From Pseudomonadota bacterium (lineage in GTDB: Bacteria > Bdellovibrionota > UBA1018 > CAIMNF01): 64,000 bases of DNA. Positions 1 through 64,000 of the stretch are shown one piece after another. The stretch covers positions 71,274-135,273 of the forward strand of contig JAIXWV010000041.1 in the NCBI GenBank assembly GCA_027491115.1, read 5' to 3'. Numbering within the stretch: position 1 is the first letter of the stretch; every line of letters begins with the position of its first letter. The notes beneath the pieces were generated by a model. That model ran no database searches. It was not told the DNA's origin and saw only the letters and a program-made list of their open reading frames with translations. The position numbers and the translations under genes were made by a program.

Positions 1-759
1 ACATGGCGCATGCTTCTTCCCTTGCTCGAAAAGATCACGCACACGGGACGCTCCCACTCCGACGAACATCTCCACGAAATCGGAACCTGAAATCGAGAAA
101 AACGGCACGCCGGCTTCTCCGGCCACAGCCTTAGCGAGCAAGGTCTTTCCGGTTCCGGGAGGGCCCATCAGGAGAACACCCTTCGGAATCCGCCCACCCA
201 GACGGGTGAACTTCTTCGGATCCTTCAAAAAGTGGACGATTTCTTCAAGATCTTGTTTGGCTTCTTCAGCGCCGGCCACATCCTTGAAAGTGAACTTTCG
301 GCTGGCCTCATTGAGCATTCGGGCCTTCGATTTGCCGAAACTCATCGCCTTGCCACCACCCGACTGGATCTGACGCATGAAAATGAAGAACACGAAGAAG
401 AGCAGCAGCATCGGGAACCAGGAGACCAGCATCTGTTGCCAGAAGGGGGTCTTCTCGGCTTGCTCATAATCCGGAATGAGCTTGTTCGCCTTCAGAATCT
501 CAGTGAAAACGGGATTCTTGGTGTCTCCGACCGTTTCGAATGAGGTCCTTCCGTCCACCGGCTCCTTCAGTTTCCCGACGATGACATCTTCACTTTTGAA
601 GGTCACCTCGGCCACTTTACCCTGTTGGACCAGTTCGATGAACTGGGAGAACTTCAACGCCTTGTGGGGGCGCTGGTTCGAATCCACCGCCTTGAACAGA
701 ATCGCGAAGATCAGGAATACCGACAACCAGAGCGCGGCTGCGCGTCCGAAACCTTTCAT
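1..759 (-). CDS. ftsH: ATP-dependent zinc metalloprotease FtsH (5' part, runs off window)
   Basis: Membrane-anchored AAA+ protease that degrades membrane and some cytosolic proteins. The first 253 residues are present. They show an N-terminal membrane segment (about residues 7-23), a periplasmic stretch, a second membrane segment (about 107-127), the conserved FTFKDVAG entry to the AAA module and the Walker A GPPGTGKT. The rest of the ATPase, including the second region of homology, and the HEXXH protease domain lie beyond base 1. The ATG is preceded by AAGGA at normal spacing. tilS lies just upstream on the same strand, a common neighbour of ftsH in bacteria. Identification is firm from the motifs. 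Confidence 0.96.
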
Positions 760-828
760 AAGGGGTCCTTTCTCGTGGAAACGAGTCCAACCCTGATTTC
801 AACACAGAGACCTTGAAAAAACAAATCT

Positions 829-1782
829 TTAGCCTTGATCAGGTAGATCGAGATTCTCAATGAGAAAGCCTTGTTTCACCGGTCTAAGACGCGCCCCGCC
901 GGGTAGGCTCAGTGCCCGGCGTCTCCCCCCTGCCAACAATTGGGCCCGAAGCTCTTCGACCTGCGCTCGACCCAGGGGGCGCCCGATGGCCACCTCCACT
1001 GCGGCTTTCACGCTGTGCAACAGAGGGGTTGCGTAAGAGCTTACCAGTCGTTCGGGGTAACGAGCCAGAACATCCCGGACGGCTGGAAAATGCTCCTCAA
1101 GAAGTGGGAAAGCGCGAGTTCTGGCCCAGGCGCGAAATCGTTTTGCATCAGCATTGGTCGGATCCTCATGGAAAGTGAGGTTCTCTTCGGACGCATAGGC
1201 TCGGATTTGCGATTTACCCACCTGAAGGAAAGGTCTTAAAACATTGTCATCACGAAATAAAATCCCAGCTCCTAGCTCGAGCATCTCTCCGCGCAAGAAC
1301 CGAAACAGAACAGTCTCCGCCTGGTCGTCCCGATGGTGCGCTGTCAAGACGGTCGAATAGGGCCTTCCCTTGCCAGTGAGAATCTTGAAAACCTTCTGCC
1401 TCTTGAGGCGGGCATCCTCCTCCAGGTTCCGGCTTTCTTTTGTTCGCCCGCGAGGCACAGGGAGGTGTCGACTCATAAAACCGACTCCGAGGCTCTCCGC
1501 CAGATGTCGCACTGAATCGCGCTCTTCGGCTCCCGATTCGGAACGCCAGCCATGATCTAGATGCAAGAATGTGATTTGCCCGGATGGGAGAACCTTCCTA
1601 CCGTAACGTCCAAGAAGGTGGGCAAGAACCATCGAGTCCACTCCTCCTGAAACGGCAATCAGAATACGACCCTCAAGGGGCAGTTTCACTTGCTGTTCTT
1701 TAAACGTCCGGATCACCTGACGAATCAGGCTACCCCCCACCCGTCCGGGGGAGGGATAAATACTCCGGGAAAGGGAAGACAC
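829..1782 (-). CDS. tilS: tRNA(Ile)-lysidine synthase TilS (short form)
   Basis: Modifies C34 of tRNA-Ile(CAU) to lysidine so that it reads AUA codons. The PP-loop motif SGGVDS is at residues 45-50, followed by an HHRDDQAETVL segment typical of the family. At 317 residues it is shorter than the roughly 430 of E. coli TilS, so the C-terminal substrate domains are reduced, as in other short TilS proteins. The start is a GTG directly abutting the stop of the upstream lipoprotein gene (TGAGTG), which implies translational coupling. ftsH follows downstream. Function is inferred from family motifs; the start codon is slightly uncertain. Confidence 0.9.
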   Translation of the reverse strand: MSSLSRSIYPSPGRVGGSLIRQVIRTFKEQQVKLPLEGRILIAVSGGVDSMVLAHLLGRYGRKVLPSGQITFLHLDHGWRSESGAEERDSVRHLAESLGVGFMSRHLPVPRGRTKESRNLEEDARLKRQKVFKILTGKGRPYSTVLTAHHRDDQAETVLFRFLRGEMLELGAGILFRDDNVLRPFLQVGKSQIRAYASEENLTFHEDPTNADAKRFRAWARTRAFPLLEEHFPAVRDVLARYPERLVSSYATPLLHSVKAAVEVAIGRPLGRAQVEELRAQLLAGGRRRALSLPGGARLRPVKQGFLIENLDLPDQG

Positions 1783-2472
1783 TCAATTCCTGCCCTTCAT
1801 TGGATACAGTGAGGCCCGTTTCGGATCGATATCCACCCAACAAGAGACCTGCTTGCCCTGAGCCAGATCCTGGGTGCAAGTCAGATGACTTCCGGTCCGA
1901 GTACTCACTCCGCTGTCTGGAAGTTTAGAATAAAGAACGGCCGAAAAAAGGAGTGGAATTCTCAAGGTCAAATGCCCTCCTGCCACTTCCGGGTGGACCT
2001 CGACCCACTCCCCGTTCTCGTCAGGCATCCTCGGTTCGGGATTGGCAGAAATCAGGTCTCCCGGGGCACGAATCGGCACCGGAGCCCCTTCAGGAAGATT
2101 CAGGGCTAGGACACAACGCGTGCCCCGCGTCCGCTTGAGACACTGAAGGTGGATTCCGGTTTTCGAGGACATTCCCGTTCGGCCCTGCGCCTGCTCTTCT
2201 GCCAGCGAGAGGCTCCGGTATACGAGATCCGCATCAGCTCCCTGAAACTCCAGGCGCAAAGCCCCGCCTTCCCACTCCTGCATTCCAAAATCCGTGGTCG
2301 CATCCACCGGGACTCCATTGGGAACCTGGGGTTTCAACTGATTGAGGGACGAGTTGGAATACCCATTTCCTTGGAGAACGAGGGTGGGTGCCCGCTGTGG
2401 AGCACACGATGCCAAACCAAGGAGGAGAAGAAGAACCCAAGAACTTTTTTGACGCACAACACCTGAATCCAT
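1783..2472 (-). CDS. Predicted lipoprotein of unknown function
   Basis: A 229-residue protein with a hydrophobic signal segment ending in the lipobox LASC, so the mature protein probably begins at a lipidated Cys (about residue 23). The rest is a soluble periplasmic or outer-membrane-attached domain containing two short Cys pairs, and I do not recognise its fold. It is the first gene of the lipoprotein-tilS(-ftsH) unit, and its stop abuts the tilS start. There is no Shine-Dalgarno at normal distance. Instead a -35/-10 pair sits directly before the ATG (listed separately), which suggests a leaderless message. Confidence 0.75.
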   Translation of the reverse strand: MDSGVVRQKSSWVLLLLLGLASCAPQRAPTLVLQGNGYSNSSLNQLKPQVPNGVPVDATTDFGMQEWEGGALRLEFQGADADLVYRSLSLAEEQAQGRTGMSSKTGIHLQCLKRTRGTRCVLALNLPEGAPVPIRAPGDLISANPEPRMPDENGEWVEVHPEVAGGHLTLRIPLLFSAVLYSKLPDSGVSTRTGSHLTCTQDLAQGKQVSCWVDIDPKRASLYPMKGRN

Positions 2473-2481
2473 GCGGAGCGG

Positions 2482-2510
2482 GTTTTACTCCGGAAAAAGA
2501 GGAAAGTAAA
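2482..2510 (-). promoter_or_regulatory. Candidate leaderless promoter of the lipoprotein-tilS unit
   Basis: On the minus strand, TTTACT and TAAAAC are separated by 17 bp. The -10 ends 9 nt before the ATG at 2472, so transcription would start at or next to the start codon. No Shine-Dalgarno lies in the usual place. This is inferred from spacing and partial consensus only. Confidence 0.4.
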
Positions 2511-2514
2511 GCCT

Positions 2515-3180
2515 TCAGGTGATGAGCTTGACCCCCGCCCCCCGGACCGTGAGGAGGTGCTGGGGATGCTCAGGATCCGGCTCGATCCGTTTTCTGAGTT
2601 GAGTGATCAGGTAATCGACTGTCCGGGTTTTCGGAAGGAAAGTGAATCCCCAGACATCCTTGAGCAAGCGATCCTTACTGACGATATCCCCCTCTCGCTC
2701 GAGAAGGTACGCGACAAACTTGAACTCCAGCGGAGTCAACTGAACCGGGATCCTTTGGGTATGAAGGGTCAAGGTTCCAGAATCAAGCCACCATCCGCTC
2801 CGTTTGTCCTCGGCAGCGGGCGTGGGCGCCCTTCGCCCGAGAGCCTCGATCCGCGCCTCGAGTTCCTGGAATGAAAAAGGCTTTGGAAGATAATCATCGG
2901 CCCCAAGACGGAGCCCCTGAATCCGCTCCTCGACCCCGGACTTGGAACTCAAAATGAGCACTAGGGATTTGGACCTGCGGGGATGGGAGAGCAAGACCGT
3001 GCCCTCTCCGTCCGGCAGATTCCGATCCAGGATCCACAATGGGTAAGTACCTGAAGCCAGGCACCGGCCGGCCTCTTTCAAGGTCTTGGCCCAATCACAC
3101 TCAATTCCCATTTTCTTGAGCGAAAGGACGATCGTATCTCCGAGAATGAGCTCATCCTCCACGAGCAAAACTCGCATCAT
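2515..3180 (-). CDS. OmpR-family response regulator
   Basis: Two-component response regulator of 221 residues. The receiver domain (1-115) has the acidic pair E8/D9, the phosphoacceptor D52 and the conserved K100 in LPKPF. A C-terminal OmpR/PhoB winged helix (about 125-221) binds DNA. Its ATG overlaps the stop of the upstream histidine kinase gene (ATGA), so the two are a cognate pair. A second ATG follows immediately and could be used instead. It is the last gene of the thioredoxin-COX15-kinase-regulator operon. Target genes cannot be told from the sequence. Confidence 0.93.
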   Translation of the reverse strand: MMRVLLVEDELILGDTIVLSLKKMGIECDWAKTLKEAGRCLASGTYPLWILDRNLPDGEGTVLLSHPRRSKSLVLILSSKSGVEERIQGLRLGADDYLPKPFSFQELEARIEALGRRAPTPAAEDKRSGWWLDSGTLTLHTQRIPVQLTPLEFKFVAYLLEREGDIVSKDRLLKDVWGFTFLPKTRTVDYLITQLRKRIEPDPEHPQHLLTVRGAGVKLIT

Positions 3181-4130
3181 GCGAAGTACCCTTCGATCAC
3201 AAACTGTGCTCCTCGCCCCTCACCGAGACTCCGCCCACTCAAGGTGATACCCATCGCCTTCGAAGCACTCGCTGACAAATACAAACCCAGTCCAGTACCA
3301 GGAATGGAATGGGTCTTCTGCCCTCCCGAATCCCCTTCGAGTCTGGAAAATCGCTTGAAGAGAGCCTTTTCTCGCCCCGGCGCAAAACCGAGCCCCTGAT
3401 CCTCGACCGAGATCTGCCACCGGGTTTTCCAGAAAAAAAACCGAGAGTGAACCGTCTTGCACCGGACCTCGACCCTGGGCTTCCCGAGTGCGAACTTCCG
3501 GGCGTTGTCGAGCAAGTTCCTAAATACGAGCTCGAACAAAATCGGATCGATCAACACCGAACGGGGAAAAGGATCTCCCGAAAGACGGATCTCGGACTCT
3601 CGGCCCAGGAGATCTTCGAAACTCTTCCATCTGACACGAATCCAATCATTGAGGTCCACTCGAGAAAGATTCACGTTGAGGCGCGACTCACGGAGACGTG
3701 CGGCCTGGAGAAGCAATTCAACGTCCGAGCGGAGCCGCTCGAGCTCCGCGCCGTGCGAGGACCAGAGCCGGGAACGTTCTTCTTCACTCAGAGGATGGTC
3801 CGGATGCTTGAGAAGGTCTGAGACCAGAGTCAATGACGCCAAAGGCGTCCGGAGCTCATGGGAGATTCGATCGAGAAAGTCGGCCTGGACCTGGCTGATC
3901 CGCATCTCCCTGAGCAAGCGGGCAAAAAATAGGATCAGCGAACCAATAATTCCGATGAACCCGACAGCACCGACAATGATCTTGCCCCAGGGGGTCTGCT
4001 CCCATGAGATGTTGTGAACCAGTTCGACATTGTAGCTGGTTGCCATGTATCCAGCAAAAATTAGCCCGAGTACAAGGATGAAAACCCAGATCCCAACCCG
4101 AGGTCTAGAAACGACTTTTTCGAGTTTCAT
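3177..4130 (-). CDS. Membrane sensor histidine kinase
   Basis: Histidine kinase of 317 residues. Two membrane segments (about 14-30 and 50-72) enclose only about 20 periplasmic residues, so it probably senses a membrane or intramembrane signal rather than a bulky ligand. The H-box RISHELRTPLASL carries phospho-His91. The N-box has N206 and N210, and the ATP lid shows DQGLGF and GTGLGL. Its 5' end overlaps the COX15 gene by 26 bp and its 3' end overlaps the response regulator by 4 bp. This places a signalling pair inside a heme A/thiol operon and suggests, without proof, control linked to respiration or redox state. Confidence 0.93.
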   Translation of the reverse strand: MKLEKVVSRPRVGIWVFILVLGLIFAGYMATSYNVELVHNISWEQTPWGKIIVGAVGFIGIIGSLILFFARLLREMRISQVQADFLDRISHELRTPLASLTLVSDLLKHPDHPLSEEERSRLWSSHGAELERLRSDVELLLQAARLRESRLNVNLSRVDLNDWIRVRWKSFEDLLGRESEIRLSGDPFPRSVLIDPILFELVFRNLLDNARKFALGKPRVEVRCKTVHSRFFFWKTRWQISVEDQGLGFAPGREKALFKRFSRLEGDSGGQKTHSIPGTGLGLYLSASASKAMGITLSGRSLGEGRGAQFVIEGYFA

Positions 4131-5031
4131 GAGACACTCCGGAAATCCAAAGAGCGATGAAGACCAAATCCGCGCAGAGCAGGTGAACGAGCTGCATCCA
4201 GTTCGGAGCCATGAGGATCCAGTTCAAAATTCCGAGCAAAAACTGCAGAATCACGCCCCCGAGGAGGAAGCTCCGGATCCGGTTGAATTCCATGGCCTCG
4301 AGCTTCCGGCTCCAGAAAAACACGGAGCCGATCCAGAGCGTGGCCAAAATAGGATGGAGCACCCGGAGTCTGACGGTGAAGTGCGCGCTCTGGTCGAAGT
4401 CCGCAGCAATTCCATCTGCGAGACTCTTAGCAGGGAACAAGGTGTCTCCGAGGGCCGTCACCGCACCGCTCATCCCCAACAAGAGAAAAAGTCCGGCGCT
4501 GAACCAGAACGAAGGATCCCGCGGCAGAAACCGACGCGGTGGACTCTCGAAGTCGCCCTCATTCCGGCCGAGCCAGAGAGTGGAAGTCAGGCAGGCGAGA
4601 AGGAATAGTGTGTTGACCAAATGGAGCGATATAGAAACAGCGCGCGCAACGGACTGATCAAACTCGACCAGCTTCAGAAGTACGAGTCCAGCTCCGAGCA
4701 GAGCCTCCAGAATGATTGCAATCAGGGACCAGCGCGCCGCAGTTCGCACGAGCGAATGCCGGTCCGAAATCTTTCTGGCCCAGAAAAAGGTGATCACCAC
4801 CCACACCAAGGACAATCCGCTAGAAAGCCGGTGAGCGAACTCGATCACGGTCTGGATCCGGGGAGCCGTCGGAATCACCTGTCCATTGCAGAGCGGCCAG
4901 TGGTCGCCGCAGCCGGCACCGGAGCCGGTCGCCCGGACATAAGCACCCCAAACGATCACCGCCAAACAATACAGCAAACTGAAAATCTGAAACCGGAAAA
5001 ACGCGCTTCTTGAGGCCGAGATCCCCGTCAT
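4105..5031 (-). CDS. ctaA: Heme A synthase, COX15/CtaA family
   Basis: Integral membrane enzyme that oxidises the C8 methyl of heme O to make heme A for aa3-type oxidases. The 308-residue protein has about eight hydrophobic segments. Family signatures include RATGSGAGCGDHWPLCNG near the N-terminus, the heme-ligand region FAHRLSSG, and His-containing segments such as HLVNT and HPILATLW in later helices. The start at 5031 overlaps the stop of the thioredoxin-like gene (ATGA) and follows an AGAGGAAGAAGAA purine stretch. The reading frame is open further upstream, but that start would lie inside the upstream gene. Its presence implies a heme-copper oxidase elsewhere in the genome. Confidence 0.93.
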   Translation of the reverse strand: MTGISASRSAFFRFQIFSLLYCLAVIVWGAYVRATGSGAGCGDHWPLCNGQVIPTAPRIQTVIEFAHRLSSGLSLVWVVITFFWARKISDRHSLVRTAARWSLIAIILEALLGAGLVLLKLVEFDQSVARAVSISLHLVNTLFLLACLTSTLWLGRNEGDFESPPRRFLPRDPSFWFSAGLFLLLGMSGAVTALGDTLFPAKSLADGIAADFDQSAHFTVRLRVLHPILATLWIGSVFFWSRKLEAMEFNRIRSFLLGGVILQFLLGILNWILMAPNWMQLVHLLCADLVFIALWISGVSHETRKSRF

Positions 5032-5624
5032 TTCTTCTTCCTCTCGAGCGCGGCAGCAGTAAGTTCTTTCCACTTGATGCTGCAACCCATGGATGGAATC
5101 GCTTTGTCATCAAAGTTTCCAAGACCTGTCGCCAGAGTTTCCATCGCCTCCCTCAACTCCTGCCGCTTCACTTTCGTTTCGTCCTGCCAGGAATCATCGA
5201 TCCGACCCCGGTAGCGGAGCAGGAACTTCCCGTCCACGTTTTCGTAAAGGTAGGGATCTGGTGTGCAAACAGCATCGTAGGCTTTGGCGACCATCTGGGT
5301 CTCGTCAAACACATAGGGGAACGGAAGATTCCACTCCTTCGCGGTAACCACCATGTTCTCGAAGCTGTCCGCTTCTTTGTAGAGCGGGTCGTTCGAATTG
5401 ATCCCGATGACGGCAATTCCGCGCGGAGCATAGTCTCGAGCCAACTGGGAAAGTCTTTCATGGATCGCAATCACATAAGGACAATGATTGCACATGAACA
5501 CCACGAGGAGTCCCTTGCGGTCAGAAAAGGAACTCGGGCTGTAGATCTTGCCATCGACACCCCGCAAGGAAAAGGAAGGTGCCTCCGAACCCGGAACCGA
5601 AGCAGTCGAATATTCAAGTGCCAT
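5028..5624 (-). CDS. Thioredoxin-like AhpC/TSA-family protein
   Basis: A 198-residue thioredoxin-fold protein of the redoxin/AhpC-TSA superfamily. The redox motif is CNHCP after strand LLVVFM, characteristic of a common bacterial group often annotated only as thioredoxin family protein. There is no signal peptide, so it is probably cytoplasmic. It is the first gene of a four-gene overlapping operon with ctaA and a two-component pair, and is transcribed divergently from the acyltransferase gene at 5687. A role in heme or copper-site thiol chemistry is a guess from context. Confidence 0.85.
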   Translation of the reverse strand: MALEYSTASVPGSEAPSFSLRGVDGKIYSPSSFSDRKGLLVVFMCNHCPYVIAIHERLSQLARDYAPRGIAVIGINSNDPLYKEADSFENMVVTAKEWNLPFPYVFDETQMVAKAYDAVCTPDPYLYENVDGKFLLRYRGRIDDSWQDETKVKRQELREAMETLATGLGNFDDKAIPSMGCSIKWKELTAAALERKKK

Positions 5625-5686
5625 GCGCCGACCCTAACACAAAAACCCCTCGCCGGAGAGTCCGCTTTCGTGCAGAATCGGGGCAT

Positions 5687-6571
5687 ATGGCCATCCTCCA
5701 GACGAATAAGCCTTTCGGCCCGCCGCAAAAGCCGACCAAATTCCGTCGTCTGGCGCTCGGAAGCTGGAGCGCACCGGACAATCCCACAATTTACGGAGTC
5801 CTCGAGCTCAATGTCGAAAAGGCCCTGTCCTACCTAGAACACCTCAGGACCCGGACAGAGGAGAAACTCACGATCACCCACTTCATTGGGAAGATGCTGG
5901 CCGAGGTCATGGCCCTCCATCCCGAGTTGAACTGTGAATTGAGATTCGGTAAATTCTATCCACGGAAGTCCGTAGACCTCTCCTTCCAGGTTGCGATCGA
6001 AGACGATGAAGCAGACTTCGGTTTGAAGCACCGCCACGATCTTTCTTCAGGATTGGTCCGCGATGCCCATTTGAAATCTGTGATCCAAATCGCGAAAGAA
6101 CTGAATGCTTCTGCACGTCAGATCCGTGGACAGAGCGATCCGGGCTTCTCCGGTATCAAGAAATTAAGCGGAATGGTCCCCGGGTTCCTTCAGACCTCTG
6201 CAGTGGGACTGTTGCAATGGATCATCCGTACTCTGAATCTATGGAGCCCGCTCCTCGGGATCCCGAAGAACGCTTTCGGCTCCTTGTTAATCACCAATGT
6301 GGGATCACTCGGACTGGATTTCGCACTTCCGGCCCTGTTTCCGCCTTCTGGTGTACCATCCATCATCGCGGTCGGAGCAATCTACCGGGCTCCAGTCTAT
6401 GAAACGGATGATTCAGGTACGGTGATCCGCACCCGTCTCGAACGGTTTGTTCGTTTGTGCGGGGCTTTTGACCATCGCTATATCGACGGCATGCACGCCT
6501 CACGGATCGCACGGGACATGCGACGTTTCACCGAACACCCCGAGCTCTTCAAAAACGGAGACGCAGTTTGA
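5687..6571 (+). CDS. Stand-alone 2-oxoacid dehydrogenase-type acyltransferase
   Basis: A 294-residue protein with the catalytic-domain fold of dihydrolipoamide acyltransferases (E2, PF00198-like). The active-site motif HRYIDG near the C-terminus matches the His-xxx-Asp-Gly signature of E2 enzymes and chloramphenicol acetyltransferase. No lipoyl domain or E1/E3-binding domain precedes it, so it is not an ordinary E2 subunit; it may acylate a free CoA-linked substrate. I chose ATG 5687 because longer in-frame starts would run into the divergent thioredoxin-like gene. No E1 or E3 gene is nearby. The substrate is unknown. Confidence 0.75.
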   Translation: MAILQTNKPFGPPQKPTKFRRLALGSWSAPDNPTIYGVLELNVEKALSYLEHLRTRTEEKLTITHFIGKMLAEVMALHPELNCELRFGKFYPRKSVDLSFQVAIEDDEADFGLKHRHDLSSGLVRDAHLKSVIQIAKELNASARQIRGQSDPGFSGIKKLSGMVPGFLQTSAVGLLQWIIRTLNLWSPLLGIPKNAFGSLLITNVGSLGLDFALPALFPPSGVPSIIAVGAIYRAPVYETDDSGTVIRTRLERFVRLCGAFDHRYIDGMHASRIARDMRRFTEHPELFKNGDAV

Positions 6572-6874
6572 TCAATTTCTGCGACGCGCCGGCAGAACCG
6601 ATCCACGAGCTGTACGGGCTGTCGAGGCCTGGAGCCGTTTCTGCTGCTCAGGACTTTCCGCATAGCGAGACTCGAGCGACTTCAAACGGCCGAATTCTGC
6701 GTCCATCTCGGGTACCGAGAGCTTCTTACTGCGGATCTCGTTCAGCGGACCGGTCGGAAGGGACCGTTTCCCGTTGGTCCTGGCAGCATGACCGAGACTG
6801 ATCAAAGTCAGCCCGATCAAAAAGCCTCCCAAAAACCAAGCATAGTGCGTCCAATTCTTCTTTGAGGAGTCCAT
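6572..6874 (-). CDS. Small single-pass membrane protein, unknown function
   Basis: A 100-residue protein with one membrane segment (about residues 8-27) and a basic, charged C-terminal part likely to be helical. I do not recognise it. The ATG at 6874 is preceded by a strong GGAAGGAAGGG ribosome-binding site. Its stop codon abuts the stop of the convergent acyltransferase gene with no gap. A longer start is open but lacks a ribosome-binding site. Confidence 0.55.
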   Translation of the reverse strand: MDSSKKNWTHYAWFLGGFLIGLTLISLGHAARTNGKRSLPTGPLNEIRSKKLSVPEMDAEFGRLKSLESRYAESPEQQKRLQASTARTARGSVLPARRRN

Positions 6875-6967
6875 GGTGACCCTTCCTTCCGTGCAGGCAT
6901 TAAGCAATGTCCGTACCAGATCCCGCATTGCGCCAAATCCAAATCATGAGCTCCCAGGCTCTATTTC

Positions 6968-6997
6968 TTGGCCCCCGTCCCTCAAGGGGTGTATAAA
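6968..6997 (+). promoter_or_regulatory. Candidate promoter of the uvrA-like gene
   Basis: TTGGCC and TATAAA are separated by 18 bp. The predicted transcription start would leave a leader of about 17 nt before ATG 7021, in which I see no Shine-Dalgarno. Confidence 0.4.
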
Positions 6998-7020
6998 TTT
7001 CTGACAGTTGGCCAAAACCT

Positions 7021-9897
7021 ATGAAATCCGAGTCACCGATCCGTCTTCGCGGGGTCAAGCAAAACAATTTAAGGAACCTCGACCTCGAAATCCCGAGGCG
7101 GCGTCTGACCGTGATCACCGGTCTCTCTGGAAGCGGAAAATCCACGCTTGCCTTTGAAACCCTGTATGCCGAAGGTCAACGCCGGTATGTCGAGAGCCTC
7201 TCGACCTATACCCGTCAGTTCCTCGAAAAGATGCCGAAGCCGGATCTCGACTCGATCGAGAACATTCCTCCTGCCATCGCTCTCGAACAACGGAACACCG
7301 TTCTCAACTCCAGAAGCACCGTGGGCACCCAGACCGAGATGCTCGACTTTCTCCGCCTGTTCTTCACGAAGGCGGGTTCGCTGATTTGCAAGGAGTGCGG
7401 TGCGAAAGTGATCGACATTACCCCTACCCAGCTGGCCAAAGACCTCTGGACACGGGGGCAAGGCAGAAAATTCGCGCTCTGTTCACCCCTGGAGCTTTCT
7501 TCCGACGGAAAGGACAAGAACCGGAGCTTTGTCGAAAATTACTTCGCCATCCTGGCTGAACAAGGATTCAGACGGGTGTTTTGGACCCGGACCCGACGTT
7601 GGCATTTACTGGAAGATCCGATTCCGGAAGGTCTCAACCGAGAAGCTCTGATCGCAGGTGAGATCCACTTGCTGATGGACCGCTTTGATCTGACTGAATA
7701 TCCCATCGATTCGGACACTCAAACCCGCTTCGATGATTCTTTCGAACAGGCACTCAAATTCGGTTCCCAAAAGCTGAGCGTCATCGACCTCGAGACCCTG
7801 GAGGCCCGGATTCACCAGACCGGGTTCGCCTGTTTTGAGTGTGGTTCGCGCTACACCCGGCCATCCCCGAATCTGTTTTCATTTAACAGTCCTCTCGGAG
7901 CCTGTACCACTTGCAACGGTTTCGGCTTCACGCTCGAAATCGACGAGAAAAAAGTGATTCCCGACACCAAGCTTGCACTCGACGAAGGGGCGATCGATCC
8001 ACTCGCCAAGCCTTCCTCGGAGTCGGAATTCAAATCCTTTTTGAGGCGCTGCCAGAAAGAGGGCATCCGGACCGGGCAAAACTGGTCGGGTCTCAACGCC
8101 AACCAGAAGAAATGGGTTTGGTCCCGGGTCCTCGAGTTCTTCAAGGACCTGGAAGATTACCGTTACAAATTCCATGTCCGGATCTTCATCCGTCGCTACC
8201 AGACGCCAGTCGAGTGTGGAACCTGTCATGGTTCCAGACTCAAGTCGGAAGCCTTGGACATCCGGGTACGCGGAAAAAACTTGGCCGATCTTCTGAAGCT
8301 TTCCTTGAAAGACCTCCTCGCATGGTTCGAGGGGCTCGATTACACTCCTGCCGAGCGGGAGCTGATGAAAGATTTGCACCCTCAAATCATCCGTCGGCTC
8401 GGATTCCTGTGCAGAATCGGGGTCCCCTACCTGACCCTGAACCGGCTGACCCGGACCCTCTCAGGCGGTGAATTCCAAAGGATCAATCTAGCCACCCATC
8501 TCGGAAACGGTCTCTGCGGAACCTTGTATGTCCTCGACGAACCGACGATCGGACTCCACCCTGTCGATACGGAGAAACTGCTCGAGATCCTGCGTGAGCT
8601 CCGGGATCAGGGAAACACCCTGGTCGTGGTTGAGCACGAAACACGGATCCTCGAGGATGCGGACTGGATCATCGAGCTTGGCCCCGAAGCGGGCCGAAAG
8701 GGCGGTGAGCTCGTGGCCATGGGAACCCCGGAAACGGTGGTCCGCTCGCCCCGTGCCCGGACTGCGCGCTTTCTCGCTCCCGGCGGGACCCGACCTGTGC
8801 GTCGCCACCCACTCCGGACCGGCCCTGTTCCCGAGCTCCGGATCAGTGGTTGCCGTGAGCACAACCTGAAGAATCTGGATGTGACCCTTCCCCTTCAGCG
8901 CCTCGTGGTCGTCACCGGAGTCAGCGGTTCGGGTAAAACCACACTCATCCATCAGACGCTCGCCCCCGCATTGATCCAGCGCCTGGAGTCGGGAGGGAAT
9001 CGCGAAGAGGGAGAGGAATCTGAAGACCAAGCTCCCAACGGATCCGGCGCCTACGATCTATTGACGGGCGCCGAGCATCTGGATCACGTGATCCTCCTCG
9101 ATCAAAAACCGATCGGTAAAAACTCAAGATCCAACCCGGCAACCTACCTGAAAGCTTGGGACGAGATCCGCAAGATCCTGGCCTCACAGTCGGTGGCGCT
9201 CAGCCGCGGATACACTCCGGGACATTTTTCCTTCAACGTCGACGGAGGCCGCTGCCCCACCTGCAAAGGTGAAGGCGAGATTGCAATCGACATGCACTTC
9301 ATGGCGGAAGTGAAACTTCCCTGCGAAGACTGCGGCGGAAAGCGGTTCATCAAACCCTTGATGGATGTAAAATTCAAGGGTCGTTCGGTCGCAGATCTTC
9401 TGGCCACCACTATCGATGAAGCCCACGAGCTCTTCTTCGAGTACCCCGACCTCCGGAAAAAGCTCCAGGCCCTCAAGGACGTGGGGCTCGGCTACCTCGA
9501 ACTCGGTCAGCCGGGTCCGACTCTGTCGGGTGGCGAGGCCCAGCGACTCAAGATCGCCTTGACCCTGTGTGAAGAGGGTGGACGTCCCTCCCGTGATCTG
9601 TTCATCCTCGACGAGCCCACCACAGGACTGCACCAGGATGACGTCCAACATTTGCTCGATGTGCTCCACCATCTGGTCGATCGTGGAAAGAGTGTGATCC
9701 TAATCGAGCACCATCTTGATGTAATCGCCAACTCGGATCACGTGATCGATCTCGGACCAGAGGGGGGTGAAGCGGGTGGTTCAATCATCGGTGAAGGCTC
9801 TCCGGAGATCCTCACCCGACATTCTCGATCGAAAACGGGACAGGCGCTTCGAGAAGCCGGCTCATCCGAGCAACCAGCCCCCGTCCACAGGCAATGA
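7021..9897 (+). CDS. uvrA: Excinuclease ABC subunit UvrA (divergent form)
   Basis: DNA-damage recognition ATPase of nucleotide excision repair, 958 residues. Two ABC ATPase modules are visible. The first has GLSGSGKST, signature LSGGEFQR and Walker B DEPTIGLH. The second has [17 protein letters not shown] and DEPTTGLH. Zinc-type CxxC pairs are present, including CFECG...CTTCNG and CPTCKGEGE...CEDCGG. The length matches UvrA (about 940), but the first signature has Phe where canonical UvrA has Ala and the central region diverges, so a UvrA paralogue rather than the housekeeping copy is possible. Its 3' end overlaps the convergent SDR gene by 36 bp. Confidence 0.88.
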
Positions 9898-10635
9898 AAC
9901 GCCCGTGATGAAGCTCGATCGGTCCGAGCAAAGCCATAGGACCGCATCGGCGACCTCCCCCGCCACCGCGATTCGACCCATCGGTTCGGAGGCAACCAGA
10001 CTCTCCCGCCTCGCCTCATCCCCTCGAGTGTAACGGTCAATCATCGGGGTCTGGACCGGCCCGGGGCAAACAGCGTTGATGCGGATCCCGGAACGTGCAA
10101 ATTCCATTGCGGCACTTTCGGTAAGACCGATGACCCCGTGTTTGCTGGCGGAATAAAGAGCGCTTTCACCCACACCCACCAGCCCCGCAACAGAAGAGGC
10201 ATTGACAATGGCCCCTTTCCCTTGTTTCAGCATGGCTGGAATCTGGTACTTCATACAGAGCCAGACCCCTTTCAAATTGGTCCCGATTACATCATCCCAA
10301 TCCGAATCGGTCGTGTGAGGGAGTCCGGTGCTCCTCCCCTCGACTCCTGCATTGTTGAAAGCGCAGTCGATCCTGCCGAAAGACTCGAGGGTCCTTCCCA
10401 TCAACAACTGGACATCGGTCTCGCGAGTCACATCACAACGAATGAAAAGCGCAGTCCCCCCGGACGCCTCGATCTCGCGCGCAGTCGTGACCCCGGCCGA
10501 CTCAGAACGGTCGGCGACGACCACCCGATACCCCTCGCGGGCGAACAACAGTGCGGTGGATCGTCCGATGCCGGACCCCGCTCCCGTGATGACAATGACT
10601 TCTTGGTTTGAAAGACTGTGCTGACGATCAATCAT
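9862..10635 (-). CDS. Short-chain dehydrogenase/reductase
   Basis: NAD(P)-dependent SDR oxidoreductase of 257 residues. The Rossmann motif TGAGSGIG is near the N-terminus, NNAG follows, and the catalytic Ser (NASSVAG) and YSASK Tyr-Lys pair are intact. The C-terminal GGW...G segment is typical of classical SDRs. An Asp at the end of the second strand (VVVADRS) suggests NAD rather than NADP preference. I chose ATG 10635; a longer frame begins in the intergenic terminator region and would add an unrelated stretch. Substrate cannot be inferred. Confidence 0.88.
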   Translation of the reverse strand: MIDRQHSLSNQEVIVITGAGSGIGRSTALLFAREGYRVVVADRSESAGVTTAREIEASGGTALFIRCDVTRETDVQLLMGRTLESFGRIDCAFNNAGVEGRSTGLPHTTDSDWDDVIGTNLKGVWLCMKYQIPAMLKQGKGAIVNASSVAGLVGVGESALYSASKHGVIGLTESAAMEFARSGIRINAVCPGPVQTPMIDRYTRGDEARRESLVASEPMGRIAVAGEVADAVLWLCSDRSSFITGVSLPVDGGWLLG

Positions 10636-10680
10636 GGCGGGAACACAAGGTACAAGCTCCGTGCCAGCCTGGGTACCAAC

Positions 10681-10710
10681 AAAAAGCCCCGTCGGCATCG
10701 CCGACAGGGC
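10681..10710 (-). terminator. Rho-independent terminator after the secreted-protein gene
   Basis: Read on the minus strand, a GC-rich hairpin (GCCCTGTCGGC, loop GAT, GCCGACGGGGC) is followed at once by five T. It lies 36 bp past the stop of the 147-residue secreted protein and would end the regulator-secreted protein transcript before the SDR gene. Confidence 0.85.
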
Positions 10711-10746
10711 CATTCGGAAATCTCACGGGACGGATCGTCCCCCGAC

Positions 10747-11190
10747 TCAGTACGGGATCGGACTCGCAGGGAGGATCGGCACCAACTTCAGCGGGGTGCT
10801 GCCCTCGATCTGATTGGTCTGATCGTTCATGTGGGCAACCACAGCCAATTGGACCAAGCGACCATTGTGTTGTCCCACCGAGATGGTCGAGTCATCCACC
10901 GGAAAGTAAGGATTATGCAACATGCGCTCAGTCGCCAACCAAGGCTGGCTGTTGAAATCGACCTTGAAGAAACTCCGTCCGCCTCGAGACACGATCGTGC
11001 CATTCAGAAGGTAAGTCTCGTTCTCTGCGAGTTCAAACTTGGTGTTGGCCTTGCGAAGCGGAAACGGAATCCGCTCTCCATCTACTTTAGGAACCACGCA
11101 TCCGTTACCCGGACTGGCCATTTGCGCATGTGCCCCAGAAATTCCTGCCAAAAGCACCAGCCCGATGATGCTCATCATGATCTTTTTCAT
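10747..11190 (-). CDS. Small secreted protein of unknown function
   Basis: A 147-residue protein with a clear Sec signal peptide (MKKI start, cleavage likely after AHA at about residue 23). The mature part is short and soluble with no motif I recognise. The start at 11190 overlaps the stop of the upstream regulator gene (ATGA) and has a GAAGGGGAA ribosome-binding site, so the two genes are co-expressed and translationally coupled. A good terminator follows. It may be the main output of that regulator, but this is inferred from linkage only. Confidence 0.75.
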   Translation of the reverse strand: MKKIMMSIIGLVLLAGISGAHAQMASPGNGCVVPKVDGERIPFPLRKANTKFELAENETYLLNGTIVSRGGRSFFKVDFNSQPWLATERMLHNPYFPVDDSTISVGQHNGRLVQLAVVAHMNDQTNQIEGSTPLKLVPILPASPIPY

Positions 11191-12488
11191 GTGTTTTCCC
11201 CTTCGACCATACGGATCTTGAGTTCTGGAGCCAGACGGTAACCCTGTCTCCAATTGAGGAGATATTGGGGTTTCCGTGGATCCGGCTCGAGAAGTTTCCT
11301 GATCCTGTTGATGTTGTAATACAAACGACCGTCGTCCGCGTCTGGATTGTACTTCACTTTCCAAACCTTTTCGACGATCTCCTCCTTCGACAAACCTTGC
11401 CTGCCATCACCCTGATCGCGCCCGTGCGCGAAAGCCAGTTGACGGAGGATTTCCACCAGTACGTGCTGGCGTCGCAAATTGATCTCGCCTTCCCGGGTCC
11501 TCACCAAGGTCCGGTTCAGGTCGATCTCGAGGTCCACGCGGTTCAAGTTGAGCTTCATCCGCTCTTCTGCGATCCCGAGCCTCAAATTTTTCAATTCTTC
11601 CTGAACCACAGCCTTCTCGAGCAAGTCGAGGTAAAACCGTGCCTGGACGAAATCCTGCTCCTGACGGGCGATCACCGCAAAACCGTACAGGACGTAAAGA
11701 TAATGGTACCAATTGTGATCCGAGACCGACTCGGCAAACGCCCGCTGCAGCCACTTCTTCGCAAGCTCGAGGTCTCCACTCCGTTCTGCCAATCGACAGA
11801 GCATCAGGTAAGTGGAGGCGAGAATCCCGCGGGGACGTTCCCGCTCCGCATAAGCGAGGATGACCTCACCGAGATAACGGGCGCGACCGAGCTTTCCCTG
11901 GGCCTGGGCCACAACGGATAAAGAAAGAAGCGCCTGGGCCTTCGAGCGCATGAATTCACGGTAGAGGTCCGGAGTCATGTTCTTCACCGAGTTCTCCTCG
12001 GCTTCCACTTCCCTCCAGAACCTGTGGAACAGAATCTGGGCCTTCTTGTATCGGGCGTTCCGGAAAGCGACGATCCCCTTGCAGTACCAAGCCTGAGGAC
12101 TGAGATTGCCGGAATGTTGGGCCACGAAAGTCTCGAGCTCACTCACCCATTTCTGGATGCCGGCCTCGTCACCGATTTCGCTGGAATGACGGAGCAACTG
12201 GGCGAGCGCATCGCTGATGCCCCGGTAGTCGCGGTCGGCCTTGGCACGTTCCAGCGCCAGTGCGAAATAAGATCCCGCGTCCCGTAACTCACATTTTTCT
12301 ACACGGAGATTCCCGCGACGAATGAGTTCCTTGGAAGAAAGCCCTTCAAGCCCGACGGTAGAGAACAGGGAGTCCGCCTTTGGCTGGTTTTCAGGGTTGA
12401 GATTTTGAAACAGATTGTCCAAGCTGGGCTCCCGATTCCCCGGTTTAAGTTGCAGGGCGACACTAGACGGAATAGAACCATGGGTCAA
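11187..12488 (-). CDS. TPR-like regulator with C-terminal winged helix
   Basis: A 433-residue cytoplasmic protein. The N-terminal 310 or so residues form helical, TPR-like repeats with Ala/Leu/Tyr spacing. The C-terminal 100 residues resemble an OmpR-type DNA-binding winged helix (LSKEEIVEKVW...YNINRIRKLLEPDP...YLLNWRQGYRL). There is no receiver domain, so it may respond to a protein partner or ligand through the TPR part. The start is TTG 12488 with AGGAG four bases upstream; no ATG is available nearby in frame. It overlaps the secreted-protein gene downstream by 4 bp and is transcribed divergently from the hydrolase gene one base away. Confidence 0.7.
   Translation of the reverse strand: MTHGSIPSSVALQLKPGNREPSLDNLFQNLNPENQPKADSLFSTVGLEGLSSKELIRRGNLRVEKCELRDAGSYFALALERAKADRDYRGISDALAQLLRHSSEIGDEAGIQKWVSELETFVAQHSGNLSPQAWYCKGIVAFRNARYKKAQILFHRFWREVEAEENSVKNMTPDLYREFMRSKAQALLSLSVVAQAQGKLGRARYLGEVILAYAERERPRGILASTYLMLCRLAERSGDLELAKKWLQRAFAESVSDHNWYHYLYVLYGFAVIARQEQDFVQARFYLDLLEKAVVQEELKNLRLGIAEERMKLNLNRVDLEIDLNRTLVRTREGEINLRRQHVLVEILRQLAFAHGRDQGDGRQGLSKEEIVEKVWKVKYNPDADDGRLYYNINRIRKLLEPDPRKPQYLLNWRQGYRLAPELKIRMVEGENT
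12450..12478 (+). promoter_or_regulatory. Candidate leaderless promoter of the hydrolase gene
   Basis: TTGCAG and TAGAAC are separated by 17 bp. The -10 ends 11 nt before ATG 12490 with no Shine-Dalgarno between. It lies inside the 5' coding part of the divergent regulator. Weak consensus. Confidence 0.3.
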
Positions 12489-12489
12489 T

Positions 12490-13326
12490 ATGCTCCTGAA
12501 CTTTTTTAAGTGGTACCGAGGGATCGCCCCCTCTCCGAAGACCCCCTTCCTGTTCTTGCACGGGCTCGGAGGGACCGGACGTATTTGGAGGCCGATCGCC
12601 GCGGCTCTGGAGGAAGAGGTCCCGTGCTACGCCCCCGATCAGCGGGGTCACGGACAAAGCCGCCCAGTTCCCGATGACCAACGGGAACACTTCCATGCTC
12701 TCGATTATGCTCAGGATTTACTGGAGTTCCTCGACCGGGAATCCCTGCCACAGGTCAACTTGGTGGGACATTCCATGGGGGTCCGGTCTGCCCTCGCCCT
12801 CTGCTCCCTGGCCCCAAAGAGGGTGAAAAGTCTTCTCGCAGTGGATATCGGCATCAGCTCCGCCTGGGGTGGAGGCATTGGAGCCCCCCTGGCGTCGTTC
12901 ATTTCAAGCCTTCCCCAGAGCTTCCCAGACCGGACCACCCTGCGGGAGCACCTGTTCAGCCAATGTCCGGACCCGGCCATCGCCCAGTACCTCTCAGCCG
13001 TGGCTCAGCTCCGGGCGGGCCCACCGGAACATTGGGAGTTCCCGTTCGACCACGACGCCCTGATCCGGACCATCCACCAGGCGCACGAAGCCCCGATCGG
13101 TGATTGGCTCCGACAAACCCTCGAAAACGGCATCCCCTGCCTCTTCTTGAGAGGGGCACGATCGAAAGTCTGGCTCAAACCCGATTACGAGACCCAAAAG
13201 GCCGAATACGCCCACCCCCTCCTTCGATTCGAGGAGTGGGAGGATTGCGGACACGGGATCCCCTTCGAACAGAGGCTCCGGTTTACCGGAACCCTGAAAG
13301 AAATCACTGACCGAGATCGGCAGTGA
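12490..13326 (+). CDS. Alpha/beta hydrolase
   Basis: A 278-residue alpha/beta-hydrolase fold protein. It has the oxyanion region FLHGLGG, the nucleophile elbow GHSMG (Ser nucleophile) and a late catalytic His in CGHGIP. The family includes esterases, haloperoxidases and MhpC/BioH-type enzymes, and the substrate cannot be assigned. I chose ATG 12490 because earlier in-frame starts lie within the divergent regulator gene. Its 3' end overlaps the PpiD-like gene by 23 bp, convergently. Confidence 0.85.
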   Translation: MLLNFFKWYRGIAPSPKTPFLFLHGLGGTGRIWRPIAAALEEEVPCYAPDQRGHGQSRPVPDDQREHFHALDYAQDLLEFLDRESLPQVNLVGHSMGVRSALALCSLAPKRVKSLLAVDIGISSAWGGGIGAPLASFISSLPQSFPDRTTLREHLFSQCPDPAIAQYLSAVAQLRAGPPEHWEFPFDHDALIRTIHQAHEAPIGDWLRQTLENGIPCLFLRGARSKVWLKPDYETQKAEYAHPLLRFEEWEDCGHGIPFEQRLRFTGTLKEITDRDRQ

Positions 13327-14413
13327 GGGGAACGGAAGACCCCTTGCCCTCCACGACCACAGAGTCGTTCCGGGTAACTTTAGCGTTCTTCATGAAGGAA
13401 CGGAGAAACTCACTCATCACCGCCTGCTGACGCTGACTTTGGAGTTTCTTCAAAGTCTCTGCCCGATCCTTTTCGGTGAGCTTCGAGCGATCGAACGACT
13501 CAGAGGCAACAGACAGGGCGAAGAACGTACCGGCGGGGAGCGAGAAATCACGAACCCCGTCCTCTTTTTTCAGGTTCAGGAGCTGGTCCTCGATCGAGCG
13601 GACCGATCCTACTCCTGGAATGACATTCGCCTCACGGCTCAACCAATCCGAGGTTTTGGCTTGGATCTTCACATCCTTGAGAAGGTCCTTGATCTTCCCA
13701 TCCGCACTCTTGGTTAATGCTGGAACGATTTCTTTGGTGAGCTCAGCGACTTTCGAATTCAAGGCCTTTCCCTGCTCTTCTGGCTTCAGGCTCTTGGGAA
13801 GCAGCTTTCTCACCGACTCATTGTCGAGATAAACATACTTCAACTTGGCACGAGTCTTCATCCTGGCAATTTCACTTTCGACCTCGCGCTCGGAAACATG
13901 GGCGAGCTGACCGAGAAACTCACGGAAATTCTGCTCCATGATGTCCTGGGCCACCAGTTCCTCGAAACGGACATCGGTATACTGGTTCGCCGCAAGCACC
14001 GCCTTGTACTGCATTTTGTCAAAACGGCCGTCCTTCTTGAACGCGTCCATTTTCAAAATCTGCTCACGGATCTGCTCGGGAGAAGGCATGAAACCTTCTT
14101 TTTTTGCCATCTGAACCATCACCTTGCGCTGGGCCAGATCCTGAAACACCGCTTCAGAAATCCGGAACTGGGCGATCTGCTCTTCGGTAATCTTCCCGCC
14201 TAACATGCCCTTTAGCATTTCGACCCGCTGATTCAGTGCACGAGAAAACTCGGAATAAGTGATGGTCTCTCCGTTCACCTCTCCCGCTACACCTGGACCA
14301 CCTGAAAGGGAACTTCGGGTGAAGATTCCCGAGAACACAAACACCACCACAATCACGCCCATCACACCGAAAATGATGGCAGGTCCGAACTTGCTTCGCA
14401 TCGCACTGATCAT
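13304..14413 (-). CDS. PpiD/SurA-N-like periplasmic chaperone lacking a PPIase domain
   Basis: A 369-residue protein anchored by one N-terminal membrane segment (about residues 11-30) with the rest in the periplasm. The region from about 40 to 175 matches the SurA/PpiD N-terminal chaperone domain, including the hallmark GRFDKMQYKAVL. E. coli PpiD is about 620 residues and contains a parvulin domain; here I see no parvulin signature, so it is probably a chaperone only. The start at 14413 has AAGGATAA upstream. It is divergent from mreC, 48 bp away. Confidence 0.8.
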   Translation of the reverse strand: MISAMRSKFGPAIIFGVMGVIVVVFVFSGIFTRSSLSGGPGVAGEVNGETITYSEFSRALNQRVEMLKGMLGGKITEEQIAQFRISEAVFQDLAQRKVMVQMAKKEGFMPSPEQIREQILKMDAFKKDGRFDKMQYKAVLAANQYTDVRFEELVAQDIMEQNFREFLGQLAHVSEREVESEIARMKTRAKLKYVYLDNESVRKLLPKSLKPEEQGKALNSKVAELTKEIVPALTKSADGKIKDLLKDVKIQAKTSDWLSREANVIPGVGSVRSIEDQLLNLKKEDGVRDFSLPAGTFFALSVASESFDRSKLTEKDRAETLKKLQSQRQQAVMSEFLRSFMKNAKVTRNDSVVVEGKGSSVPLTADLGQ

Positions 14414-14461
14414 GAATTTATCCTTTTGCACCCCATTGAAACACAAGATAGGATATTTGCA

Positions 14462-15370
14462 ATGCTAAAGCTCATTAAGCAATATCGATTTTACTTGATA
14501 TTACTCCTGTTTTTGCTGATTCCGGTTCTCTCGATCGACAGCACAAACCGGACGCCGCGTGAGTACCGTCCCTACGACCGGATCGCTCTTGCGATCACCA
14601 CCCCATTCGAGATTGCGATCCACTGGACGCTCGACTCCATGGTCACATTCTACGAAAACTACATCGCTCTGTGGAAGACCCGTAAAGAGAACGAATCCAT
14701 GGTTCAGGAAAACCGCAAGCTCGTGAATACCATCCTGAACTTGAGGGAGCTCGAACAGGAAAACATCCGACTGCGTTCACTCTTCCAGTTCAAAGAGAGT
14801 TTCAAGATCGAGACGGTGATGGCACGGATGATCGCGAAAGACGTATCGGCGGAATTCCGGGCTATCCGGATCAACCGGGGCAAGGACAGCGGCATTCAGC
14901 CGAACATGGCGGTCATGAACGCAGAAGGTGTCGTCGGTCGAATCCTCCGGGTGGACGAGCACACCGCGGACGTGGTGACCCTCCTCGATCCTCTCTCTGC
15001 GATCGACGCTTACATCATGCGATCCCGGGCACGAGGCATCGTGGAAGGACTCACCGACTCCCTCTGTCAGCTCAAGTTCGCCCTCAGGGTCGATGACATC
15101 CAGCCTGGTGACCTCCTTTTGTCGAGCGGTCTTGGTGGTAATTTCCCAAAAGGCGTGCCGGTCGGGACGATCATCAAGGTGACTCGGAAATCGTTCGGCA
15201 TCACCCAGAAGGTTGAAGTCAAACCTTCGGTCGATTTTTCAAAGCTCGAAGAGGTCCTCGTGGTCACGAAAACCGATGCTGCTCCCGCTCATGTCGAGCT
15301 CATCGATGGTGCCAAGATCGAAGCCGCCCCGAAAGCCACTCCGACGCCGAAAGGAAAGTCCCGTCCATGA
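14462..15370 (+). CDS. mreC: Rod-shape-determining protein MreC
   Basis: Bitopic periplasmic protein linking the MreB cytoskeleton to peptidoglycan synthases. The 302-residue protein has one N-terminal membrane segment (about 9-24), a coiled coil (about 65-95) and the two beta-barrel lobes typical of MreC, with GVVGRILRVDEHTADVVTL and a GDLLLSSGLGG segment. A Pro/Lys-rich tail ends the protein. ATG 14462 has AGGA eight bases upstream. First gene of mreC-mreD-mrdA-rodA-tnaA; mreB is not in this window. Confidence 0.93.
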   Translation: MLKLIKQYRFYLILLLFLLIPVLSIDSTNRTPREYRPYDRIALAITTPFEIAIHWTLDSMVTFYENYIALWKTRKENESMVQENRKLVNTILNLRELEQENIRLRSLFQFKESFKIETVMARMIAKDVSAEFRAIRINRGKDSGIQPNMAVMNAEGVVGRILRVDEHTADVVTLLDPLSAIDAYIMRSRARGIVEGLTDSLCQLKFALRVDDIQPGDLLLSSGLGGNFPKGVPVGTIIKVTRKSFGITQKVEVKPSVDFSKLEEVLVVTKTDAAPAHVELIDGAKIEAAPKATPTPKGKSRP

Positions 15371-15933
15371 AGGCCAGGATGCTGAAGCTCCTGAACTTGC
15401 CGGGAATGATCCTGTTTGCACTGGTCTCACTGGCGCTTCAAGGAACTTTGTTCAATAACCCTTCGCTCGCTTTCTTCCAGCCCGACATCATCCTGTTCCT
15501 GGTTCTCTGGGCGGCGATGAAACGGGAGTTCCTGGAAGGAGGGCTCTTGACTCTGGTGTTCGGGCATCTGGTCGAGATCAAGTCAGCCGCACCCGCCGGG
15601 CTTTTTCTCTGCACCTATATGGCACTGTTCCTGACCGCTCGATTCCTCTACCGGAACTTCCAAGTGCTCAACAAAAGATCTCTGGTTGTAGTGGGAATTG
15701 GTGCAGCACTCATGACCCAGCTCATGATCCTTCTGGTCCTGTTCCTGCTCGACAAAGCCGACAACCAATGGTTCCACACCTTGCAGCTCTTGGCGCCGAC
15801 TTCAATCGCACACGGCTTGCTCATTCCCTTCGTGTTCAGGTTCCTCCACACTTTCGACTACCGGACCCTGAAGAGTCCGGACGCCGAATATCGCTACGAA
15901 CGCGATTTCCACTTGGACGAGGAGCCGATCTGA
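15367..15933 (+). CDS. mreD: Rod-shape-determining protein MreD
   Basis: A 188-residue integral membrane protein with about five hydrophobic segments, the usual length and topology of MreD. Its ATG overlaps the mreC stop (ATGA) and mrdA begins one base after its stop. Sequence conservation in this family is low, so the assignment rests on topology and the mreC-mreD-mrdA gene order. Confidence 0.9.
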   Translation: MKARMLKLLNLPGMILFALVSLALQGTLFNNPSLAFFQPDIILFLVLWAAMKREFLEGGLLTLVFGHLVEIKSAAPAGLFLCTYMALFLTARFLYRNFQVLNKRSLVVVGIGAALMTQLMILLVLFLLDKADNQWFHTLQLLAPTSIAHGLLIPFVFRFLHTFDYRTLKSPDAEYRYERDFHLDEEPI

Positions 15934-15934
15934 C

Positions 15935-17899
15935 ATGGCATTCATCGGAAACGAAGAACAGATCAGATTTCTTCAGGAGAGATTCCGTTTCGTTTATGGG
16001 ATTCTTTTCATCGGCCTCGGGGTCCTGCTTTCCCGGATGGTGTACCTCCAGGTGTTCAACGGAGATCAAATGCGGCAGTATGCCGAGGAAAACCGGATCA
16101 AGCGCGTGAAGATCCCGGCTCCGCGGGGTATGGTGTTCGACCGACACGGGAAACTGCTCGTCGACAACCGGCCTGCGTTCAACGTTCTGATCACACCCCA
16201 GTACCTGAACGAGTCCGGACGACAGAAAGAAGTCCTCTCGAAGCTTTCGTCACTGATTCATCTTCCTGTCGTCGAGATCGAAAAGCGTCTCCAGAAATCC
16301 AGGTCCCAAGCTGCGTTCATGCCGGTGGTGATCAAGGACAATCTCACCCGTGACGAAGTCGCCGAGCTGGAAACCTGGAAAATCGACATGCCCGGCGTGG
16401 AAGTGGAGATGGCGATCTCCCGCTCGAACCTGTCTCATGACGTCGGTTCGAACCTTTACGGCTATATCAGTAAGGTCAGCCAACCCGAACTTCCCGTGCT
16501 CAACAAGTCCGCCAGCCGGAAGTACCAGCTCGACGATTATGTCGGAAAAAGCGGTCTCGAAAAGGAGTTCGAAGATCAACTCCGGGGGGTGGACGGATCC
16601 GAACTGGTCGAAGTGGACGCTCTCGGAAGGAGCATCGAACCCTCGAAACGCAAGGACCGTGTTCTCGCCCAGGCTCGTGAGGAGCCGTTCATCCCGGGCA
16701 AGAACCTGGTGCTTTCTGTCGATCAGGACCTCCAGATGGCTGCAGTCCGCGGCTTCGGCGAGAAGAACGGAGGGTTGATCGCCCTGGACCCGAGGAACGG
16801 TGAAGTGCTCGCAATGGTTTCACGCCCTTCTTTCGATCCGGCAGATTTTTCCCGCGGGATCGAACAGGACCTCTGGGCCAAGCTCATCGCGGACGACAAC
16901 CACCCGCTCCGCGACAAGACGATCCAGGACCACTATTCGCCCGGTTCGACTTTCAAAACCATCACGGCCATTGCTGCACTGGAAGAGGGCGTGATCGACC
17001 AGGACACGACCTTCAACTGTGGCGGTTCCATCAGTCTCGGTAGCCGGAAGGTCCACTGCTGGAAAAAAGAGGGGCATGGCAGTGTAAACGTCGTTTCGGC
17101 TCTCACCCACTCTTGCGACGTGTTCTTTTACCGGGTGGCCCAGAAACTGAAGTCCGTGGACGACATCGCCAAGTACGCCATGCACCTGGGTCTCGGAAGA
17201 AAGACCGGGATCGAGCTCGGACGGGAAGTCCCCGGGCTGATTCCGACCGAAGCCTGGAAACAGAAGCGTTTCAACGTCCCCTGGTCGCCGGGTGAGACCC
17301 TGTACGTGGCCATCGGTCAAAGCTTCGTCCTCACCACCACCATTCAGCTGGCCAACGCCTATGCGGCACTGGTGAACGGCGGGACGCTCTTCAAGCCCCA
17401 TGTGGTCCGGAGCATCCAGAGCGAGGAAGGCAAGACCCTGAAAGAGTTCACCACCCAGGTGCTCGACAAAACCAAGCTCAAGCCCGAGACCCTCAAACTG
17501 GTCACAGACGGACTCTGGGGTGTGGTGAACATGCCTGGAGGTACTGCTTACTCCCAGCACATTCCGGGAATGGAGTTCGCAGGGAAAACCGGAACCGTCC
17601 AGGTCGTCACCCAGAAGGCCGACAAGATCTACCAGAAGTGCGAGAACCTCCGGTACGCCCAGCGGCACCACGGCGTATTCGTCGGGTACGCTCCGATCCA
17701 GAATCCGTCCATTGTCGTGGCGGTAGTGGCGGAACACGCCTGTTCCGGATCGCACGGAGCCGCTCCGATCGCACGCGAAGTGGTCAAGACCTATCTTCAG
17801 AAGTACTATCCGGACCTCTACAGCGATCGTGCCATCCAGGATCGCAAGCAGATGGAACGTGAGAAGGCGAAACGGGCCAAGATGAATCAAGGGGAATGA
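15935..17899 (+). CDS. mrdA: Penicillin-binding protein 2 (peptidoglycan transpeptidase)
   Basis: Class B PBP of the elongasome, 654 residues. One membrane anchor (about residues 18-35) is followed by the dimerisation/pedestal domain starting with IPAPRGMVFDRHG. The transpeptidase domain has catalytic S338 in STFK, the second motif SCD and the third motif GKTGT. Length and motifs match PBP2. It cross-links side-wall peptidoglycan with RodA, encoded four bases downstream. Beta-lactams of the mecillinam type act on this family. Confidence 0.96.
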   Translation: MAFIGNEEQIRFLQERFRFVYGILFIGLGVLLSRMVYLQVFNGDQMRQYAEENRIKRVKIPAPRGMVFDRHGKLLVDNRPAFNVLITPQYLNESGRQKEVLSKLSSLIHLPVVEIEKRLQKSRSQAAFMPVVIKDNLTRDEVAELETWKIDMPGVEVEMAISRSNLSHDVGSNLYGYISKVSQPELPVLNKSASRKYQLDDYVGKSGLEKEFEDQLRGVDGSELVEVDALGRSIEPSKRKDRVLAQAREEPFIPGKNLVLSVDQDLQMAAVRGFGEKNGGLIALDPRNGEVLAMVSRPSFDPADFSRGIEQDLWAKLIADDNHPLRDKTIQDHYSPGSTFKTITAIAALEEGVIDQDTTFNCGGSISLGSRKVHCWKKEGHGSVNVVSALTHSCDVFFYRVAQKLKSVDDIAKYAMHLGLGRKTGIELGREVPGLIPTEAWKQKRFNVPWSPGETLYVAIGQSFVLTTTIQLANAYAALVNGGTLFKPHVVRSIQSEEGKTLKEFTTQVLDKTKLKPETLKLVTDGLWGVVNMPGGTAYSQHIPGMEFAGKTGTVQVVTQKADKIYQKCENLRYAQRHHGVFVGYAPIQNPSIVVAVVAEHACSGSHGAAPIAREVVKTYLQKYYPDLYSDRAIQDRKQMEREKAKRAKMNQGE

Positions 17900-17902
17900 G
17901 CG

Positions 17903-19057
17903 ATGACCTACACCTCGATGGAGACCAATCTCGACCAGACCTTCGATCCGAACCGGACCTCGTCCTATGAAGAAGAGTTCAAGTGGCTGAAGTGGATTCC
18001 ACTGATCCTCGAGATCGTGATCCTTTCGGTTGGAATGATGAACCTCCTGAGTGCCACCGGGGTCGAAGACAAGTCTCTCGGGCTTTGGAAGAACCAGGCT
18101 GTGTCAATCGGTCTCGGTACGGTGGTGACGCTGATTCTCCAGTTCCCCCACTATAGTTTTCTCTCCCGGCTGGCTTACCTGATCTATATCGGGAACATGG
18201 GACTCTTGATCGCGGTGCTCGCTTTCGGGAAGTCCTCCCTCGGGGCCAAACGATGGATCAACCTCGGAGGATTCAGTCTCCAGCCTTCGGAGTTGATGAA
18301 GCTTTCGATGGTGATCTTCCTGGCCAAGTATTTCGAAAACAAGAACACAACCCAGGGCATGAAGCTCACCGATTTGATCGTTCCGAGCCTGTTCGTTGTC
18401 ATTCCGGTGTCGTTCATTATCGTTCAACCGGACCTGGGTACCGCGATGATCATCCTGCTCGTCTACGGCTCGATGCTCCTCTTCCTGAAGATCCAACCCA
18501 AGATCCTCCTTCTGCTGTCGGTGGTGGCGGCGATTTCGCTTCCTGTCGTGTACAACTACGGGTTGAAACCCTACCAACGCCAGCGGATCATCACTTTCAT
18601 CGATCCGATGAGTGATCCAAAAGGTGCTGGATACAACTCCATCCAGTCCATGATCGCGGTTGGCTCCGGGCAACTCTGGGGTAAGGGCTTCAAAAAGGGC
18701 ACTCAAGCGCACCTGAACTTCCTTCCCGAGCACCACACCGACTTCATTTTTTCCGTCTTTAGCGAGGAATGGGGCTTCATCGGCTGTTCGGTGCTCCTGC
18801 TGCTCTACGGGCTGTTCATCATGAGCGGGCTGTCCGTCGCCTACCAGTCGAATGATAAGTTCGCCTCACTCCTGGCTTTCGGAATCGTCTCGATTTTCTT
18901 CTGGCACGTGTTCGTGAACATGGGGATGGTCATGGGCATGCTGCCGATCGTGGGCGTTCCCCTACCCTTCCTGAGCTATGGAGGATCCGCTTTGCTCACT
19001 GCCATGAGCGGAGTGGCGATTCTCGTCAACATCGCCAACAAGAAGTACATGTTCTGA
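17903..19057 (+). CDS. rodA: SEDS peptidoglycan polymerase RodA
   Basis: Ten-helix membrane glycosyltransferase of the SEDS family, 384 residues. Recognisable features are [18 protein letters not shown], the QPDLGTA segment, the extracellular loop with [19 protein letters not shown] and the C-terminal [15 protein letters not shown]. It pairs with PBP2 encoded just upstream. The first 30 or so residues are a hydrophilic cytoplasmic extension; a second in-frame ATG lies five codons in. Confidence 0.96.
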
Positions 19058-19073
19058 TCCGAGGAGTCCGAGA

Positions 19074-20420
19074 ATGAGAAAGACCATCATCGAACCGTTC
19101 AAGATCAGGGTCACCGAGCCCCTCGTCCAATTGGACCGCCCCCGGCGTGAAACCGTACTGAGGGACGCGCACTACAACCTATTCCTGGTCCGCTCGGAAC
19201 ATGTGACCTTCGATTTCCTGACCGACTCGGGAACCACCGCCATGAGTGCCGCCCAATGGGCGGCCATGATGGTTTCCGACGAGAGCTACGCCGGGTCGAG
19301 GAGCTTCCATCGATTCCGTGAAAAAGTGACAGAAATCACGGGCTACCCGCATGTGATCCCCACTCACCAGGGCCGGGCCGCAGAGAAGCTCCTGTTCGGC
19401 ATCCTCCTCAAACCCGGGATGAAGGTCCCTTCCAACAACCACTTCGACACCACCCGCGCCAACATCGAGTACATGGGCGCCCAAGCGGTCGATCTCGTCA
19501 TTCCGGAAGGAAAGATCCCGGAACTCGAGCACCCCTTCAAGGGTAATATCGACCTCGACCGCCTCGAGTCGTTTTGCAAGGAATTCCAAGACAAGATCCC
19601 GCTCGGAATGCTGACCATCACGAACAACACCGGAGGGGGTCAACCCGTCAGCCTCGAAAACATCCGGGACGCGGCCCGGATCTACCACAAGTACGGAATC
19701 CCCTTCATCCTCGACGCCTGCAGGTTTGCAGAGAATGCCTGGTTCATCAAAAGTCGGGAACCCGGTCGTGGAAGTGATTCCATCCGGAAGATTGTCCGAG
19801 AAATCTTCGACCTCGCAGATGGCTGCATGATGAGTGCCAAGAAAGACGGACTTGTGAACATCGGGGGCTTCATCGCCCTGAAGCACGAGGCCTGGGTGCA
19901 GGATTTACGGAATCAGCTCATCCTGACCGAGGGGTTCCCCACTTATGGCGGACTCGCAGCAAGGGACCTCGAAGCCCTGACAGTGGGACTCGATGAAGTG
20001 CTTGAGGAAGACTATCTCCGCTATCGAATCGCCACCTCGAATTACATGGGTCGGAGACTGACCGAACTCGGAATCCCGATCGTCCGTCCGGTCGGGGGAC
20101 ATGCCATCTACATCGACGCGGCCAAATTCTTGCCTCAGATACCGAAGTCGGAATTCCCGGGTCAGGCCCTCGCGGTAGAACTCTATCTGCAAGACGGGAT
20201 CCGGAGCTGTGAAATCGGCTCGGTGATGTTCAAAGAGGCAGCCCCCATGGAACTGGTTCGTCTGGCTTTCCCGAGAAGGGTCTACACTCAAAGTCACTTT
20301 GACTACATCCTAGAGGGCTTTGAGGAACTGAAGGCGAAGGCAGCCAGCCTCCGGGGATTCAAGATCGTCGAAGCCCCACCCTTTCTCAGGCATTTCACGG
20401 CCAAATTCGCCCCGCTCTGA
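19074..20420 (+). CDS. tnaA: Tryptophanase / beta-eliminating lyase (PLP)
   Basis: PLP-dependent beta-eliminating lyase of the tryptophanase/tyrosine phenol-lyase family, 448 residues. The PLP lysine lies in SAKKDGLVNIGG (K257), and the family segments PTHQGRAAE, NNTGGGQPVS and DACRFAENAWFI are intact. A late EIGS motif looks more like tryptophanase than tyrosine phenol-lyase, so the products would be indole, pyruvate and ammonia, but the substrate is not certain. It starts 16 bp after rodA behind a GAGGAG site, so it appears to be the last gene of the cell-shape operon, an unexpected place. Confidence 0.85.
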   Translation: MRKTIIEPFKIRVTEPLVQLDRPRRETVLRDAHYNLFLVRSEHVTFDFLTDSGTTAMSAAQWAAMMVSDESYAGSRSFHRFREKVTEITGYPHVIPTHQGRAAEKLLFGILLKPGMKVPSNNHFDTTRANIEYMGAQAVDLVIPEGKIPELEHPFKGNIDLDRLESFCKEFQDKIPLGMLTITNNTGGGQPVSLENIRDAARIYHKYGIPFILDACRFAENAWFIKSREPGRGSDSIRKIVREIFDLADGCMMSAKKDGLVNIGGFIALKHEAWVQDLRNQLILTEGFPTYGGLAARDLEALTVGLDEVLEEDYLRYRIATSNYMGRRLTELGIPIVRPVGGHAIYIDAAKFLPQIPKSEFPGQALAVELYLQDGIRSCEIGSVMFKEAAPMELVRLAFPRRVYTQSHFDYILEGFEELKAKAASLRGFKIVEAPPFLRHFTAKFAPL

Positions 20421-20437
20421 GTACTTGATTATTTTCA

Positions 20438-20466
20438 TTGACTTTATGTATTAATCCGTACACAAT
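20438..20466 (+). promoter_or_regulatory. Candidate leaderless promoter of the 132-residue secreted protein
   Basis: TTGACT and CACAAT are separated by 17 bp. The -10 ends 8 nt before ATG 20475, and no Shine-Dalgarno fits in between. Confidence 0.45.
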
Positions 20467-20474
20467 CGGGCGCG

Positions 20475-20873
20475 ATGAGGTCTTGGATTGGATTCTTGAT
20501 TTTTGTGTCCCTGACCCTGGCAGCGCCGTCCGGAGCGTGGGCGGAAGACCGGGCGGAGGAGGCATCGGCGGCCTTCCCTGTTTGTGGACTGATCGTGGGG
20601 AAAGCCTACAAAAGTGAAGTCGAAACCGACACCGCCAAACCGGACAAATACAAGCACTGTGCCCTTTCGTGCGTCATGACCCTGTATTGTGGGCCGGGCG
20701 ACTCGATGAGCGTCGGTATCCTGAAAGAGGTCTACGATGCTCTTGGTTTCGGAACCCCCGACTGGAAAGACATTGAAGCGGACAAGGCGGGAATTAGGAT
20801 CGGGATGAAGCAGATTGCGAATGTGGATTTTTCGCGGAGCTCCTGCTACCGGTCTTGCTCCAGTCTCTACTAA
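20475..20873 (+). CDS. Small Cys-rich secreted protein, unknown
   Basis: A 132-residue protein with a Sec signal peptide (cleavage probably after GAWA, about residue 23). The mature part has about seven Cys, including KHCALSC, LYCGPGD and a Cys-rich C-terminus (SSCYRSCSSLY), so disulfides or metal binding are likely. The central Lys-His-Cys, Gly-Asp, Asp-Ile-Glu-Ala-Asp pattern looks like a conserved domain, but I cannot name it. It stands alone between tnaA and the transposase. Confidence 0.65.
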   Translation: MRSWIGFLIFVSLTLAAPSGAWAEDRAEEASAAFPVCGLIVGKAYKSEVETDTAKPDKYKHCALSCVMTLYCGPGDSMSVGILKEVYDALGFGTPDWKDIEADKAGIRIGMKQIANVDFSRSSCYRSCSSLY

Positions 20874-20959
20874 CTGCTCCCTTACCATTCACTTTCCGGT
20901 CCCGTCTCAGAATTTAAGCCACTGCGTTCATTGGCCTTTTACTTGCCTTTACTCGGGCC

Positions 20960-21874
20960 ATGAAAAGATGCTGTCCGAACCCCAACTGCAATCGTGAGCC
21001 CTCCCTCCTGAATTCTAGTGGCTGTTTGAGTCCTAGATCCAGACTCATCATCCGGAAAGGCTCCTATTACCGTTCCCGGGACAGACGCTTCATCACGAAG
21101 TACCTTTGCAAAAACTGCGGTCGACACTTCTCGTCTGGCACACTCTCTCCCGACTTTCGACAGAAGAAGCGCGACCTAAATCATGTGGTTGTGCAGTTGT
21201 TCTCGTCGGGAGTGAGTCAGCGGCGGATGGCACGCCTCCTTCAGGTGAATCCAAAGACCATCGCCCGCAAATTCCGGATCATGGCCGCGCGCGCGAGGGC
21301 TGAACATAGACTTCGATTGAATGAGCTCGCTCAATCCCCAATCTCTGAAATTCAATTTGATGACCTGGAAACCTTTGAACACACCAAGTGCAAACCCCTG
21401 AGCGTGACTCTAGCTGTGAACAAGAAAACTCGAGAAATATTGGGATTTCAGGTTTCCAGGATGCCTGCCAGCGGAAGACTGGCCGAGATTTCAAGACGCA
21501 AATACGGATATCGTAAAGACGAGCGCCCAAAGGGGTGGGATCTCCTGTTTAGAACACTTAATCCCTTGGTTCATGCCGGATCCATCCTTGAGTCTGATCA
21601 AAATCCTCACTACCCGAAATTCATCAAGAGGCACCTAAAGAATGTCGGTCACATCACCCATCCCGGTGCTCGGGGGGCGATCACGGGGCAGGGAGAATTG
21701 AAGAAACTCGTCTTTGATCCGCTTTTTGCGCTCAATCACACCTGCGCGATGCTAAGGGCGAATCTCAACCGCCTCTTCAGACGCACCTGGTGCACGACCA
21801 AGAAGCCTGAAGGACTGATCGATCATCTGTCAATTTACCTGAGGTACCACAATACGGTCTTGATCCGGCCATGA
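20960..21874 (+). mobile_element. IS1-like transposase gene without visible IS ends
   Basis: A 304-residue transposase-like protein. An N-terminal zinc ribbon (CCPNPNC...CKNCGRHF) and helix-turn-helix (SQRRMARLLQVNPKTIARKF) precede an RNase H-like core with Asp in IQFDDLETFEH and in LESDQNPHYP. The C-terminal block LRANLNRLFRRTW matches the IS1 group, but the position where IS1 has the catalytic Glu appears to be Asn (ALNHTC). No terminal inverted repeats or target duplication are evident around the gene, so it may be a remnant or a domesticated copy. There is no clear ribosome-binding site. Confidence 0.7.
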
Positions 21875-21894
21875 GCCCGGACTTAAGGCGAAGT

Positions 21895-23157
21895 CTAAGG
21901 GGCCAGTTGGGGGGCGTCGCGATGCTTCTCCGTGCCCCGAGCCGTCCCAAACAACGACCGCAACTGCCCACACGCCGCCAGGATATCCCTTCCCCTCGAG
22001 ATCCGCACGGTGGTCGTATACCCCTGCGACAGCAGGTAGCGCTGGAACTTGAGTACGGTGTCGTCCTTAGGGCGTTTGAAGTCGGCGCCCGAGTGCTCGT
22101 TGAACGGAATCAAATTCACCTTCGAGGGGATCCCGCGAAGCATCTGGGCCACACGCTTGGCATCCTCGAGGGTGTCATTGAAATCCCGGAGCATGACATA
22201 TTCAAAAGTGATCCGACGATGGCCTCCGAGAGGCACTTTCCGGCATGCGGCGAGGAGTTCAGCGATCGGCCAGCGTTTGTTCACCGGCATGATCTGGGAG
22301 CGCTGCTCGTCGGTGGAGGCGTTCAATGAGATCGCGAGCGACACATCCGTCTGCTCGTACAGTTCGGCGATAGCCGGGACCAGACCTGAAGTAGAAACCG
22401 TCACCTTCCGCTTGGAAAAATTCATTCCGTCCTCATCCAGGAGGATTTGGCAGGCCTTTGCAATGTTCTTCACATTGTGAAGCGGTTCACCCATACCCAT
22501 GAAGACAATATTGGTGATGGGGGCGCGCATCCGAAGCTCATGTACCTGGGTCACGACTTCATGCACTTCCAAAGATCGATCGAGGCCCTGAACGCCGGTC
22601 AGACAGAATTTGCAGGCCATCGCACACCCGACCTGTGACGAGATGCACGCCGTCAGACGGGCCCAGGAATCGGTATCGAGTTCACGATCGAGTCCCGCCT
22701 TCTCGACTTCGATCCCTGAGTATCGCTTGCCGTCTTCGAGGGTGGACATCACCTCCTCGCCCACTTTTTCTTTCAGTGCGGCCGGGATGATCACCGACTC
22801 GATCGTCTTCGTGTCGTTCAGTTTCCACAAAAACTTGTAGGTGCCGTCTTCGGACTGTTTGGAGTAAGACTCCTCGAGACGGAAGATCTTCACATTGTCT
22901 TTCAACCAGGCACGGATCTCCTTCGCGATATCCGTCATCTGGTCGTAGTCGGTCACATAGCGCTGGTACACCCAATGAAACAGTTGCTTGGCCCGCATCT
23001 CGGCCTGCTTGCGCTTTTTCTTCCCGATCTTCAACAGAAGGGCCTCGCGTTCCGACTCATCGGTCAGCGTCCGGAGGTCACGCTCCTCTTTTGCGGTGCT
23101 GAGCGGAAGGAGGGCATCGGCCAGGTCGGATTTGGTGAGAGACTGGAAGATCAGCAT
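21895..23157 (-). CDS. rlmN: 23S rRNA/tRNA (adenine-C2)-methyltransferase RlmN
   Basis: Radical-SAM enzyme that methylates A2503 of 23S rRNA and A37 of some tRNAs. In 420 residues it has the 4Fe-4S motif CAMACKFC, the FMGMGEPL SAM-binding segment, the STSGL region and the late catalytic Cys in ILAACGQL. It is longer than E. coli RlmN (about 384) because of an N-terminal charged insert (KIGKKKRKQ). The ATG follows a -35/-10 pair by only 11 nt. Convergent with the transposase gene. Confidence 0.95.
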   Translation of the reverse strand: MLIFQSLTKSDLADALLPLSTAKEERDLRTLTDESEREALLLKIGKKKRKQAEMRAKQLFHWVYQRYVTDYDQMTDIAKEIRAWLKDNVKIFRLEESYSKQSEDGTYKFLWKLNDTKTIESVIIPAALKEKVGEEVMSTLEDGKRYSGIEVEKAGLDRELDTDSWARLTACISSQVGCAMACKFCLTGVQGLDRSLEVHEVVTQVHELRMRAPITNIVFMGMGEPLHNVKNIAKACQILLDEDGMNFSKRKVTVSTSGLVPAIAELYEQTDVSLAISLNASTDEQRSQIMPVNKRWPIAELLAACRKVPLGGHRRITFEYVMLRDFNDTLEDAKRVAQMLRGIPSKVNLIPFNEHSGADFKRPKDDTVLKFQRYLLSQGYTTTVRISRGRDILAACGQLRSLFGTARGTEKHRDAPQLAP

Positions 23158-23168
23158 AAGTGCGCGGA

Positions 23169-23197
23169 AGAGTACCGTGCCTGATCAAAAAAGTCAA
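23169..23197 (-). promoter_or_regulatory. Candidate leaderless promoter of rlmN
   Basis: On the minus strand TTGACT and TACTCT are separated by 17 bp, and the -10 ends 11 nt before the rlmN ATG. No Shine-Dalgarno is present. It is back to back with the promoter of the alkyltransferase gene. Confidence 0.5.
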
Positions 23198-23200
23198 TCT

Positions 23201-23228
23201 TTAACTCCCGCCCGATTCGATGTAAACT
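23201..23228 (+). promoter_or_regulatory. Candidate leaderless promoter of the alkyltransferase gene
   Basis: TTAACT and TAAACT are separated by 16 bp, and the -10 ends 6 nt before GTG 23235. No Shine-Dalgarno. Confidence 0.4.
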
Positions 23229-23234
23229 CAATCC

Positions 23235-23543
23235 GTGGAAAAGCCCCGAATCACACCTTTTCAAAGGTCCGTTTACGCGCTGGTAGCGCAAATCCCGGCC
23301 GGACAGACCCTGACTTACGGAGAAATTGCCCGGCGACTTGGAAAACCGGGTGCCTCCCGCGCGGTCGGACAGGCGCTGAAGCGCAATCCCTTTCCCAGCG
23401 AGGAGGTTCCCTGCCATCGGGTGATCCACTCCTCTGGGAGGATTGAAGGCTACTTCGGATCGCTCGATCGGGATTCCTCCCAAAATCGTCAGAAGCGGGA
23501 AAAGCTGATCCGGGAAGGGGCTTTGCCTTCAGATCAGGATTGA
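23235..23543 (+). CDS. Methylated-DNA–protein-cysteine methyltransferase domain protein
   Basis: A 102-residue single-domain protein of the MGMT/Ada C-terminal family. The helix-turn-helix (TYGEIARRLGKPGASRAVGQALKRNP) and active-site PCHRVI are intact. The Cys is retained, unlike the Trp of alkyltransferase-like (ATL) proteins, so suicidal O6-alkylguanine repair is plausible. It is shorter than full Ogt (about 170) because the N-terminal domain is absent. The start is GTG. Its stop overlaps the -35 of the acyl-CoA dehydrogenase gene. Confidence 0.88.
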   Translation: MEKPRITPFQRSVYALVAQIPAGQTLTYGEIARRLGKPGASRAVGQALKRNPFPSEEVPCHRVIHSSGRIEGYFGSLDRDSSQNRQKREKLIREGALPSDQD

Positions 23544-23568
23544 ACCGGACCCCGAAACTCCCTATACT
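23540..23568 (+). promoter_or_regulatory. Leaderless-type promoter of the acyl-CoA dehydrogenase gene
   Basis: TTGAAC and TATACT are separated by 17 bp, the best -10 match in the window. The -10 ends 10 nt before ATG 23579, and no Shine-Dalgarno lies between. Confidence 0.55.
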
Positions 23569-23578
23569 CGGACCCACT

Positions 23579-24757
23579 ATGTCGATCTGGTTTTTCACTG
23601 AAGAAGAGAAAATGTTGGCTGAATCCGTCCGCGCTTTCGCGCGCGAGCAACTTGCTCCGAAGATCGAGCACCTCGACGAGATTGAGAGCTTCAACCTCGA
23701 GGGTTTCAAGAAACTCGGTGAGATGGGCCTCCTGGGCATCACCGTCGCAGAAGAAGACGGCGGGGCCGGAATGGGTGCGGTGGCCGCAACACTGGCCATG
23801 GAAGAAATGGCGGCCGTGGATGCCTCGACCACTCTCTCCTATCTGGCTCACTCCATCCTGTGCGTCAACCAGATCGGGACAAACGCTTCCAAAGAACAAA
23901 AGCAAAAGTACCTCCCGAAACTCATTTCAGGTGAGCACATCGGCGGCATGGGGATGAGCGAACCTGGTTCAGGATCCGACGCTCTCGGAATGCTGACCAA
24001 GGCCGAAAAGCAGGCCGATGGGACCTACAAAATCAATGGATCGAAGACCTGGATCACCAATGGTCCCAATGGTGACGTGTTCTACATCTATGCCAAGACT
24101 GGCCCGGGCAAGAAGGACGTGTCGACCTTCATCGTTGAAAAGGAAATGCAGGGATTCTCGACCGGCAAGAAATTCAAGAAAATGGGAATGCGTGCCTCAC
24201 CGACCGGCGAGCTCTGGTTCACCGACGTGAAAGTGCCCGAAGCCAATCGTGTCGGGACCGAAGGTTCGAGCGTAAAGGCGATGATGCGCAATCTTGACAT
24301 CGAACGGATCACGATCGCCGGGATTTCGCTGGGGATCGCCCGGAACTGCATCGAAGTCGCCACCCAGTACGCCAAAGAACGCAAACAGTTCAACAAGCAC
24401 ATCGGCGCGTTCCAACAGGTGCAAGAGCGTCTCACCGAGGCATCGGCCTGGTACGAGGCCTGCCGTGCCCTGACCTACCAGGCGGCCAAGACCTGGGACA
24501 TGGGACTCATGACCGGCAAGGACGCCTCCATGATGGCGGCCAAGGCCAAGCTCCAGTCGGCACAAATGGCGACACAAGTGGGATTGGATGCGATCCAAAT
24601 CCTGGGTGGCTACGGTTACACCCGTGAGTTCCCGGTGGAACGCCAAATGCGCGATGCAAAACTCATCGAGATCGGAGCCGGGACGAACGAGATCCTTCGC
24701 GTGATCATCGCCCGCCAAATGCTCGGCGAAATCGCAGACGAGCTCATGTCAGGCTGA
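23579..24757 (+). CDS. Acyl-CoA dehydrogenase
   Basis: FAD enzyme that oxidises acyl-CoA to enoyl-CoA, 392 residues, the usual length. Family signatures are GMGMSEPGSGSD, the FAD-binding KTWITNG region, and near the C-terminus QILGGYGYTREFPVERQMRDAKLIEIGAGTNEI in short segments. The catalytic Glu is probably in the YTREFP...IGAGTNEI region as in short-chain and branched-chain dehydrogenases. It is monocistronic here behind its own promoter. Chain-length preference cannot be told. Confidence 0.94.
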   Translation: MSIWFFTEEEKMLAESVRAFAREQLAPKIEHLDEIESFNLEGFKKLGEMGLLGITVAEEDGGAGMGAVAATLAMEEMAAVDASTTLSYLAHSILCVNQIGTNASKEQKQKYLPKLISGEHIGGMGMSEPGSGSDALGMLTKAEKQADGTYKINGSKTWITNGPNGDVFYIYAKTGPGKKDVSTFIVEKEMQGFSTGKKFKKMGMRASPTGELWFTDVKVPEANRVGTEGSSVKAMMRNLDIERITIAGISLGIARNCIEVATQYAKERKQFNKHIGAFQQVQERLTEASAWYEACRALTYQAAKTWDMGLMTGKDASMMAAKAKLQSAQMATQVGLDAIQILGGYGYTREFPVERQMRDAKLIEIGAGTNEILRVIIARQMLGEIADELMSG

Positions 24758-24771
24758 TCCCGAAGCAGGAA

Positions 24772-25359
24772 TCAGAACACCGAGTTCATCGACTCTTCGG
24801 CGTCGGTTACAAGACTTACCGCAAGTTCTCCAACAGAGCGCTCGAAGTCACCCTCGTTGATCAGAGCGGATGTCGAGCCGAGGGCTCCCAGGTAGGTCGA
24901 AGCTGTGAACGTCTTCTGCCTCACAACGGTGTCGCCCCAAAGCCGTTTCCGGGAACCAGATTGGAAAAGTTCGAAAGCCACACGGAGGTTGACGGAATAG
25001 GCCGAGGCGATCTGCACATTGGACGGTCCGGTCTGGACCGGGGCGATCTGATCTGCAGTGGTGATCCCCGATGGTGCGTAACTGGCATCGAGCACCTTCG
25101 CCTCAATTTCAGCATCCGCTTGTCCGGGCTGATCCACGATCCTCACGTATCCACCCTGAGCGATCCGCTTCCGTAGGGCATTGTAGATGACGATCTCGAC
25201 TCCGGGCTTGTATGACTGGTTTTTCACTGGAGCAACATACAGGCTCCTGATTCCGTTCTGATTGAAGAACTCCCGCGTATTTCCCCGAAGGGTGTAACCG
25301 CAAGAGCCAAGAAGCCCTGCAAGCCCTAGAAGCAGGGAGATTTGAGATGCAATCCACAT
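24772..25359 (-). CDS. lptE: LPS assembly lipoprotein LptE
   Basis: Outer-membrane lipoprotein that plugs and helps fold LptD for LPS export. The 195-residue protein has a signal peptide ending in lipobox LGSC, directly followed by GYTLRG, typical of LptE, and the family's alternating beta pattern. The assignment rests on the GYTLRG start, length and lipoprotein nature; overall conservation in LptE is low. I chose ATG 25359 because it gives a compact signal peptide and sits 7 nt after a good promoter; upstream in-frame codons would extend into the dciA promoter. Confidence 0.82.
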   Translation of the reverse strand: MWIASQISLLLGLAGLLGSCGYTLRGNTREFFNQNGIRSLYVAPVKNQSYKPGVEIVIYNALRKRIAQGGYVRIVDQPGQADAEIEAKVLDASYAPSGITTADQIAPVQTGPSNVQIASAYSVNLRVAFELFQSGSRKRLWGDTVVRQKTFTASTYLGALGSTSALINEGDFERSVGELAVSLVTDAEESMNSVF

Positions 25360-25366
25360 GAGTGAG

Positions 25367-25395
25367 ATTTTGACAAAATCCTCTCCTTTTGCCAA
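25367..25395 (-). promoter_or_regulatory. Leaderless-type promoter of lptE
   Basis: On the minus strand TTGGCA and CAAAAT are separated by exactly 17 bp. The -10 ends 7 nt before the ATG. Its -35 and -10 boxes overlap the -10 and -35 of the dciA promoter on the other strand. Confidence 0.55.
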
Positions 25396-25399
25396 GAAT
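25370..25399 (+). promoter_or_regulatory. Leaderless-type promoter of dciA
   Basis: A perfect TTGACA and AAGAAT are separated by 18 bp, and the -10 ends 9 nt before ATG 25409. It fully overlaps the lptE promoter in opposite orientation. Confidence 0.5.
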
Positions 25400-25408
25400 G
25401 AAGCAGCC

Positions 25409-25768
25409 ATGGATCTGTTGAGTCGCATTCTGAAAAGCATCCTCGAATCCAACAGCGGACTGAAGAGCGGGATGCACGAAGCACGCATCCTCGAGCTTTG
25501 GGAACCTGCGATAGGAATGCCGATCGCGCGTCATGCGCGCGCAGTTCAAATCCGTGGAACCATTCTCACTGTGGCGGTGACTCAGTCCGTGTGGCGCCAG
25601 GAATTGCTTGGAAACAAACAACTCGTACTTGAAAAGTTCAATCAAAGACTCAGCCAAGAACTCGGAGAACCTGCATCCGGTACTGTTTGGCTCACCGATA
25701 TCTTCTTCGTAGGATCAGCCCCTAACGCGAACCCGACCAAAGCAGGTAAAGGGTTCCGAAAAAAATAA
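25409..25768 (+). CDS. dciA: DciA-like helicase-loading factor (DUF721)
   Basis: A 119-residue protein of the DciA/DUF721 family, which in many bacteria loads the replicative helicase DnaB in place of DnaC. The pattern LW..AIG..IA.HARAV.I.GTILTVAV....WRQEL fits the KH-like DUF721 core. I prefer ATG 25409, just after the promoter, over the in-frame ATG at 25358, which would lie upstream of the -35. The 3' end overlaps the convergent membrane-protein gene by 47 bp. Confidence 0.75.
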   Translation: MDLLSRILKSILESNSGLKSGMHEARILELWEPAIGMPIARHARAVQIRGTILTVAVTQSVWRQELLGNKQLVLEKFNQRLSQELGEPASGTVWLTDIFFVGSAPNANPTKAGKGFRKK

Positions 25769-26183
25769 TCAGAATGACCCCGACAAACAGGACCCTCGAC
25801 TGAAGCGAGGACTCCTCAATGGAGTCATCGTGAGACTCGTCTTCATGATTTGCCTCCGGCCACTCGAGCTGGGCATGAACAGGAGGCGGTGAATCAGGCC
25901 GAAGTTGGCCCTCACTCCTCAGATCCACCCCTTTTGCACGGGTATCCGTCACCAGACTGGTGGACGTGCGTTCGGACATCTTGGGGAGAATGGCCTCGAG
26001 CTTCACGTTATGAAGGAACTTCCTAACCTCCTGGGCATCTTGAAGGTGGAACCAGTAGCATCCCGATTTACAGATCTCGTCTCTCGGACCGAGCTTACCC
26101 GTCTCGATCATGCGGATCAAATCCACCTCCGATACGGGTCGCTCGAAACTCAAATTGGGATGACGGATCAACCAGTTCTTCAC
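25722..26183 (-). CDS. Small protein with GYF-like N-terminus and C-terminal membrane anchor
   Basis: A 153-residue protein. The N-terminal 60 residues resemble the small GYF_2/DUF4339-type domain (a WLIRHPN start, a GPRDEICKSGCYWFHL core), followed by a polar acidic linker and a single C-terminal membrane helix (about 130-148). This suggests a tail-anchored protein with its domain in the cytoplasm. Last gene of the sensor-alr-ATPase operon, with its ATG overlapping the ATPase stop by 4 bp. Function unknown. Confidence 0.65.
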   Translation of the reverse strand: MKNWLIRHPNLSFERPVSEVDLIRMIETGKLGPRDEICKSGCYWFHLQDAQEVRKFLHNVKLEAILPKMSERTSTSLVTDTRAKGVDLRSEGQLRPDSPPPVHAQLEWPEANHEDESHDDSIEESSLQSRVLFVGVILIIFFGTLYLLWSGSR

Positions 26184-26971
26184 GTGGACTCTCCTTTTTG
26201 AGCAAGACTGAGCGATTGGAACGACACGAGATCTGCATCAAGAAATCTCCGGATGGCCGCATGATCGGACTTCACGAACTCATGGGGCAATCCTCTGAAT
26301 GCGACTTTGCCCTGGTCCAAGAAAATAATCTGATCGGCTAGACGTAAGGCGGACGGGATGTCATGCGAAATCACCACGGACGTGAGACGGAACTCACTTT
26401 TTATTTTTTCAATCAGTTCGTCGACTGTGATCCGGGTGTAGGGATCAAGACCAGTCGTAGGCTCGTCATACAAAAGAATTTCGGGTTTCCGGATAATGGC
26501 ACGTGCGATCCCAACACGTTTCCTCATGCCCCCTGAAATCTCATTCGGATACTTGTCATAGGGCCCGTTCATCCCGAGAGAACGCAGCACCGAAACCACT
26601 TCCTGCTCGATCCGGGCCTCGTCGAAGTCGGTGTGTTCCCTGAGGGGAAACGCCACATTCTCGAAAACAGTCATGTCATCGAAAAGCGCGGAATTCTGGA
26701 AAACCATACCGAATTTCTCGCGGAAACGGATTTTCTCCACTGTTGAAAGTACGGCAAGATTCTTCCCGAGCACCCGGACTTCTCCTTGATCCGGGTCGAG
26801 CAATCCGAGAATGTGTTTCAGGGTGACGGATTTCCCAGTCCCCGATGGTCCAAGAATGTAGGTCAGTTTTCCTTTCGGAAATTGGATGTCGATCCCACGC
26901 AGGATCTGATCCCGACCGTCACGGAAAGCCTTGTGTACTCCGATCAACTCGATTGCGTTTTCCTCAGACAT
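26180..26971 (-). CDS. ABC transporter ATPase, MlaF-like
   Basis: A 263-residue ABC ATPase with Walker A GPSGTGKS, signature ISGGMRKR and Walker B LLYDEPTTGLDP. The GMRKR after the signature and the FQ.SALFDDMTV segment are typical of MlaF/Ttg2A, the ATPase of phospholipid transport between the membranes. The partner genes mlaE, mlaD and mlaC are not adjacent, so they must be elsewhere or the protein serves another permease. The start at 26971 overlaps the alr stop by 8 bp with GAGAGG upstream. Confidence 0.85.
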   Translation of the reverse strand: MSEENAIELIGVHKAFRDGRDQILRGIDIQFPKGKLTYILGPSGTGKSVTLKHILGLLDPDQGEVRVLGKNLAVLSTVEKIRFREKFGMVFQNSALFDDMTVFENVAFPLREHTDFDEARIEQEVVSVLRSLGMNGPYDKYPNEISGGMRKRVGIARAIIRKPEILLYDEPTTGLDPYTRITVDELIEKIKSEFRLTSVVISHDIPSALRLADQIIFLDQGKVAFRGLPHEFVKSDHAAIRRFLDADLVSFQSLSLAQKGEST

Positions 26972-28067
26972 CTGACCTCTCCACGCGTGATCCGATCCGG
27001 GTAGTGATCTCATAGGGAATGGTCCCCGCGGCCTCGGCCTGCTCGTAGGGATCCACCTCGTCTCCCCACAAGACCAGTTCATCTCCGACCCGGACATTCG
27101 ACGGGATCCGGACTGCTGAAAGGTCCATACTCACCCGCCCGATGAAAGGAAGTTTTTTACGTCCGTGAACTGCGATTCCCTGATTCGATAAGGATCGGAA
27201 CACCCCGTCGGCATAGCCGGCTCCGAACACACCGACCCATTCTCCGTTCCGGGCTTTACACACATAGGTTCCACCGTAACCGACACGGTCGCCGCGCTCG
27301 AGATGGATCCGGTTCAACACTCTGGAAGAAAACCGCATCACCCGTTTGAGGCCGTCTTCACGCGCTTTTTTGAAGGGACGGATCCCGTAGAGGGACAAGC
27401 CGGGCCGGGCCAGATCCATCTCCCTCATCAATTCTCTCATCAAAGGGAAATCGCGGTGATTCCAGATGGCCGAACTGTTGGCAAAATGAAGCAAGGCGGA
27501 TGGAAAGCGGGTCCGGATCCCCGGCAATACGGATTCGAACTGCTTCAACTGCTTCCGGGTCAGGGAGGAACCGGGGCTGTCCGCATCGGCAAGATGGGTG
27601 AAAACGGACTCGGGAGGAAGCATGACGCAACCGAAGGAATCGAGCGGAATCCCCAGGCGGTTCATCCCCGTGTTCAATTCCACATGATACGGAACCTTCC
27701 TGGATTCCTTCAGGCTCTGAAAGCGGAGCAGACTCTCGATCTCACTCAGGACCGGTTGAAGACGGTAACGGACACACAGGGAAGAATGTTCAGGTGTCCA
27801 GGGGGCTGAATCCGAAAAAACGATTACCGGCACACGGGAATCCCCGAGAGACAATCGTAACTCGACTGCCTCACGGAAACTTGCGACACCAAAGGCATGC
27901 AGGCCCTTCTCTCGCAAAAGGGTCCGCGCAGCCAGCGCCGCACCGTGCCCGTAGGCATCCGCCTTGATCATCGGGATCAAACGGAGACCCGGAACCTTTT
28001 TCTTCAGGATCCTGAAATTGTTCCGCAGGGCACTGCTGGATACGGTGACCTCGGCCCGAGCGATCAT
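26964..28067 (-). CDS. alr: Alanine racemase
   Basis: PLP enzyme that makes D-alanine for peptidoglycan, 367 residues. The PLP lysine K35 lies in MIKADAYGHG. The second catalytic Tyr is probably in the RVGYGGTY segment, and VSMDLSAV completes the C-terminal domain signature. It overlaps the upstream sensor gene (ATGA) and the downstream ATPase gene, an unusual operon setting for alr. Confidence 0.94.
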   Translation of the reverse strand: MIARAEVTVSSSALRNNFRILKKKVPGLRLIPMIKADAYGHGAALAARTLLREKGLHAFGVASFREAVELRLSLGDSRVPVIVFSDSAPWTPEHSSLCVRYRLQPVLSEIESLLRFQSLKESRKVPYHVELNTGMNRLGIPLDSFGCVMLPPESVFTHLADADSPGSSLTRKQLKQFESVLPGIRTRFPSALLHFANSSAIWNHRDFPLMRELMREMDLARPGLSLYGIRPFKKAREDGLKRVMRFSSRVLNRIHLERGDRVGYGGTYVCKARNGEWVGVFGAGYADGVFRSLSNQGIAVHGRKKLPFIGRVSMDLSAVRIPSNVRVGDELVLWGDEVDPYEQAEAAGTIPYEITTRIGSRVERSDV

Positions 28068-29758
28068 GAGAGGCCGGATTCGAGGTCCATCCCGATCACT
28101 GAACGGGTGTTACGGGTCGCCCGGGATTCGAGTTTGTTCGAGCGGGCGTAAAGCACATTCCCCGCCTCGGCCAGGACACGCGCCAAAGACGGTCGGACTT
28201 GAGCGCTCTTCATCCCGGCTTGGAGGACCACCAGCACCCCAGTCATTTTCGATTGGCCGCTCACCTCAGGACTCGAGGTGACTCCCCATGCCTCAAAATG
28301 AGCCACATTCAATTGCCCGAGCATCAGCTTGCTCATCGGCCCGTAGTTGTTCAACGAAGCGATTCTTCCGCTTTCCGAGAGTTGCTCCACCTGAAGCTCG
28401 ATGTCCTTCCGGACATAAGCCTGCATCTGGGAGTGATTCGGAATTCGGACTTCACCCGCGACAGCCGCAAGTCCCAGGTTCTGATTGCGACGCTGATAAC
28501 GGAAATAAAGAACCGGGCTGTCAGTGAGCTCGGCGCACAAAGTGACCAACTCCTTCTCGATCCCTTCCAGTGTCGGGAAAGACGGGATCCTGGTCAGGAA
28601 CTCATTGACCGAGTCCCGCTCGGGCAGGATGTTCTGCGCTCCCTCGATCGCCAATGACTTTTCGGTTTCCAGATTCTTCCGGTTTTCGACAAAGCTCTCT
28701 GCAGCCTGTTCCGCACGGTCCTTCTGACTCATCACACTTGGTGCGATCTTGTTTCGACTCAGGCTCGGGGCCACGGCTGGCAAGGGACGACTCTCAAGCC
28801 GACTCTCGCGGGCATTGGAAATCTGCCTCTCGACTTCACGCGATGCCCAGGCACTGACCACGCTGAAGCTGATCAATGCGATCGCGACCAATACGAGTGC
28901 GAATCCGAGAGACTTGCGAGCGGCACCCGAACCGGCTTGTTCCTCGATCCAAGGAGCCGTGAAAACAGGGGCTGGCGCTTTTTCTTCGACAGCAAAGGCG
29001 AAAGGTAGGACACCCGCGCGAACGAATGCCACCCGGGTTCGATTGCCTTCGGTGCTGGTGTAGGACTCGACCGAGCCGGTCTGCGCACCGAGGAAAAGAT
29101 TCTCAATCACCTCTTTCAAAGCATCGGTTTTCTTGAGGTCGGTCCCTACAAAACTCGAAATCGTGTGATTCAACACCCGTCCGTTTTTATGAACCAAATA
29201 CGCAGTTTGCTCGCCCTGGGCGAATTTTTGGATTCCTGAGAAGGCCCGGATCGGATCAATCAGGACCAGGTTCACTTTCTCAATCGGGGCCTCTAAACCG
29301 TTCGGTTGAATGGAGATCGCAGGTGTCGCTATGAAAATCCCCTCCTTAGAACCGCCTTCTGAAACCTCATAGGTTCCAAGAGCTTGACGGGTCAAGCTCA
29401 AGTCTCCCATCGACAACTGGTTCTTGAGTGCCTGCAGGACCCGCAATTCTAAGGCCAAATCGGGGGCCTGCCCGGTGGCTGAAGCGTCAAGTGAAGCAAA
29501 TGATTCGAACTCCTCCGGAGAGCCTTGCTTCAACTTCAAAACCGCCCGATGGGTCACATAAGGAAGAGCCGTAGTCTTGGCGTTTTCGATCACTCCGAAA
29601 AACTGATCCACGAGGAGCGAGCCTTGCGACTTCAAGTTCTCATGACTCCGGATCTCGGCTTGCTCCTGGTCGTTCTTCAAGCTCGACACACCGGTCAAGC
29701 CACCGATCAAGAGCCCTGTCATCCCGGCCAAAAAGATCGCTACGCGAACAAATTTCAT
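28064..29758 (-). CDS. Membrane sensor-like protein with periplasmic domain and GAF-like cytoplasmic region
   Basis: A 564-residue protein. Membrane segment 1 (about 5-24), a periplasmic domain of about 240 residues resembling a Cache-type sensor, and membrane segment 2 (about 285-305) are followed by a charged linker. The C-terminal region (about 385-545) looks GAF-like. I see no kinase, cyclase, GGDEF or methyl-accepting motif, so the output is unknown. A GGGAGAG site precedes the ATG. It heads the operon sensor-alr-ATPase-GYF-like protein; every junction overlaps. Confidence 0.7.
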   Translation of the reverse strand: MKFVRVAIFLAGMTGLLIGGLTGVSSLKNDQEQAEIRSHENLKSQGSLLVDQFFGVIENAKTTALPYVTHRAVLKLKQGSPEEFESFASLDASATGQAPDLALELRVLQALKNQLSMGDLSLTRQALGTYEVSEGGSKEGIFIATPAISIQPNGLEAPIEKVNLVLIDPIRAFSGIQKFAQGEQTAYLVHKNGRVLNHTISSFVGTDLKKTDALKEVIENLFLGAQTGSVESYTSTEGNRTRVAFVRAGVLPFAFAVEEKAPAPVFTAPWIEEQAGSGAARKSLGFALVLVAIALISFSVVSAWASREVERQISNARESRLESRPLPAVAPSLSRNKIAPSVMSQKDRAEQAAESFVENRKNLETEKSLAIEGAQNILPERDSVNEFLTRIPSFPTLEGIEKELVTLCAELTDSPVLYFRYQRRNQNLGLAAVAGEVRIPNHSQMQAYVRKDIELQVEQLSESGRIASLNNYGPMSKLMLGQLNVAHFEAWGVTSSPEVSGQSKMTGVLVVLQAGMKSAQVRPSLARVLAEAGNVLYARSNKLESRATRNTRSVIGMDLESGLS

Positions 29759-29800
29759 GATAAACTCTCCCCGCTTAAGAGCTTAACACAGAGGACCAAT

Positions 29801-31405
29801 ATGGCAACTGATCGCCCCAAAGTTCTGATCATCGGAAGCGGCATCGCCGGCCTTTCGGCCGCCATTCATTTCTCCTCATTTAGCGATGTCATTTTATTGA
29901 CGAAAACCACCCTCGACGAAGGCAATACGCGTTATGCCCAGGGCGGCATTGCTGCTGTGTGGGCGAAAGAAGACTCATTTGCCAAGCACAAACAGGACAC
30001 CCTCGAGGCCGGAGCCGGTCTTTGTCGTGAGACCGCTGTCCATATTTGCGTTGAAGAGGGCCCTGCCAGGGTCCGGGAGCTGATCGACTGGGGAGTCGAA
30101 TTCACCCGGAACGCCGAGCACCCGGCCGAATACGATCTCCACATCGAAGGGGGCCATCACCAGAGACGCATCCTTCATGCGCATGACTTTACTGGACTGG
30201 CCATCGAAGAAGCCCTTGTTCATCAGGTCAAGAGCCTTCCCGGCATCACCCTCCTCCCAAACCAGATGGCTGTCGACCTGATCATGGAGGGCAAGCTCTC
30301 TCCGACGTCCTCCGGGAAAGGGCTCGGACGGTGCCTCGGCGCGTACTCACTCGATACCGAAACCCACAAGATTTCACCCATTGCAGCTGATCTGACGGTG
30401 CTCGCCAGCGGAGGAACAGGAAAGGTCTACCTCTACACCTCGAATCCGGATGTGGCGACCGGAGATGGCATTGCCATGGCACATCGGGCAGGTGCCCGGA
30501 TCGCGAACATGGAGTTCATGCAATTCCATCCGACGTGCCTCTACCATCCCAGTGCCAAAAACTTCCTGATCACCGAAGCCCTTCGCGGCGAAGGTGCGAT
30601 CCTCCGGAACCTCGAGGGTCGGGACTTCATGCGAGACACCCACGAGATGGGCTCTCTGGCCCCTCGCTATGTGGTCTCTCAGGCGATTGACAAGGAACTG
30701 AAACGGTCAGGAGCCCCGCATGTCTGGCTCGACGTTCGACACATGAAACGCGAGGACTTCGTTGAGCACTTCCCCCAGATCCATTCCATGTGCGAGAAGT
30801 TCGGAATCCGAGCTCCAGAGGAAATGATTCCGGTGGTTCCTGCCGCCCATTACATGTGCGGAGGCGTACTCGTCGACGAACACGCGCGGACTTCCGTGGA
30901 AGGTCTTCTCGCACTCGGTGAGACGGCTTGCACCGGATTGCATGGTGCCAACCGACTCGCGTCCAATTCGCTTCTCGAAGGCATTGTGTTTTCGAAACGA
31001 GCAGCAGACTACGCCCGAGACACACTGGTCTCGCATCGCCCTCCCCGCTCACTCCGCCCCCTTCCGGCCTGGGAGTCGGGCCGGGCAGTCGACATGGAAG
31101 AACAAATCGACATTGCCGCCACCTGGCGGGAGATCAGGACCCTCATGTGGAATTACGTGGGCATTGTCCGCTCGGACCGGAGACTCCTTCGAGCACGCGA
31201 ACGCCTGGCCCTGATCCGCCATGAGGTGAACGAAGACTACTGGAAATTCAATGTGAGCCGGGATTTGATCGAGCTCAGGAATCTGCTGACTGTGTCGGAA
31301 CTCATTGTTGAGTCGGCGCTCAGACGCAAAGAAAGCCGTGGACTCCACGTCAATGTCGACTACCCCGCCGCTTCACCCTCGGAAGCCCGCGATACGATCA
31401 TTTGA
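29801..31405 (+). CDS. nadB: L-aspartate oxidase
   Basis: FAD enzyme that oxidises L-aspartate to iminoaspartate in de novo NAD synthesis, 534 residues. The FAD motif GSGIAGLSAAI, the TRYAQGGIAAVW segment, the HHQRRILHA active-site region, FHPT and SNSLLEG are all present. ATG 29801 has GAGGA five bases upstream; the frame is open much further upstream but only over the divergent sensor gene. nadA and nadC are not in the window. Confidence 0.96.
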   Translation: MATDRPKVLIIGSGIAGLSAAIHFSSFSDVILLTKTTLDEGNTRYAQGGIAAVWAKEDSFAKHKQDTLEAGAGLCRETAVHICVEEGPARVRELIDWGVEFTRNAEHPAEYDLHIEGGHHQRRILHAHDFTGLAIEEALVHQVKSLPGITLLPNQMAVDLIMEGKLSPTSSGKGLGRCLGAYSLDTETHKISPIAADLTVLASGGTGKVYLYTSNPDVATGDGIAMAHRAGARIANMEFMQFHPTCLYHPSAKNFLITEALRGEGAILRNLEGRDFMRDTHEMGSLAPRYVVSQAIDKELKRSGAPHVWLDVRHMKREDFVEHFPQIHSMCEKFGIRAPEEMIPVVPAAHYMCGGVLVDEHARTSVEGLLALGETACTGLHGANRLASNSLLEGIVFSKRAADYARDTLVSHRPPRSLRPLPAWESGRAVDMEEQIDIAATWREIRTLMWNYVGIVRSDRRLLRARERLALIRHEVNEDYWKFNVSRDLIELRNLLTVSELIVESALRRKESRGLHVNVDYPAASPSEARDTII

Positions 31406-32894
31406 CCGGAGTGCAACTCCAAGACTTCCCACCGTTGATCTCCTTCACCACCTCGGACAGAGTGACCATCCGGACGCCCTTTTCTTTCAGGTAGCGCATC
31501 AGCATCTCGGACGCGACAACGGATTGCGAATGGATGTCGTGGAACAGGATGATTCCCCGACCGAGAGACTCCACCTGCTTCACACTCCGCTGATAAATCA
31601 ACTCGGGGTCCTTGTCGTGCCAGTCCAAGGTGTCGACGTTCCAGAAGGCGTGCACCATGCAAGCTTGGGCGATATCGGTCCGAATGGAAGGCACCGAGAC
31701 TCCGGCGCCGTAGGGTAGACGGAAAAAATCGGGCCGTTTTCCCAAAACCTGCTCGAACACCTTGACGGCCCCACCGATCTCCCGTGCGCGCTGGGATGCT
31801 GCGAGTTTGGGGACTTGAGGATGGCTGTAAGAGTGAGACGCCACATCATGCCCTTCTTTCATCTCTCTCGCTGCAACCTCGGGGAATTTCTTCGATGAAT
31901 CGATTTGTTGAGAGAGCATGAAAAAAGTAGCCTTGATGTCATGCTTCTTGAGATTGTCGAGAACGGCTCCGGTGGTCCGTGCGGGACCGTCATCATAAGT
32001 CAACGCCCAAACACCTTTGGGAAATCCGGCCCCGGTGATGTTTCCGGCCGATGTAGTGGAGGGTTCGATCTTGATCCCTTCGGTTGCGGGCAAACGATCG
32101 GATTTGGCAAACAGAGCCGAGAGTTCACCTGCGGTTTGGGATTGGACCTTTTTGATGAAGCGGTCGACATGGATTCCCGCCTCACCATCCTGAGGGGCGA
32201 ATGCCCGAACCGACTCACCTGGGTGTGACTGGATCTGCCTCCGGACCTTGCGGATCCGGCTCACATCAAAACGGGAGGAAACCTCCTCCGGAAATCGCCC
32301 CTCCAAATAACCGGTCTTGAGACTCCGGGCGTGTTCGCGAACCTCCTCCAAGGCAAGATCAATCAAAACTTCCTGCTCCGGATGCTCCTCCATCAATTTC
32401 CTGGCCTGGGACTCCAATTGATCGAGTGCCACGACACGGGTGGATTCAGAATCGAGTGCCTCATTGAACTGGACCTCGGACCTTAGCTTGATTCCCTCCT
32501 CGATGTTTTCCTTCAAAGCTCGAAGGGACATGAATTCCGCATAAAGGTTTCGCTCGCCCGGACGAGTCCGGACCAAATGTTCTACCGTCACACCGGATTC
32601 AAAAAGTCGATCGAGCTCAACTACCAGCTCGTCTGCTTTGGCGTAGGTCTGAACCAGTGTCTTCAGCAAAGTGGATTGAAGCTCGGCATCCCCGACGCTT
32701 GATGGAATTCCCGACCAATTTCTGAACTGCTGCCACTGGGTCCGAACCAGATGCTCGTTCACCCTGAATTTTTGGAGGGTCCCTGCACCGCTCGCTGGCC
32801 GACGGACCGGGGCCTGCCCAACCGTACTGCAAGACGAGAGAACCAGTGCCAAGGTGATCCAGGGTGCAAAAGACCTGACTGAAAGAGACATCAT
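31398..32894 (-). CDS. Polysaccharide deacetylase lipoprotein (NodB domain)
   Basis: A 498-residue lipoprotein: signal peptide with lipobox LSSC, a helical region of about 250 residues, then a C-terminal NodB deacetylase domain. Metal and catalytic motifs are TYDDGP, HSYSH, RLPYG, DTLDW and LFHDIH, all intact. It probably de-N-acetylates peptidoglycan or another envelope glycan at the cell surface. Two adjacent ATG codons are available; 32894 fits the AAAGGA site best. Overlaps the nadB stop by 8 bp, convergently. Confidence 0.88.
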   Translation of the reverse strand: MMSLSVRSFAPWITLALVLSSCSTVGQAPVRRPASGAGTLQKFRVNEHLVRTQWQQFRNWSGIPSSVGDAELQSTLLKTLVQTYAKADELVVELDRLFESGVTVEHLVRTRPGERNLYAEFMSLRALKENIEEGIKLRSEVQFNEALDSESTRVVALDQLESQARKLMEEHPEQEVLIDLALEEVREHARSLKTGYLEGRFPEEVSSRFDVSRIRKVRRQIQSHPGESVRAFAPQDGEAGIHVDRFIKKVQSQTAGELSALFAKSDRLPATEGIKIEPSTTSAGNITGAGFPKGVWALTYDDGPARTTGAVLDNLKKHDIKATFFMLSQQIDSSKKFPEVAAREMKEGHDVASHSYSHPQVPKLAASQRAREIGGAVKVFEQVLGKRPDFFRLPYGAGVSVPSIRTDIAQACMVHAFWNVDTLDWHDKDPELIYQRSVKQVESLGRGIILFHDIHSQSVVASEMLMRYLKEKGVRMVTLSEVVKEINGGKSWSCTPVK

Positions 32895-32919
32895 AGGAAT
32901 TCCTTTCCTGTTTCCGATC

Positions 32920-32948
32920 TTCTCACGATGAACCTCTTCAGGTAAACT
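32920..32948 (+). promoter_or_regulatory. Candidate leaderless promoter of the 158-residue secreted protein
   Basis: TTCTCA and TAAACT are separated by 17 bp, and the -10 ends 6 nt before ATG 32955. The same TAAACT and spacing are found before the alkyltransferase gene. Confidence 0.35.
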
Positions 32949-32954
32949 GAAGCC

Positions 32955-33431
32955 ATGCGTGCAATCTCTTTCTTGGTTTGTTTTCTGCTTTCGAGTCAGG
33001 CAGTTTTTGCCGGTGGGAAAAAATGGTCTAGCCCCGATCTCGAGATCGCCGTGCAAGGACTGAATCACGTCATCGAGGGAGGCACCTGGTGCGGCCTGAA
33101 ACCCGAAGAAGCGCGCCACCTCATGCTCCCGCTCCGTCCGGCTTGGGAACACTCCTTGAAAGCACTCGGCAAACGGTCTTCATTCGCTGCAGAACGGAAA
33201 CAGGCTTTGGCCTGCAAGTCCACCTGCACCTGCGGTCTCTGGGGTGTTCTCTTTGACCACAAACCCGGACTCAAAAAAGGCGAAATGGATCTGATCCGAA
33301 AACAACAAAAGGAATCAACTCCGGCGGATCGACAGACCTGTCTCAAAAAGAGGACGGACCTGTGCACCACTCTACTTCCTGAACTCAAAAAAGTCGCAGA
33401 CAGTGAGTTCAATTCGGAAGGCGCATTTTAA
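32955..33431 (+). CDS. Cys-containing secreted protein, unknown
   Basis: A 158-residue protein with a signal peptide (cleavage near AVFA, residue 19). The mature part is helical and Lys-rich, with Cys in pairs (CKSTCTC, a later C...LC), suggesting disulfides. I do not recognise it. It is flanked by the divergent deacetylase lipoprotein gene and the convergent glutathione peroxidase gene. Confidence 0.6.
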   Translation: MRAISFLVCFLLSSQAVFAGGKKWSSPDLEIAVQGLNHVIEGGTWCGLKPEEARHLMLPLRPAWEHSLKALGKRSSFAAERKQALACKSTCTCGLWGVLFDHKPGLKKGEMDLIRKQQKESTPADRQTCLKKRTDLCTTLLPELKKVADSEFNSEGAF

Positions 33432-33437
33432 ACCGAT

Positions 33438-33920
33438 TCACTGGGAGATCAATTTTTCAATCTCGGCTGCGATCGACTCAGGCTTGTCCTGGGGAGCGTA
33501 GCGTTTCAGCACTTCACCGTCTTTCGAGACCAGGAACTTGGTGAAGTTCCACTTGATCGCCTCGGTACCGAGAATGCCCGGTGCCTGCTTTTTCAGCCAC
33601 TGATACAGGGGATGAGCCCCCTCTCCGTTGACCTCGATCTTCGAGAACACCGGAAAGGTCACACCGTAATTGCGAGAGCAAAAACCTTGGATTTCCGAAT
33701 CAGAGCCCGGCTCCTGGGCACCGAACTGGTTGCACGGGAACCCGAGCACCTCGAAGCCACGATCGCCAAAGGTGGTTTTCAACTTTTGGAGGCCCTCGTA
33801 CTGGGGGGTGAAGCCACAGGCACTTGCCGTGTTCACGACCAACAACACCTTGCCCTTGTACTCGGACAGGGACATTTCCCCACCCTCTGCTTTTTTCACC
33901 TGGAACTCATGAATGCTCAT
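33438..33920 (-). CDS. Glutathione peroxidase-family thiol peroxidase
   Basis: A 160-residue thioredoxin-fold peroxidase. The catalytic Cys version of the motif, NTASACGFTPQY, is followed by the family hallmark LGFPCNQFG and the later KWNFTKFL with the catalytic Trp-Asn. It is a Cys rather than selenocysteine enzyme and probably uses thioredoxin. ATG 33920 has AAGGAGG; an earlier in-frame start does not. Last gene of the spoIID-thioredoxin-dedA-gpx run, overlapping dedA by 14 bp. Confidence 0.92.
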   Translation of the reverse strand: MSIHEFQVKKAEGGEMSLSEYKGKVLLVVNTASACGFTPQYEGLQKLKTTFGDRGFEVLGFPCNQFGAQEPGSDSEIQGFCSRNYGVTFPVFSKIEVNGEGAHPLYQWLKKQAPGILGTEAIKWNFTKFLVSKDGEVLKRYAPQDKPESIAAEIEKLISQ

Positions 33921-34569
33921 GCTGACCTCCTTGAATGGCACGTTTTGCCGCTCCGATGAAAATCGGAAGCACGGATACGAAAATCACGATCACAATCACC
34001 TTGTCGAGACGATTGGCCAGTTCGGTCTGACCGAGAAAATACCCCACGGTCAAAAGCGAGTTGATCCAAACGAAGCCGCCCAGGATGTCCCAACGGAGGA
34101 ACCGGGGATAATCCATCTTGGCCACGCCGGCCACAAAGGGAACAAAGGTCCTGAAAATCGGAATGAAGCGACAAGCGATGATTGCAGCAATGCCGTAGCG
34201 GTCATAGAACCCCTTGGCGCGGTTCAAGTGCTTCTTCTTGAAAAAGAAAGAATCCGGCCTCGAGAAAACCATGTCGCCCGCTTTGCGACCGAGCCAGTAC
34301 CCGACCTGGTCGCCGATGATGGCCGCCAGAGTGAGGGCTATCGCATAGTGGAGAACGGAGGAACCCGGAATGTGATTCGGATTCGCCGGATTGTTGAGCA
34401 CCCCCACGGTGATCAAAAGAGAATCACCCGGAAGGAAGAAACCCGCCAAAAGCCCGGTCTCGGCAAAAATGATCGCCGTGACGAGGACGATCCCGCCGGT
34501 TGAGAGCCACATTTGGAAAGTGGCCGGATCATGCAAGGACTTCACCCAGGACAGAAGTTCGTTGATCAT
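33907..34569 (-). CDS. DedA-family membrane protein
   Basis: A 220-residue polytopic membrane protein of the DedA/VTT family, some members of which flip undecaprenyl phosphate or phospholipids. Signatures are FAETGLLAGFFLPGDSLL, GDQVGYWLGRKAG and the RFIPIFRTFVPFVAG re-entrant segment with conserved Arg. The ATG overlaps the stop of the upstream thioredoxin gene (ATGA). Substrate is not deducible. Confidence 0.92.
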   Translation of the reverse strand: MINELLSWVKSLHDPATFQMWLSTGGIVLVTAIIFAETGLLAGFFLPGDSLLITVGVLNNPANPNHIPGSSVLHYAIALTLAAIIGDQVGYWLGRKAGDMVFSRPDSFFFKKKHLNRAKGFYDRYGIAAIIACRFIPIFRTFVPFVAGVAKMDYPRFLRWDILGGFVWINSLLTVGYFLGQTELANRLDKVIVIVIFVSVLPIFIGAAKRAIQGGQHEHS

Positions 34570-36260
34570 TTCAGGGATCCTTTCTCGATCGCATCGAGGG
34601 TTTTCTTGAACGAGGCCACGTAACGAGCAGTCCGCACTCCGGGAAACTCCTCCACTTTAACTTTTTCCAGAAACGAGCGCGCGCGGCTGATCGCGAAATC
34701 CCGCTCGCCTTCGGCCACCATGATCTTTGTCAGTCGCTCCATCGATCGGATCAGATTATCGCCGTAAGCATACCTCACGGCAAGCTCGGCTTCCGTTCTC
34801 GCTTCTTTCAGTTCCTTGATTTCGAAGTGCATGCCGGCCGCGGCATGGTGGAAGGTGAACTCTTCCGGAAACTTCCGGGTGAACTTCGAATAGATGGCTT
34901 TCGCTTCCGTGATTTCGCCGTTTTTCCAGAGCAGGGCCGCGAGTTCGAGATGAATCCCCCGCGAATCCGGATCCCGCCCGAGCTTCAGCAGTTTGCGGTA
35001 GGCGGTGATCGCCTCGCGTCCGGCCGTTTTCATGCCCTCTTTGTCGCCTGAAGCTTCTAGTAAACTTTTCTTGAAATCGATCAGGTCCGCCAAGGAAAGC
35101 TCGAGTTCGGGGAGCATCAGGGTCGCCGGGTCCAATCGTTTCTCCAGCACACGCAGCGCACCCAAGGCGACTTTCCGGGTCTCAAGCCCCTTTTCTTCGG
35201 GAAGCTCAAGCGCTCCGTCCAGAGCCACCATCAGGGTCGAGTCAGGCAAGGATTCAGCTTTGGCAAACACTTCCTGCAACAGCGCTTCCCGCGCTTGAAG
35301 CCCGGCTGGGGGTTTTTGAAGTGCGAGCCCACGCAGGCGGAGCTCGGGATCCGAGGGAATGAGAGCGAGGCCTTTTTGAATGAGAGCGATCGCACCCGCC
35401 TCGTCCTTCTGCTCGAGACGGACCGGAACGAGCCGGCGGTATTCGGCAACCAGGTCTTGCTCGCCTTGCTTCAGGCGCTCATCCGGACTGCGCCCACCCA
35501 AGGAAGCGGCTTCTTTCAGTTTCTTCGTGAAGGCCTTGGGTCCGAAATACCCCACGATCCGATCGACCTCTACCAAAGCGGCCAAGGATTCAGTCTGGGG
35601 AATCTGGGTCACCACAAAGGTCGGGTAGCCCCCGACCCGGAAGTGCGCCTTCCATTTGAAAAAACGCTCATCATCGGCGTCGAGTTTCAAGAGCACCCAA
35701 TCGCCGGCGACCTTCTTGAACTCGGCCGACGGAAACACGTTTTCATTGTACAGATTGCAGGGGGGACACCAGATACCGAAAAAATCAATCAAGAGAGGCT
35801 TCTTCGACTTCACCGCCATCCGAAGAGCCGCTTCCGGCTCATTCACGAATGTCTGATTCGAGTCTTTCTTGGCCGACTTCTTGATCACCCCTTGGGCAGG
35901 CGCCGGGACTGTCACCCGCAGCGGGAACTTCCGGATTTTTTTGATGCAGTAGGTTTTGGCTTCGTCGCACAAGAACAGAGAGGACTCGATCTCCTCGCCC
36001 TCTCTCAGTTTTAAATCTGAGCTCGCAAAACGCACCTGTTCCTTTTTTGAATCCGTCTTGATAAAGGAGATCGCTCCCCCTTGAGCTCCCGCTTTCATGG
36101 GGGCTCCGAGATTGAAGTGATGGTTCGCAGGAGGGGTGAAATCAAGGATCCAACGGGGCACCTTCGAAGCAGGGTCAAGACTCACCTGGAAGCCATAATC
36201 CGGAACGACCGGTGTGGCCGCTTGCGCAATGCAAAAAAAGAGTGAGAACAGGAAGCCCAT
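34566..36260 (-). CDS. Periplasmic thioredoxin-like protein with DsbD-N-like and TPR regions
   Basis: A 564-residue secreted protein. After a signal peptide (about 1-15), residues about 20-120 resemble the N-terminal domain of DsbD. A thioredoxin domain follows (about 140-240) with redox motif IWCPPCN and a GGYPTF cis-Pro loop. The second half is TPR-like helical repeats. It lacks the eight-helix DsbD membrane domain, so electrons must come from another source. Second gene of the spoIID operon, 21 bp after it, overlapping dedA. Confidence 0.75.
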   Translation of the reverse strand: MGFLFSLFFCIAQAATPVVPDYGFQVSLDPASKVPRWILDFTPPANHHFNLGAPMKAGAQGGAISFIKTDSKKEQVRFASSDLKLREGEEIESSLFLCDEAKTYCIKKIRKFPLRVTVPAPAQGVIKKSAKKDSNQTFVNEPEAALRMAVKSKKPLLIDFFGIWCPPCNLYNENVFPSAEFKKVAGDWVLLKLDADDERFFKWKAHFRVGGYPTFVVTQIPQTESLAALVEVDRIVGYFGPKAFTKKLKEAASLGGRSPDERLKQGEQDLVAEYRRLVPVRLEQKDEAGAIALIQKGLALIPSDPELRLRGLALQKPPAGLQAREALLQEVFAKAESLPDSTLMVALDGALELPEEKGLETRKVALGALRVLEKRLDPATLMLPELELSLADLIDFKKSLLEASGDKEGMKTAGREAITAYRKLLKLGRDPDSRGIHLELAALLWKNGEITEAKAIYSKFTRKFPEEFTFHHAAAGMHFEIKELKEARTEAELAVRYAYGDNLIRSMERLTKIMVAEGERDFAISRARSFLEKVKVEEFPGVRTARYVASFKKTLDAIEKGSLK

Positions 36261-36281
36261 GAGGCGGGAGCTTAATCCCCT

Positions 36282-37652
36282 TCACTTCCAAATTCGAGCG
36301 ATTTTCGTGTCCGGATAGTAATGGCTGAGGATCTGGTCGCGGGTGAAGCCGATCTCTCCCATTTTTTTCGCTCCCCACTGACACATTCCGACCCCATGGC
36401 CGGACCCTTTGCCTCGAAACAGGATGGAGCGGCCGAGGCTCGTCATGCTGAACCAGGTGCTCTTCAACTTGGCCGGATCGAACCAGTTGCGCGCCACGTA
36501 GGCATCCATGGTGACCTTCAAGCGTTGATCGAAATTTTCGCGATTCACAAACTCGAACACGATGTCCGTGATCCGGGCCGGCTCACCCGCCGCCTCGGCA
36601 TCCCGGACCAGTGCAAGATTGGAGCTCTTCTGTTTCGGAGCCCGATCGCCGTATTTCGGCTTCACATCCATCAGGTACCAGCGATTCGGATCGCTCGTGT
36701 ACTGCTCGGGCCAAACCTTCCGACCGTTCGAATCCTTCTGGATCCCGTTCCAGATCCGCTTCTCGATGTCATGGAAACTGAGACGGTAATCCCAGTTGAA
36801 GGACGGCGAAGGATTGCAGTACGGGCAAGGAACGCCTTTTTTGAAACCGGCGAACCGTGCCCCCCAAACCTGTTCGGGCACCACCGTCCGACCGCCGCAG
36901 CTGGCGTGGTAAAATGCCTTGATCGGCTCGAGATTCCGGTTCCCTTTGGGCATCATGATCATCCCACGGGTTTTGGCCACGAGTTGGGTGGCCTTGGAAT
37001 CCGCCCGGTCCATGCCCAGGTAGACCTGGTCTTTTTGCGTCGACTCGACGTCGTACACGCGCCCCTTGTCCTTGCGCATTTCCTTCATTTGAAAGAGTGC
37101 ATAGGTCCGCGCGGCGATGATCTGGGCCTCGACAGCCGGCTCGGCCCACTGCGAGTTGAATTCGCCATTCACCACGGACTCGAGGTACTTCTCGATCTGG
37201 ATGTGGTTCACGACGAGGCACTCTGAGTTTCCGCGAAGGGACGAATCGTAGGGAGACTGGAGTTCCTTCGGATACACCACGATCTGTTCGCGGAAGCGCT
37301 TCTCGTTGATGGAGAGCACGCCCGAAAGACTTTCGATCAGAATGCCGGAACGGGGAATTTGGCGGGATTTGTTGGTTTCGGGTTGGTAAATGAGACTCCG
37401 CTTGCAGTCGATCACCCACTCGTCCGCACGGACATTCCCGAGGCCGGGCTTCTTGGCAAGAGAGAGGGCCAGATCCGTGCCCCGCACGGTCATCACGCGG
37501 CCGAGATTGGAGAGCCGAACCCGAACAGTCTGCGGGGTCATTCTGAGCTCGCTTGCGATCTTCTGCGGATCCGCCGGTAAGGCGTGAGCAAGCGAGCTCA
37601 GTCCGAGACCGAGTCCGATCTGCAATCCTTGCATCAGGGTCAGGCGCTTCAT
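36282..37652 (-). CDS. SpoIID/LytB-domain protein
   Basis: A 456-residue secreted protein with a signal peptide (about 1-25). The SpoIID/LytB domain shows VNGEFNSQW...AQIIAARTYALFQM, an insert with two CxxC-like Cys (GVPCPYCNPS) and the terminal GKGSGHGVGMCQWGAKKMG. In sporulating bacteria this family cleaves denuded peptidoglycan strands; in Gram-negatives its role is less clear but probably cell-wall remodelling. GGAG precedes the ATG. Upstream lies the tRNA-Cys promoter region. Confidence 0.87.
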   Translation of the reverse strand: MKRLTLMQGLQIGLGLGLSSLAHALPADPQKIASELRMTPQTVRVRLSNLGRVMTVRGTDLALSLAKKPGLGNVRADEWVIDCKRSLIYQPETNKSRQIPRSGILIESLSGVLSINEKRFREQIVVYPKELQSPYDSSLRGNSECLVVNHIQIEKYLESVVNGEFNSQWAEPAVEAQIIAARTYALFQMKEMRKDKGRVYDVESTQKDQVYLGMDRADSKATQLVAKTRGMIMMPKGNRNLEPIKAFYHASCGGRTVVPEQVWGARFAGFKKGVPCPYCNPSPSFNWDYRLSFHDIEKRIWNGIQKDSNGRKVWPEQYTSDPNRWYLMDVKPKYGDRAPKQKSSNLALVRDAEAAGEPARITDIVFEFVNRENFDQRLKVTMDAYVARNWFDPAKLKSTWFSMTSLGRSILFRGKGSGHGVGMCQWGAKKMGEIGFTRDQILSHYYPDTKIARIWK

Positions 37653-37745
37653 CCGTGAAGTACTCTCCAGAACTCAGTGTGACCTGAATTTCCGCATCCC
37701 GATAGAAGCCATGATTTTGACACGCACCTTGTCATATGCGTGAGT

Positions 37746-37773
37746 TTGACAAGCCCTGAAACTTGTTGATAAG
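37746..37773 (+). promoter_or_regulatory. Candidate promoter of tRNA-Cys
   Basis: A perfect TTGACA and GATAAG are separated by 16 bp, ending about 23 nt before the tRNA 5' end. This would give a short 5' leader for RNase P to remove. Confidence 0.5.
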
Positions 37774-37796
37774 ACTTAGAAACCGGCTATTTCAGG

Positions 37797-37872
37797 GGTG
37801 ACGTACCAGAATGGCTAATGGCACGGTTTGCAAAACCGTTGTTTGTCGGTTCGATTCCGACCGTCACCTCCA
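37797..37872 (+). tRNA. tRNA-Cys (anticodon GCA)
   Basis: A cloverleaf can be drawn: acceptor GGTGACG pairs with CGTCACC, anticodon stem ACGGT/ACCGT closes loop TTGCAAA with anticodon GCA, and T stem GTCGG/CCGAC closes TTCGATT. The discriminator base is T, the known Cys identity base, and CCA is encoded. The last 20 bases of the gene recur 280 bp downstream (see repeat). Confidence 0.95.
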
Positions 37873-37873
37873 T
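37852..37873 (+). repeat. 22-bp direct repeat, copy 1 (tRNA-Cys 3' end)
   Basis: The T-loop to CCA end of tRNA-Cys plus one base, identical to 38132-38153. A duplicated tRNA 3' end is what site-specific integration into a tRNA leaves behind. Confidence 0.8.
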
Positions 37874-38131
37874 CTTTCCTCGTGGTTTTCCCATTTTAGT
37901 TCGTCTCGCCTCAACTCACCTCCCGCGGAGTACCGTTTGTACACCTTGGTCGATTCGTTTCGCTCGACTTCCTAAATTGGGAAACCCACGGGAAAGACCA
38001 TCAGGGGGACGGGAGGAATCGAAGCAAGCAGGCCGGCACCCTGAATGGGTGCTGAGCGAGCGTGACGCGAGCGAAAAGCCTGCGCGGTGGCCAGGCGGAG
38101 GAGTCCCGTGAGGGGACGACGAGCGCTTGGC
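37873..38131. other. Non-coding stretch between the two tRNA-tail repeats
   Basis: No convincing gene. It holds a short hairpin (GGCACCC, loop, GGGTGC at about 38035-38052) and GC-rich sequence. If the 22-bp repeats are attachment sites, this 258-bp segment is what remains of the element. No integrase is present. Confidence 0.4.
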
Positions 38132-38153
38132 CGATTCCGACCGTCACCTCCAT
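38132..38153 (+). repeat. 22-bp direct repeat, copy 2 (detached tRNA-Cys 3' end)
   Basis: An exact copy of bases 37852-37873, but not preceded by a D arm or anticodon arm, so it is not a functional tRNA. Confidence 0.8.
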
Positions 38154-38176
38154 TTCAACCTCCCCCACCACATTCA

Positions 38177-38284
38177 GTAAAACGAAGGGTCATCCCCTCA
38201 GGACAGCAGCCATCCTGGCTTTACACTTCCGTACGCCATCCATGGCTGAAGTGATTGTCCTGAATGAATGACCCTTTGTTTTAC
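38177..38284. repeat. 108-nt imperfect palindrome with 17-bp ends
   Basis: The ends GTAAAACGAAGGGTCAT (38177-38193) and ATGACCCTTTGTTTTAC (38268-38284) are inverted repeats with one mismatch. Inside them TCAGGACA (38198-38205) pairs with TGTCCTGA (38256-38263), and CAGCCAT (38207-38213) pairs with ATGGCTG (38242-38248). The whole can fold as one long hairpin with small bulges. It could be a MITE-like element or a structured RNA. No T-tract follows on the plus strand. Confidence 0.7.
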
Positions 38285-38286
38285 GG

Positions 38287-38365
38287 TCGGGGGTGCCGGT
38301 TGACGGGAAGGCAACGCTCTCCCCGCAACGAAGATTGAGTTGAAATGGAGGGGACGGTGCGAGGG
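38287..38365. repeat. 79-bp direct repeat, copy 1
   Basis: Matches 38534-38612 with one mismatch by eye. On the minus strand its 38342-38364 part resembles the tRNA-Cys tail (ACCGTCCCCTCCATTTCAA against ACCGTCACCTCCATTTCAA). Followed at 38463-38480 on the minus strand by a T-arm-like TTCGCAT loop. Confidence 0.8.
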
Positions 38366-38533
38366 AGCGGCCGCGATGGACGCGACCTCAAGGAGCGTTC
38401 AGCGCGGTCAGGCGCGCAGGACGCGCGACTCAGCGACCGAGGGGAGCCTACGCAGGGGGAGAGCGGGATGCGAACCCCCGAAGGAGGCGTCACCGCGATC
38501 ACCTACCCTATTCCTCACCCAACACTATAAGGA

Positions 38534-38612
38534 TCGGGGGTGCCGGTTGACGGGAAGGCAACGCTCTCCCCGCAACGAAAATTGAGTTGAAATGGAGGGG
38601 ACGGTGCGAGGG
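38534..38612. repeat. 79-bp direct repeat, copy 2
   Basis: Second copy of 38287-38365. After it the sequence jumps to a second shared block, CCGAAGGAGGCGTCACC, that also follows copy 1 after about 112 bp. Copy 2 therefore looks like a deletion derivative of a longer repeated unit. Confidence 0.8.
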
Positions 38613-38686
38613 GGCTGCCGAAGGAGGCGTCACCATGATCCGCCAACCCCTTGATCTTAATCAGCTCAAGCAGATCCACGAAAAAA

Positions 38687-38722
38687 GAGTACAGTGTACA
38701 CAATTTAGTGTACGGTGTACTC
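38687..38722. promoter_or_regulatory. 36-bp near-perfect palindromic operator abutting the pump start codon
   Basis: Of 18 symmetric positions 15 are complementary. The core is built from GTGTAC/GTACAC half-sites arranged twice. It ends at the base before ATG 38723, so a bound dimer (or two dimers) would block transcription start or elongation. The TetR gene at the end of this operon is the obvious candidate ligand, as in many pump operons. Confidence 0.7.
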
Positions 38723-41700
38723 ATGAAACCTGACTTTCTGCAAAAATACTCGCGTGTCATCCTTGTGGTGGGCTTCAGCCTCATGTTGTTCGGCCTTCTC
38801 AGTTACTTCGTCATGCCGAGCCAGGAAGATCCCACCATCCGGAACCGCAACGCCGTCGCCACCCTCGTCTACCCGGGAGCGGGTCCGGAAAAAATCGAGC
38901 GATTGGTCCTGCGTCCCATCGAAGACGCGCTCGGTTCGGTATCCGGTCTCAAGGAGGTCGAATCCGAGGCACGCCTGAATGTCGCCATCCTGAAACTCCG
39001 CTTGCGGGATGACATCAAAGAAATCAGTGAGACCTGGCGTGAGGTGGAGCGGGCTCTCGAGGAAGCCCAAGGCCAACTACCAAAAGAGGTGAACCGCCCC
39101 CTACTCGATTTCCATGTGCTGGATATCGAATCCGTAGTCATTGCGGTGACCGGCTCTGACAATCTGGTGGAGCTCCGGAATGCGTCGCTGACCCTGAAAG
39201 ACGCGCTCCTGAAGCTGCCGGATGTTGCCCGAGTGAAGCTCTTCGGAGATCCGGGTCCTGAAGTCGCCATCACCGTGAATCCGGAAGCCATGAACCGCCA
39301 CGGGATCAGCGCGGGACAACTGTATTCGGTTTTGAAATCGAACAACTCCGCAACTCCCACCGGATTCATCGTGGACCGGAACCAGCGGATCGTGCTTGAG
39401 CAGGATAACGACGCAAAAAGCCTCGATCAGCTGAAACGCTTGCGTTTTGAAACGGGCAAACTCGAGGAGGTGGAGCTGTCTTCCTTCGCCCGGGTCGACC
39501 TGACCACACAAAACCCGCCGCAAGCCGTCTTCCGGTGGAACGGACACCCTGCCATCGGACTTGGAATCGTCGCGAAAGAAGCCATCAACATTGTCGCCTT
39601 CGGTGACCGGATCCGAAACGATCTCTCCGCCATAGAAAACTTGATCAAACCCTTGAAAGTCGAAATGGTGGCGTTTCAACCGAAACGTACCGAGGATCGA
39701 CTACGGGACCTCTTGTGGAGTCTTTTCACCGGGATCGTACTCATTGTTGCTTTCCTGAGCTGGACCATGGGTGCCCGAACGGCTTTTGTGATCGGGTTCT
39801 CGGTACCCGCGATCAGTCTCATCGGACTATTCGCCTACTTTCTGATGGGAGGAGTGATCCATCAAATCTCCATCGCAGCCTTTGTGATCTCCATCGGGCA
39901 ATTCATCGACAACATCATCGTCATTGTCGACAGCATGAAGCGAAAAATGAATCGCGGGATCAGCCGCATCGAAGCCGCCGAAGAGGTCTCGAAGGAACTG
40001 CAGCGCCCGATGCTTTTTGCAACCCTCACGGGGATCTGTGCCTTCCTCCCCATGCTTGCCTCCGAAGGATCCACCGCGGACTTCGTGTTCTCCTTACCCT
40101 TGGTTGCAGTTCTGACCCTGATTGTGAGTTATTTCTTCGCGATCTTTTTCGCCCCACTCCTCGCCGCTCATACCCTGGAATCCGAGCAACGCGAGGTGAA
40201 ACTCCCCTGGGCTCAACTCGAAACACTCGTTTCATCGCTCGCAGTCGGTCCGTTCAAAAGGATCGGCCTTCTGGTCCTGTTGATCCTGGCCGTTTCCATT
40301 GCATCCTGGATTGGAGTGAAAAAAGAGTTTTTTCCCGAGTCCGATCGCAATGAGTTCCTCCTGACCTTCAATCTAAGCCCAGCATCCGACATCGTCGGAA
40401 CACTCGAAGTCTTGAAATTCGCTGAGGAACGCCTACGAGAACTGCCCGAGGTCACCCAGGTGGCCGCATTCGCGGGAGGAGGAATCCCGAGATTCTACTA
40501 CAATCTACCGAACCCGCTCCGGGCTCCCCAATCCGGCCAGCTCCTGGTCACCACCAAGAACTCAATGGACGTGAAGGGAGTCGGACTCAAAATGGAGGAA
40601 CTGCTGACACTCAAGTTCCCCCAGGTCAAGAATGTCGCGCACTTTCTCCAACAAGGCCCTCCGATCAATGCCAAGGTCGAAGTTCAAGTCTTCTCGGACT
40701 CGAAAGAGCGTAGACAGGCCTTGATTCAAAAGGTCGAGCAGCTGTTCCGGAGTGAAAAAGGGCTCCGGGGAATCCGAACCGATCTGGACGAGCCCCTCCA
40801 GGTGCTCCGCTTGATAATGAACGAAGAGAAAATGGCCCAAGCCGGTCTCAGCCGCGAGGAAGTGAACTTGGCCTTGGCCCTCCACAGCACGGGCGTGGAA
40901 GTGACCCAATTCCGATCGGGTCGGGAGCTCGTACCGGTCAGGCTGAAAACCCTCACCCATGTCCAGACGACCGAGAAGGAGCTCGGACGGGTGCTGGTGA
41001 AACGCGGACGGGATCGGGACTACCGGGCACAAGAACTGATTCGGTCCGATCGCGAGCCGGAATCACCCTTGATCCGCCGCCTGAACTCCGCCCCTTTTTC
41101 AAGGGCCCTTGCTGATCTGACGCCCGGGTACAGCTATGATCAAGCTCTCGGGACTCTTCAACCCAAACTCGCGGCGATTCCGCTCATCAACGGGGAAAGG
41201 CTGGCGTTTGCCGGTGATGCCAAGGGTGCCGGCGAAGCCAACGCATCGATCTTCCGCATCGTACCGATGGCGATGCTATTCCTGGTGGTCTTCCTTCTTC
41301 TTGAATTCCGGTCGATCCGGAAGGTCCTGATCGCCCTCACCGCTCTTCCGATCACAGTCCTAGGTATCTTTCCGGGTTTGTACCTCGGGAGAGCCCCGTT
41401 CGGATTCATGTCTCTGCTCGGACTCTTGGCATTGGTCGGGATCGCGGTGAACAACATCATCCTGTTGCTCGAAGCCATGGAAGACGAAGTCTCGATACAA
41501 GCTGCGATCGCCTCGAGATTCCGTGCGATCTTCTTGACGACCACGCTCACTCTCCTCGGATTGATCCCCCTGGCACTCGAGGACTCCTCACTCTGGCCTC
41601 CATTGGCCTGGACGATGATTTCAGGACTGATCACCGGCACCTTCGCAACTTTGGTTGTCGTACCGGCCCTGTACCGTCTTGTTTTCCGTTCCAAAACCAA

Positions 41701-43006
41701 GCTGACCCCTACGGGTGGTCTGAGTCTGATGCTCGCTCTCTTGCTCATTCACCTCACCCCTCCGGCACAAGCATCGGAAAAACCGTGGACGATCCAGGAA
41801 GTCATCGAGCGAGTCCATCAGACGCCGGAGTCGAGGGCATCCGCACTCGCTCCCCGATCGGCGCAGGAACTCAAAAAAGCGACCGACCACTCGGCTTTTC
41901 TACCTCGGCTCACCATGGGAGGTGAATTCTTCCAGCGGAACCGTGACCTCACCCTCACCACACCGTTCGGACCTCTCCTCACTGAGGAAAGTACCCGATA
42001 CCAGGCCCAAATCGAGTTGCGCCAACCCTTGTTCAACAAAATGAAAATGTGGAACGATCGTGACGCACAAGACAAACACCTCCAGTCGGAGATCGCTCAC
42101 GACACCCAGAACCAGAGGGACCTGGAGTTCGCTGCAGCCGCACAAAGCATCGAAATCCTCATTCTGGAAAGGCAGTCACGATTCATGACAGACTCGGCGG
42201 AGCTGTTGACCACCAGGCGTCGCAATGTCGCCCGGGCCATCGAGAAAGGACGTCTTGGAAGATCGGACCTCGTAAAACTCGATCTGGCCTTGGAACGGTT
42301 GAAACAACAACAAGAGGAAGTCGGAACACGGATCCGGAACCTCAAATCAGAACTCGCTGAGCGACTGGGCTTGGAAGGCTTGATCAGTCTCCAATCACCA
42401 CCCTTGGTGAGTCCAAACGGAATCCGGGACCTTGAGAAACTCGAAAGCCCTGCCCTGAAAGCAAAAGCCCTCGAAGCCGAAGCCGAATCGTTTGCTGCCC
42501 AAGCCCGAGGAACCCAAACATCCTTCATTCCAGCTGTCGACGGGTTTGCGCGGGCCCTGAGTGTTGATGGCAGGCGTTTGAACGAAAAGCTGTGGAGTGA
42601 GGTCGGACTCAGCATGAGCTGGGAGATCTTCGGAGGCGGCGCACGAGGTCCGCAAGGTCGAGCTTTGGCGCTCAAGGAGGAGTCACTGAGGCTTCAATCC
42701 TTGGGACTTCGTAGGACCCAGAAACTCGAGGAAGCCGAGGCGCTCCGCAACCTACGGGACCGGCTGAGCTGGAAAGCCCGTGTCGAGTCTCTCTACCCAC
42801 AGGCCAAGCTCGTTGCAGAAAACGAGGCCAGGCGGTATTTTGAAGGTCGAGGTAACTTGAACGACCTCGTCGAGGCGGACAGTGTTGAGTTGGAATTGGA
42901 GCGTGACAAAGACCTGAGTGCACTCGAGGCTTCAATGGCCTGTTATCGAGTGATGGCACTGAAGGGGCTCAAGGTGAACGAACGATGCAAAATCGAAGTC
43001 CAATGA
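38723..43006 (+). CDS. RND efflux pump fused in frame to a TolC-like outer-membrane factor
   Basis: A 1427-residue reading frame. Residues 1 to about 990 are a complete AcrB/HAE1-type RND transporter: first membrane helix, porter regions, a middle helix block with an intramembrane Asp pair region (IGQFIDNIIVIVDSM), second porter half and final helices. Residues about 998-1013 form a signal-peptide-like segment (LALLLIHLTPPAQA). The remaining 410 or so residues are a TolC/OEP helical-barrel protein. No stop codon separates them. An internal ATG at 41728, with GGTGG about ten bases before it, could start the channel separately. No periplasmic adaptor (HlyD/AcrA-type) gene is adjacent. Start 38723 sits directly behind the operator. 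Confidence 0.85.
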   Translation: MKPDFLQKYSRVILVVGFSLMLFGLLSYFVMPSQEDPTIRNRNAVATLVYPGAGPEKIERLVLRPIEDALGSVSGLKEVESEARLNVAILKLRLRDDIKEISETWREVERALEEAQGQLPKEVNRPLLDFHVLDIESVVIAVTGSDNLVELRNASLTLKDALLKLPDVARVKLFGDPGPEVAITVNPEAMNRHGISAGQLYSVLKSNNSATPTGFIVDRNQRIVLEQDNDAKSLDQLKRLRFETGKLEEVELSSFARVDLTTQNPPQAVFRWNGHPAIGLGIVAKEAINIVAFGDRIRNDLSAIENLIKPLKVEMVAFQPKRTEDRLRDLLWSLFTGIVLIVAFLSWTMGARTAFVIGFSVPAISLIGLFAYFLMGGVIHQISIAAFVISIGQFIDNIIVIVDSMKRKMNRGISRIEAAEEVSKELQRPMLFATLTGICAFLPMLASEGSTADFVFSLPLVAVLTLIVSYFFAIFFAPLLAAHTLESEQREVKLPWAQLETLVSSLAVGPFKRIGLLVLLILAVSIASWIGVKKEFFPESDRNEFLLTFNLSPASDIVGTLEVLKFAEERLRELPEVTQVAAFAGGGIPRFYYNLPNPLRAPQSGQLLVTTKNSMDVKGVGLKMEELLTLKFPQVKNVAHFLQQGPPINAKVEVQVFSDSKERRQALIQKVEQLFRSEKGLRGIRTDLDEPLQVLRLIMNEEKMAQAGLSREEVNLALALHSTGVEVTQFRSGRELVPVRLKTLTHVQTTEKELGRVLVKRGRDRDYRAQELIRSDREPESPLIRRLNSAPFSRALADLTPGYSYDQALGTLQPKLAAIPLINGERLAFAGDAKGAGEANASIFRIVPMAMLFLVVFLLLEFRSIRKVLIALTALPITVLGIFPGLYLGRAPFGFMSLLGLLALVGIAVNNIILLLEAMEDEVSIQAAIASRFRAIFLTTTLTLLGLIPLALEDSSLWPPLAWTMISGLITGTFATLVVVPALYRLVFRSKTKLTPTGGLSLMLALLLIHLTPPAQASEKPWTIQEVIERVHQTPESRASALAPRSAQELKKATDHSAFLPRLTMGGEFFQRNRDLTLTTPFGPLLTEESTRYQAQIELRQPLFNKMKMWNDRDAQDKHLQSEIAHDTQNQRDLEFAAAAQSIEILILERQSRFMTDSAELLTTRRRNVARAIEKGRLGRSDLVKLDLALERLKQQQEEVGTRIRNLKSELAERLGLEGLISLQSPPLVSPNGIRDLEKLESPALKAKALEAEAESFAAQARGTQTSFIPAVDGFARALSVDGRRLNEKLWSEVGLSMSWEIFGGGARGPQGRALALKEESLRLQSLGLRRTQKLEEAEALRNLRDRLSWKARVESLYPQAKLVAENEARRYFEGRGNLNDLVEADSVELELERDKDLSALEASMACYRVMALKGLKVNERCKIEVQ

Positions 43007-43629
43007 CCCTGAAAAAGAAAACTGGCGTTGCCCCCGAAAAAAGCCTGAAGGCCCGCTTGATGGCCTCAGCGATCCTGAGCCTGAAGAAACAGGGTGCTCA
43101 TGAGCTCTCGATGCGGACGATCGCGCGCAACGCCGGTTGCAGCACGATGGCCACCTACCGCCATTTTGAATCAAAGGAACACCTCCTGTCAGAGATCGCG
43201 TGTGAGGGATTTCGTGAACTGAGAGCCGAGATTGATGCAGGGGTGAAAGCCCATCCTGATGATCCCCTGAAACAACTCGAAGAAGTCGGTAACCGCTACA
43301 TTCGCCTTTCGTTGAAAAAACCCGAGCACCTGATCACCATGTTCGGGTCGGTCATCGAGGACTATCGTCGCTATGACCATCTGGTCCAGTGTTCGGAGAA
43401 TGCCTTCTTCGGTCTGGTGGAAATCATCAAAAGCTGTCAGGAAAAAGGCCTGATTCCGCCGGGAGACCCCGTTCGCAAGGCAGTCGCCTGCTGGTCAACG
43501 GTTCATGGATTCGCGATGCTTCTCGTGAACGGAAACCTGGACTGGCTCAATATCACTTTGAAAAACTCGGAAGAATACGGAAGCTTCGTGGCCCGTTCGG
43601 TGATCGGGGGATTATTGAGCAAAAATTGA
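42985..43629 (+). CDS. TetR-family transcriptional regulator
   Basis: A 214-residue regulator with an N-terminal TetR helix-turn-helix (TIARNAGCSTMATYRHFESKEHLLSEIA) and a helical ligand-binding domain with a TetR_C-like end (SVIGGLLSKN). It overlaps the pump gene. ATG 42985 has AAGGTG upstream; ATG 43003, which overlaps the pump stop as ATGA, is an alternative. It probably represses the pump operon through the palindrome at 38687-38722 and so autoregulates itself. Confidence 0.88.
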   Translation: MQNRSPMTLKKKTGVAPEKSLKARLMASAILSLKKQGAHELSMRTIARNAGCSTMATYRHFESKEHLLSEIACEGFRELRAEIDAGVKAHPDDPLKQLEEVGNRYIRLSLKKPEHLITMFGSVIEDYRRYDHLVQCSENAFFGLVEIIKSCQEKGLIPPGDPVRKAVACWSTVHGFAMLLVNGNLDWLNITLKNSEEYGSFVARSVIGGLLSKN

Positions 43630-43655
43630 GGCTAGAGGCGTCACCGCCCCCGGTC

Positions 43656-45188
43656 TCAATCCGCCCGCTGCTCGATGGTCTTCTTCTTACCGAAGGACTT
43701 GAAGCCGGATTTTTTGAAATCCTTCTTGAATCCGTCTTTCTTGAACCCGTCTTTTTTGAAGCTTTTCTTGAAGTCCTTCTTGAAGCCGGGGCGTTTGGTG
43801 AACTCTGTTTTGCTTGCGGCAAAGCTTCCTTTGCCCGCCATGAACTTCGGAGTCGCATCGATGAGCTTGATCTCGCGAGACAGAAAGCGCGCTACGATCT
43901 CTTCTTTGGTCATGTTCTCAATCGCCGTGCTCCAACCGGTCGCAATGAGCGCCTCTTCGATCGCAATCACGGTTTTTGATTTGCCCGCATCTGCCGGCAA
44001 GAATCCCACGAGCTTCCGCTCCATCTTGAGCTTCATCACCTCGAGCGGGCTCGGCATCACGCCCGGCATGAGCTTCGTTCCGGTCACCTGCTCGATCTTG
44101 CCCACGAGCCAATTGTGGCTCGGAGTCACGAAACTCCAGGCAATCCCCTCTTTACCGCCCCGGCCGGTCCGGCCGACCCGGTGGATGTAAAGGTCGAGCT
44201 CGCGCGGGAGCGAGTAATTGATCACATGGGTGAGGTCCTTCACATCGATGCCTCGGGACGCGACATCGGTGCAAACCAGAATCGTCACTTCTTTCGCCTT
44301 GAACGCCCGAAGAGTCCGTTCACGGGCATTCTGCTCCATGTCTCCGTGCAGGCAATCGACCGCATAGCCGTGGAGCTTCAGCAAATCCGTGAGCTCAATC
44401 ACCGATGCCTTGGTCTGGCAGAAAATGAGCCCGTAAAAGCCCTCTACTGTGTCGATAAGCGTCTCAATGGTCTGGTTCTTCTGATGGTCCTGAACCTTGA
44501 AATAATACTGTGCCACCGAGCTGGCCGTGTCGGTCGCTTTGCTGACCTGCACCTGCTTGGGCTTCGTCAAAAACTCATCTGCGATTTTGCGGACCTCCGG
44601 GCTCATCGTTGCCGAAAAGAGCCAGGTCTGGTGCTTCACTTTCTGGTTCACGCGCTCGAGAATCGTCTCGATCTCCTCCTTGAAGCCCATCGAGATCATT
44701 TCGTCGGCTTCGTCGAGCACCACCACTTTGAGTGCATCGAGATTCAAAGTCCCGCGGTCCAGGTGATCAATGATCCGTCCAGGAGTCCCCACCACGATAC
44801 TGGCGCCGTCCTTCAGCGCCCGGAGCTGGCCTCCGTAATTCGAGCCGCCGTAGATCGCGAGCGCCTTGGTCGGCTTGTAGCGCGCGAGCAGATTGATTTG
44901 TTCTGATACTTGCTTGGCGAGTTCTCGCGTCGGGCACAAGATCAGCGCCTGCACGCCTTTGGCATAAGCGTCGATCGTTTCTAGAATCGGAATCGCGAAT
45001 GCGGCCGTCTTGCCTGTTCCAGTGCCGGCGAGACCCAGAAAATCCGTTCCCCCTTCGAGCAACAGCGGGATCGCCTGCTCTTGCACGGGCGAGGGCGTTT
45101 CGAACCCCAATTCCGCGATGGCCCGGGCCACCTCGTTACTCAGTTCGAAGTCTTCAAAACGGACGGGGATTTTTTCAGGTGATTTCAT
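43656..45188 (-). CDS. DEAD-box RNA helicase
   Basis: A 510-residue ATP-dependent RNA helicase. Q motif FETPSPVQEQAIP, motif I AGTGTGKT, PTRELA, TPGR, DEAD, SAT and HRVGRTGR are all intact. After the core there is a DbpA/CsdA-like RNA-binding region and a basic tail of repeated FKKD/GFKK units, likely to bind RNA. It probably works in ribosome assembly or mRNA turnover. ATG 45188 is chosen over an in-frame codon six residues earlier; neither has a strong ribosome-binding site. Confidence 0.93.
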   Translation of the reverse strand: MKSPEKIPVRFEDFELSNEVARAIAELGFETPSPVQEQAIPLLLEGGTDFLGLAGTGTGKTAAFAIPILETIDAYAKGVQALILCPTRELAKQVSEQINLLARYKPTKALAIYGGSNYGGQLRALKDGASIVVGTPGRIIDHLDRGTLNLDALKVVVLDEADEMISMGFKEEIETILERVNQKVKHQTWLFSATMSPEVRKIADEFLTKPKQVQVSKATDTASSVAQYYFKVQDHQKNQTIETLIDTVEGFYGLIFCQTKASVIELTDLLKLHGYAVDCLHGDMEQNARERTLRAFKAKEVTILVCTDVASRGIDVKDLTHVINYSLPRELDLYIHRVGRTGRGGKEGIAWSFVTPSHNWLVGKIEQVTGTKLMPGVMPSPLEVMKLKMERKLVGFLPADAGKSKTVIAIEEALIATGWSTAIENMTKEEIVARFLSREIKLIDATPKFMAGKGSFAASKTEFTKRPGFKKDFKKSFKKDGFKKDGFKKDFKKSGFKSFGKKKTIEQRAD

Positions 45189-45287
45189 AAAGTTGACGCG
45201 GAGCATACGCCACCTACCCCCAAATAGCCAGCACTCATTTCAAATTTAATCAGGCCCCTTTTCTCACCCTCGGTTAGGATCAAGGAG

Positions 45288-45743
45288 ATGAAAAAGTCCA
45301 CCCTGATCAAATGGATGAGCCTCTGGCCGCCCTTCTTGGGTGCTGGGATCCGGGTGAAGACCCTGAGCCCAGACTTCCGCCTGATCGAGGTCGAAATGGG
45401 TCTCCGCTTCTGGAATCGCAACTACGTGGGGACCCACTTCGGGGGCTCCCTTTATTCCATGACCGATCCGTTTTTCATGCTGATGCTGATCGAGAACCTG
45501 GGACGGGACTACATCGTCTGGGACAAGAGTTCGAGCATCCAGTACAAGCGCCCGGGACGCGGGACGGTCCGGGCTCGCTTTGAACTCTCCGAGGAGCAGA
45601 TCCTCACCATCAAGCAGGCGGCCGACGACAACCCGAAAACCGAACATGAACTTCAGGTCGAGGTGACAGATGAGTTCGGACAGGTGATTGCAAAAGTCTC
45701 GAAGCTCCTTCACATCAAAAAAAAACCGGAAATTCGACCATGA
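45288..45743 (+). CDS. Hotdog-fold thioesterase-like protein (DUF4442)
   Basis: A 151-residue single hotdog domain with the DUF4442 pattern (NRNYVGTHFGGSLYSMTDP, YKRPGRG). These proteins are related to PaaI/acyl-CoA thioesterases, but the substrate is unknown. ATG 45288 has an AAGGAG directly upstream. It stands alone between the divergent helicase gene and the GH16-like gene. Confidence 0.8.
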   Translation: MKKSTLIKWMSLWPPFLGAGIRVKTLSPDFRLIEVEMGLRFWNRNYVGTHFGGSLYSMTDPFFMLMLIENLGRDYIVWDKSSSIQYKRPGRGTVRARFELSEEQILTIKQAADDNPKTEHELQVEVTDEFGQVIAKVSKLLHIKKKPEIRP

Positions 45744-45808
45744 TTCAATCATTTTAATGATTCAAAATCCTGTTTCCTGAGAAACAAATCACATGAGAAG
45801 ATTCAAAC

Positions 45809-48517
45809 ATGGTTGCTTGGATTCTTCTTTCCCTGTTCCTCCCCTCCACCGAAGCCGCTGATGATTTGGGAACCCTGATCAAGCGGATCAATTGGTCGGA
45901 ACTGAACCTGCCGTTCGTGGCCAAGGTCCCCTCGGGAAAAAAATATTACCGGCTGACCTTTGAAGATGATTTCAAGGGCAAGCCGGATCAGTCCACCCGA
46001 AGCAACTACTGCTACGACGTTGCCAAGCCTCAGTGTTCCACCTGGTGGCAATCTGGTGAGACGACGAAGGACTGTCTCGACACCAGTCACACGCCCCCCA
46101 TCCGGGCCAATCTGAAATCAGCGCTTTACTCTTTGAACCCAGGTTCGAATTATGAGGGCCTTTCGCTAACCTCCATCCAGCAACTCTACGGTCAAACTCT
46201 GCAAGATAACTGGAAGCACCTCAACAAGTGCAACTGGGTCAGTTATTCGGGTGTGAACTGGATGGCCACGGATTACGGGAATCCGCCCCAGTATTCGTCA
46301 AAAATGGACGCATCTCAGGTAACGGTCGATCCCCAAGGTAAAGGCTACCTCATCCTTTCTGCTCGCAAAGGAAAGGTTGTAGAGGATTGTGCCTTCGGTG
46401 GCACCCATCACCTCTTGCCGAGTCGAGTGAGGACGGGGAGTGCGGAATCAGCCTGCCTGATCAAACCAGTGCCAGGGCTGGCCGGGCCCCTGGGAATCTA
46501 CTGGGTTGATAGTGACAAAAAATGGCCTGGAATCTACTACGCAAAAATCAACGGACAGTGCAGTTACGGTGGGCAAACGACTGCTGAAAGTCCGAACTGT
46601 CAGGTTCTCACCTTCAACCCAGGCGAACTGAGCCCCATGATCCGCTATGGGCTGGTTGCAGTAAACGGATCCGCTCAGTTGTTCTACTCAAACCACCAGA
46701 AGTTCGCGTGCCAGGACCACATTGAATACCCGACCAGTGGCGTAGCATTCAATCAGCTGAGCTGCCCAGTTTTAAATGGTGGAATTTCCTCAAAACACTT
46801 TTTCAATTCATCCGATCCGACCGACATGGCGGGCAAAAACGGTTTCTCTCAGCAGAACGGAGTTTTCGAGGTGAAGTTGAGGATCCCGAAGGGACCAGGC
46901 GCTTTTCCTGCCGCTTGGCTCATCCCGACGCGTGGAGGGTGGCCCTATTCCGGTGGAGAAATCGACATCATGGAGGCCCGGGACGATGCGAATGAAGTCC
47001 ACCAAACCTATCACCACGGCAAATGCATTGATTTTGTGAATCAAACCGAAATTTTACAAGATCCTGAAAACCCATTGGCCCGTGTCGAAAGTGGGAACTG
47101 TAGCAAGGCCCAGAATGCTTCCTCGGTCCAGTATTCGAGGGGGATTACCACCAGGCAAGTGATCGAAAACGAGTTCAACTCCCGAGATCATGTGTTTACC
47201 GCAGAATGGGATCAGACCGGAATCCGCTACTACGTCAACAACCGCCTGATGGATTCGATTCAAACAGGTTCCACCCCTGAAAAATACACCCATCTCGGAG
47301 GGTATCTCAATAGCCTGTCCACATCCCCCACGAATCTACCCGATGCCATTCCATCAAATCTTCGACAATTTACGGCAATCAACATGCCCCGGGACCCCTT
47401 CTACTGGATCCTGAACCACAGCACTTATGTGACCCAAACGGATCTGGGTAACTGGCAGAGCCAACACTTTCTGATCGACTACGTGAAAACCTACTCCTTA
47501 TGCCAGACACAAAAGGACTTCTGTCCGAATGGGGGCATTTTCCAAGAAGGCGTGGGTTGTGTTGTCACCAACCGCGATGGCCTTCAGACCATTCAGGCAT
47601 CTGCATGCGTGGAAAGCTTCAATTCCCGATTGTGCCCGAACGGGGGAAAACAGGCGGGACCGAATTGCTGGGTCCATGGATTTTCCAAACCGAAAATGAT
47701 CCCAGGAGTGAATTACTGGGTGGATCATCATCCCGCCTACGCCGGGATTTATTACGCAAAGGTGAATGGTGAATGCCCTTTTGGCGGCTCAAAGGGCGTG
47801 AATTGCATGATTGACAGTATCTCGCCAGGCATAGGCCCGAATGAAAACAGCAAGGTCCTCCCGGGCATTCAGTACTGGGTGGATACGAATCCTTCCTGGC
47901 CGGGCGTCTTTTACAGAAAAATCAACAACGCATGCCCGCTCGGCGGAAGCGGTCCTGCGAACAGTCCCAATTGCCAACTCCGTAGCTATCCTTCGGGGGC
48001 GCTGAGAACCACCGTCTCCTATTGGGTGGATACCGATCCACGTTGGCCAGGAGTGTATTACCAAAAAACGAAACAAGGATGCCCTTACGGAGGCACCTCG
48101 AGCGGGACCAGTCCGAACTGTCAGTTGACTCCCATGAGTGTCCCCTCGTTGTATCTGAATCCGAATGTTCAATATTGGGTGGATACCGATCTCAGATGGC
48201 CTGGACTGTATTATGCGAAGATCAACGGTTCTTGTCCATATGGAGGCAGCGTCGGTGTGAATTGCCAACTGAAGTCCTTTCCACTGACGGAAGGACCCTA
48301 TGTGATGCCGAATGTGAATTACTGGGTGGATACGAATCCTTCCTGGCCGGGAATTTACTACGCGAAAATCAATGGGGCCTGTCCTTATGGTGGAACTGCC
48401 GGTGTGAATTGCCAACTCCTTGCTTTCCCTGCTGGAGTGGTGGAGCCAGGGGTGAACTACTGGGTGGATAAGGATCCGAGATGGCCCGGAGTCTATTACC
48501 TCCCGGATTTCAGATGA
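45809..48517 (+). CDS. Secreted GH16-like glycoside hydrolase with repeated Cys/Trp modules
   Basis: A 902-residue secreted protein with a signal peptide (about 1-17). The catalytic core has GGEIDIMEAR, the GH16 ExDxxE signature with E384, D386 and E389, so cleavage of a beta-glucan, agar or carrageenan-type polymer is expected. A module built on YWVD..P.WPG.YYAKING.CPYGG....NCQ occurs seven times: once inserted before the catalytic motif (about 228-265) and six times in tandem at the C-terminus (about 634-902), where the last copy is cut short. Two CPNGG motifs precede the tandem array. The modules are probably disulfide-bonded carbohydrate or cell-surface binding units, but I cannot name the family. 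Confidence 0.8.
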   Translation: MVAWILLSLFLPSTEAADDLGTLIKRINWSELNLPFVAKVPSGKKYYRLTFEDDFKGKPDQSTRSNYCYDVAKPQCSTWWQSGETTKDCLDTSHTPPIRANLKSALYSLNPGSNYEGLSLTSIQQLYGQTLQDNWKHLNKCNWVSYSGVNWMATDYGNPPQYSSKMDASQVTVDPQGKGYLILSARKGKVVEDCAFGGTHHLLPSRVRTGSAESACLIKPVPGLAGPLGIYWVDSDKKWPGIYYAKINGQCSYGGQTTAESPNCQVLTFNPGELSPMIRYGLVAVNGSAQLFYSNHQKFACQDHIEYPTSGVAFNQLSCPVLNGGISSKHFFNSSDPTDMAGKNGFSQQNGVFEVKLRIPKGPGAFPAAWLIPTRGGWPYSGGEIDIMEARDDANEVHQTYHHGKCIDFVNQTEILQDPENPLARVESGNCSKAQNASSVQYSRGITTRQVIENEFNSRDHVFTAEWDQTGIRYYVNNRLMDSIQTGSTPEKYTHLGGYLNSLSTSPTNLPDAIPSNLRQFTAINMPRDPFYWILNHSTYVTQTDLGNWQSQHFLIDYVKTYSLCQTQKDFCPNGGIFQEGVGCVVTNRDGLQTIQASACVESFNSRLCPNGGKQAGPNCWVHGFSKPKMIPGVNYWVDHHPAYAGIYYAKVNGECPFGGSKGVNCMIDSISPGIGPNENSKVLPGIQYWVDTNPSWPGVFYRKINNACPLGGSGPANSPNCQLRSYPSGALRTTVSYWVDTDPRWPGVYYQKTKQGCPYGGTSSGTSPNCQLTPMSVPSLYLNPNVQYWVDTDLRWPGLYYAKINGSCPYGGSVGVNCQLKSFPLTEGPYVMPNVNYWVDTNPSWPGIYYAKINGACPYGGTAGVNCQLLAFPAGVVEPGVNYWVDKDPRWPGVYYLPDFR

Positions 48518-49434
48518 GCGCCCCTGTCGGTAACCGACCTCCATTTAACTGTGGCGCATGCCTCCATTAAACTTTCGACAAAGGCACGCACCTTGGGCGA
48601 CACAAAACGCTGGTTCGGATAAACCACATGAATCGGCCCCGCCGGTCCGTGCCAGTCCTTGAGCACGACTTTCAACCGCCCGGCCTCCACTTCCTCGGCA
48701 CACAAAAAATGAGGCATGAGGCCTAGACCCTCGCCTGCGATTACCCAATCCCGCACGAGCGACATGTGATTCGCCAGGATGCGTCCGCTCACCGGCACAC
48801 GGATGTCGCCTGCTTTTCCACTCAGGTGCCACACATCCGCGTCTAGGTCCTGATCCCCTCCAAAGCGCACACAATCGAAGCGCTTCAAATCAGACGGGGT
48901 CACCGGGCTTCCGTACTTTCTCAAGTATGCTGGGCTCGCATACACCTGCGTCTCGAGGCTTCCGATCCGCTTGGCCAGGAGCGAAGAGTCCTCGAGCTCG
49001 CCCATCCGGATCGCAAGGTCGAATCCCTCGCCCACCAGATCGACTACCCGCTCGGTCAGGACCACCTCGACCCGGACCTTGGGGTGATCCTTCAAAAAAC
49101 GACTCACCATCCCACCTAAAAAGCGATTTCCGAAATCATTCGCTGCTGTGATCTTGAGCGTGCCTTGGGGCGTACTCGCAAGTCCGGAGCCGAGCGCCTC
49201 GGCTTTTTCAAGCTCCGCTGCGATTGCTCGGCCGTGTTCCAGGTAGGCCCGTCCAGTCTCGGTCACCCGAAGACTCCGGGTAGTCCGGATCAGGAGCGAG
49301 ACCCCGAGTTGGGCTTCTAGAGCGGCCACACGCCTGCTGACGGTCGAGACTGGCATGCCGAGTCGTTTTGCGGCCTGACTGAAACTTCCGGACTGTGCCA
49401 CTTGGGTGAACAGCAACAAATCACTCGAATCCAT
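48496..49434 (-). CDS. LysR-family transcriptional regulator
   Basis: A 312-residue LTTR. The N-terminal winged helix (SGSFSQAAKRLGMPVSTVSRRVAALEAQLG) and the substrate-binding domain starting at about residue 90 are both complete. It resembles the CrgA/DsdC-like group often found beside stress genes. It is divergent from the YceI gene, with a candidate LysR site between. Its 3' end overlaps the GH16-like gene by 22 bp, convergently. Confidence 0.92.
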   Translation of the reverse strand: MDSSDLLLFTQVAQSGSFSQAAKRLGMPVSTVSRRVAALEAQLGVSLLIRTTRSLRVTETGRAYLEHGRAIAAELEKAEALGSGLASTPQGTLKITAANDFGNRFLGGMVSRFLKDHPKVRVEVVLTERVVDLVGEGFDLAIRMGELEDSSLLAKRIGSLETQVYASPAYLRKYGSPVTPSDLKRFDCVRFGGDQDLDADVWHLSGKAGDIRVPVSGRILANHMSLVRDWVIAGEGLGLMPHFLCAEEVEAGRLKVVLKDWHGPAGPIHVVYPNQRFVSPKVRAFVESLMEACATVKWRSVTDRGAHLKSGR

Positions 49435-49455
49435 AGGTTTTGATTATTCCAAAAA

Positions 49456-49472
49456 TGAGAAATTGTCTCTCA
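49456..49472. promoter_or_regulatory. Candidate LysR-type operator between lysR and yceI
   Basis: TGAGA-N7-TCTCA is a 17-bp inverted repeat of the T-N11-A class, 22 bp from the LysR start codon and 73 bp from the YceI gene. Overlaps a possible AATAAT -10 of the LysR gene. Confidence 0.45.
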
Positions 49473-49544
49473 ATTTATCCATCTTCCACAAAAACCTCTT
49501 TTGAATGAGACTCTTGAGGAACCAACAAACGAAAGGAATCCGTT

Positions 49545-50165
49545 ATGAAAATCATCCTGACACTCGTCCTGGCCCTCACCACCCTGAGTCTGGCCCACGC
49601 CTCCCCTAAAAAAGCAGAATCCGCCAAAGCCAACCTCGATGTGGAAAAGAGCCAGGCGCTCTGGACCGGTAAGAAACTCGCCGGCACCCACAACGGCAAG
49701 ATCCTCTTCAAAGGCGGCAAATTTGAATTCAAAAAGAATGTGCTCTCCGGCGGCGAAGTCGTGGCCGACCTTACCACCATCACCAATGAAGACGTGAAAG
49801 ACGCGGGCTACAACCAGAAGCTCGTCGGGCACCTCAAGGGCGCCGATTTCTTCGACGTGGAAAAATTCCCGACCGCCACTTTCACCATCAAGACCGCTCG
49901 CGAAATCAAAGGCGCCGCAGCAGGACAACCCAACATGGAAGTCAGCGGCACCCTCACCATCAAAGGCGTACAAAAGCCTTACTCCACCAAAATCGTGATG
50001 GCTCCGGCCGGCGAAGGCTATGAGATCAAGGGCAAGATCGAAATCGATCGCACCGAGTTCGGCCTGAAGTACAACTCGAAGAAATTCTTCGACGTGAAGG
50101 AACTCGGTGACAAACTCATCGACGACCGCTTCGAGCTCGATCTGAATCTCGTTGCCAAGAAGTGA
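49545..50165 (+). CDS. YceI-family periplasmic protein
   Basis: A 206-residue secreted lipocalin-like protein with a signal peptide (cleavage near AHA, about residue 18) and the YceI pattern (LDVEKSQALWTGKK, GAADFF-like GADFFDVEKFPTATF, LTIKGVQKP). Members bind polyisoprenoid lipids or quinones in the periplasm; the mechanism is not fully clear. GAAAGGAA precedes the ATG. The divergent LysR is its likely regulator. Confidence 0.9.
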   Translation: MKIILTLVLALTTLSLAHASPKKAESAKANLDVEKSQALWTGKKLAGTHNGKILFKGGKFEFKKNVLSGGEVVADLTTITNEDVKDAGYNQKLVGHLKGADFFDVEKFPTATFTIKTAREIKGAAAGQPNMEVSGTLTIKGVQKPYSTKIVMAPAGEGYEIKGKIEIDRTEFGLKYNSKKFFDVKELGDKLIDDRFELDLNLVAKK

Positions 50166-50175
50166 ATCTGAGTCG

Positions 50176-50229
50176 GCGGGAGTGGCTGATTCCGGGCGGC
50201 GCAAGCCTGTTCGGAACGGTCACTCCCGC
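50176..50229. terminator. Hairpin after the YceI gene, possible terminator
   Basis: GCGGGAGTG (50176-50184) pairs perfectly with CACTCCCGC (50221-50229), with an inner TTCCG/CGGAA pair. It begins 11 nt after the YceI stop. The nearest T-run (at about 50254) is 25 nt past the stem, so it is not a standard intrinsic terminator. Confidence 0.4.
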
Positions 50230-50243
50230 TGAATGGACACTGC

Positions 50244-50894
50244 CTAATTGACTCTTTTTTGACTCTTTCGATCACATTCCAGAGACAGGATCGCGTGGGC
50301 CTTTGTTGGAAACTTAGCAATCACCTCTGATAAACCGGCCGAAGGATCGAATACGGCCCGCAAGGTTGGGGCATCGAGGTGCCCCTTCAAACGAATCTCC
50401 CAATCACTCTTCAGTTTGGACGGAACTTCCGAGAACCGGGTGGATCCACAATCCACCACCTCACTCCAGCGATCTTGAAATTGAACCACATGCATGCGAC
50501 ACGACTTCAGATCGGAACTGAATCGAACACGAGCCAAGGCCTGACCGAAGTCGTCTAACAGCTGACCGAGCATGGATTCACACTTGGAGGAGCTTCCCGG
50601 TCTACCGGGTGAGCTCGACATCAACTCACCCAGAGCCAAGGAAAGTTTCATGTCCATTGAAATCTGCTTCTGTTTGGCACGAGCTTCATCGAGTAACGCC
50701 TGCTGCTGTGAAGCACTCAACTCTTTCACTTGATAATACTGGCATTCCACAGGAATCGGGCGCTTGCCGCCGTTGGCGAACTGCCCTTCTTTGGAATACT
50801 CTATCGCCTGAGAAACCGCTGACTGACACTTGCTCAACACCTCGGCACCCACCGGGGACCCTGAAAAACTCAAAAGGATCAAAAAGAAGCTCAT
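50244..50894 (-). CDS. Secreted protein of unknown function
   Basis: A 216-residue protein with a short signal peptide (cleavage near VGAE, about residue 17). Mature part has about six Cys and an Ala/Gln-rich helical stretch. No family recognised. The ATG follows a possible promoter by 6 nt and there is no ribosome-binding site. Divergent from the biosynthetic cluster at 50996. Confidence 0.6.
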   Translation of the reverse strand: MSFFLILLSFSGSPVGAEVLSKCQSAVSQAIEYSKEGQFANGGKRPIPVECQYYQVKELSASQQQALLDEARAKQKQISMDMKLSLALGELMSSSPGRPGSSSKCESMLGQLLDDFGQALARVRFSSDLKSCRMHVVQFQDRWSEVVDCGSTRFSEVPSKLKSDWEIRLKGHLDAPTLRAVFDPSAGLSEVIAKFPTKAHAILSLECDRKSQKRVN

Positions 50895-50900
50895 AAACTG

Positions 50901-50928
50901 AGGGTATCAGCTCTCTCTGAAGGTTCAA
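50901..50928 (-). promoter_or_regulatory. Candidate leaderless promoter of the 216-residue secreted protein
   Basis: On the minus strand TTGAAC and TACCCT are separated by 16 bp, ending 6 nt before the ATG. Weak -10. Confidence 0.3.
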
Positions 50929-50957
50929 GATGACGACAAGGGGATCTCAACCTATTC

Positions 50958-50986
50958 TTGACTTTTTTAATCAGCAATAGTATTCT
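50958..50986 (+). promoter_or_regulatory. Leaderless-type promoter of the lipid-modifying cluster
   Basis: TTGACT and TATTCT are separated by exactly 17 bp. The -10 ends 9 nt before ATG 50996 and no Shine-Dalgarno is present. One of the clearest promoters in the window. Confidence 0.6.
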
Positions 50987-50995
50987 ACTGGGCCC

Positions 50996-52630
50996 ATGCT
51001 TCCCCGCGCCCTCCACTCCCGCCTTTTACTGACTTCGACGCGCTCGAAATTACGTCTTTTGCAGCTCCTCATCGGGCCGAGCAGCTGGATCCGGAAAATT
51101 CTGGGATTGCCGACCAGCGGATTGGCTGTGACTCGTCAGGGATTGAAATGGTCTCTCGATCTCAGCGAAGCAATCGAGGCGAACCTCTACCTCACTGGGC
51201 GCTACGAACCGGAACTGTCGGACCTCATGGAACGGGAGATCACACCGGGTTCGATCGTCTTAGACATCGGCGCCAATCTCGGCGCCCACACGCTACCCCT
51301 TGCTCAAAGGGTGGGTCCCGAAGGGCGGATCATTGCGGTCGAAGCAACTGATTTTGCCATGAAGAAACTGCAGGTGAATCTGTCGCTGAACCCGTCACTC
51401 GAAAGCCGGGTCACTCCGGTTCACGCATTCCTTTGTGATCCTGAGCATTCCGACCTGCCCTCTTACGTTTCATCCAGTTGGTCCCTGAAAGGAGGGCTCA
51501 CCTCTCCCTACCGGAACGCTCTCGATCTGGGCTACGCCAAGCCCACGCTCGGTGCACAAACTCTGACGCTCGACCAACTTGTACAGGAACTCGAACTGGA
51601 ACGGGTCGATGCGATCAAAATCGATGTTGATGGACATGAGGCCTCGATCCTTCGGGGTGCGCGAGCAACACTCCAAAAACATTCACCTCTGATCTTTCTC
51701 GAATGTTCTCCCATCCACTACGAGGCCATGAAGACCACTTTCCGCGAACAACTGGATCTACTCTTGGCCGAAGGATACCGCTTCGAAGATGTGTTCGGGA
51801 ATCCACTTTCATCGGATCCGGAACAGATCCGTGCCTCGATTCCACGCGGTACACTCATCAATATTTTGGCCAAAAAGCAGGTGCATCAGAACCATCTCGA
51901 ACTGAAGAACCTGAACGAGGAAAGACTCGAGCTCTTGAAACATCGACTCTCGGCTTACATGGCCGGCCAGAGAGACTCCTGGAGTTACCTGAAGGTCATC
52001 CGCCCCGGCTATGCTTCAAAAGAACTCTACGCGATCTACATGATCGAGACCTATCACTACACTTTCCACAATTCTCGCAATCAAGCCAGGGTGGCCGCAC
52101 GAAAAGAATCACTCGATATCCAGTACATGAAGTTCTGCCTCCATCATGCTGAAGAGGAAGCCGGGCACGAACTCATGGCGGTTCACGACGTGAAGAACCT
52201 CGGTTTCACGGTTGAACCCTCTCATCTCCCCTCGCCCTTACCTGCCACACAGAAACTCATCGATTACCTCTACGAAGTTTCGGATACGGGCAATCCCCTC
52301 GCCCGTCTGGGCTACAGCTTTTGGGCGGAACGGGTTTATGATTACATCTCGCCCTTGCTCACCCTCATGAGAGTCGGAGTCGGCATCCCGAAGAACGCAA
52401 TGAGTTTCTTCACAGCGCATTCGACCATTGACGCCAAACATGCCGTTGAAATCGATCGGGCCATGATTCGTTTCGCCAAAACCGACGCCGATTGGAAGGC
52501 GATCGAGTCCTGCATGCTCGAATCCCTTGACCGGACCATCGCCATGACCCACGAAGTGCTCGCCGAGTACGACCGGTTCCTTGCGGGAGAATTCACCCGC
52601 TACGACTCGATCTTGAAAGGCCGGAAATGA
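50996..52630 (+). CDS. FkbM-type methyltransferase fused to heme-oxygenase-like diiron domain
   Basis: A 544-residue two-domain protein. Residues about 60-290 are an FkbM-family SAM methyltransferase with motif I VLDIGANLGAHT and a later IKIDVDGHE. Residues about 300-544 are all-helical and carry the ligand pattern of heme-oxygenase-like diiron oxidases: E351 with H354 or H358, E388-x2-H391 and D479-x2-H482. Such domains do N-oxygenation, C-C cleavage or decarboxylative oxidation in natural-product pathways. First gene of a three-gene overlapping operon. I do not know a characterised protein with this fusion; the substrate is probably lipid-linked judging from its neighbours. Confidence 0.8.
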   Translation: MLPRALHSRLLLTSTRSKLRLLQLLIGPSSWIRKILGLPTSGLAVTRQGLKWSLDLSEAIEANLYLTGRYEPELSDLMEREITPGSIVLDIGANLGAHTLPLAQRVGPEGRIIAVEATDFAMKKLQVNLSLNPSLESRVTPVHAFLCDPEHSDLPSYVSSSWSLKGGLTSPYRNALDLGYAKPTLGAQTLTLDQLVQELELERVDAIKIDVDGHEASILRGARATLQKHSPLIFLECSPIHYEAMKTTFREQLDLLLAEGYRFEDVFGNPLSSDPEQIRASIPRGTLINILAKKQVHQNHLELKNLNEERLELLKHRLSAYMAGQRDSWSYLKVIRPGYASKELYAIYMIETYHYTFHNSRNQARVAARKESLDIQYMKFCLHHAEEEAGHELMAVHDVKNLGFTVEPSHLPSPLPATQKLIDYLYEVSDTGNPLARLGYSFWAERVYDYISPLLTLMRVGVGIPKNAMSFFTAHSTIDAKHAVEIDRAMIRFAKTDADWKAIESCMLESLDRTIAMTHEVLAEYDRFLAGEFTRYDSILKGRK

Positions 52631-53655
52631 AACAGTTCAGACGCGAGCAAGAACTCCTGACCCGTCATCTCGAAGGCCGCTCCGTGGCGGGTTTCAGCCC
52701 GGCCCAAATGAAAGAGATCCAACACGAGGTGAAAACGATTCGAGAAGCATCCGATGCATCGCCTCTGTTGCACCAGTTCATGGAAGCCCTGCCCTTTTTC
52801 ATCCTGCTCACCGCTTGGGCCGGGTTGATCTTCCTAGTCCCGAGCATGATCTCTAACACCAACCTTTTATTCATCATTCTCTTCATCGGGCACGGCATCA
52901 TCGGATACCAATGGGTCATCTACGGCATCCATGAGGGCGCCGGCCACGGACTCTTCCGACGAGGCGACTCCCGGTTGCTCCGACTGATGCGTTTTCTCGC
53001 TTTTCACAGCTCCCGCCTCATGATGGCCGATCCGGTTCACTACCGCCAGCAACACAAGAGTCATCATCGATTCACCGGTACCGAGCAAGACGGCTCGCAA
53101 ACGAACTTTGTACTGGGCCGGAGGATCCTGGTGAGCTTGCTCCCGGGAGCCGGGATACTCTTTCCCAATGATTACCGCGTCCACCATGGCGACGGATTCA
53201 GCGGCTCACTGGCCCTGTCCGGGGTGGTCGGACTCACCCGAGTCGGAATCGAAATTCTGGAACTCCGGTCAAGATTCAGCATCGGGGAGTGCCTCGCCCT
53301 TTTGTTGATCTTTTCGCCTTGGGTGGGCCTTGCGCTGGATCGGATTCGAGAGAGCCTCGAGCATCACCTGATGCCCCAATCTCCGGTTCATGGCACACGT
53401 GAACTCGGACTTTCGCCTTTGGCACTGCTGATCGCTGGCGGCCCCTGGGGTCAGCCCTGTCATTTGTCCCATCACTTGGCCCCTGAATTGAACTGGTACC
53501 AACAGATCCGCCTCCACTTTATTTTACGGGACAGAATTCTGAATGAAGAACAGCTCCGTTTCTTCGGATTCAGAACCCCTTTTCTCCGACTTGTCCGTGA
53601 AGAAACCGAAAAGCATCTGGCTTTGGAGTACGGGCAGAACAGGAGTCGGATATGA
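52627..53655 (+). CDS. Membrane fatty-acid desaturase/hydroxylase-like protein
   Basis: A 342-residue integral membrane di-iron enzyme. The three His clusters are intact: HEGAGH (H102, H106), HYRQQHKSHH (H138, H143, H146, H147) and HLSHH (H279, H282, H283), with an extra HH in ESLEHHL. Hydrophobic segments lie at about 55-90 and 200-235. It could desaturate or hydroxylate an acyl chain or a lipid head group. Overlaps the genes on both sides by 4 bp (ATGA), so is translationally coupled in the operon. Confidence 0.85.
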   Translation: MKQFRREQELLTRHLEGRSVAGFSPAQMKEIQHEVKTIREASDASPLLHQFMEALPFFILLTAWAGLIFLVPSMISNTNLLFIILFIGHGIIGYQWVIYGIHEGAGHGLFRRGDSRLLRLMRFLAFHSSRLMMADPVHYRQQHKSHHRFTGTEQDGSQTNFVLGRRILVSLLPGAGILFPNDYRVHHGDGFSGSLALSGVVGLTRVGIEILELRSRFSIGECLALLLIFSPWVGLALDRIRESLEHHLMPQSPVHGTRELGLSPLALLIAGGPWGQPCHLSHHLAPELNWYQQIRLHFILRDRILNEEQLRFFGFRTPFLRLVREETEKHLALEYGQNRSRI

Positions 53656-54326
53656 GACTTTTGCTTACCCTGATCGAGCTCTTGGCCTTTCGTCCTTTCC
53701 GGGCAATCCTTCAGCTGTATATTCATTTCGGTCCGGCCCGCTTCCAGAAAATCAGACTCGGCTCAGAGCTGTCCGAAGCCACCCTCAATGAGATCTCCCG
53801 CTTCAGGAAGACCCAGTACGAAGGAAGTCAGCCCTACCTGATTCCCGATTCGCCAGAAGCTGTGACGGAGGAGAATCACCTCGACCTCCGTTCCTACCAT
53901 GGCATTGCTCGGGATCGCTCAGGGAACATCATCGCCGTGGCTCGCTTCACGCCCTATCCATTTGAGACCACTCGCTTGCTCGGGGCCGAACTCACAACCC
54001 CGTTCCGGGAGCACCTGGAAATCTCGAGAGTGGTCACCTCCAAACGCAGGTCCGGGATCGGTCGGAGGCTGTTGATTCAAGGCGGGTGCTTTGCCATTTC
54101 CACCAAGCGATACCGGGGTTTCGTGGCGGTGTGCAAATCGGGGAACCTCGCGATTTTCGAGAAATTCGGACTCGGCACCCACGGTCGGCACCTCATTCCG
54201 GGGCGTCCGGCCTCTCCTTATCACTTCATCTCGGCCGACTTCTTCAGAATCACCGTCACCACTTTCGCCTACACAGGACGAAAATTCGCTCACGCGTGTT
54301 CCGTGATTCTTAGCCCGTTTCTTTGA
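53652..54326 (+). CDS. GNAT/LuxI-like N-acyltransferase
   Basis: A 224-residue protein with a hydrophobic N-terminus and a GNAT-type core. The arrangement of a GIARDRSGNIIAVARF strand pair followed by LEISRVV and GIGRRLL resembles LuxI-type autoinducer synthases and FeeM-type N-acyl amino acid synthases, which take acyl chains from acyl-ACP. An acyl amide product is therefore possible. Overlaps the desaturase gene by 4 bp and the convergent ferritin-like gene by 17 bp. Family assignment is from pattern only. Confidence 0.6.
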   Translation: MRLLLTLIELLAFRPFRAILQLYIHFGPARFQKIRLGSELSEATLNEISRFRKTQYEGSQPYLIPDSPEAVTEENHLDLRSYHGIARDRSGNIIAVARFTPYPFETTRLLGAELTTPFREHLEISRVVTSKRRSGIGRRLLIQGGCFAISTKRYRGFVAVCKSGNLAIFEKFGLGTHGRHLIPGRPASPYHFISADFFRITVTTFAYTGRKFAHACSVILSPFL

Positions 54327-55224
54327 CTTCGAACACGCCGTCACGTTCCAGTCGGTGAACCAGCTGCTCACGGTCGGCCTTCAGAAGCATCTCTTTCAGC
54401 GACTCAAGCCGTTTCTCCAGTACCTGTCTATACCCCACGGCCTCGAGGTGATGCCTGCGTGCCTCCGCCGAAATCGGTCCCCCCACTTCCTCGAGGGCCC
54501 TCAGTACCCAATTGGCCGACTGAAGTGCCCCCACGAACTCACGGGTGAACTCGAAGCACTCGTCGCGATCTCCTTTTTTCAGTACGCCTTCTTTGGCAAG
54601 AACAAGACCTGCACCATGGTGCCGGGCCTCATCACGCAATATTTTCTGGAACGCCTGAACCAGTCCCGGATGACGGCAGTCTTGCATCAGGGAACGGTAA
54701 TGCCCCATTCCGAACCCCTCCAGCAGAACCTGGATCAGGAGCACACAAGCCTCCTTACTCCCATCCCGGATCACTCTCGCCAAGGGATCGAGCATCGGGT
54801 GCCAATCCACGGAGGGGTCCGGGGTGAACCGCATGAAATTCCGGAACAAACGCAGGTGAATCGCTTCCTCGGCCGAAAACAGACAATAAAGGGACTTCTC
54901 CTCCATCCGGTCGGCAAGGAGGATCATCTTCGCTCCGTAATTGTGGCCCGACTTTTCGATGAAATAAGACAAACTCAAGTTCCATCTCGAAATCTTCTGA
55001 AGCACCTCCGTCTGCTGATGGGGCTCGAGTCTTGTATACACCGATGAATGTTCCAGACCGTACCGTTCCGGCCCCCAAAGGCTGTCGGGCAAGTCCGACA
55101 CCGGCTTCGTCACCCCGTACTGTTCAAGCCCCCGGTCGAGAATGCTCACGATCGGGTGTTCCGCATCAAGACTTGGCGCGAAGAAAATCGAATCGTCCGT
55201 GAAGTAACTCTTCAAATCGTTCAT
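54310..55224 (-). CDS. Ferritin-like diiron protein
   Basis: A 304-residue helical protein. The residues E90, E120-x2-H123, E169 and E199-x2-H202 match the diiron ligand set of the ferritin-like superfamily (ribonucleotide reductase R2, AurF-type oxygenases). It may be an oxygenase acting on the product of the opposing genes. ATG 55224 follows GGGAGG; an in-frame codon further upstream is possible. Overlaps the upstream beta-helix acyltransferase gene by 59 bp. Converges on the N-acyltransferase gene. Confidence 0.72.
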   Translation of the reverse strand: MNDLKSYFTDDSIFFAPSLDAEHPIVSILDRGLEQYGVTKPVSDLPDSLWGPERYGLEHSSVYTRLEPHQQTEVLQKISRWNLSLSYFIEKSGHNYGAKMILLADRMEEKSLYCLFSAEEAIHLRLFRNFMRFTPDPSVDWHPMLDPLARVIRDGSKEACVLLIQVLLEGFGMGHYRSLMQDCRHPGLVQAFQKILRDEARHHGAGLVLAKEGVLKKGDRDECFEFTREFVGALQSANWVLRALEEVGGPISAEARRHHLEAVGYRQVLEKRLESLKEMLLKADREQLVHRLERDGVFEVKETG

Positions 55225-55849
55225 GATGCCTCCCTTCCGGAATCTCCTGATTCGGATATACCACCGCCCCGGCCTCAATGAAGGCCCCGTCTCCGATCAC
55301 AGTTCCGGGGGCCAGTGTGGCTGAAAAAGAAACCACCACGTCAGATCCGACCCGGACCTCTTTGACGAACAACTGATAGCGATCTTGTTTCTTTTTGATC
55401 GCATGAGCCGTGATGTAGGATTGGTTTCCGATCAAGCACCGATCGCCGATGCGCACGAAAGGGCGATCCACAATCTTGCATCCTGCAGTCCAGTTCACCT
55501 TCTTTCCGATCCGGGCCCCCCAGAGCCTGAGCCACATCGAATACACCCCGGGAAAAGTTTTCAGTACCCGCTCGAAAACCTCGAAGGTCTCGTAGATCTC
55601 TTGCAACCGGTGGCTCACGAGCCAAAGACTCCCCGTTTCAACCTTCACACCGATCCGGCTCACCAGCGGAACCGGTCCGTAAACCGAGCTCATCAACCGC
55701 CAAATCAGAGGCGACTGGAGATACAAGGCGAATATGGCGAAAGGAAGAAACAGGCCTTCCCAGTCATCTGTCCAAAAAAAGAGCAGGCCGAGCTCCAAAT
55801 AGAGCACCGGGGTGTAAAACCTGAATACCAGATCCAGAAATTTCGGCAT
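55166..55849 (-). CDS. Left-handed beta-helix acyltransferase-like membrane protein
   Basis: A 227-residue protein with one or two N-terminal membrane segments (about 10-50) and a C-terminal hexapeptide-repeat domain (IGDRCLIGNQSYITAH, VRVGSDVVVSFSATLAPG, IGDGAFIEAGAVV). This fold is shared by many acetyl- and acyltransferases. Its 3' part overlaps the ferritin-like gene, so the two are coupled. It starts 20 bp after the 138-residue secreted-protein gene on the same strand. Confidence 0.68.
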   Translation of the reverse strand: MPKFLDLVFRFYTPVLYLELGLLFFWTDDWEGLFLPFAIFALYLQSPLIWRLMSSVYGPVPLVSRIGVKVETGSLWLVSHRLQEIYETFEVFERVLKTFPGVYSMWLRLWGARIGKKVNWTAGCKIVDRPFVRIGDRCLIGNQSYITAHAIKKKQDRYQLFVKEVRVGSDVVVSFSATLAPGTVIGDGAFIEAGAVVYPNQEIPEGRHHERFEELLHGRFDFLRAKS

Positions 55850-55869
55850 GCCAGACCGACCGCCTCGAA

Positions 55870-56286
55870 TCAACGGTGCCGGAGGTTCGAACAGGTGGTG
55901 ACGGTTTTGACATCATCCTTCCACTGGTCATGGAGCAGCACGAACGAATCCGGCCGGTGACTCTCGGGGTTCATTTTGAGAACGAAAGCCGCTCCGCCAC
56001 TTGGAGTGCCTTCCACCGCAGTCAATTGCTCATGCGTGAACTGAACCGTACCGTCTTCAGAATTCACGACAGGCAGATGCTGGAGGACCAGCTCCTTCGA
56101 TCCGAACTTGATGAACACGCGCTCGTTGAGCGGATTCTTCACCCCCTGCTCGAAGCGGATGTCGATCACTTCGAATGCACAAGGGTTGCCGTTCAAACCC
56201 AGACCCGAATAAACCCCTTTCTCGAGATGGGCTTGCGCCGGCAGAGTGAAGAACAAGGCAAACAAAACTGAGACGTTGGATTTCAT
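55870..56286 (-). CDS. Small secreted protein, unknown
   Basis: A 138-residue protein with a signal peptide (cleavage near PAQA, residue 19). The mature part is beta-rich with two Cys, one near each end. AGGAGA precedes the ATG. No family recognised. Lies between the serine protease gene and the beta-helix acyltransferase gene on the same strand. Confidence 0.65.
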   Translation of the reverse strand: MKSNVSVLFALFFTLPAQAHLEKGVYSGLGLNGNPCAFEVIDIRFEQGVKNPLNERVFIKFGSKELVLQHLPVVNSEDGTVQFTHEQLTAVEGTPSGGAAFVLKMNPESHRPDSFVLLHDQWKDDVKTVTTCSNLRHR

Positions 56287-56321
56287 GATGTTTTCTCCTG
56301 ATTACGGTTCAACTTAGATGA

Positions 56322-57188
56322 TCATTGCACCAGTGCACAACCACGAACGCGGACATCCAAGGCTCCATCGGCGTTCAAGCAGCTGTAAAAGCGAAAAGTC
56401 TGCTGCCCGTAAGAGAGCCCTTTTTCGGCATAGACAGCACCCTCCGCCGAGACCTCACACGGATTGTTCATGGTGCATGGCTTGCCGTCTTCACTCCCGG
56501 TGTTGTTCACGCCAATGACTTTACGGGTGTTGACAGAAAGGATCGGCGAGCCCGAAGTACCCCCGATGGTCTTGCATCCACTCCGGCTGTAACGGATCGA
56601 ATCCACCCAAGTATAGGCATCTTCCTTCATCTTGTAGACGAACCCGTCGATTTGGCACGAATACCCCCGCTGCCAGTAGCCGGAGAGGATCTCGATGGCC
56701 TCTCCTTCGGTTGGACGCCTCGAATCGAGTGTCAACGGATCGATTTCAAACCGACTTTTGATTTGGGCGTAAGACAGCTCCAACTCGTACAGCGCCACAT
56801 CGGTCCCGGTCATGGTGGCAAACAGGATTTGGGTCGAGACCACGCTGTTTTGGCTCAATGAACCGTCGTGATTCAAAAATTTGAACGAGCGCTTGGCGGG
56901 TTTCCGGAACAGGTGCTCGCCCGGCTTGATGAAGCCGCCGAACATGCCCATCGGGACGCAATGACCGTTGGTCATGACCATTGCCCGATCAGCGTCATTC
57001 GAGTGCTCGAAGCGGACCAGCGAGCCGGAGCAATTGTCGAGCTTCACAATCCCCTCGAAGTCATAGGCGTTCGAGGTATTCCAACTCAAAGCCTCGATCT
57101 CCTCCGCCGTGACACGGGTATGGAGCGGCAACGCGAATGCGGATGGTGCGAACGAAAGCGCCAGGAACAAAAGTACGAATGTTTTCAT
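56322..57188 (-). CDS. Secreted trypsin-like serine protease
   Basis: A 288-residue secreted protein with a signal peptide (about 1-19). The chymotrypsin-fold triad is recognisable: His in TNGHCV, Asp in TGTDVALYEL and Ser in GGTSGSPIL. Extra Cys suggest disulfides. AGGGGG precedes ATG 57188; an in-frame start 17 codons earlier has no ribosome-binding site. Probably acts outside the cell or in the periplasm. Confidence 0.85.
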   Translation of the reverse strand: MKTFVLLFLALSFAPSAFALPLHTRVTAEEIEALSWNTSNAYDFEGIVKLDNCSGSLVRFEHSNDADRAMVMTNGHCVPMGMFGGFIKPGEHLFRKPAKRSFKFLNHDGSLSQNSVVSTQILFATMTGTDVALYELELSYAQIKSRFEIDPLTLDSRRPTEGEAIEILSGYWQRGYSCQIDGFVYKMKEDAYTWVDSIRYSRSGCKTIGGTSGSPILSVNTRKVIGVNNTGSEDGKPCTMNNPCEVSAEGAVYAEKGLSYGQQTFRFYSCLNADGALDVRVRGCALVQ

Positions 57189-57518
57189 GAGCCCCCTTAA
57201 AGATGCCCTGAGAGTGTCACGAGATTGACGCCTTGGCAACTCACAGAGTCAGTCAGAATTTGACGCGGAGCACTCACTGCTCCCCGGCCGGCATCCGGTT
57301 CAGTATCGCCACAGTCGAACCCAAACATATGAAGCTCCCCAGATGGCGGCAAATCAGACAAATGGGAACTCAAGACTTCATGACTGACCACCGTGCACCA
57401 TTCATGAACCCGGATCAAACCCGTGTTTTTGACAATGCCCCGCAAAAAAAATGCACCGGACTCAATTCCATTCCTACCCGTTCCGATCAGAAAATGAATG
57501 GGTCAATGCCGTTTCACC
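57189..57518. other. Intergenic region between the protease and a large lipoprotein
   Basis: A 330-bp stretch without a convincing gene. It contains a TTGACA (57428-57433) with no good -10 at 17 bp and an A-run at about 57446. Small open frames here overlap the neighbouring starts and lack coding character. Confidence 0.4.
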
Positions 57519-60389
57519 ATGAATCCAAAAAGCAGTGTGACGCCCTTGCTGCTCCTGCTTCTTTCTTCGTGTTCTCCACAGATCATCGGAGAGCGACTGA
57601 GCGAGCAGTGCGACCTCAAGACCTTCCATTACCCGAACACCTCGTTGGTTGCCGTCAAAAATATCGATCCACTTGACGAAACTCCAATCCTGAATGAGGG
57701 GGCAAACCCGCCAGTTCGCTTTGAAATTCAACCATCACTACCACCCGGTCTCGTGTTTGATACCGACTCTGGCCGCATCACCGGCATGGGGACAGCCATA
57801 TCAAGTCCGACCCGACACACCGTTCGAGCGATTTCAAAGATGAACTGCTCCGTCCAATCCACCCTTCAACTTCATCTCACGGGAACTGAGGTGAGCCGAT
57901 CCGGAGCGTCCCTGAATCAGCCCCATTCTACGGTCAGTGAAGAATCTGGCGCATTGTTGGAAGTCACACTTAGGGACTCGCTCGGCCGTCCAGTGGTAGG
58001 AAATATCGCATCAGTCATGAGTTCGCGGAGTCAGGATGTCATTGAAGCGGTGGGAGATTCTCGCTCCAACCTGGCTGGTAAAGTCAGTTTCAAGATCCGG
58101 TCCACTTTGGCTGGAACCGCACAACTCAGTGTAGTCGATCTGACCGACCAAAAAGTCATGCTCGATATCGCATCCATCCAATTCACTCCCGGGGAGGCGA
58201 CTCACTTCACTTTTGCTGGAATACCTGCTCAAGGAACAGCCGGTATCAGTTTAGGCATAGAGGTGGAAGCCAGAGACTCTTTTGAAAACATCTCGACATC
58301 TTTTTCAGACCTCGCTCGACTGAGTCATGACGACAACTGGGCTTCCAGCACAGGTGCCGGACCGGTTTCACTCCATTTCAGTCAAGGGGTGGCTTCCCAT
58401 TCATCCGTCAAACTCACTCGGGCCGGGGCAACGGTGTTCACCATTGAGCATTTACCTGAATCAGGGACACCCATTCCTGAACTCACTCGATCCACCCTGA
58501 TCTCCCCCGCATCCATGGATCCGACCAAAACAATCTTGACCGACTGCCCGGACCAATTGCAGGCCGATCAGACTGAAACCGTTCAGGTCGAACCTCGGGA
58601 TTCTTTTGGCAATGCAAGACCCTCCCACATCCCGACCTCGGCAGAGGTGAGATTAGATGCTTCTGCGTCCCCGGACAAGCTCTACTTCGGTGAAACCTCG
58701 GTGTATTCGAACGCTACCGGTCGTTTCGCGATCACACTTCGGGGTTGGAAAAAAGGGTCGGGTAATATTTTGCCGCTCATTCAAGGCACTCCTGGATCCG
58801 GTTGTACTCTCGCGGTGACCGGAGGTCCACCTGTAAGAGTGAATCTAGAAGGTCTCACCGAGGGCCTCGTAAATGGAGTCACCGTCGCCGGCGACACGCT
58901 TCCTAACTTTTCATTGCATGCTTATGATATCGCCGGCAACCAAGTGGACACACCGAATGGTTACTTCCTGAGGGGCTTTCTCGACTCACAGTGCAAAATC
59001 CCTAGTCCAACAGAGAGTCCCCTGACCATGAGCGGACCAATCGATTCCAATGGAGTCAGAACGATTTCCGGTGCGCAACTCAAGAGCACTCTCACAGGGC
59101 ATGTAGCTGTCTTTGCCTCACTTGACCCTCCATCACCTCCTCTTTTTTGCTCAGGACGGATCCAGGTTCAACCCAATGTTCCGGATGTCTATCAGTCCAG
59201 GATCGCCATCGACAGCTACCCCTTTCCAAGTCCTGAATCATCAAACGTCCCTCTGTCCGACATCCTTCCCCTTCGAATTGAACTCCGCGATGCCTTCAAG
59301 AACTTAGTCCCGGACTCGTTTTTTCTTTGGAATCAACACAATGGATGCGAAGGAAGAATTGAAGTGTATGATTCGTTAAGAGAGGAGTGGGTCCATACGG
59401 TTCTCCCTTCAGCCCCAGACCCCACTCAATACAACACGCACCCGAACTCGGACGGAAGGCTCCGACTTCGGGTCGGCTCCGGACGTGATTACGATCCCAA
59501 TTGGCCACCAGGAAGCCCATTTAACACTTGTGAGTACACTCTCAGGGGATCTCGTCAGAGTTGGTTCAATTTTGACTTTAAACACATCTTGGATTTCCGG
59601 GGTTCTCACCCCCATTCATTGTCTAGAGCAGGAGGGCTCAACACACCTGGACTCAGCATGATCGACGACTTAGATTACCAGATGATCCCTCCGAACGATA
59701 GCACTTACCCAAGGTGGCTGGTCCAGATCACAACGGTTGACGAAAGCGACACTCCCACTTCCACCCTCGTGTGCCCGGGGGTCCGGGTGAATGAAACGGG
59801 AATCTTGACCACTGCAAGTTGTTTGATCGAGCAGGGCCTTGGCCTAATAGAGGAAATGAAGGTCCGGGATTCCGAAGGGAATACAGCTCGGATTTCCTCG
59901 ATTGTTTTACATCCTGACTATAGCCCCCATGAACACCTTAAAAATCTGGCCGTGATTCATTTAGGCCAAACTCTCCCGACTTTCCAATTCGCACGCATTC
60001 AAAGTAGGAGTCCGTCACCGGAACAAATAAACTCACTGATTGCATACTCCTGGACCCGAACGGATGGATTTATTCCCCAAATTCCCTATTTTGATCCAAG
60101 CCGTCACGGCATCCTCACTTCTAACGATCTGTTTCGGGGAGAGGTCCAGGAGACCGAACGCATCTCTGCTGACACGGATCATTATCTGGGTTTGGTGACG
60201 CCAACCATGGACGGATTGTGGACTCTGGGAACCAGATCGGTTCTGGCGGCAATCTCGGAAAACGGGGGCATTCATTTCATGGGATTCAGTGTGGCCTCAG
60301 GAAACCAGGTCGACTCTTTTGATGCAGTTCTTTATCCGACGAGGGAAGGAAACACCTTTTTGGAGCACGAGCTCCCGGCGCCACCTTAA
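57519..60389 (+). CDS. Large lipoprotein with Ig-like repeats and a degenerate trypsin-like domain
   Basis: A 956-residue lipoprotein with lipobox LLSSC. Several invasin/filamin-like Ig domains follow from about residue 30 to 700 (recurrent ...LRDSLGRPV..., EARDSFEN, EPRDSFGN, ELRDAFKN). The C-terminal region (about 720-956) has the shape of a trypsin-like domain (LVCPGVRVNETGILTTASCLIE, LKNLAVIHLGQT), but Ser occupies the place of the catalytic His, Asn that of the Asp, and no GDSGGP is seen. It is probably a surface adhesin or binding protein with a pseudoprotease. An ATG seven codons earlier is also in frame. Confidence 0.72.
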   Translation: MNPKSSVTPLLLLLLSSCSPQIIGERLSEQCDLKTFHYPNTSLVAVKNIDPLDETPILNEGANPPVRFEIQPSLPPGLVFDTDSGRITGMGTAISSPTRHTVRAISKMNCSVQSTLQLHLTGTEVSRSGASLNQPHSTVSEESGALLEVTLRDSLGRPVVGNIASVMSSRSQDVIEAVGDSRSNLAGKVSFKIRSTLAGTAQLSVVDLTDQKVMLDIASIQFTPGEATHFTFAGIPAQGTAGISLGIEVEARDSFENISTSFSDLARLSHDDNWASSTGAGPVSLHFSQGVASHSSVKLTRAGATVFTIEHLPESGTPIPELTRSTLISPASMDPTKTILTDCPDQLQADQTETVQVEPRDSFGNARPSHIPTSAEVRLDASASPDKLYFGETSVYSNATGRFAITLRGWKKGSGNILPLIQGTPGSGCTLAVTGGPPVRVNLEGLTEGLVNGVTVAGDTLPNFSLHAYDIAGNQVDTPNGYFLRGFLDSQCKIPSPTESPLTMSGPIDSNGVRTISGAQLKSTLTGHVAVFASLDPPSPPLFCSGRIQVQPNVPDVYQSRIAIDSYPFPSPESSNVPLSDILPLRIELRDAFKNLVPDSFFLWNQHNGCEGRIEVYDSLREEWVHTVLPSAPDPTQYNTHPNSDGRLRLRVGSGRDYDPNWPPGSPFNTCEYTLRGSRQSWFNFDFKHILDFRGSHPHSLSRAGGLNTPGLSMIDDLDYQMIPPNDSTYPRWLVQITTVDESDTPTSTLVCPGVRVNETGILTTASCLIEQGLGLIEEMKVRDSEGNTARISSIVLHPDYSPHEHLKNLAVIHLGQTLPTFQFARIQSRSPSPEQINSLIAYSWTRTDGFIPQIPYFDPSRHGILTSNDLFRGEVQETERISADTDHYLGLVTPTMDGLWTLGTRSVLAAISENGGIHFMGFSVASGNQVDSFDAVLYPTREGNTFLEHELPAPP

Positions 60390-61507
60390 AATGCGACACC
60401 GAGTCCGAGGCTGAAACTACTCGTGTCGATACTTCGGCGATCCATCACCAATCGGAGTCGCGCGTAATCGAAAGATAGGACAAAGGTCTGCTCCCATTGA
60501 CGAAACAGAAAACTCAAGCCCCCGGCCCATTCGTGATTTTCGAGATTGAGTAGAGACAAGCGACTCATCATGGGTGAGAATTTCAGATAAGCCGACAGCG
60601 CATTACCGTTCGAAAACGCTCGCCTCGCCGTAGGGTACAGTTGCGGCCCCGACACATTTCGATAGCCGAAGCTCAAATCAGACGCCGTCATGGTCGAATA
60701 GTACCATCCTCCATAGAGAGCCAATCTCCACGGCTTCTTGATCTGGGGAAATAAATACCCAAGCCTCAGATTCGCACCGATAAAGCGAAGATCTTCGCTC
60801 CCGTTACTCGATAAAGTGGCCACATTCATAAACCCGGAAACACCTAAGTCCCAGGTGGGTGGGGAAATGAAGTAATGATATGCCCCCTTCACAGACAGAA
60901 CAGTCGAACGGTAATCGGCCACACTCGAATCCGATTGGCTGAACCGAATGGAACTGATGCCGCTTCCCATGACAAAAAACGCCCTTCTGTCGAGTTCTCG
61001 ATTGAATTCGACAACCGGCACGGAGTCGGGAAAAACGACCCCGACCCTGGGCGCCTCAGGCTTCATGCGGAACGAAACAACATGCTGCGAAATCTCCCCA
61101 CTTGAGCCGATCCAGACCAGAGTCACCGATGTGGCTTTTCCCCCAAACGGCACCTCCAACTCGAACCGATCGTCTGATTTGAACGCGAAGGTTCGATCTT
61201 CACAAAAAATCCTGGACCTTCCGGGAGGCATGTTTTCTATTCGTCCCACGATCCTGAGCACAGACTGCACACTGACGCCGAACGCCCGACTCACCACTTC
61301 AACAGATTCGATTCGCCAAGAAATTGGCAGATCCGCTTCCTGTTCGGATCGCCCTGACCACTCTAGCGCTCGAGTCACATCGGATGAAAAGCTGTTCGAA
61401 GGGTTCTCGGCAACCGCCGATTCTTCAGCGAAGCCTATGTTCATTCCCCACCATGCAAGCAGGACGCACAGCAAAAGGTAAGCGGAAAAGGACCGGAGGG
61501 ATCTCAT
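60386..61507 (-). CDS. Secreted protein with C-terminal beta-barrel-like region
   Basis: A 373-residue protein with a signal peptide (about 1-27). An N-terminal periplasmic beta domain (about 60-155) is followed by alternating hydrophobic strands rich in aromatic residues and ending in Phe, as in outer-membrane barrels. Likely an outer-membrane protein of unknown function. Related in position to the phosphatase and FecR-like genes transcribed away from it. Confidence 0.65.
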   Translation of the reverse strand: MRSLRSFSAYLLLCVLLAWWGMNIGFAEESAVAENPSNSFSSDVTRALEWSGRSEQEADLPISWRIESVEVVSRAFGVSVQSVLRIVGRIENMPPGRSRIFCEDRTFAFKSDDRFELEVPFGGKATSVTLVWIGSSGEISQHVVSFRMKPEAPRVGVVFPDSVPVVEFNRELDRRAFFVMGSGISSIRFSQSDSSVADYRSTVLSVKGAYHYFISPPTWDLGVSGFMNVATLSSNGSEDLRFIGANLRLGYLFPQIKKPWRLALYGGWYYSTMTASDLSFGYRNVSGPQLYPTARRAFSNGNALSAYLKFSPMMSRLSLLNLENHEWAGGLSFLFRQWEQTFVLSFDYARLRLVMDRRSIDTSSFSLGLGVAF

Positions 61508-61572
61508 GATGATGATTCCGGTTTAACCGCTTTTTTTTGCCAAAACAAGGCTTGAAGTGGGAGAATCAAACT

Positions 61573-63408
61573 GTGTCATCCTCCAATTTGCGCACAGGCT
61601 CATTAGGATTGAAACTTGTCATCGGCGTGACCTTGCTCGTTTTCATCCTCATGGGTTCTTCTTTTCTATTGGCATACAATTTTCTTCGTGAGGAGACGAG
61701 GTCCTTCACCTACGAGATCCAGGCAAACCAATCCCAACTCCTCGGTCAACGCTTTTCGAGTTTGGTCGAAACCGTGATTCACACCTTGAAGGTTTTACCT
61801 GCGCTCGACACGGCGACACTGAAAACTCTCGAAAACCAGGACTCTCTCTTGAGCCTAGAGGTGTTTGAGACCGGAAAGACAGGTGAAGCTGGAATCCGGG
61901 AGATCTACGACTGGAAAGGAGATCCCGGACATGCTCTCCCTCAACCGAACTTGCTCAAGGAGATTCTTGAGTCCGGGGTGGCCTACGAAACTCGTCGTAC
62001 CGCATCAGCTGGGGGCGAAATCTACCTCTATAGCTTGCTCGATTCTGATCGAAAAGGTACAAAATTGACTTTCATCCGATCGCGACTCAATCCCGACTCC
62101 ATCTTGAAAAAGTCTGGAGGAACCGATGCACGTATCGTGAGCAGAGGAGGAATAGTACTCCTCGACACACGAAATCCGGAGGTCTCAGGAGCGATCATCG
62201 ATACAAAAGACCCACTTTTTGTGAGTGCAAGACAATCCCCAGTTTCAATCGGAACCCTTGAATACCGGGATTTCGCGGGAGATGGTCGCCTCGGCACCTA
62301 CATTCTTCCGGGTTATCAAGTTCTCGTATTGAATTCCGTGCGCGCAAGTGATGCGATGAGAGGAACCACCATTCTCCTGGAGCAAATGATCTTGATCGGT
62401 TTGATCCTGCTTGGAGTCGCATTGGTTACCGTCGCGCTTTTTTCACTGAAACTCACCCAGCCGCTCAAGGAACTGACCCGTGCGACCCAGGTCATCTCGC
62501 AAGGAAATTTCGAACTCGCCTTAAACGAGAAGTCGTCAGACGAGATAGGCCACCTTTCCAGATCCATGAACCGGATGTCAGAAAAAATCAAAGCACTGTT
62601 GAAGGAAAGTATCGAGAAAGTAAGGATCGAACAGGAGCTTGCAATCGCCTCGAACCTCCAGCACAGGCTCATCCCCCCCTCGGAGATTAAAACAGAACGA
62701 TACTCCCTCTACAGTCACTACCAATCAGCAGCCGAGTGCGGAGGGGACTGGTGGGGCTATATCGAGGCTGGAAATAGGGTCTTGATCATGATTTCGGATG
62801 CCACCGGACACGGATTACCGCCGGCGATGCTTACGGCAGTTACCCACGGATGCTTTTCCGCTGTACGTCAGTTGATGCAACAAGATCAGGCTTCCGTATT
62901 GAGCCCATCACGACTGCTTGGAATCGCGAACGAGGTGATTCTCGAATCCGGTAAAGGTGAAATCAACATGACGATGTTCATCGCGTTGATCGATCTCGAC
63001 CAAAAAACACTCACTTTCTCCAACGCAGGTCATCACACACCTTGGCTACTCAGGGGGGCCTCAGACCTGGTTAACTCCCGATTCGAAAGTTTGCGCGGTA
63101 TGGGATCCAGACTTGGCGAAATGGATGGCTTCGAAGCCTCACCGGATCGGACGGTTTCATTCGATCATGACGACAGCCTCTTCCTGTATACTGACGGCTT
63201 AATCGAGAATCCTGGAAAAGTAGAAAGTACTTTTGGAAAACGCAGGGTCATGGATCTACTCACTCGCACCCCTACGGTCGACCAGGAGACCCACTTAGCT
63301 CTCAAGCTTGAGCTCGAGAGCTTTTATGGCGACCTGATTCCGGCCGACGATGTGACCTATGTTCTGTTCCGACTGGACTCGGAAAAAGGAGATTCGAATC
63401 GTGCTTGA
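61573..63408 (+). CDS. Membrane HAMP-SpoIIE (RsbU-like) protein phosphatase
   Basis: A 611-residue protein. Membrane segment 1 (about 12-35), a periplasmic sensor domain, membrane segment 2 (about 268-295) and HAMP (about 297-350) lead to a PP2C/SpoIIE phosphatase with GGDWWGY, SDATGHGLPPAM, NAGHHTPWLL and LYTDGLIE, metal-binding Asp included. It probably dephosphorylates an anti-sigma antagonist or similar partner in response to an envelope signal. I chose GTG 61573 with GGGAG nine bases upstream; an earlier in-frame TTG has none. Overlaps the FecR-like gene by 8 bp. Confidence 0.88.
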   Translation: MSSSNLRTGSLGLKLVIGVTLLVFILMGSSFLLAYNFLREETRSFTYEIQANQSQLLGQRFSSLVETVIHTLKVLPALDTATLKTLENQDSLLSLEVFETGKTGEAGIREIYDWKGDPGHALPQPNLLKEILESGVAYETRRTASAGGEIYLYSLLDSDRKGTKLTFIRSRLNPDSILKKSGGTDARIVSRGGIVLLDTRNPEVSGAIIDTKDPLFVSARQSPVSIGTLEYRDFAGDGRLGTYILPGYQVLVLNSVRASDAMRGTTILLEQMILIGLILLGVALVTVALFSLKLTQPLKELTRATQVISQGNFELALNEKSSDEIGHLSRSMNRMSEKIKALLKESIEKVRIEQELAIASNLQHRLIPPSEIKTERYSLYSHYQSAAECGGDWWGYIEAGNRVLIMISDATGHGLPPAMLTAVTHGCFSAVRQLMQQDQASVLSPSRLLGIANEVILESGKGEINMTMFIALIDLDQKTLTFSNAGHHTPWLLRGASDLVNSRFESLRGMGSRLGEMDGFEASPDRTVSFDHDDSLFLYTDGLIENPGKVESTFGKRRVMDLLTRTPTVDQETHLALKLELESFYGDLIPADDVTYVLFRLDSEKGDSNRA

Positions 63409-64000
63409 TCGGGTCCGATACCGCTTCGATGAACGGACGGTACTGGTGATCGGCTTTCTGTTGATTCTCATCCCAGTGGGGATTTATTGGTCAGGTATCC
63501 AGATTACCGAAAGAATGATTCCATCTCGTGACCTATTGAAACAAAGCCCAATCGGTGAGATCAACCGAAGAAAAAACACAGTTCGTAAGCGGGCAGAAGC
63601 GAATCCGGTTTTTTCTCATTTGATCACCGGTGACGCCCTCTACGTCGGAGACCGGATTCTCACCGGCAAAGACTCCACTGCCCGGATCACACTTTCGGAT
63701 GGCAATCTTCTCGAGCTTGGACCTGAGTCTCTCATCCGAATCGAACCGGTGAGGACCTTCGGCCTTGGCGGAATCAAAAGAAAAATCAAGGTCACGCTCG
63801 AAACCGGAAGCGTGAGAGCCGCTTCACGTGAGCAATCTGTTCCCATGATCATTGAAAACCCAGCCGGTGAGGTGATTCTCGAGGTTCCCCCACCGTCTCC
63901 AGCATCCTCCCTTCAGCAAGCTCCGAGCCCTGTGACTCCGGAATTCAAGTCGGCTTCGATTCCGCCTCTAGAAGCTCCACGGGTTTTGCAAGAAATGATC
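63401..64000 (+). CDS. FecR-domain-like membrane protein (5' part, runs off window)
   Basis: The first 200 residues of a protein that continues beyond the window. One membrane segment (about 14-31) is followed by a FecR-like domain (GDALYVGDRILTGKDSTARITLSDGNLLELGPES...LETGSVRA), then a Pro/Ala/Ser-rich stretch. FecR-type domains transmit envelope signals in other systems. The GTG start overlaps the phosphatase stop by 8 bp behind AAAGGAGA, so the two are coupled. Confidence 0.75.
   Translation, partial: MLDRVRYRFDERTVLVIGFLLILIPVGIYWSGIQITERMIPSRDLLKQSPIGEINRRKNTVRKRAEANPVFSHLITGDALYVGDRILTGKDSTARITLSDGNLLELGPESLIRIEPVRTFGLGGIKRKIKVTLETGSVRAASREQSVPMIIENPAGEVILEVPPPSPASSLQQAPSPVTPEFKSASIPPLEAPRVLQEMI

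Follow-up and report, generated by a model that had tools for sequence, protein, structure and literature searches.

Textbook RND pumps consist of three separately made proteins. The window analysed here, a 64-kb stretch of DNA, holds an open frame that had been predicted to encode an RND pump together with a TolC-type channel, and it raises the question of whether such a fusion is real and, if so, how one chain could give rise to two products. The original prediction of both parts in a single open frame of 1427 residues was borne out by the frame itself, by the Pfam domains ACR_tran and OEP, and by the TolC fold predicted for the second part (Table 1). ACR_tran extended over residues 12-987 (404 bits with a cut-off of 28; profile positions 11-1020 of 1021), and OEP was found as a tandem repeat in two stretches, the best at residues 1248-1395 (54 bits with a cut-off of 22). 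No stop interrupts the frame between a TTG at 38651 and its end at 43006, and the ATG at 38723 was taken as the start of the fused gene because the tandem operator-like repeat ends just before it.

Table 1. Features of the fused gene and its immediate surroundings, in window coordinates
Feature	Position	Strand	Remarks
Tandem operator-like repeat, two GTACNNNGTAC palindromes 21 bp apart	38689..38720	+	ends 2 nt before start codon
Fused RND transporter / outer-membrane factor gene	38723..43006	+	1427 aa; ATG 38723 to stop 43006
RND transporter part, residues 1-988, complete	38723..41686	+	12 hydrophobic segments and two large periplasmic loops
Internal signal-peptide-like segment, residues 990-1017	41690..41773	+	sequence features
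Internal in-frame ATG (M1003) within the hydrophobic core, not regarded as a start	41729..41731	+	
Outer-membrane factor part, residues 1018-1427	41774..43003	+	OEP domain; TolC fold predicted
TetR-family regulator gene (TetR_N and TetR_C_33)	42985..43629	+	overlaps 3' end of fused gene

Hydropathy of the RND half peaked at residues 12-30, from 330-348 to 514-532 and from 842-860 to 965-983, in keeping with 12 transmembrane segments and large periplasmic loops after TM1 and TM7, and a junction peak lay at 994-1012; the count depends on the setting, another one giving 15 peaks. The RND sequence also contains the stretches SIGQFIDN and VNNIILL, candidates for the proton-relay regions of TM4 and TM10. 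Membership in the CusA/CzcA heavy-metal RND family (TIGR00914) was rejected (193 bits vs a cut-off of 701), and the protein scored far under every NCBIfam RND cut-off. Sequence searches with the outer-membrane factor (OMF) half returned no solved relative at E values up to 10, and its matches were by fold only: an AF2 model of residues 955-1427 (mean pLDDT 78.6, from an alignment of six rows) resembled TolC/OprM structures with E values of about 1e-15 to 1e-18 and a TM of about 0.7.

As the original prediction had suggested, the same fusion was sought in relatives, beginning with a set of 58 genomes made up of the window's own (G000) and those of relatives. Among the matches listed for this set, only G029, which belongs to another family of the same order, had a full-length fused match besides the window's genome, with 46% identity over 1424 columns. 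A two-row profile search of 368 genomes of the phylum showed that at least seven carry the family (G000, G029, G269, G227, G285, G172 and G111), a lower bound, as two candidates were scored per genome. Five of these seven members are clean single frames. In G269 a run of N lies inside the OMF part and the C-terminal end is out of register, and the G227 gene is split over two contig ends with the junction intact within one piece. The fused gene of G029 was also encountered in JAIXQO010000009.1, from a pond metagenome genome.

The source of the window is a draft assembly in 45 contigs, in which a sequencing or assembly error could have removed a stop codon between the RND and OMF parts. However, relatives in other genomes are fused alike and pass through the junction without a frame break, which rules out sequencing error or a frame break as the cause and leaves the loss of a stop codon by error next to no chance. 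Close relatives encoded as two genes with a frame break, which had been named beforehand as evidence against the fusion, were absent from the family, and the nearest unfused relatives lie outside it. The fusion is confirmed as a real and conserved RND-OMF frame. No relative was found in the viral contigs searched. In a plasmid search 80% query coverage was reached by one record only, from Parabacteroides, where three separate genes encode adaptor, RND and TolC.

In a tree of RND sequences (96 rows), the six fused members with a one-piece RND half formed a single clade with support of 100, made up of clade A (window, G029 and G269) and clade B (G285, G172 and G111), each again with support of 100. 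The OMF halves of all seven members formed a single clade in a separate tree (25 rows, support 100/97). Since the RND halves form one clade and the OMF halves form one clade, the fusion predates the split between A and B, and the window protein shares 27-29% identity with those of clade B. The nearest unfused relatives, G104 and G165, fell outside the fused family and encode an ordinary adaptor directly upstream of the RND gene.

RND-OMF fusions exist beyond this family, one of those seen here being of CzcA type. Further single frames with RND and OEP were found in G039, G026, G038, G116, G117 and the Bacteroidales genome G368, and another such fusion, in G047, is cut at a contig end. With all RND fusions seen, the fused state required five changes on the 96-row tree. 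A single origin of all fusions was rejected when the 12 fused rows were held together (AU p 7e-72), in a test made on a quick tree in which some branches are long, one of them adjoined by the F4 proteins of G116 and G117. In G072, which is outside the family, the ATG of the OMF gene follows in frame immediately after the RND stop codon. This arrangement is likely the precursor state of the fusion and shows that a very small change would suffice for fusing the two genes. The TolC gene of the Parabacteroides plasmid begins in frame nine bases past the RND end, and the adaptor gene is separate.

Where the two parts meet, the window protein carries K991 and K993, a hydrophobic core at about 1000-1010 and the c-region PPAQA, with an assigned cut at A1017|S1018. 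With four K/R among the 15 residues that precede the core and AQA|S behind it, this predicted signal agrees with the pattern for signal peptidase I. By hydropathy, a crude test, all 14 fused proteins, which are of several origins, showed a hydrophobic segment that ends 1-18 residues ahead of the OMF start and is preceded by 1-7 K/R within 15 residues; the junctions of G116, G117 and G368 were read separately and the others located automatically. The assigned -1 residue was Ala in 13 of the 14 proteins and Gly in G368. A-x-A was present at the assigned junction cut in 8/14 vs close behind 10/160 other hydrophobic segments of the same proteins, a contrast that is still large although choosing the cut sites by eye biases it in favour of the junction. 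The -3/-1 residues were non-canonical or weaker in three proteins (MKA in G172, LMA in G111 and ING in G368). Family members have diverged in junction sequence but keep the n-h-c pattern.

These sequence features, together with structural modelling, make it quite probable that the gene encodes a precursor polyprotein with an internal signal and that signal peptidase I cleaves this chain near A1017|S1018. The gene would give one precursor chain, of which residues 1-988 would fold as a proton-driven RND transporter with both termini in the cytoplasm, as judged from the family. The segment at about 990-1017 would act as an internal Sec signal, with its positive residues in the cytoplasm and its core spanning the membrane, and would thereby deliver the TolC-type part into the periplasm. 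After the presumed cut the freed OMF would proceed to the outer membrane, and the signal would stay behind, giving the RND part a 13th transmembrane segment. Because one frame encodes both, pump and channel would be made at 1:1.

Alternatively, the chain might stay uncut and act as a covalent fusion between inner and outer membrane, which would be in line with the presence of both domains in one frame, hence in equal numbers, and with the age of the fusion. However, the first OMF helix starts from about residue 1024 in the AF2 model, about 13 residues past the hydrophobic core, which by our estimate is far too few; confidence of the model is low for the last RND helix and the short signal helix (modelled-segment positions 34-50 and 54-64). 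The long OMF helices of 66-69 residues connect the outer-membrane strands with the periplasmic tip in the model, and by their length the N-terminal end of the OMF is estimated to lie roughly 60 Å above this tip. A further 70 Å or so is contributed by the periplasmic part of the RND protein, according to a passage in PMC3807786. A 13-residue link is estimated to reach no further than about 45 Å, which would be too short for an OMF located in the outer membrane, and cutting is therefore likely. The junctions also appear cuttable, and we regard an uncut chain as very unlikely.

The original prediction had weighed processing at the signal-like segment against separate translation of the OMF from an internal ATG, which it placed at 41728 and which is in fact located at 41729-41731. 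The presence of this ATG in frame, and of an ATG at the start of the hydrophobic core in G029, would allow for two proteins by internal initiation at 41729 or a nearby codon. Yet a start within the core would produce a signal without a K/R n-region, and GGGTGG, the sequence preceding 41729, makes a weak ribosome site. Ahead of the core, moreover, there is no ATG, GTG or TTG in the window, G269 and G285, and such codons differ among the other members. Internal initiation also leaves unexplained the continuous frame retained across the A/B split, and we consider it unlikely. Of the two proposals the processed polyprotein is thus favoured by the signal-like junction common to all 14 proteins, and the separate start is disfavoured by the missing n-region and by an ATG whose role as a usable start is not conserved.

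The palindromes ahead of the start codon are the only two GTACNNNGTAC-type sites in the window, with 1.15 expected per shuffled window. G029 has two palindromes as well, likewise 21 bp apart, and the tandem site upstream of the first gene is similar in six genomes (window, G029, G227, G269, G285 and G172); inspection by eye showed a similar but weaker stretch in G111. A gene for a TetR_C_33 regulator adjoins the fusion in G000, G029, G269, G227, G285 and G111. A TetR-family protein probably represses the operon of the fused gene, and the TetR_C_33 regulator would do so by binding to the tandem operator directly before the start codon. G172 has a frame that resembles this regulator. Neither the conserved regulator and operator nor the adaptor question had figured in the original prediction. 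The fusion of G111 is directly followed by a small multidrug resistance (SMR) gene, which hints at toxic small molecules as the cargo that the pump would transport.

The loci of clade-A type (G000, G029, G269 and G227) lack an adaptor gene next to the fusion. In clade B, the fusion is immediately preceded by a gene of about 200 codons, which encodes a protein with similarity to the C-terminal part of adaptors only: against TIGR01730 (322 positions), matches covered positions 185-321 in G111 (E 2e-7), 249-321 in G172 (E 1e-5) and 217-321 in G285 (E 1.5e-4). A profile of these small proteins matched the C-termini of adaptors in the PDB (4l8j with E 2e-8; weakly, the TriABC adaptor chain and MexJ), and their AF2 model (pLDDT 71) was closest to BesA, MexA and AcrA-type adaptors, with large rmsd and domains that fit singly at best. 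Such a mini-adaptor was sought in the clade-A genomes and was absent from G029, G269 and G227; in G000 the search gave E 0.08 only, inside a longer adaptor frame. TIGR01730 matches in these four genomes adjoin ABC/MFS genes, as judged by eye from the neighbours in draft genomes, where a divergent or distant adaptor could be missed. One match in G000, on C30, resembles a biotin carrier. By sequence the loci form a series, from a full-length adaptor beside the unfused sisters to an apparent remnant lacking the N-terminal part in clade B and to none beside clade A, and the comparison of relatives suggests that the adaptor was shortened or lost in the fused family.

Two-gene OMF-RND operons with no adjacent adaptor appear common in the phylum, and the fused pump may therefore be an extreme form of a more widespread adaptor-free way of working. 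This impression comes from a neighbour survey of 76 RND genes, which were taken from loci similar to the two query profiles and are not a fair sample; the set includes the G047 fusion but neither the fused rows nor any locus of another collection. Upstream same-strand neighbours, available for 61 of the 76 genes, carried OEP in 45 cases and an adaptor domain in two (G104 and G165). Downstream neighbours (n=38) carried OEP in three cases and TetR_N in seven, and no adaptor family was among the 25 of 34 families listed; with flanks of 1.5 kb, the survey would overlook an adaptor encoded beyond the OMF. Wider flanks at five loci (C45, C33 and C16 of G000 and, twice, C6 of G029), two of them cut by contig ends, also showed no adaptor. 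It is conceivable, though doubtful, that the processed RND and OMF parts work as a two-part pump without an adaptor, in which 1:1 synthesis would let the channel dock on the RND funnel. Direct contact between AcrB and TolC without AcrA has been reported from cross-linking in a passage of PMC4446572.

If the proposed processing is true, a conserved single precursor of motor and channel would clearly exemplify how a bacterial polyprotein is processed between two membranes. RND-OMF precursors would have arisen several times, with a signal-like joint every time, and the stepwise shrinkage of the adaptor would make testable the old question of whether RND and TolC-type proteins function by direct contact. 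No paper on RND-OMF fusions was found in the open-access literature searched, as judged from titles and abstract openings.

Among known systems, the closest solved relatives of the RND half are TriC (6vej) and MexK of Pseudomonas aeruginosa, which matched over the full length (E 2.6e-95 and 1.3e-88, respectively); their channel is a separate protein and their adaptors are TriA/TriB and MexJ, as entry names also indicate. The OMF half has the OEP domain and, as predicted, the fold of TolC/OprM factors, but unlike these it is without its own start and its signal is internal to the fusion. The CzcA-type fusion L240 of G368 joins RND and OEP in a 1463-aa frame with a hydrophobic junction, as in the window, but it is a true member of the CzcA family (1156 bits vs a cut-off of 701) and has a place of its own on the RND tree. 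Such long proteins of CzcA type occur commonly in Bacteroidota, and that of G368 was the sole one met in this analysis. A passage in PMC3807786 describes BesA of Borrelia burgdorferi as a hairpin-less adaptor that retains the lipoyl, barrel and membrane-proximal domains, whereas the clade-B proteins of about 200 aa, for whose model BesA and MexA are the best fits, resemble the adaptor profile in its C-terminal part only. In the window no such gene adjoins the fusion. The proposed precursor may be likened to fbcH of Bradyrhizobium, where cytochrome b/c1 is made as a bacterial membrane polyprotein and cut at an internal signal, with the difference that both of its products remain in one inner-membrane complex.

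At the RND loci of the phylum the usual arrangement appears to be a two-gene operon of an outer-membrane factor (OMF) and an RND transporter with no adaptor gene adjoining. Among 76 RND loci, a sample picked by similarity and viewed with flanks of 1.5 kb, the upstream neighbour was an OMF in 45 of 61 cases and an adaptor in 2 of 61. In the locus L232 of genome G072, which lies outside the window-type fusion family, the OMF ATG directly follows the RND stop codon TAG in the same frame, and this junction is a one-codon step short of fusion.

In the nearest unfused relatives of the fusion family the OMF frames reach 762 and 772 aa, far above the usual length, and have an N-terminal extension. The OEP domain was detected solely in a piece of the 762-aa frame, with which the 772-aa frame clusters in the OMF tree.

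Upstream of the clade-B fusions lie adaptor remnants of about 200 aa, whose match to the adaptor profile is confined to its C-terminal part. One of these genomes, G111, also encodes a small multidrug resistance (SMR) gene immediately 3' of the fused gene. In the window, the approximately 1 kb upstream of the operon (37653-38650) held no evident gene besides one tRNA.

F2-type RND-OMF genes are adjoined by a lipoprotein-like frame which possibly represents their partner. By eye, the copies share a common start, in which a Cys is followed by a stretch of acidic residues and a W/Y-[KR]RE-[KQ]-L-like run; the three frames scanned gave no Pfam match.

Coordinates of features at RND and fusion loci
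Feature	Coordinates	Context
Example RND loci	L130:4269-8864; L250:4697-9081; L251:5064-9671	among the 76 loci
RND/OMF junction	L232:2950-3010	G072
Long OMF frames (762 and 772 aa)	L237:1402-3690; L236:8453-10771	nearest unfused relatives
Adaptor remnants	L169:884-1492; L170:909-1502; L171:5729-6355	upstream of clade-B fusions
SMR gene	L171:1049-1387	G111
tRNA	window 37797-37869	upstream of operon
Lipoprotein-like frames	L033:8861-10255; L025:9243-11219; L035:2126-3520; L232:1-464	beside F2-type genes

Follow-up and report, generated by a model that had tools for sequence, protein, structure and literature searches.

Here we report a GH16 protein, encoded within a 64,000-nucleotide stretch of genomic DNA from a member of the Bdellovibrionota (hereafter the window), that is fairly probably an endo-beta-1,3-glucanase equipped with a multivalent glycan-binding tail and with a nested pair of the same modules inserted once near the cleft. 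In the arrangement proposed, six tail modules of ~46 amino acids, each three-stranded and probably disulfide-bonded, would jointly bind glycan in a multivalent manner. A tandem pair of modules, inserted once into the loop between the YLILSAR and ISSKHF strands just before the catalytic strand, would be placed to hold or orient the chain near the substrate cleft. The repeated unit is most likely a small disulfide-bonded module with glycan binding as its putative role; we infer the disulfides, the binding, the position at the cleft and beta-1,3-glucan as the ligand from the data below.

The protein occupies the interval named in an earlier sequence-only reading of this DNA and is read in a single frame of 902 residues; its parts are as follows (window positions, strand).

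45809..48517 (+), predicted secreted GH16 protein with eight module copies, 902 aa, from a Bdellovibrionota bacterium
45809..45859 (+), probable signal peptide, residues 1-17, n-region uncharged (sequence only)
45938..46387 (+), GH16 domain, N-terminal part, residues 44-193, last strand YLILSARKG (alignment with insert-free homologs)
46094..46201 (+), extra segment, residues ~96-131, in insert-bearing homologs only (homolog alignment)
46388..46540 (+), inserted unit I1, residues 194-244, CAFGG...ACLI...IYWVDSDKKWPGIYY (ends IYY)
46559..46687 (+), inserted unit I2, residues 251-~293, CSYGG...NCQV...RYGLVAVNGSAQLFY (ends LFY)
46706..47503 (+), GH16 domain, C-terminal part, residues 300-565 (Pfam, profile against PDB)
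46958..46975 (+), catalytic motif EIDIME, residues 384-389 (nine-homolog alignment)
47504..47632 (+), Cys-rich linker, residues 566-608, with a half-unit at 572
47633..47755 (+), tail unit T1, residues 609-649
47774..47914 (+), tail unit T2, residues 656-702
47933..48061 (+), tail unit T3, residues 709-751
48080..48214 (+), tail unit T4, residues 758-802
48233..48361 (+), tail unit T5, residues 809-851
48380..48499 (+), tail unit T6, residues 858-897, complete in the corrected phase

The only Pfam family matched by the open reading frame was Glyco_hydro_16 (PF00722; 26.3 bits, cut-off 22), and a profile of nine homologs searched against the PDB recovered the Thermotoga maritima laminarinase at E 1.2e-23, along with many other solved laminarinases. 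The motif EIDIME lies at residues 384-389, where an ExDxxE had been reported, and its E, D and E are invariant among the nine aligned homologs. Taken together, the Pfam match, the laminarinase structures and the intact motif identify the enzyme as GH16 of the laminarinase kind, which bears out the earlier assignment; judged by these matches it is a beta-glucanase with its catalytic motif intact, and its predicted activity is beta-1,3-glucan hydrolysis. Secretion is likewise predicted, and the signal peptide is clearer in the ortholog L026 than in the window protein. Directly upstream of the ATG, at window positions 45793-45809, the out-of-frame sequence ATGAGAAGATTCAAA is found; the predicted signal peptide has no charge at its beginning, and the assembly may contain a frameshift in this region. 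The last 22 bases of the gene (48496-48517) are shared with the end of a LysR-type regulator gene that converges on it.

The repeat had been described in the phase YWVD...CPYGG, with seven copies. The repetition is genuine, and all seven YWVD-type motifs are present (starting at residues 231, 636, 689, 738, 789, 838 and 884), but the proposed module was out of phase and the total is eight, six units in the tail and two inserted, the second inserted unit having been overlooked. The phase is given by a secreted Planktothrix protein of 154 aa (L029), in which a signal-like start is followed by two complete units in the C...YY phase, beginning CPFGG or CPYGG and finishing IYY or LYY; since these two units terminate the protein, the unit spans CxxGG to VYY. 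A unit starting at YWVD was rejected, because the array would then begin and end with a half copy. The unit therefore reads C-x-x-G-G…N-C-Q…Y-W-V-D-x-x-P-x-W-P-G-V-Y-Y, has a length of 40-51 aa and is separated from the next by six residues. In this phase the seemingly truncated last copy of the tail is complete, so that the six C-terminal copies reported earlier are all confirmed, none of them truncated and neighbours exactly six residues apart. A closed six-bladed propeller was considered for the tail and is disfavoured, because units elsewhere come in twos and threes. Across 49 units the first Cys is conserved in 100% and the second in 98%, in agreement with the two conserved Cys per unit noted before, while the YWVD tyrosine is kept throughout (100%), the tryptophan less strictly (86%) and the last tyrosine nearly always (94%). 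A disulfide bond within each small unit is plausible. As a point against glycan binding, the aromatic and glycine positions that never vary may belong to the core rather than contact the ligand. Tandem Repeats Finder detected no DNA-level repeat, which indicates that the module copies are old.

The presence of a copy ahead of ExDxxE was also confirmed, with the qualification that it is a tandem pair rather than a single copy and lies within the GH16 domain rather than in a separate N-terminal part. Similarity of the inserted copy to the others is far beyond chance: with the tail copies alone as the query it was recovered at E 1.3e-12, and with a two-unit profile, which contains tail units of the window protein, at E 1.3e-16 in a search of the complete 2.5-Mb genome. 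No other units of the protein are as diverged: when one protein at a time was left out of the profile, the inserted ones scored 24 (I1) and 16 bits (I2) versus 52-69 for the tail units. In I2 the aromatic hairpin is eroded to RYGLVAVNGSAQLFY, with YWVD/WPGVYY lost in both the window protein and L026, and the unit aligns column for column and without a break with an intact unit of L030 and L031. As the inserted units of the window protein are the most eroded, their own binding may have been lost.

The insertion amounts to ~105 residues; it follows the strand that ends in YLILSAR and precedes strand ISSKHF, shortly before the catalytic strand. The sequence to either side of it (left ...QVTVDPQGKGYLILSARKG, right LSCPVLNGGISS...NGFSQQNGVFEVKLRIPKG) can be aligned with insert-free homologs, which have a short Cys-containing loop where the modules sit; the insertion therefore falls within the GH16 domain, in the loop that follows YLILSAR. 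This placement relies mainly on the family alignment, because the match of the N-terminal GH16 strands to solved structures, though colinear, is a very weak segment in 4crq (-0.4 bits), and because a full-chain model built from five sequences was unusable (mean pLDDT 45.8); few stretches of that unusable model score as high as the inserted pair, which reaches 82.

The insert occupies the same loop in four proteins: the window protein, L026 (G130), a Bacteriovorax MAG protein to which the window protein is 56% identical, and the deltaproteobacterial orthologs L030 and L031, which are ~42% identical and carry two canonical units at the insert site. It is absent from seven homologs, namely L004 (the C12 paralog, encoded on a different contig of the window's genome), L005 (G007), L054 (G292), L040, L041, L055 and L056. 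The extra segment ~96-131 is common to the same four insert-bearing proteins and absent from the other homologs. In a tree of GH16 cores from which the modules had been cut out, these four are separated from the remaining sequences by a branch with support 91/96, which, together with the absence of the insert from the seven others, suggests that it probably arose once, in a single event.

Module quality is distributed unevenly between insert and tail. In the window protein and L026 the tail is canonical and the insert eroded, while L030 presents the reverse (insert units 61 and 58 bits versus tail units 23 and 30), and in L031, with insert units of 62 and 53 bits, the balance is intermediate. 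Each protein keeps at least one canonical set, which speaks for a binding role, and a single set of good modules may plausibly suffice. L030 (694-2898) and L031 (773-2995) start with a lipobox-like LAAC or LSAC and have a long Asp/Thr-rich linker, features that suggest surface lipoproteins.

Among 11 other genomes of the same genus a relative of the window protein was found in one (G007), without the insert, a scattered occurrence that suggests horizontal transfer. Within the genus the LysR and thioesterase genes on either side are scattered as well, and synteny or empty-site comparison there is consequently uninformative. Elsewhere in the window, at 38651-43003 (+), one open reading frame encodes a complete AcrB-type RND pump (residues 36-1011) and, C-terminal to it, an OEP/TolC-type outer-membrane efflux domain (1272-1419). 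Another genus has a relative of this C-terminal part (G029, C8:102486-103742), again within one frame, of ~1494 aa, and the pump-channel fusion may therefore be real.

No named carbohydrate-binding family had been recognised in the module, and this holds after profile searches. Nine unit pairs compared with Pfam at E up to 10 gave no match except one chance hit, NCBIfam gave none outside GH16, and the unit profile had no significant match among PDB sequences; a coronavirus spike entry at E 0.02, weak and from an unrelated context, was set aside as chance. A model of the unit pair has a mean pLDDT of 86.8, with three strands per unit (YWVD, GVYY and NCQL). With this model Foldseek returned nothing under E 1 from its PDB and viral sets and VIA-align 2 nothing significant, a missing match not amounting to proof; weak VIA-align rows (Z 2.2-2.6), mostly to proteins containing beta-propellers, were not taken as evidence.

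The module was found mostly on GH16 enzymes, among them a second group of divergent sequence. This second type (L040, L041, L055 and L056, from Bacteriovorax-like genomes) has about three strongly diverged C-terminal copies. In other proteins the module accompanies DUF3011 and a ricin-B lectin domain (L032, from a Beggiatoa relative), a PAN domain (L082) or DUF4751 (L033), the latter two from a groundwater deltaproteobacterium; it is also present on an unassigned 800-residue protein (L028) and stands alone in the secreted Planktothrix protein. This distribution is a lower bound, because it comes from one scan of a genome collection with strict patterns; no module units were found in the phage, plasmid and viral-contig collections. 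Next to a module protein in an Oligoflexia MAG, L025 (8954-10837, -) contains four tandem CPxGxFDGANCxV...FIYxNxFYY repeats, which have no Pfam match. Like the unit, these run from a Cys through N-C to an aromatic pair at similar spacing, but they are without the YWVD/WPG motif; L082 carries an in-between unit (CPHGGRFDGSNC...YHVDTHPSWPGVYY), intermediate between the two.

Several readings of these units compete with glycan binding. They could be purely structural, without a ligand of their own, acting as disulfide-stabilised spacers or as a protease-resistant stalk that distances the enzyme from the cell or stabilises it. The fixed six-residue spacing of rigid-looking repeats, the retention of an eroded insert and the lack of a fold match to a known binding module are all in keeping with such a role, yet the module stands alone in the Planktothrix protein and elsewhere adjoins lectin-type domains, and its aromatic residues (Y 100%, W 86%, last Y 94%) are conserved beyond the needs of a spacer, so that we regard this as unlikely. 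Binding to protein or peptidoglycan, for example as an anchor to the bacterium's own or a prey cell surface rather than to the GH16 substrate, would accord with the unrelated partner domains (PAN, DUF4751 and the unassigned 800-aa protein) and with a phylum whose members include predators of bacteria; the concentration of the module on GH16 enzymes, in both groups, argues against it and makes it quite improbable.

A further proposal concerns the insert only and is compatible with a binding tail: the nested pair may by now be a part of the enzyme that shapes the cleft and its specificity and no longer binds. The pair is eroded in the window protein and L026 yet kept, insert-bearing proteins share the second extra segment at ~96-131, and loops around the cleft are known to change specificity in GH16 laminarinases (PMC5595797). 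Against this stand the inserted pairs of L030 and L031, fully canonical (61/58 and 62/53 bits) as would be expected of a working module, and we hold the proposal to be possible but somewhat doubtful. Glycan binding by the modules, multivalent in the tail and with the nested pair holding a chain at the cleft, remains the reading that we prefer. Whether the unit (~46 aa, one disulfide, three strands) founds a new and unusually small CBM family, represented in Bdellovibrionota, other 'Deltaproteobacteria', Gammaproteobacteria and Cyanobacteria, and including GH16 enzymes with a nested tandem pair, is close to an even question, on which we are tentative. If true, such a very small two-Cys module, found repeatedly on glucanases, next to a lectin domain and by itself, would be a convenient new glycan-binding unit, and natural orthologs, some with the nested pair and some lacking it, would make possible a direct comparison of the role of an intracatalytic binding module.

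The window protein shares its catalytic domain and ExDxxE with the solved laminarinases of T. maritima (3azx/4dfs), ULam111 (5wut) and 4crq (profile E 1e-23 to 1e-20); where these have a short loop, it has ~105 residues with two modules, and it has six further modules in its tail. The insertion had been called unusual, which is fair, although precedents exist (PMC7848910, PMC5725463). The catalytic domain of the GH10 xylanase Pm25 / Xyn10C contains two inserted CBM4 modules, which were shown to bind xylan cooperatively; catalysis is reported to survive their removal, with product pattern and kinetics on soluble substrate unaffected (PMC7848910). As in the window protein, a tandem accessory pair is nested in the catalytic domain; the differences are a GH10 barrel with CBM4 modules of ~160 aa each versus GH16 with an unmatched ~46-aa module that is also present in the tail. 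EngU, a GH148 enzyme with a nested CBM4 (PMC5725463), and SusG, cited in PMC7848910 as a GH13 enzyme with a nested CBM58, likewise have a binding module within the catalytic domain, in their case single large CBMs of known families, unlike the module of the window protein. Given Pm25, EngU and SusG, the architecture is already known in kind, while the module itself, compared with Pfam, NCBIfam and the PDB, looks new.

Follow-up and report, generated by a model that had tools for sequence, protein, structure and literature searches.

Gene content of the locus

The window, a stretch of 64,000 nucleotides, is part of contig C43 in the genome (G000) of a Bdellovibrio-type bacterium; this genome has a size of 2.55 Mb and is 98.7% complete. 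Below, G denotes a genome and L a locus, and GNAT, HDO, P4, HEX and DES stand for the enzyme genes. A set of five genes spans positions 50996-55849 and comprises the following features.

50996-52630 (+): FkbM-HDO fusion ORF, 544 aa
50996-51895 (+): SAM methyltransferase domain of the FkbM family, the first ~300 aa of the fusion (PF05050, TIGR01444)
51896-52630 (+): HDO (haem-oxygenase-like diiron oxidase) domain of the fusion (PF14518, match to 3dde)
52627-53655 (+): membrane enzyme of the fatty-acid desaturase/hydroxylase superfamily (weak PF00487 match, three His boxes)
53652-54326 (+): LuxI/FeeM-type GNAT N-acyltransferase (profile match to the AHL synthase 3p2f, GNAT-fold model)
54310-55224 (-): P4, predicted ferritin-like diiron oxidase (ligand motif set; weak AurF, Ferritin_2 and R2-like matches)
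55166-55849 (-): HEX, hydrophobic N-terminus and left-handed beta-helix (hexapeptide) acyltransferase (PF00132)

Neighbouring genes overlap by 4, 4, 17 and 59 bp, the last being the overlap of HEX with the start of P4. The three genes on the (+) strand meet the two on the (-) strand convergently at 54310-54326. The first-pass annotation had described five consecutive genes with overlaps of 4-59 bp and converging strands, and the ORF coordinates confirm every part of this description. Its family calls are upheld by domain and motif evidence, and the diiron domain of the fusion can be specified as an HDO rather than a ferritin. Scans for promoters and terminators returned nothing above chance level, and no ACP, ligase or exporter is encoded among the five genes.

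Domain searches assigned the two halves of the fusion to FkbM (PF05050, E 3e-18; TIGR01444, 4e-24) and to Haem_oxygenas_2 (PF14518, E 6e-16). One correction to the first-pass annotation is that, in this analysis, the fusion was seen only in this genus. Elsewhere the halves are two separate genes, with FkbM standing alone in L050, L051 and L053, for example. The predicted HDO ligands, E88-x2-H91, E145 and H175-x3-D179-x2-H182 in domain numbering, are invariant in 30 of 30 homologues. AetD has a comparable pattern of three His and three carboxylates, D-x2-H, E, H-x3-E-x2-H (PMC11611611). The domain thus carries the superfamily signature of D/E-x2-H, then E, then H-x3-[DE]-x2-H, with three His and three carboxylates on three core helices, and its conserved ligand residues follow the order and motif spacing published for the superfamily of UndA, BesC, SznF, MboA and CADD. 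A further residue, E51, is invariant in all 16 close orthologues in the sequence alignment. By sequence, E51 may be a seventh ligand, equivalent to the extra Glu on auxiliary helix 2 in 3H/4C SznF-type HDOs. The HDO profile matched PDB 3dde over almost its full length (290 bits, E 1e-85), and this match to a solved structure gives the domain a haem-oxygenase fold. Judged by this profile match, 3dde, which has a haem-oxygenase-like fold and no assigned function, is a solved HDO orthologue.

The membrane desaturase matched FA_desaturase (PF00487) weakly in the window copy (E 1e-5); its relatives score above the cut-off, one of them at 3e-13. It has the three His boxes (HEGAGH, HKSHH, HLSHH) and the several transmembrane helices of its superfamily. 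Every box His is invariant in 15 of 15 sequences, and hydropathy analysis gave five partly overlapping hydrophobic segments. Among solved structures no relative of the desaturase was found. The nearest named relative carrying this gene is a Bdellovibrionales MAG.

Pfam identified the window GNAT only weakly as a GNAT, and its AlphaFold model (pLDDT 82) has the GNAT fold. The best solved-structure match of the family profile was the AHL synthase 3p2f (E 1e-4). When the model was searched with Foldseek, LasI and MesI had the top query TM, 0.57, among the matches listed; generic GNATs scored similarly, and the relation to LuxI is distant. R98 and E123 are invariant, R126 is present in 12 of 13 sequences, and in the alignment to 3p2f, R98 and E123xxR126 fall on its R and E-x-x-R residues. 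The fold and these core residues are therefore shared with LuxI enzymes. In LuxI AHL synthases, a conserved Trp and an acidic pair also help to bind SAM. In the alignment of the GNAT family to 3p2f, however, the N-terminal Trp position is not Trp, and the acidic pair is kept only in part. The window copy gave no match to FeeM (PF21926) or to the OlsB-type domain PF13444, and its relatives reached 17-25 bits against PF21926, below the cut-off of 27.

The predicted ligand set of P4, E90, E120xxH123, E169 and E199xxH202, is invariant in 12 of 12 homologues. Single-sequence searches gave weak matches to AurF, Ferritin_2 and R2-like proteins. The P4 model is all-helical, with a pLDDT of 51 that is too poor for a fold search. 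HEX matched the hexapeptide repeat (PF00132, E 5e-11), and its profile matched the galactoside acetyltransferase 1kqa (E 1e-9). H149 of HEX is invariant in 13 of 13 sequences and aligns with the GHP-motif His of galactoside acetyltransferase, so that both hexapeptide repeats and a catalytic His, the marks of LbetaH acyltransferases, are present. HEX could be an acetyltransferase instead of a long-chain acyltransferase.

Linkage, selection and mobility of the gene set

We compared the window with its closest carrier, G007, which represents a second species. Protein identity was 76-84%, and dN/dS was 0.065-0.107 for FkbM-HDO, the desaturase, P4 and HEX. The GNAT had a saturated dS and a pN/pS of 0.19. 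The five ORFs are real genes under purifying selection.

To examine linkage, we searched 369 genomes of the phylum with the HDO profile. This gave 19 places above 218 bits, followed by a clean gap down to 99 bits. Sixteen of the 19 scored at least 286 bits and are close orthologues. At these 16 loci the partners were HEX (14), GNAT (13), P4 (12), the desaturase (9) and FkbM (5), and several of the missing partners coincide with contig ends (L057, L062, L064 and possibly L054). Gene order is shuffled: read along the strand, it is FkbM-GNAT-HDO-HEX-P4-DES in L051, GNAT-FkbM-DES-HEX-P4-HDO in L050 and GNAT-HDO-HEX-P4 in L058 and L059. Fisher tests over the 369 genomes, not corrected for phylogeny, gave P = 2e-15 for HDO-GNAT, 2e-14 for GNAT-P4 and 2e-8 for HDO-P4. 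The other three HDO places (218-228 bits) are without these partners. Two loci with the weaker HDO, L065 and L067, have in common an acyltransferase of the PlsC type, a methyltransferase of the TylF type and a gene of the Asp/Arg-hydroxylase family, which we take to be the family of LpxO/OlsC.

The desaturase and FkbM are optional, and the "five families" of the first-pass annotation therefore reduce to a four-gene core of GNAT, HDO, HEX and P4 plus decorations. The co-occurrence that it had proposed holds across the 369 genomes: the families are strongly linked, lie adjacent in shuffled orders and occur, or are missing, together as a block. It had counted separate occurrence of the families against a joint pathway. 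This is mostly not what we observe, although P4-HEX does occur without HDO elsewhere.

Several loci exchange parts of the set. In L063 this GNAT is missing, but a different FeeM-type protein lies at a distance of 2 kb, with a PF21926 match (E 2e-5) that narrowly misses the cut-off. G029 and G141 have no P4 that we could find genome-wide, and in both a P450 and a sulfotransferase adjoin the cluster. UDP-glycosyltransferases are present at L050, L054 and L063, and MMPL-type transporters at L053, L058 and L059. These replacements and additions suggest a shared scaffold on which the oxidising and capping steps can be swapped and which some species export.

Close orthologues of HDO, P4 and GNAT were found in only two of the 12 genomes of the genus, G000 and G007. 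In G001 the site is empty: the two flanking genes lie 120 bp apart with nothing between them (L158, 8955/9076), and in G007 the same two flanks enclose exactly the five genes. What separates two sister genomes from a third at this site is thus exactly the five-gene set. The set is gained or lost as a block. This distribution, together with a separate OlsB/OlsA-type pair elsewhere in the genome, gives no sign of a housekeeping member in the set; a clear housekeeping orthologue was the other outcome that the first-pass annotation had counted against a pathway. That pair lies at G000:C12, where an OlsB-type Acetyltransf_5 gene overlaps a PlsC-type gene; the window GNAT is therefore not the standard aminolipid enzyme.

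Outside the phylum, a GNAT-HDO pair is carried on a Deefgea plasmid together with a DUF3419 gene and speD. Such pairs are also found on Pseudomonas syringae plasmids, with a LuxR regulator ~5 kb from the pair on one of them. For P4 and the desaturase, no relatives were found on plasmids. Desaturase relatives in Myxococcus and Acidobacteria stand apart from the set; in searches of those genomes that had no positive control there, the GNAT was not found and HDO matches stayed below 54 bits. Scans of viral contigs gave no relative, and a viral origin was rejected.

A possible pathway to an oxidised N-acyl amino-lipid

Linkage and block inheritance lend partial support to the specialised-lipid or N-acyl pathway that was first proposed for these genes, now narrowed to the four-gene core and with its product inferred. 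We give about an even chance to the locus encoding a compact, transferable pathway for an oxidised N-acyl amino-lipid, built on the N-acyltransferase, HDO, HEX and P4, with product, substrate and order of steps all inferred. In such a pathway, the membrane desaturase would alter a fatty chain, and the LuxI/FeeM-type enzyme would move a fatty acyl group, taken from ACP or CoA, onto the amine of an amino acid or a similar acceptor. HDO would then oxidise this N-acyl amino acid with O2, by desaturation, decarboxylation or N/C-oxygenation. P4 would carry out a second O2-dependent oxidation, a job that P450 may do in two relatives. HEX would acylate a hydroxyl so created, and the FkbM half of the fusion would methylate another. 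The decorations (methyl, glycosyl, sulfate, P450) are most likely interchangeable, and the glycosyltransferases and MMPL-type transporters of related loci fit a capped, exported lipid. Points against this pathway are the lack of an ACP, ligase or exporter gene among the five, the distant relation to LuxI with generic GNATs at similar Foldseek scores, the chance that HEX is an acetyltransferase, and the desaturase relatives that stand apart from the set in Myxococcus and Acidobacteria.

To our knowledge, no characterised HDO pairs with an N-acyltransferase of this type. Function has been validated for only about a dozen HDO enzymes, and the known ones act mainly on fatty acids or on amino acids (PMC13108848); an N-acyl amino acid belongs to both classes. 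For TyzA/TyzC it is established that an O2-dependent oxidation follows N-acylation (PMC10404671). The same logic carried out with diiron oxidases, and continued by O-acylation (HEX) and O-methylation (FkbM) on a chain altered by the desaturase, is the simplest reading of the core. As proposed for our set, the TyzABC/OxzAB acyl-oxazolone pathways, the best parallel known to us, have an N-acyltransferase of the FeeM/AHL-synthase fold and then an O2-dependent oxidation of an N-acyl amino acid (PMC10404671). Their oxidase, however, is of the flavin nitroreductase type and acts alongside a ThiF cyclase, neither of which is among the five genes, whereas the locus has two predicted diiron oxidases together with a desaturase, a methyltransferase and a further acyltransferase. 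FeeM enzymes make N-acyl amino acids in an acyl-ACP-dependent reaction. Their clusters are similar in that the Deefgea homologue and the L063 replacement match PF21926 below the cut-off; they differ in their partner genes, and the window GNAT falls short of that family.

The ornithine-lipid pathway (OlsB/OlsA with OlsC/OlsE) follows a related general logic, in which an N-acyltransferase, a second acyltransferase and iron oxygenases act on an amino-acid lipid. Its second acyltransferase is PlsC, in contrast to the beta-helix enzyme at the locus, and the window GNAT lacks the OlsB-type domain. This parallel raises an alternative: the locus might oxidise, acylate and methylate an ornithine-type lipid made by the OlsB/OlsA-like pair of the same genome. 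The presence of that pair at C12 is in keeping with this idea, as is the company of the related HDO at L067 and L065, with its PlsC-type, TylF and Asp/Arg-hydroxylase family genes. Thirteen of the 16 loci nevertheless encode their own, different N-acyltransferase, which would be needless for tailoring alone, and we consider this explanation unlikely. We think it less probable still that the LuxI-like enzyme makes a secreted AHL-like signal that the other enzymes decorate. An AHL synthase is the best solved-structure profile match, and a LuxR regulator lies near the P. syringae pair. Against this, the N-terminal Trp is not kept, and the genome encodes no LuxR receptor with an autoinducer-binding domain (PF03472), a point against a plain AHL signal here; three oxidases and a second acyltransferase also go beyond any AHL pathway known to us.

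An equally improbable product is a small antibiotic or metal-binding amide that HDO and P4 would N-oxygenate, the fatty chain being incidental. The HDO SznF and the ferritin-like AurF/CmlI are N-oxygenases (PMC13108848), P4 weakly resembles AurF, and E51 could complete the seven-ligand set described for SznF, but the membrane desaturase, the MMPL-type transporters and the fatty-acid hydroxylases of related clusters point to lipid substrates. That the genes are merely co-located and share no pathway we regard as very improbable. The desaturase relatives that stand apart in other phyla would agree with it; the linkage statistics, the shuffled but adjacent genes, the gene fusion and the empty site do not, and we rejected chance co-location because the statistics and the empty site contradict it.

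In the open-access papers searched, we found no description of this combination of enzyme families or of such lipids from predatory bacteria. If the N-acyl amino-lipid pathway is correct, it would extend the known principle of first N-acylating and then oxidising an amino acid by a route that uses diiron enzymes. The compact, block-wise set and the solved orthologue 3dde make a new HDO reaction directly testable.

P4-HEX pairs in other clusters

P4 was found in 52 of the 369 genomes, and most of the P4 neighbourhoods that we read have HEX close by, frequently right next to P4. P4-HEX pairs also occur without HDO in other cluster types. L102-L106 combine GNAT-HEX-P4 with PEMT-like and Coq4-like genes, and L101 is the same minus the Coq4-like gene. 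Other P4-HEX clusters contain as many as three Rieske oxygenases along with an SDR, a GH3-family protein and a fatty-acid hydroxylase, and several of these add a ferredoxin or an MMPL or SBF transporter. GH3 enzymes form acyl-amino-acid amides, and the amide theme may therefore extend to the Rieske/GH3 clusters. We tentatively propose that the locus could be one branch of a family in the predatory Bdellovibrionota that makes undescribed aminolipids, multiply oxidised, capped and possibly exported. Members of this possible family would combine P4-HEX with an amide-forming enzyme, either a LuxI/FeeM-type GNAT or a GH3-family protein, and with iron oxygenases that can replace one another (HDO, Rieske, fatty-acid hydroxylase or P450).

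Clusters that share the P4-HEX pair

The ferritin-like diiron protein (P4) and the left-handed beta-helix acyltransferase (HEX) of the five-gene block are also at the centre of a second, larger cluster type (L109-L119, L123 and L125-L132), which occurs in several Bdellovibrionota families, chiefly f15. These loci encode up to three Rieske oxygenases, an SDR, a fatty-acid hydroxylase and a GH3-family protein, and several also carry a ferredoxin, an Mpo1-like protein, or an MMPL or SBF transporter. This arrangement looks like an undescribed tailoring pathway of a lipid or sterol-like kind.

In families f13 and f18, a third type (L101-L106) combines a GNAT-type N-acyltransferase (GNAT), HEX and P4 with a PEMT-like methyltransferase. 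A Coq4-like protein is encoded at L102-L106 and is missing from L101, and the haem-oxygenase-like diiron oxidase (HDO) is absent from this cluster type. At L107 and L108, the HEX-P4 pair adjoins a YcaO-OsmC protein and a protein of 919-920 aa, for which no Pfam match was found in L107; neither GNAT nor HDO lies close by.

HDO, GNAT and desaturase relatives

PDB 3dde, a solved HDO structure of unknown function, comes from Shewanella denitrificans and is orthologous to the window HDO. The genes around it may include a relative of the five-gene cluster from beyond the phylum.

GNAT and HDO also occur together on plasmids, in one case in a row flanked on both sides by transposases:

25179-29699, Deefgea piscis plasmid NZ_CP054144.1: gene row L079

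This row consists of a FeeM-like GNAT, HDO, a member of DUF3419, which is the family of BtaA-like SAM aminocarboxypropyl transferases, then speD, a small protein resembling monooxygenases, and a serine hydrolase of the beta-lactamase family. On a conjugative plasmid of P. syringae pv. actinidiae (L080), the GNAT-HDO pair is accompanied by a PaaK-like ligase, a flavodoxin-family protein, an EamA transporter, an alpha/beta hydrolase and an anthranilate-synthase pair.

In Myxococcus (L013, L014), the genes after a window-desaturase relative encode an FAD protein of the amine-oxidase type and a type I PKS of 2300 aa, which has a thioesterase-like domain at its N-terminus. L018 partly resembles these loci, with a relative of their PKS adjoining the desaturase.

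Other genes of the window and its genome

45809-48517, window: 902-aa protein with GH16 similarity

This protein carries C-terminal tandem repeats containing YWVD..P.WPG(V/I)YY. It and neighbouring genes separate a helicase gene from the five-gene block in the window, but do not do so in G007, the closest carrier of the block.

1360-2962, L164, contig C12 of the window's own genome: overlapping OlsB-type Acetyltransf_5 and PlsC-type acyltransferase genes

These genes are likely an ornithine-lipid-type pair.

Follow-up and report, generated by a model that had tools for sequence, protein, structure and literature searches.

A rare fusion of an FkbM-family methyltransferase to a predicted heme-oxygenase-like diiron oxidase in the Bdellovibrionota, and its separately encoded relatives

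An uninterrupted open reading frame of 544 codons at 50996-52630 (plus strand) is a genuine fusion of an FkbM-family, SAM-dependent methyltransferase (MT) with a domain of the heme-oxygenase-like diiron oxidase/oxygenase (HDO) type. Both protein families were already known, and their fusion is rare. The window, by which we mean the whole stretch of DNA analyzed, is 64,000 nucleotides of contig JAIXWV010000041.1 from a member of the Bdellovibrionota (GCA_027491115.1). The fusion gene is divided as follows.

50996-51871, plus strand: FkbM-family SAM-dependent MT domain, residues ~1 to 292 (PF05050, TIGR01444)
51872-51910, plus strand: inter-domain linker of ~13 residues (293 to 305), bounded by the end of standalone MT homologues and by residue 306, where the 3DDE-like fold begins
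51911-52627, plus strand: HDO domain of the 3DDE subfamily, residues ~305 to 544 (PF14518, phmmer, fold search)

The N-terminal half matched PF05050 (E 3e-18, residues 90 to 263) and TIGR01444 (E 4e-24), both above the curated cut-offs, and residues D90, G92, A93, N94, G96, H98, E116, D210-V-D-G, and E215 were invariant across 11 aligned rows. The domain thus has in common with FkbM-family O-methyltransferases both the family profiles and intact SAM motifs. The C-terminal half matched Haem_oxygenas_2 (PF14518, "iron-containing redox enzyme") with an E value of 6e-16 over residues 348 to 508. A preliminary description of this DNA had read the gene as a single 544-residue chain carrying an intact FkbM SAM domain followed by a helical domain, and that reading is borne out by the open frame, by the matches to both domains, by the invariance of motif I and DVDG-x-E, and by a second genome described below.

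The nearest solved structure by sequence to the HDO half is 3DDE (3dde_A; phmmer E 6e-57), the Shewanella denitrificans protein Sden_3740. In an AlphaFold2 model, this half was predicted with pLDDT mostly between 90 and 98 over residues 300 to 539, and it superposed on 3DDE with a Z score of 32.2 (231 residues aligned, 42% of them identical), which places the two in one subfamily. Lower scores were obtained with CADD (Z 20.9), HrmI (Z 20.0), and UndA (Z 17.7), and a Foldseek search with the model matched BesC. The heme-oxygenase-like helical fold that marks the HDO superfamily is therefore present, as judged against 3DDE, CADD, and UndA, and the model presents the carboxylate- and histidine-bearing helices expected of it. 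Of the three proteins that the preliminary description had singled out for comparison, UndA and CADD have this fold in common with the fusion, and SznF was recovered as a weak profile match. Other profile matches were to MboA (E 2e-9), BesC (E 1e-3), and p-aminobenzoate (pABA) synthase (E 2e-3). UndA, CADD/pABA synthase, SznF, HrmI, and BesC share the fold at low identity, but have other partners; SznF is an HDO joined to a cupin rather than to a methyltransferase. 3DDE itself differs from the fusion in being a standalone protein without a methyltransferase domain. Its annotation goes no further than a domain of unknown function, and our searches turned up no assigned function for its subfamily and no data on substrate, product, or metal. 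Acinetobacter DtpC, a stress factor resembling HDOs, was weighed and then set aside, as no link to the 3DDE subfamily was shown. The MT half was modeled with pLDDT mostly below 50, because a single other alignment row covered it, and the model gives no confident geometry between the domains.

To place the metal site, a profile of 24 relatives was compared with MboA (PDB 9YPI, in which the deposited chain is offset by 25 residues). The crystal structure of MboA shows the ligands Glu86, His89, Glu143, His172, Asp176, and His181 (PMC13185094), and these align one-to-one with E388, H391, E445, H475, D479, and H482 of the fusion, each of which is invariant in all 24 family members. The corresponding codons are listed here.

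52157-52168, plus strand: E388-x2-H391, matching MboA E86 and H89 and predicted to bind metal (profile alignment; 24/24)
52328-52330, plus strand: E445, matching MboA E143 and likewise predicted to bind metal (profile alignment; 24/24)
52418-52441, plus strand: H475-x3-D479-x2-H482, predicted ligands equivalent to MboA H172, D176, and H181 (profile alignment; 24/24)

The ligand set proposed earlier was thus right in part: E388, H391, D479, and H482 stand, E351, H354, and H358 fall outside the conserved set, and E445 and H475 had been missed. E351 is Glu in 21 of the 24 members and Gln in 3, and it sits on the preceding helix; H358 is replaced by Glu in 2 of 24. In MboA, the E351 column holds a Glu that does not appear in the ligand list, and the H354 and H358 columns hold Ile and Met. 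On the strength of this alignment and of the Gln and Glu substitutions among relatives, E351, H354, and H358 were rejected as conserved core ligands. With E445 and H475 in their stead, the predicted ligands make up a canonical 3H/3C site on core helices 1 to 3, to which E351 could still add a fourth, SznF-like carboxylate (3H/4C). MboA, the HDO acetylenase of mangotoxin biosynthesis, has the same six-ligand 3H/3C set in identical order, and is the nearest functionally characterized HDO by profile, though remote in sequence. It differs in the spacing before its last ligand (D-x4-H, against D-x2-H in the fusion), and it acts unfused on a peptide substrate with a flavin/Fe-S reductase, MboB (PMC13185094).

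A second whole fusion occurs in a genome of the same genus (locus L002, genome G010). It is also 544 residues long and is 79% identical without a single indel, and its linker is of identical length. Compared between the two genomes, the halves gave Ka values of 0.16 and 0.11 with Ks saturated, and a Ka/Ks of ~0.06 in each. The low level of nonsynonymous change indicates that both halves are maintained under purifying selection. An origin of the fusion in faulty sequencing or assembly deserves practically no credence: the window does come from a draft assembly of 45 contigs, but an accident of assembly is refuted by a same-length, 79% identical copy with saturated synonymous sites in another genome. 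The coupling of a methyltransferase to a diiron oxidase in one protein had been called unusual, and the counts agree. Of the 368 genomes of the phylum, two had the fusion. A search of 564 others (195 from the phylum of a Myxococcota relative and 369 from the class of a gammaproteobacterial relative) gave no fused match. A scan of 84,980 species genomes, using exact peptide patterns of limited sensitivity, yielded no further fusion, and a plasmid search gave no full-length match. Our searches turned up no known fusion of this kind with an assigned function. We came across no account of either the fusion or the cluster in the literature searched, and an HDO review mentions neither fusion nor methyltransferase.

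The fusion gene is followed in the window by four genes, two on each strand.

52627-53655, plus strand: DES, a membrane protein resembling fatty-acid desaturases, with three conserved His boxes (weak PF00487 match at E 1e-5, short of the cut-off)
53652-54326, plus strand: GNAT, a FeeM/AHL-synthase-like N-acyltransferase (Pfam FeeM, profile, model)
54310-55278, minus strand: FER, a ferritin-like diiron protein (the true start may be further in)
55166-55873, minus strand: HEX, an acyltransferase-like protein of the left-handed beta-helix (hexapeptide-repeat) type whose N-terminus is hydrophobic (PF00132, E 5e-11)

ATGA overlaps join the fusion gene to DES and GNAT downstream in the same operon, and FER and HEX lie on the opposite strand and converge with these three. 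In DES, the histidines H102, H107, H143, H146/147, H279, and H282/283 were invariant across 7 rows. Seven of the 13 GNAT family members matched Pfam FeeM, while the family profile matched the AHL synthase TofI (3p2f) with an E value of 1e-4. R98 and R126 of GNAT are invariant and E123 is present in 12 of 13 members, following the Arg and Glu-x2-Arg pattern of AHL synthases. The GNAT model (pLDDT 91) gave FeeM, TofI, and LasI as its top three VIA-align matches, with Z scores of 15.3 to 15.0 that were tied with those of other GNATs. At very low identity, GNAT resembles FeeM and AHL synthases in fold, in a weak sequence match, and in the conserved R98, E123, and R126. FER shows the diiron four-helix pattern E92, E122-x2-H125, E171, E201-x2-H204 (numbered from window position 55230), invariant in 12 rows, and members of its family weakly matched Ferritin_2, AurF, R2, and Ald_deCOase. 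HEX shows similarity to the terminal domain of Pls/PosA. Elsewhere in the window, 45809-48517 encodes a 902-amino-acid protein in which a weak GH16 match precedes several YWVDTDPxWPGVYYAKINGxCPYGG-type repeats.

In other genomes, the two halves of the fusion are encoded by separate genes within the same cluster. Locus L054 has six separate consecutive genes in the order MT-GNAT-HDO-HEX-FER-DES, L056 has the same six functions in the order GNAT-MT-DES-HEX-FER-HDO, and L003 (identical to L058) has MT-GNAT-HDO-DES with FER ~5 kb away. The occurrence of MT and HDO as separate genes of one cluster in three other genomes supports their acting in one pathway. Across 27 HDO loci (the window and 26 others, several of them truncated at contig ends, and with L023 and L024 excluded as remote), a GNAT gene was near the HDO gene in 21, HEX in 12, FER in 12, DES in 8, and MT in 5, of which 2 are the fusions. 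Among six further loci profiled separately, two had a GNAT near the HDO. MT and HDO co-occurred in 7 of the 368 phylum genomes, with a Fisher odds ratio of 44 that ignores relatedness. These families travel together across loci, so the fused halves belong to one cluster. The MT is not exclusive to the cluster pathway, however, since its relatives also occur beside a glycosyltransferase-like gene (L021, L022, L066, L068, and L091). Standalone FkbM relatives are thus found in this cluster or next to glycosyltransferase-like genes, whereas the window MT is joined to an HDO. An MT tree did not resolve orthology between the fused MT and the cluster MTs.

The GNAT-HDO loci include Pseudomonas, Corallococcus, and plasmids of Deefgea and P. 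syringae, and the pairing recurs in the Pseudomonadota and Myxococcota. In other phyla the pair occurs with a DUF3419 protein (annotated as such in Deefgea and assigned by sequence similarity elsewhere), and some of these loci also have an S-adenosylmethionine decarboxylase. The pair adjoins this decarboxylase at 7230-10128 of L072, a Deefgea piscis plasmid that also has the DUF3419 gene, and at 6715-8546 of L098; the arrangement suggests a substrate derived from SAM or decarboxylated SAM in those lineages. On a conjugative plasmid of P. syringae pv. actinidiae (L073, 2410-11054), a putative cluster combines a diverged GNAT-HDO pair with genes for a LuxR regulator, a phenylacetate-CoA-ligase-like protein, a flavodoxin, a transporter, and anthranilate synthase. 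In L004 (245-1714), GNAT-like and HDO matches lie in one frame, but a GNAT-HDO fusion there is indistinguishable from a hidden stop because the frame contains stretches of N. Diverged HDOs in L069 and L070 stand beside a TylF-like methyltransferase-type protein, in L070 together with an Asp-hydroxylase-like protein, and judging by these sequences the HDO family may recruit differing methyltransferases. Two HDO/GNAT/DES clusters have additional genes, a sulfotransferase-like and a P450-like gene in L061 and a UGT-like glycosyltransferase and a fatty-acid-hydroxylase-like gene in L063, which suggests that the products have diversified into a family.

On balance, we favor a reading in which the fusion is a bifunctional tailoring enzyme that combines O2-dependent oxidation with methylation in the biosynthesis of an N-acyl-amino-acid-type metabolite, and in which it was formed from two genes of the cluster. 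The neighboring FeeM/AHL-synthase-like GNAT would probably make or N-acylate an intermediate. The C-terminal 3H/3C dimetal, probably diiron, HDO domain would activate O2 and oxidize this amino-acid-derived or acyl-amino-acid intermediate, and the N-terminal FkbM domain would methylate either that intermediate or the product of its oxidation, most likely at an oxygen atom. DES, FER, and HEX would probably alter the intermediate further, giving a modified N-acyl-amino-acid-type metabolite or lipid. The joining would have taken place in one lineage, the two genes remaining unfused within this cluster elsewhere in the phylum. In this scheme we infer the metal occupancy, the O2 chemistry, the substrate class, the order of steps, and the methyl acceptor; an oxidized, methylated product of the N-acyl-amino-acid type would be the most economical reading of the pathway. 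The substrates of characterized HDOs are mainly fatty or amino acids (PMC13108848). It is conceivable that the fused domains channel an intermediate from one to the other.

The fusion may instead provide only co-expression and a fixed stoichiometry, with the halves acting as independent enzymes of one pathway, without channeling and perhaps at non-consecutive steps, and we rate this as nearly an even prospect. Indeed, the pathway works unfused, given that the halves are separate in L003, L054, and L056, and in L003 and L054 GNAT lies between them. The linker is short and, with 20 of 28 residues identical to the L002 fusion, less conserved than either domain. No evidence weighs decisively against this view; yet because other genomes hold the genes together without fusing them, co-expression alone would be a weak motive for fusion.

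The two remaining alternatives concern the chemistry of the HDO domain. In valdiazen- and fragin-type pathways, an HDO and AurF-like proteins act together, and by analogy the HDO and FER could carry out N-oxygenation or N-N bond chemistry, with the FkbM domain methylating an N-hydroxy or diazeniumdiolate oxygen. The presence of HDO and FER together in 12 loci and the weak AurF similarity of FER are consistent with this, and N-oxygenases do exist among HDOs (PMC13108848). We nevertheless consider it unlikely: the E/ExxH/E/ExxH pattern of FER is no worse a fit to R2 or aldehyde-deformylating-oxygenase types than to AurF, a nonribosomal peptide synthetase was not seen in the window cluster, and MboA, the nearest characterized HDO by sequence, is a desaturase/acetylenase. 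A catalytically idle domain, or one with a non-redox function like TenA or PqqC, seems very improbable. Although there is a weak TENA_THI-4 match (E 5e-4) and there are structural matches to TenA and PqqC, PF14518 far outscores TENA_THI-4, none of the six dimetal ligand positions varies among the 24 members, and Ka/Ks is ~0.06.

The HDO superfamily is growing fast: it counts over 10,000 predicted members, and roughly a dozen have been characterized (PMC13108848). The fusion and its split relatives link a functionally orphan, 3DDE-type HDO to a specific MT and to a FeeM/AHL-synthase-type N-acyltransferase, and the six-gene L054 cluster is a small and concrete target for expression that offers a ready test of the substrate class. 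More interesting than the fusion itself is the conserved cluster, with its GNAT-HDO pairing, around an HDO subfamily that is structurally known but functionally orphan. More speculatively, and with more doubt than belief, we suggest that GNAT-HDO could be the core of an undescribed and widespread class of pathways for oxidized N-acyl-amino-acid metabolites, possibly signals, in which the fusion would be a channeling enzyme. If so, this class would span the Bdellovibrionota, Myxococcota, and Pseudomonadota, including some plasmids, and its fullest form would combine an FkbM methyltransferase with diiron-type oxidases of three different kinds, one of which is fused to the methyltransferase in the organism studied here.
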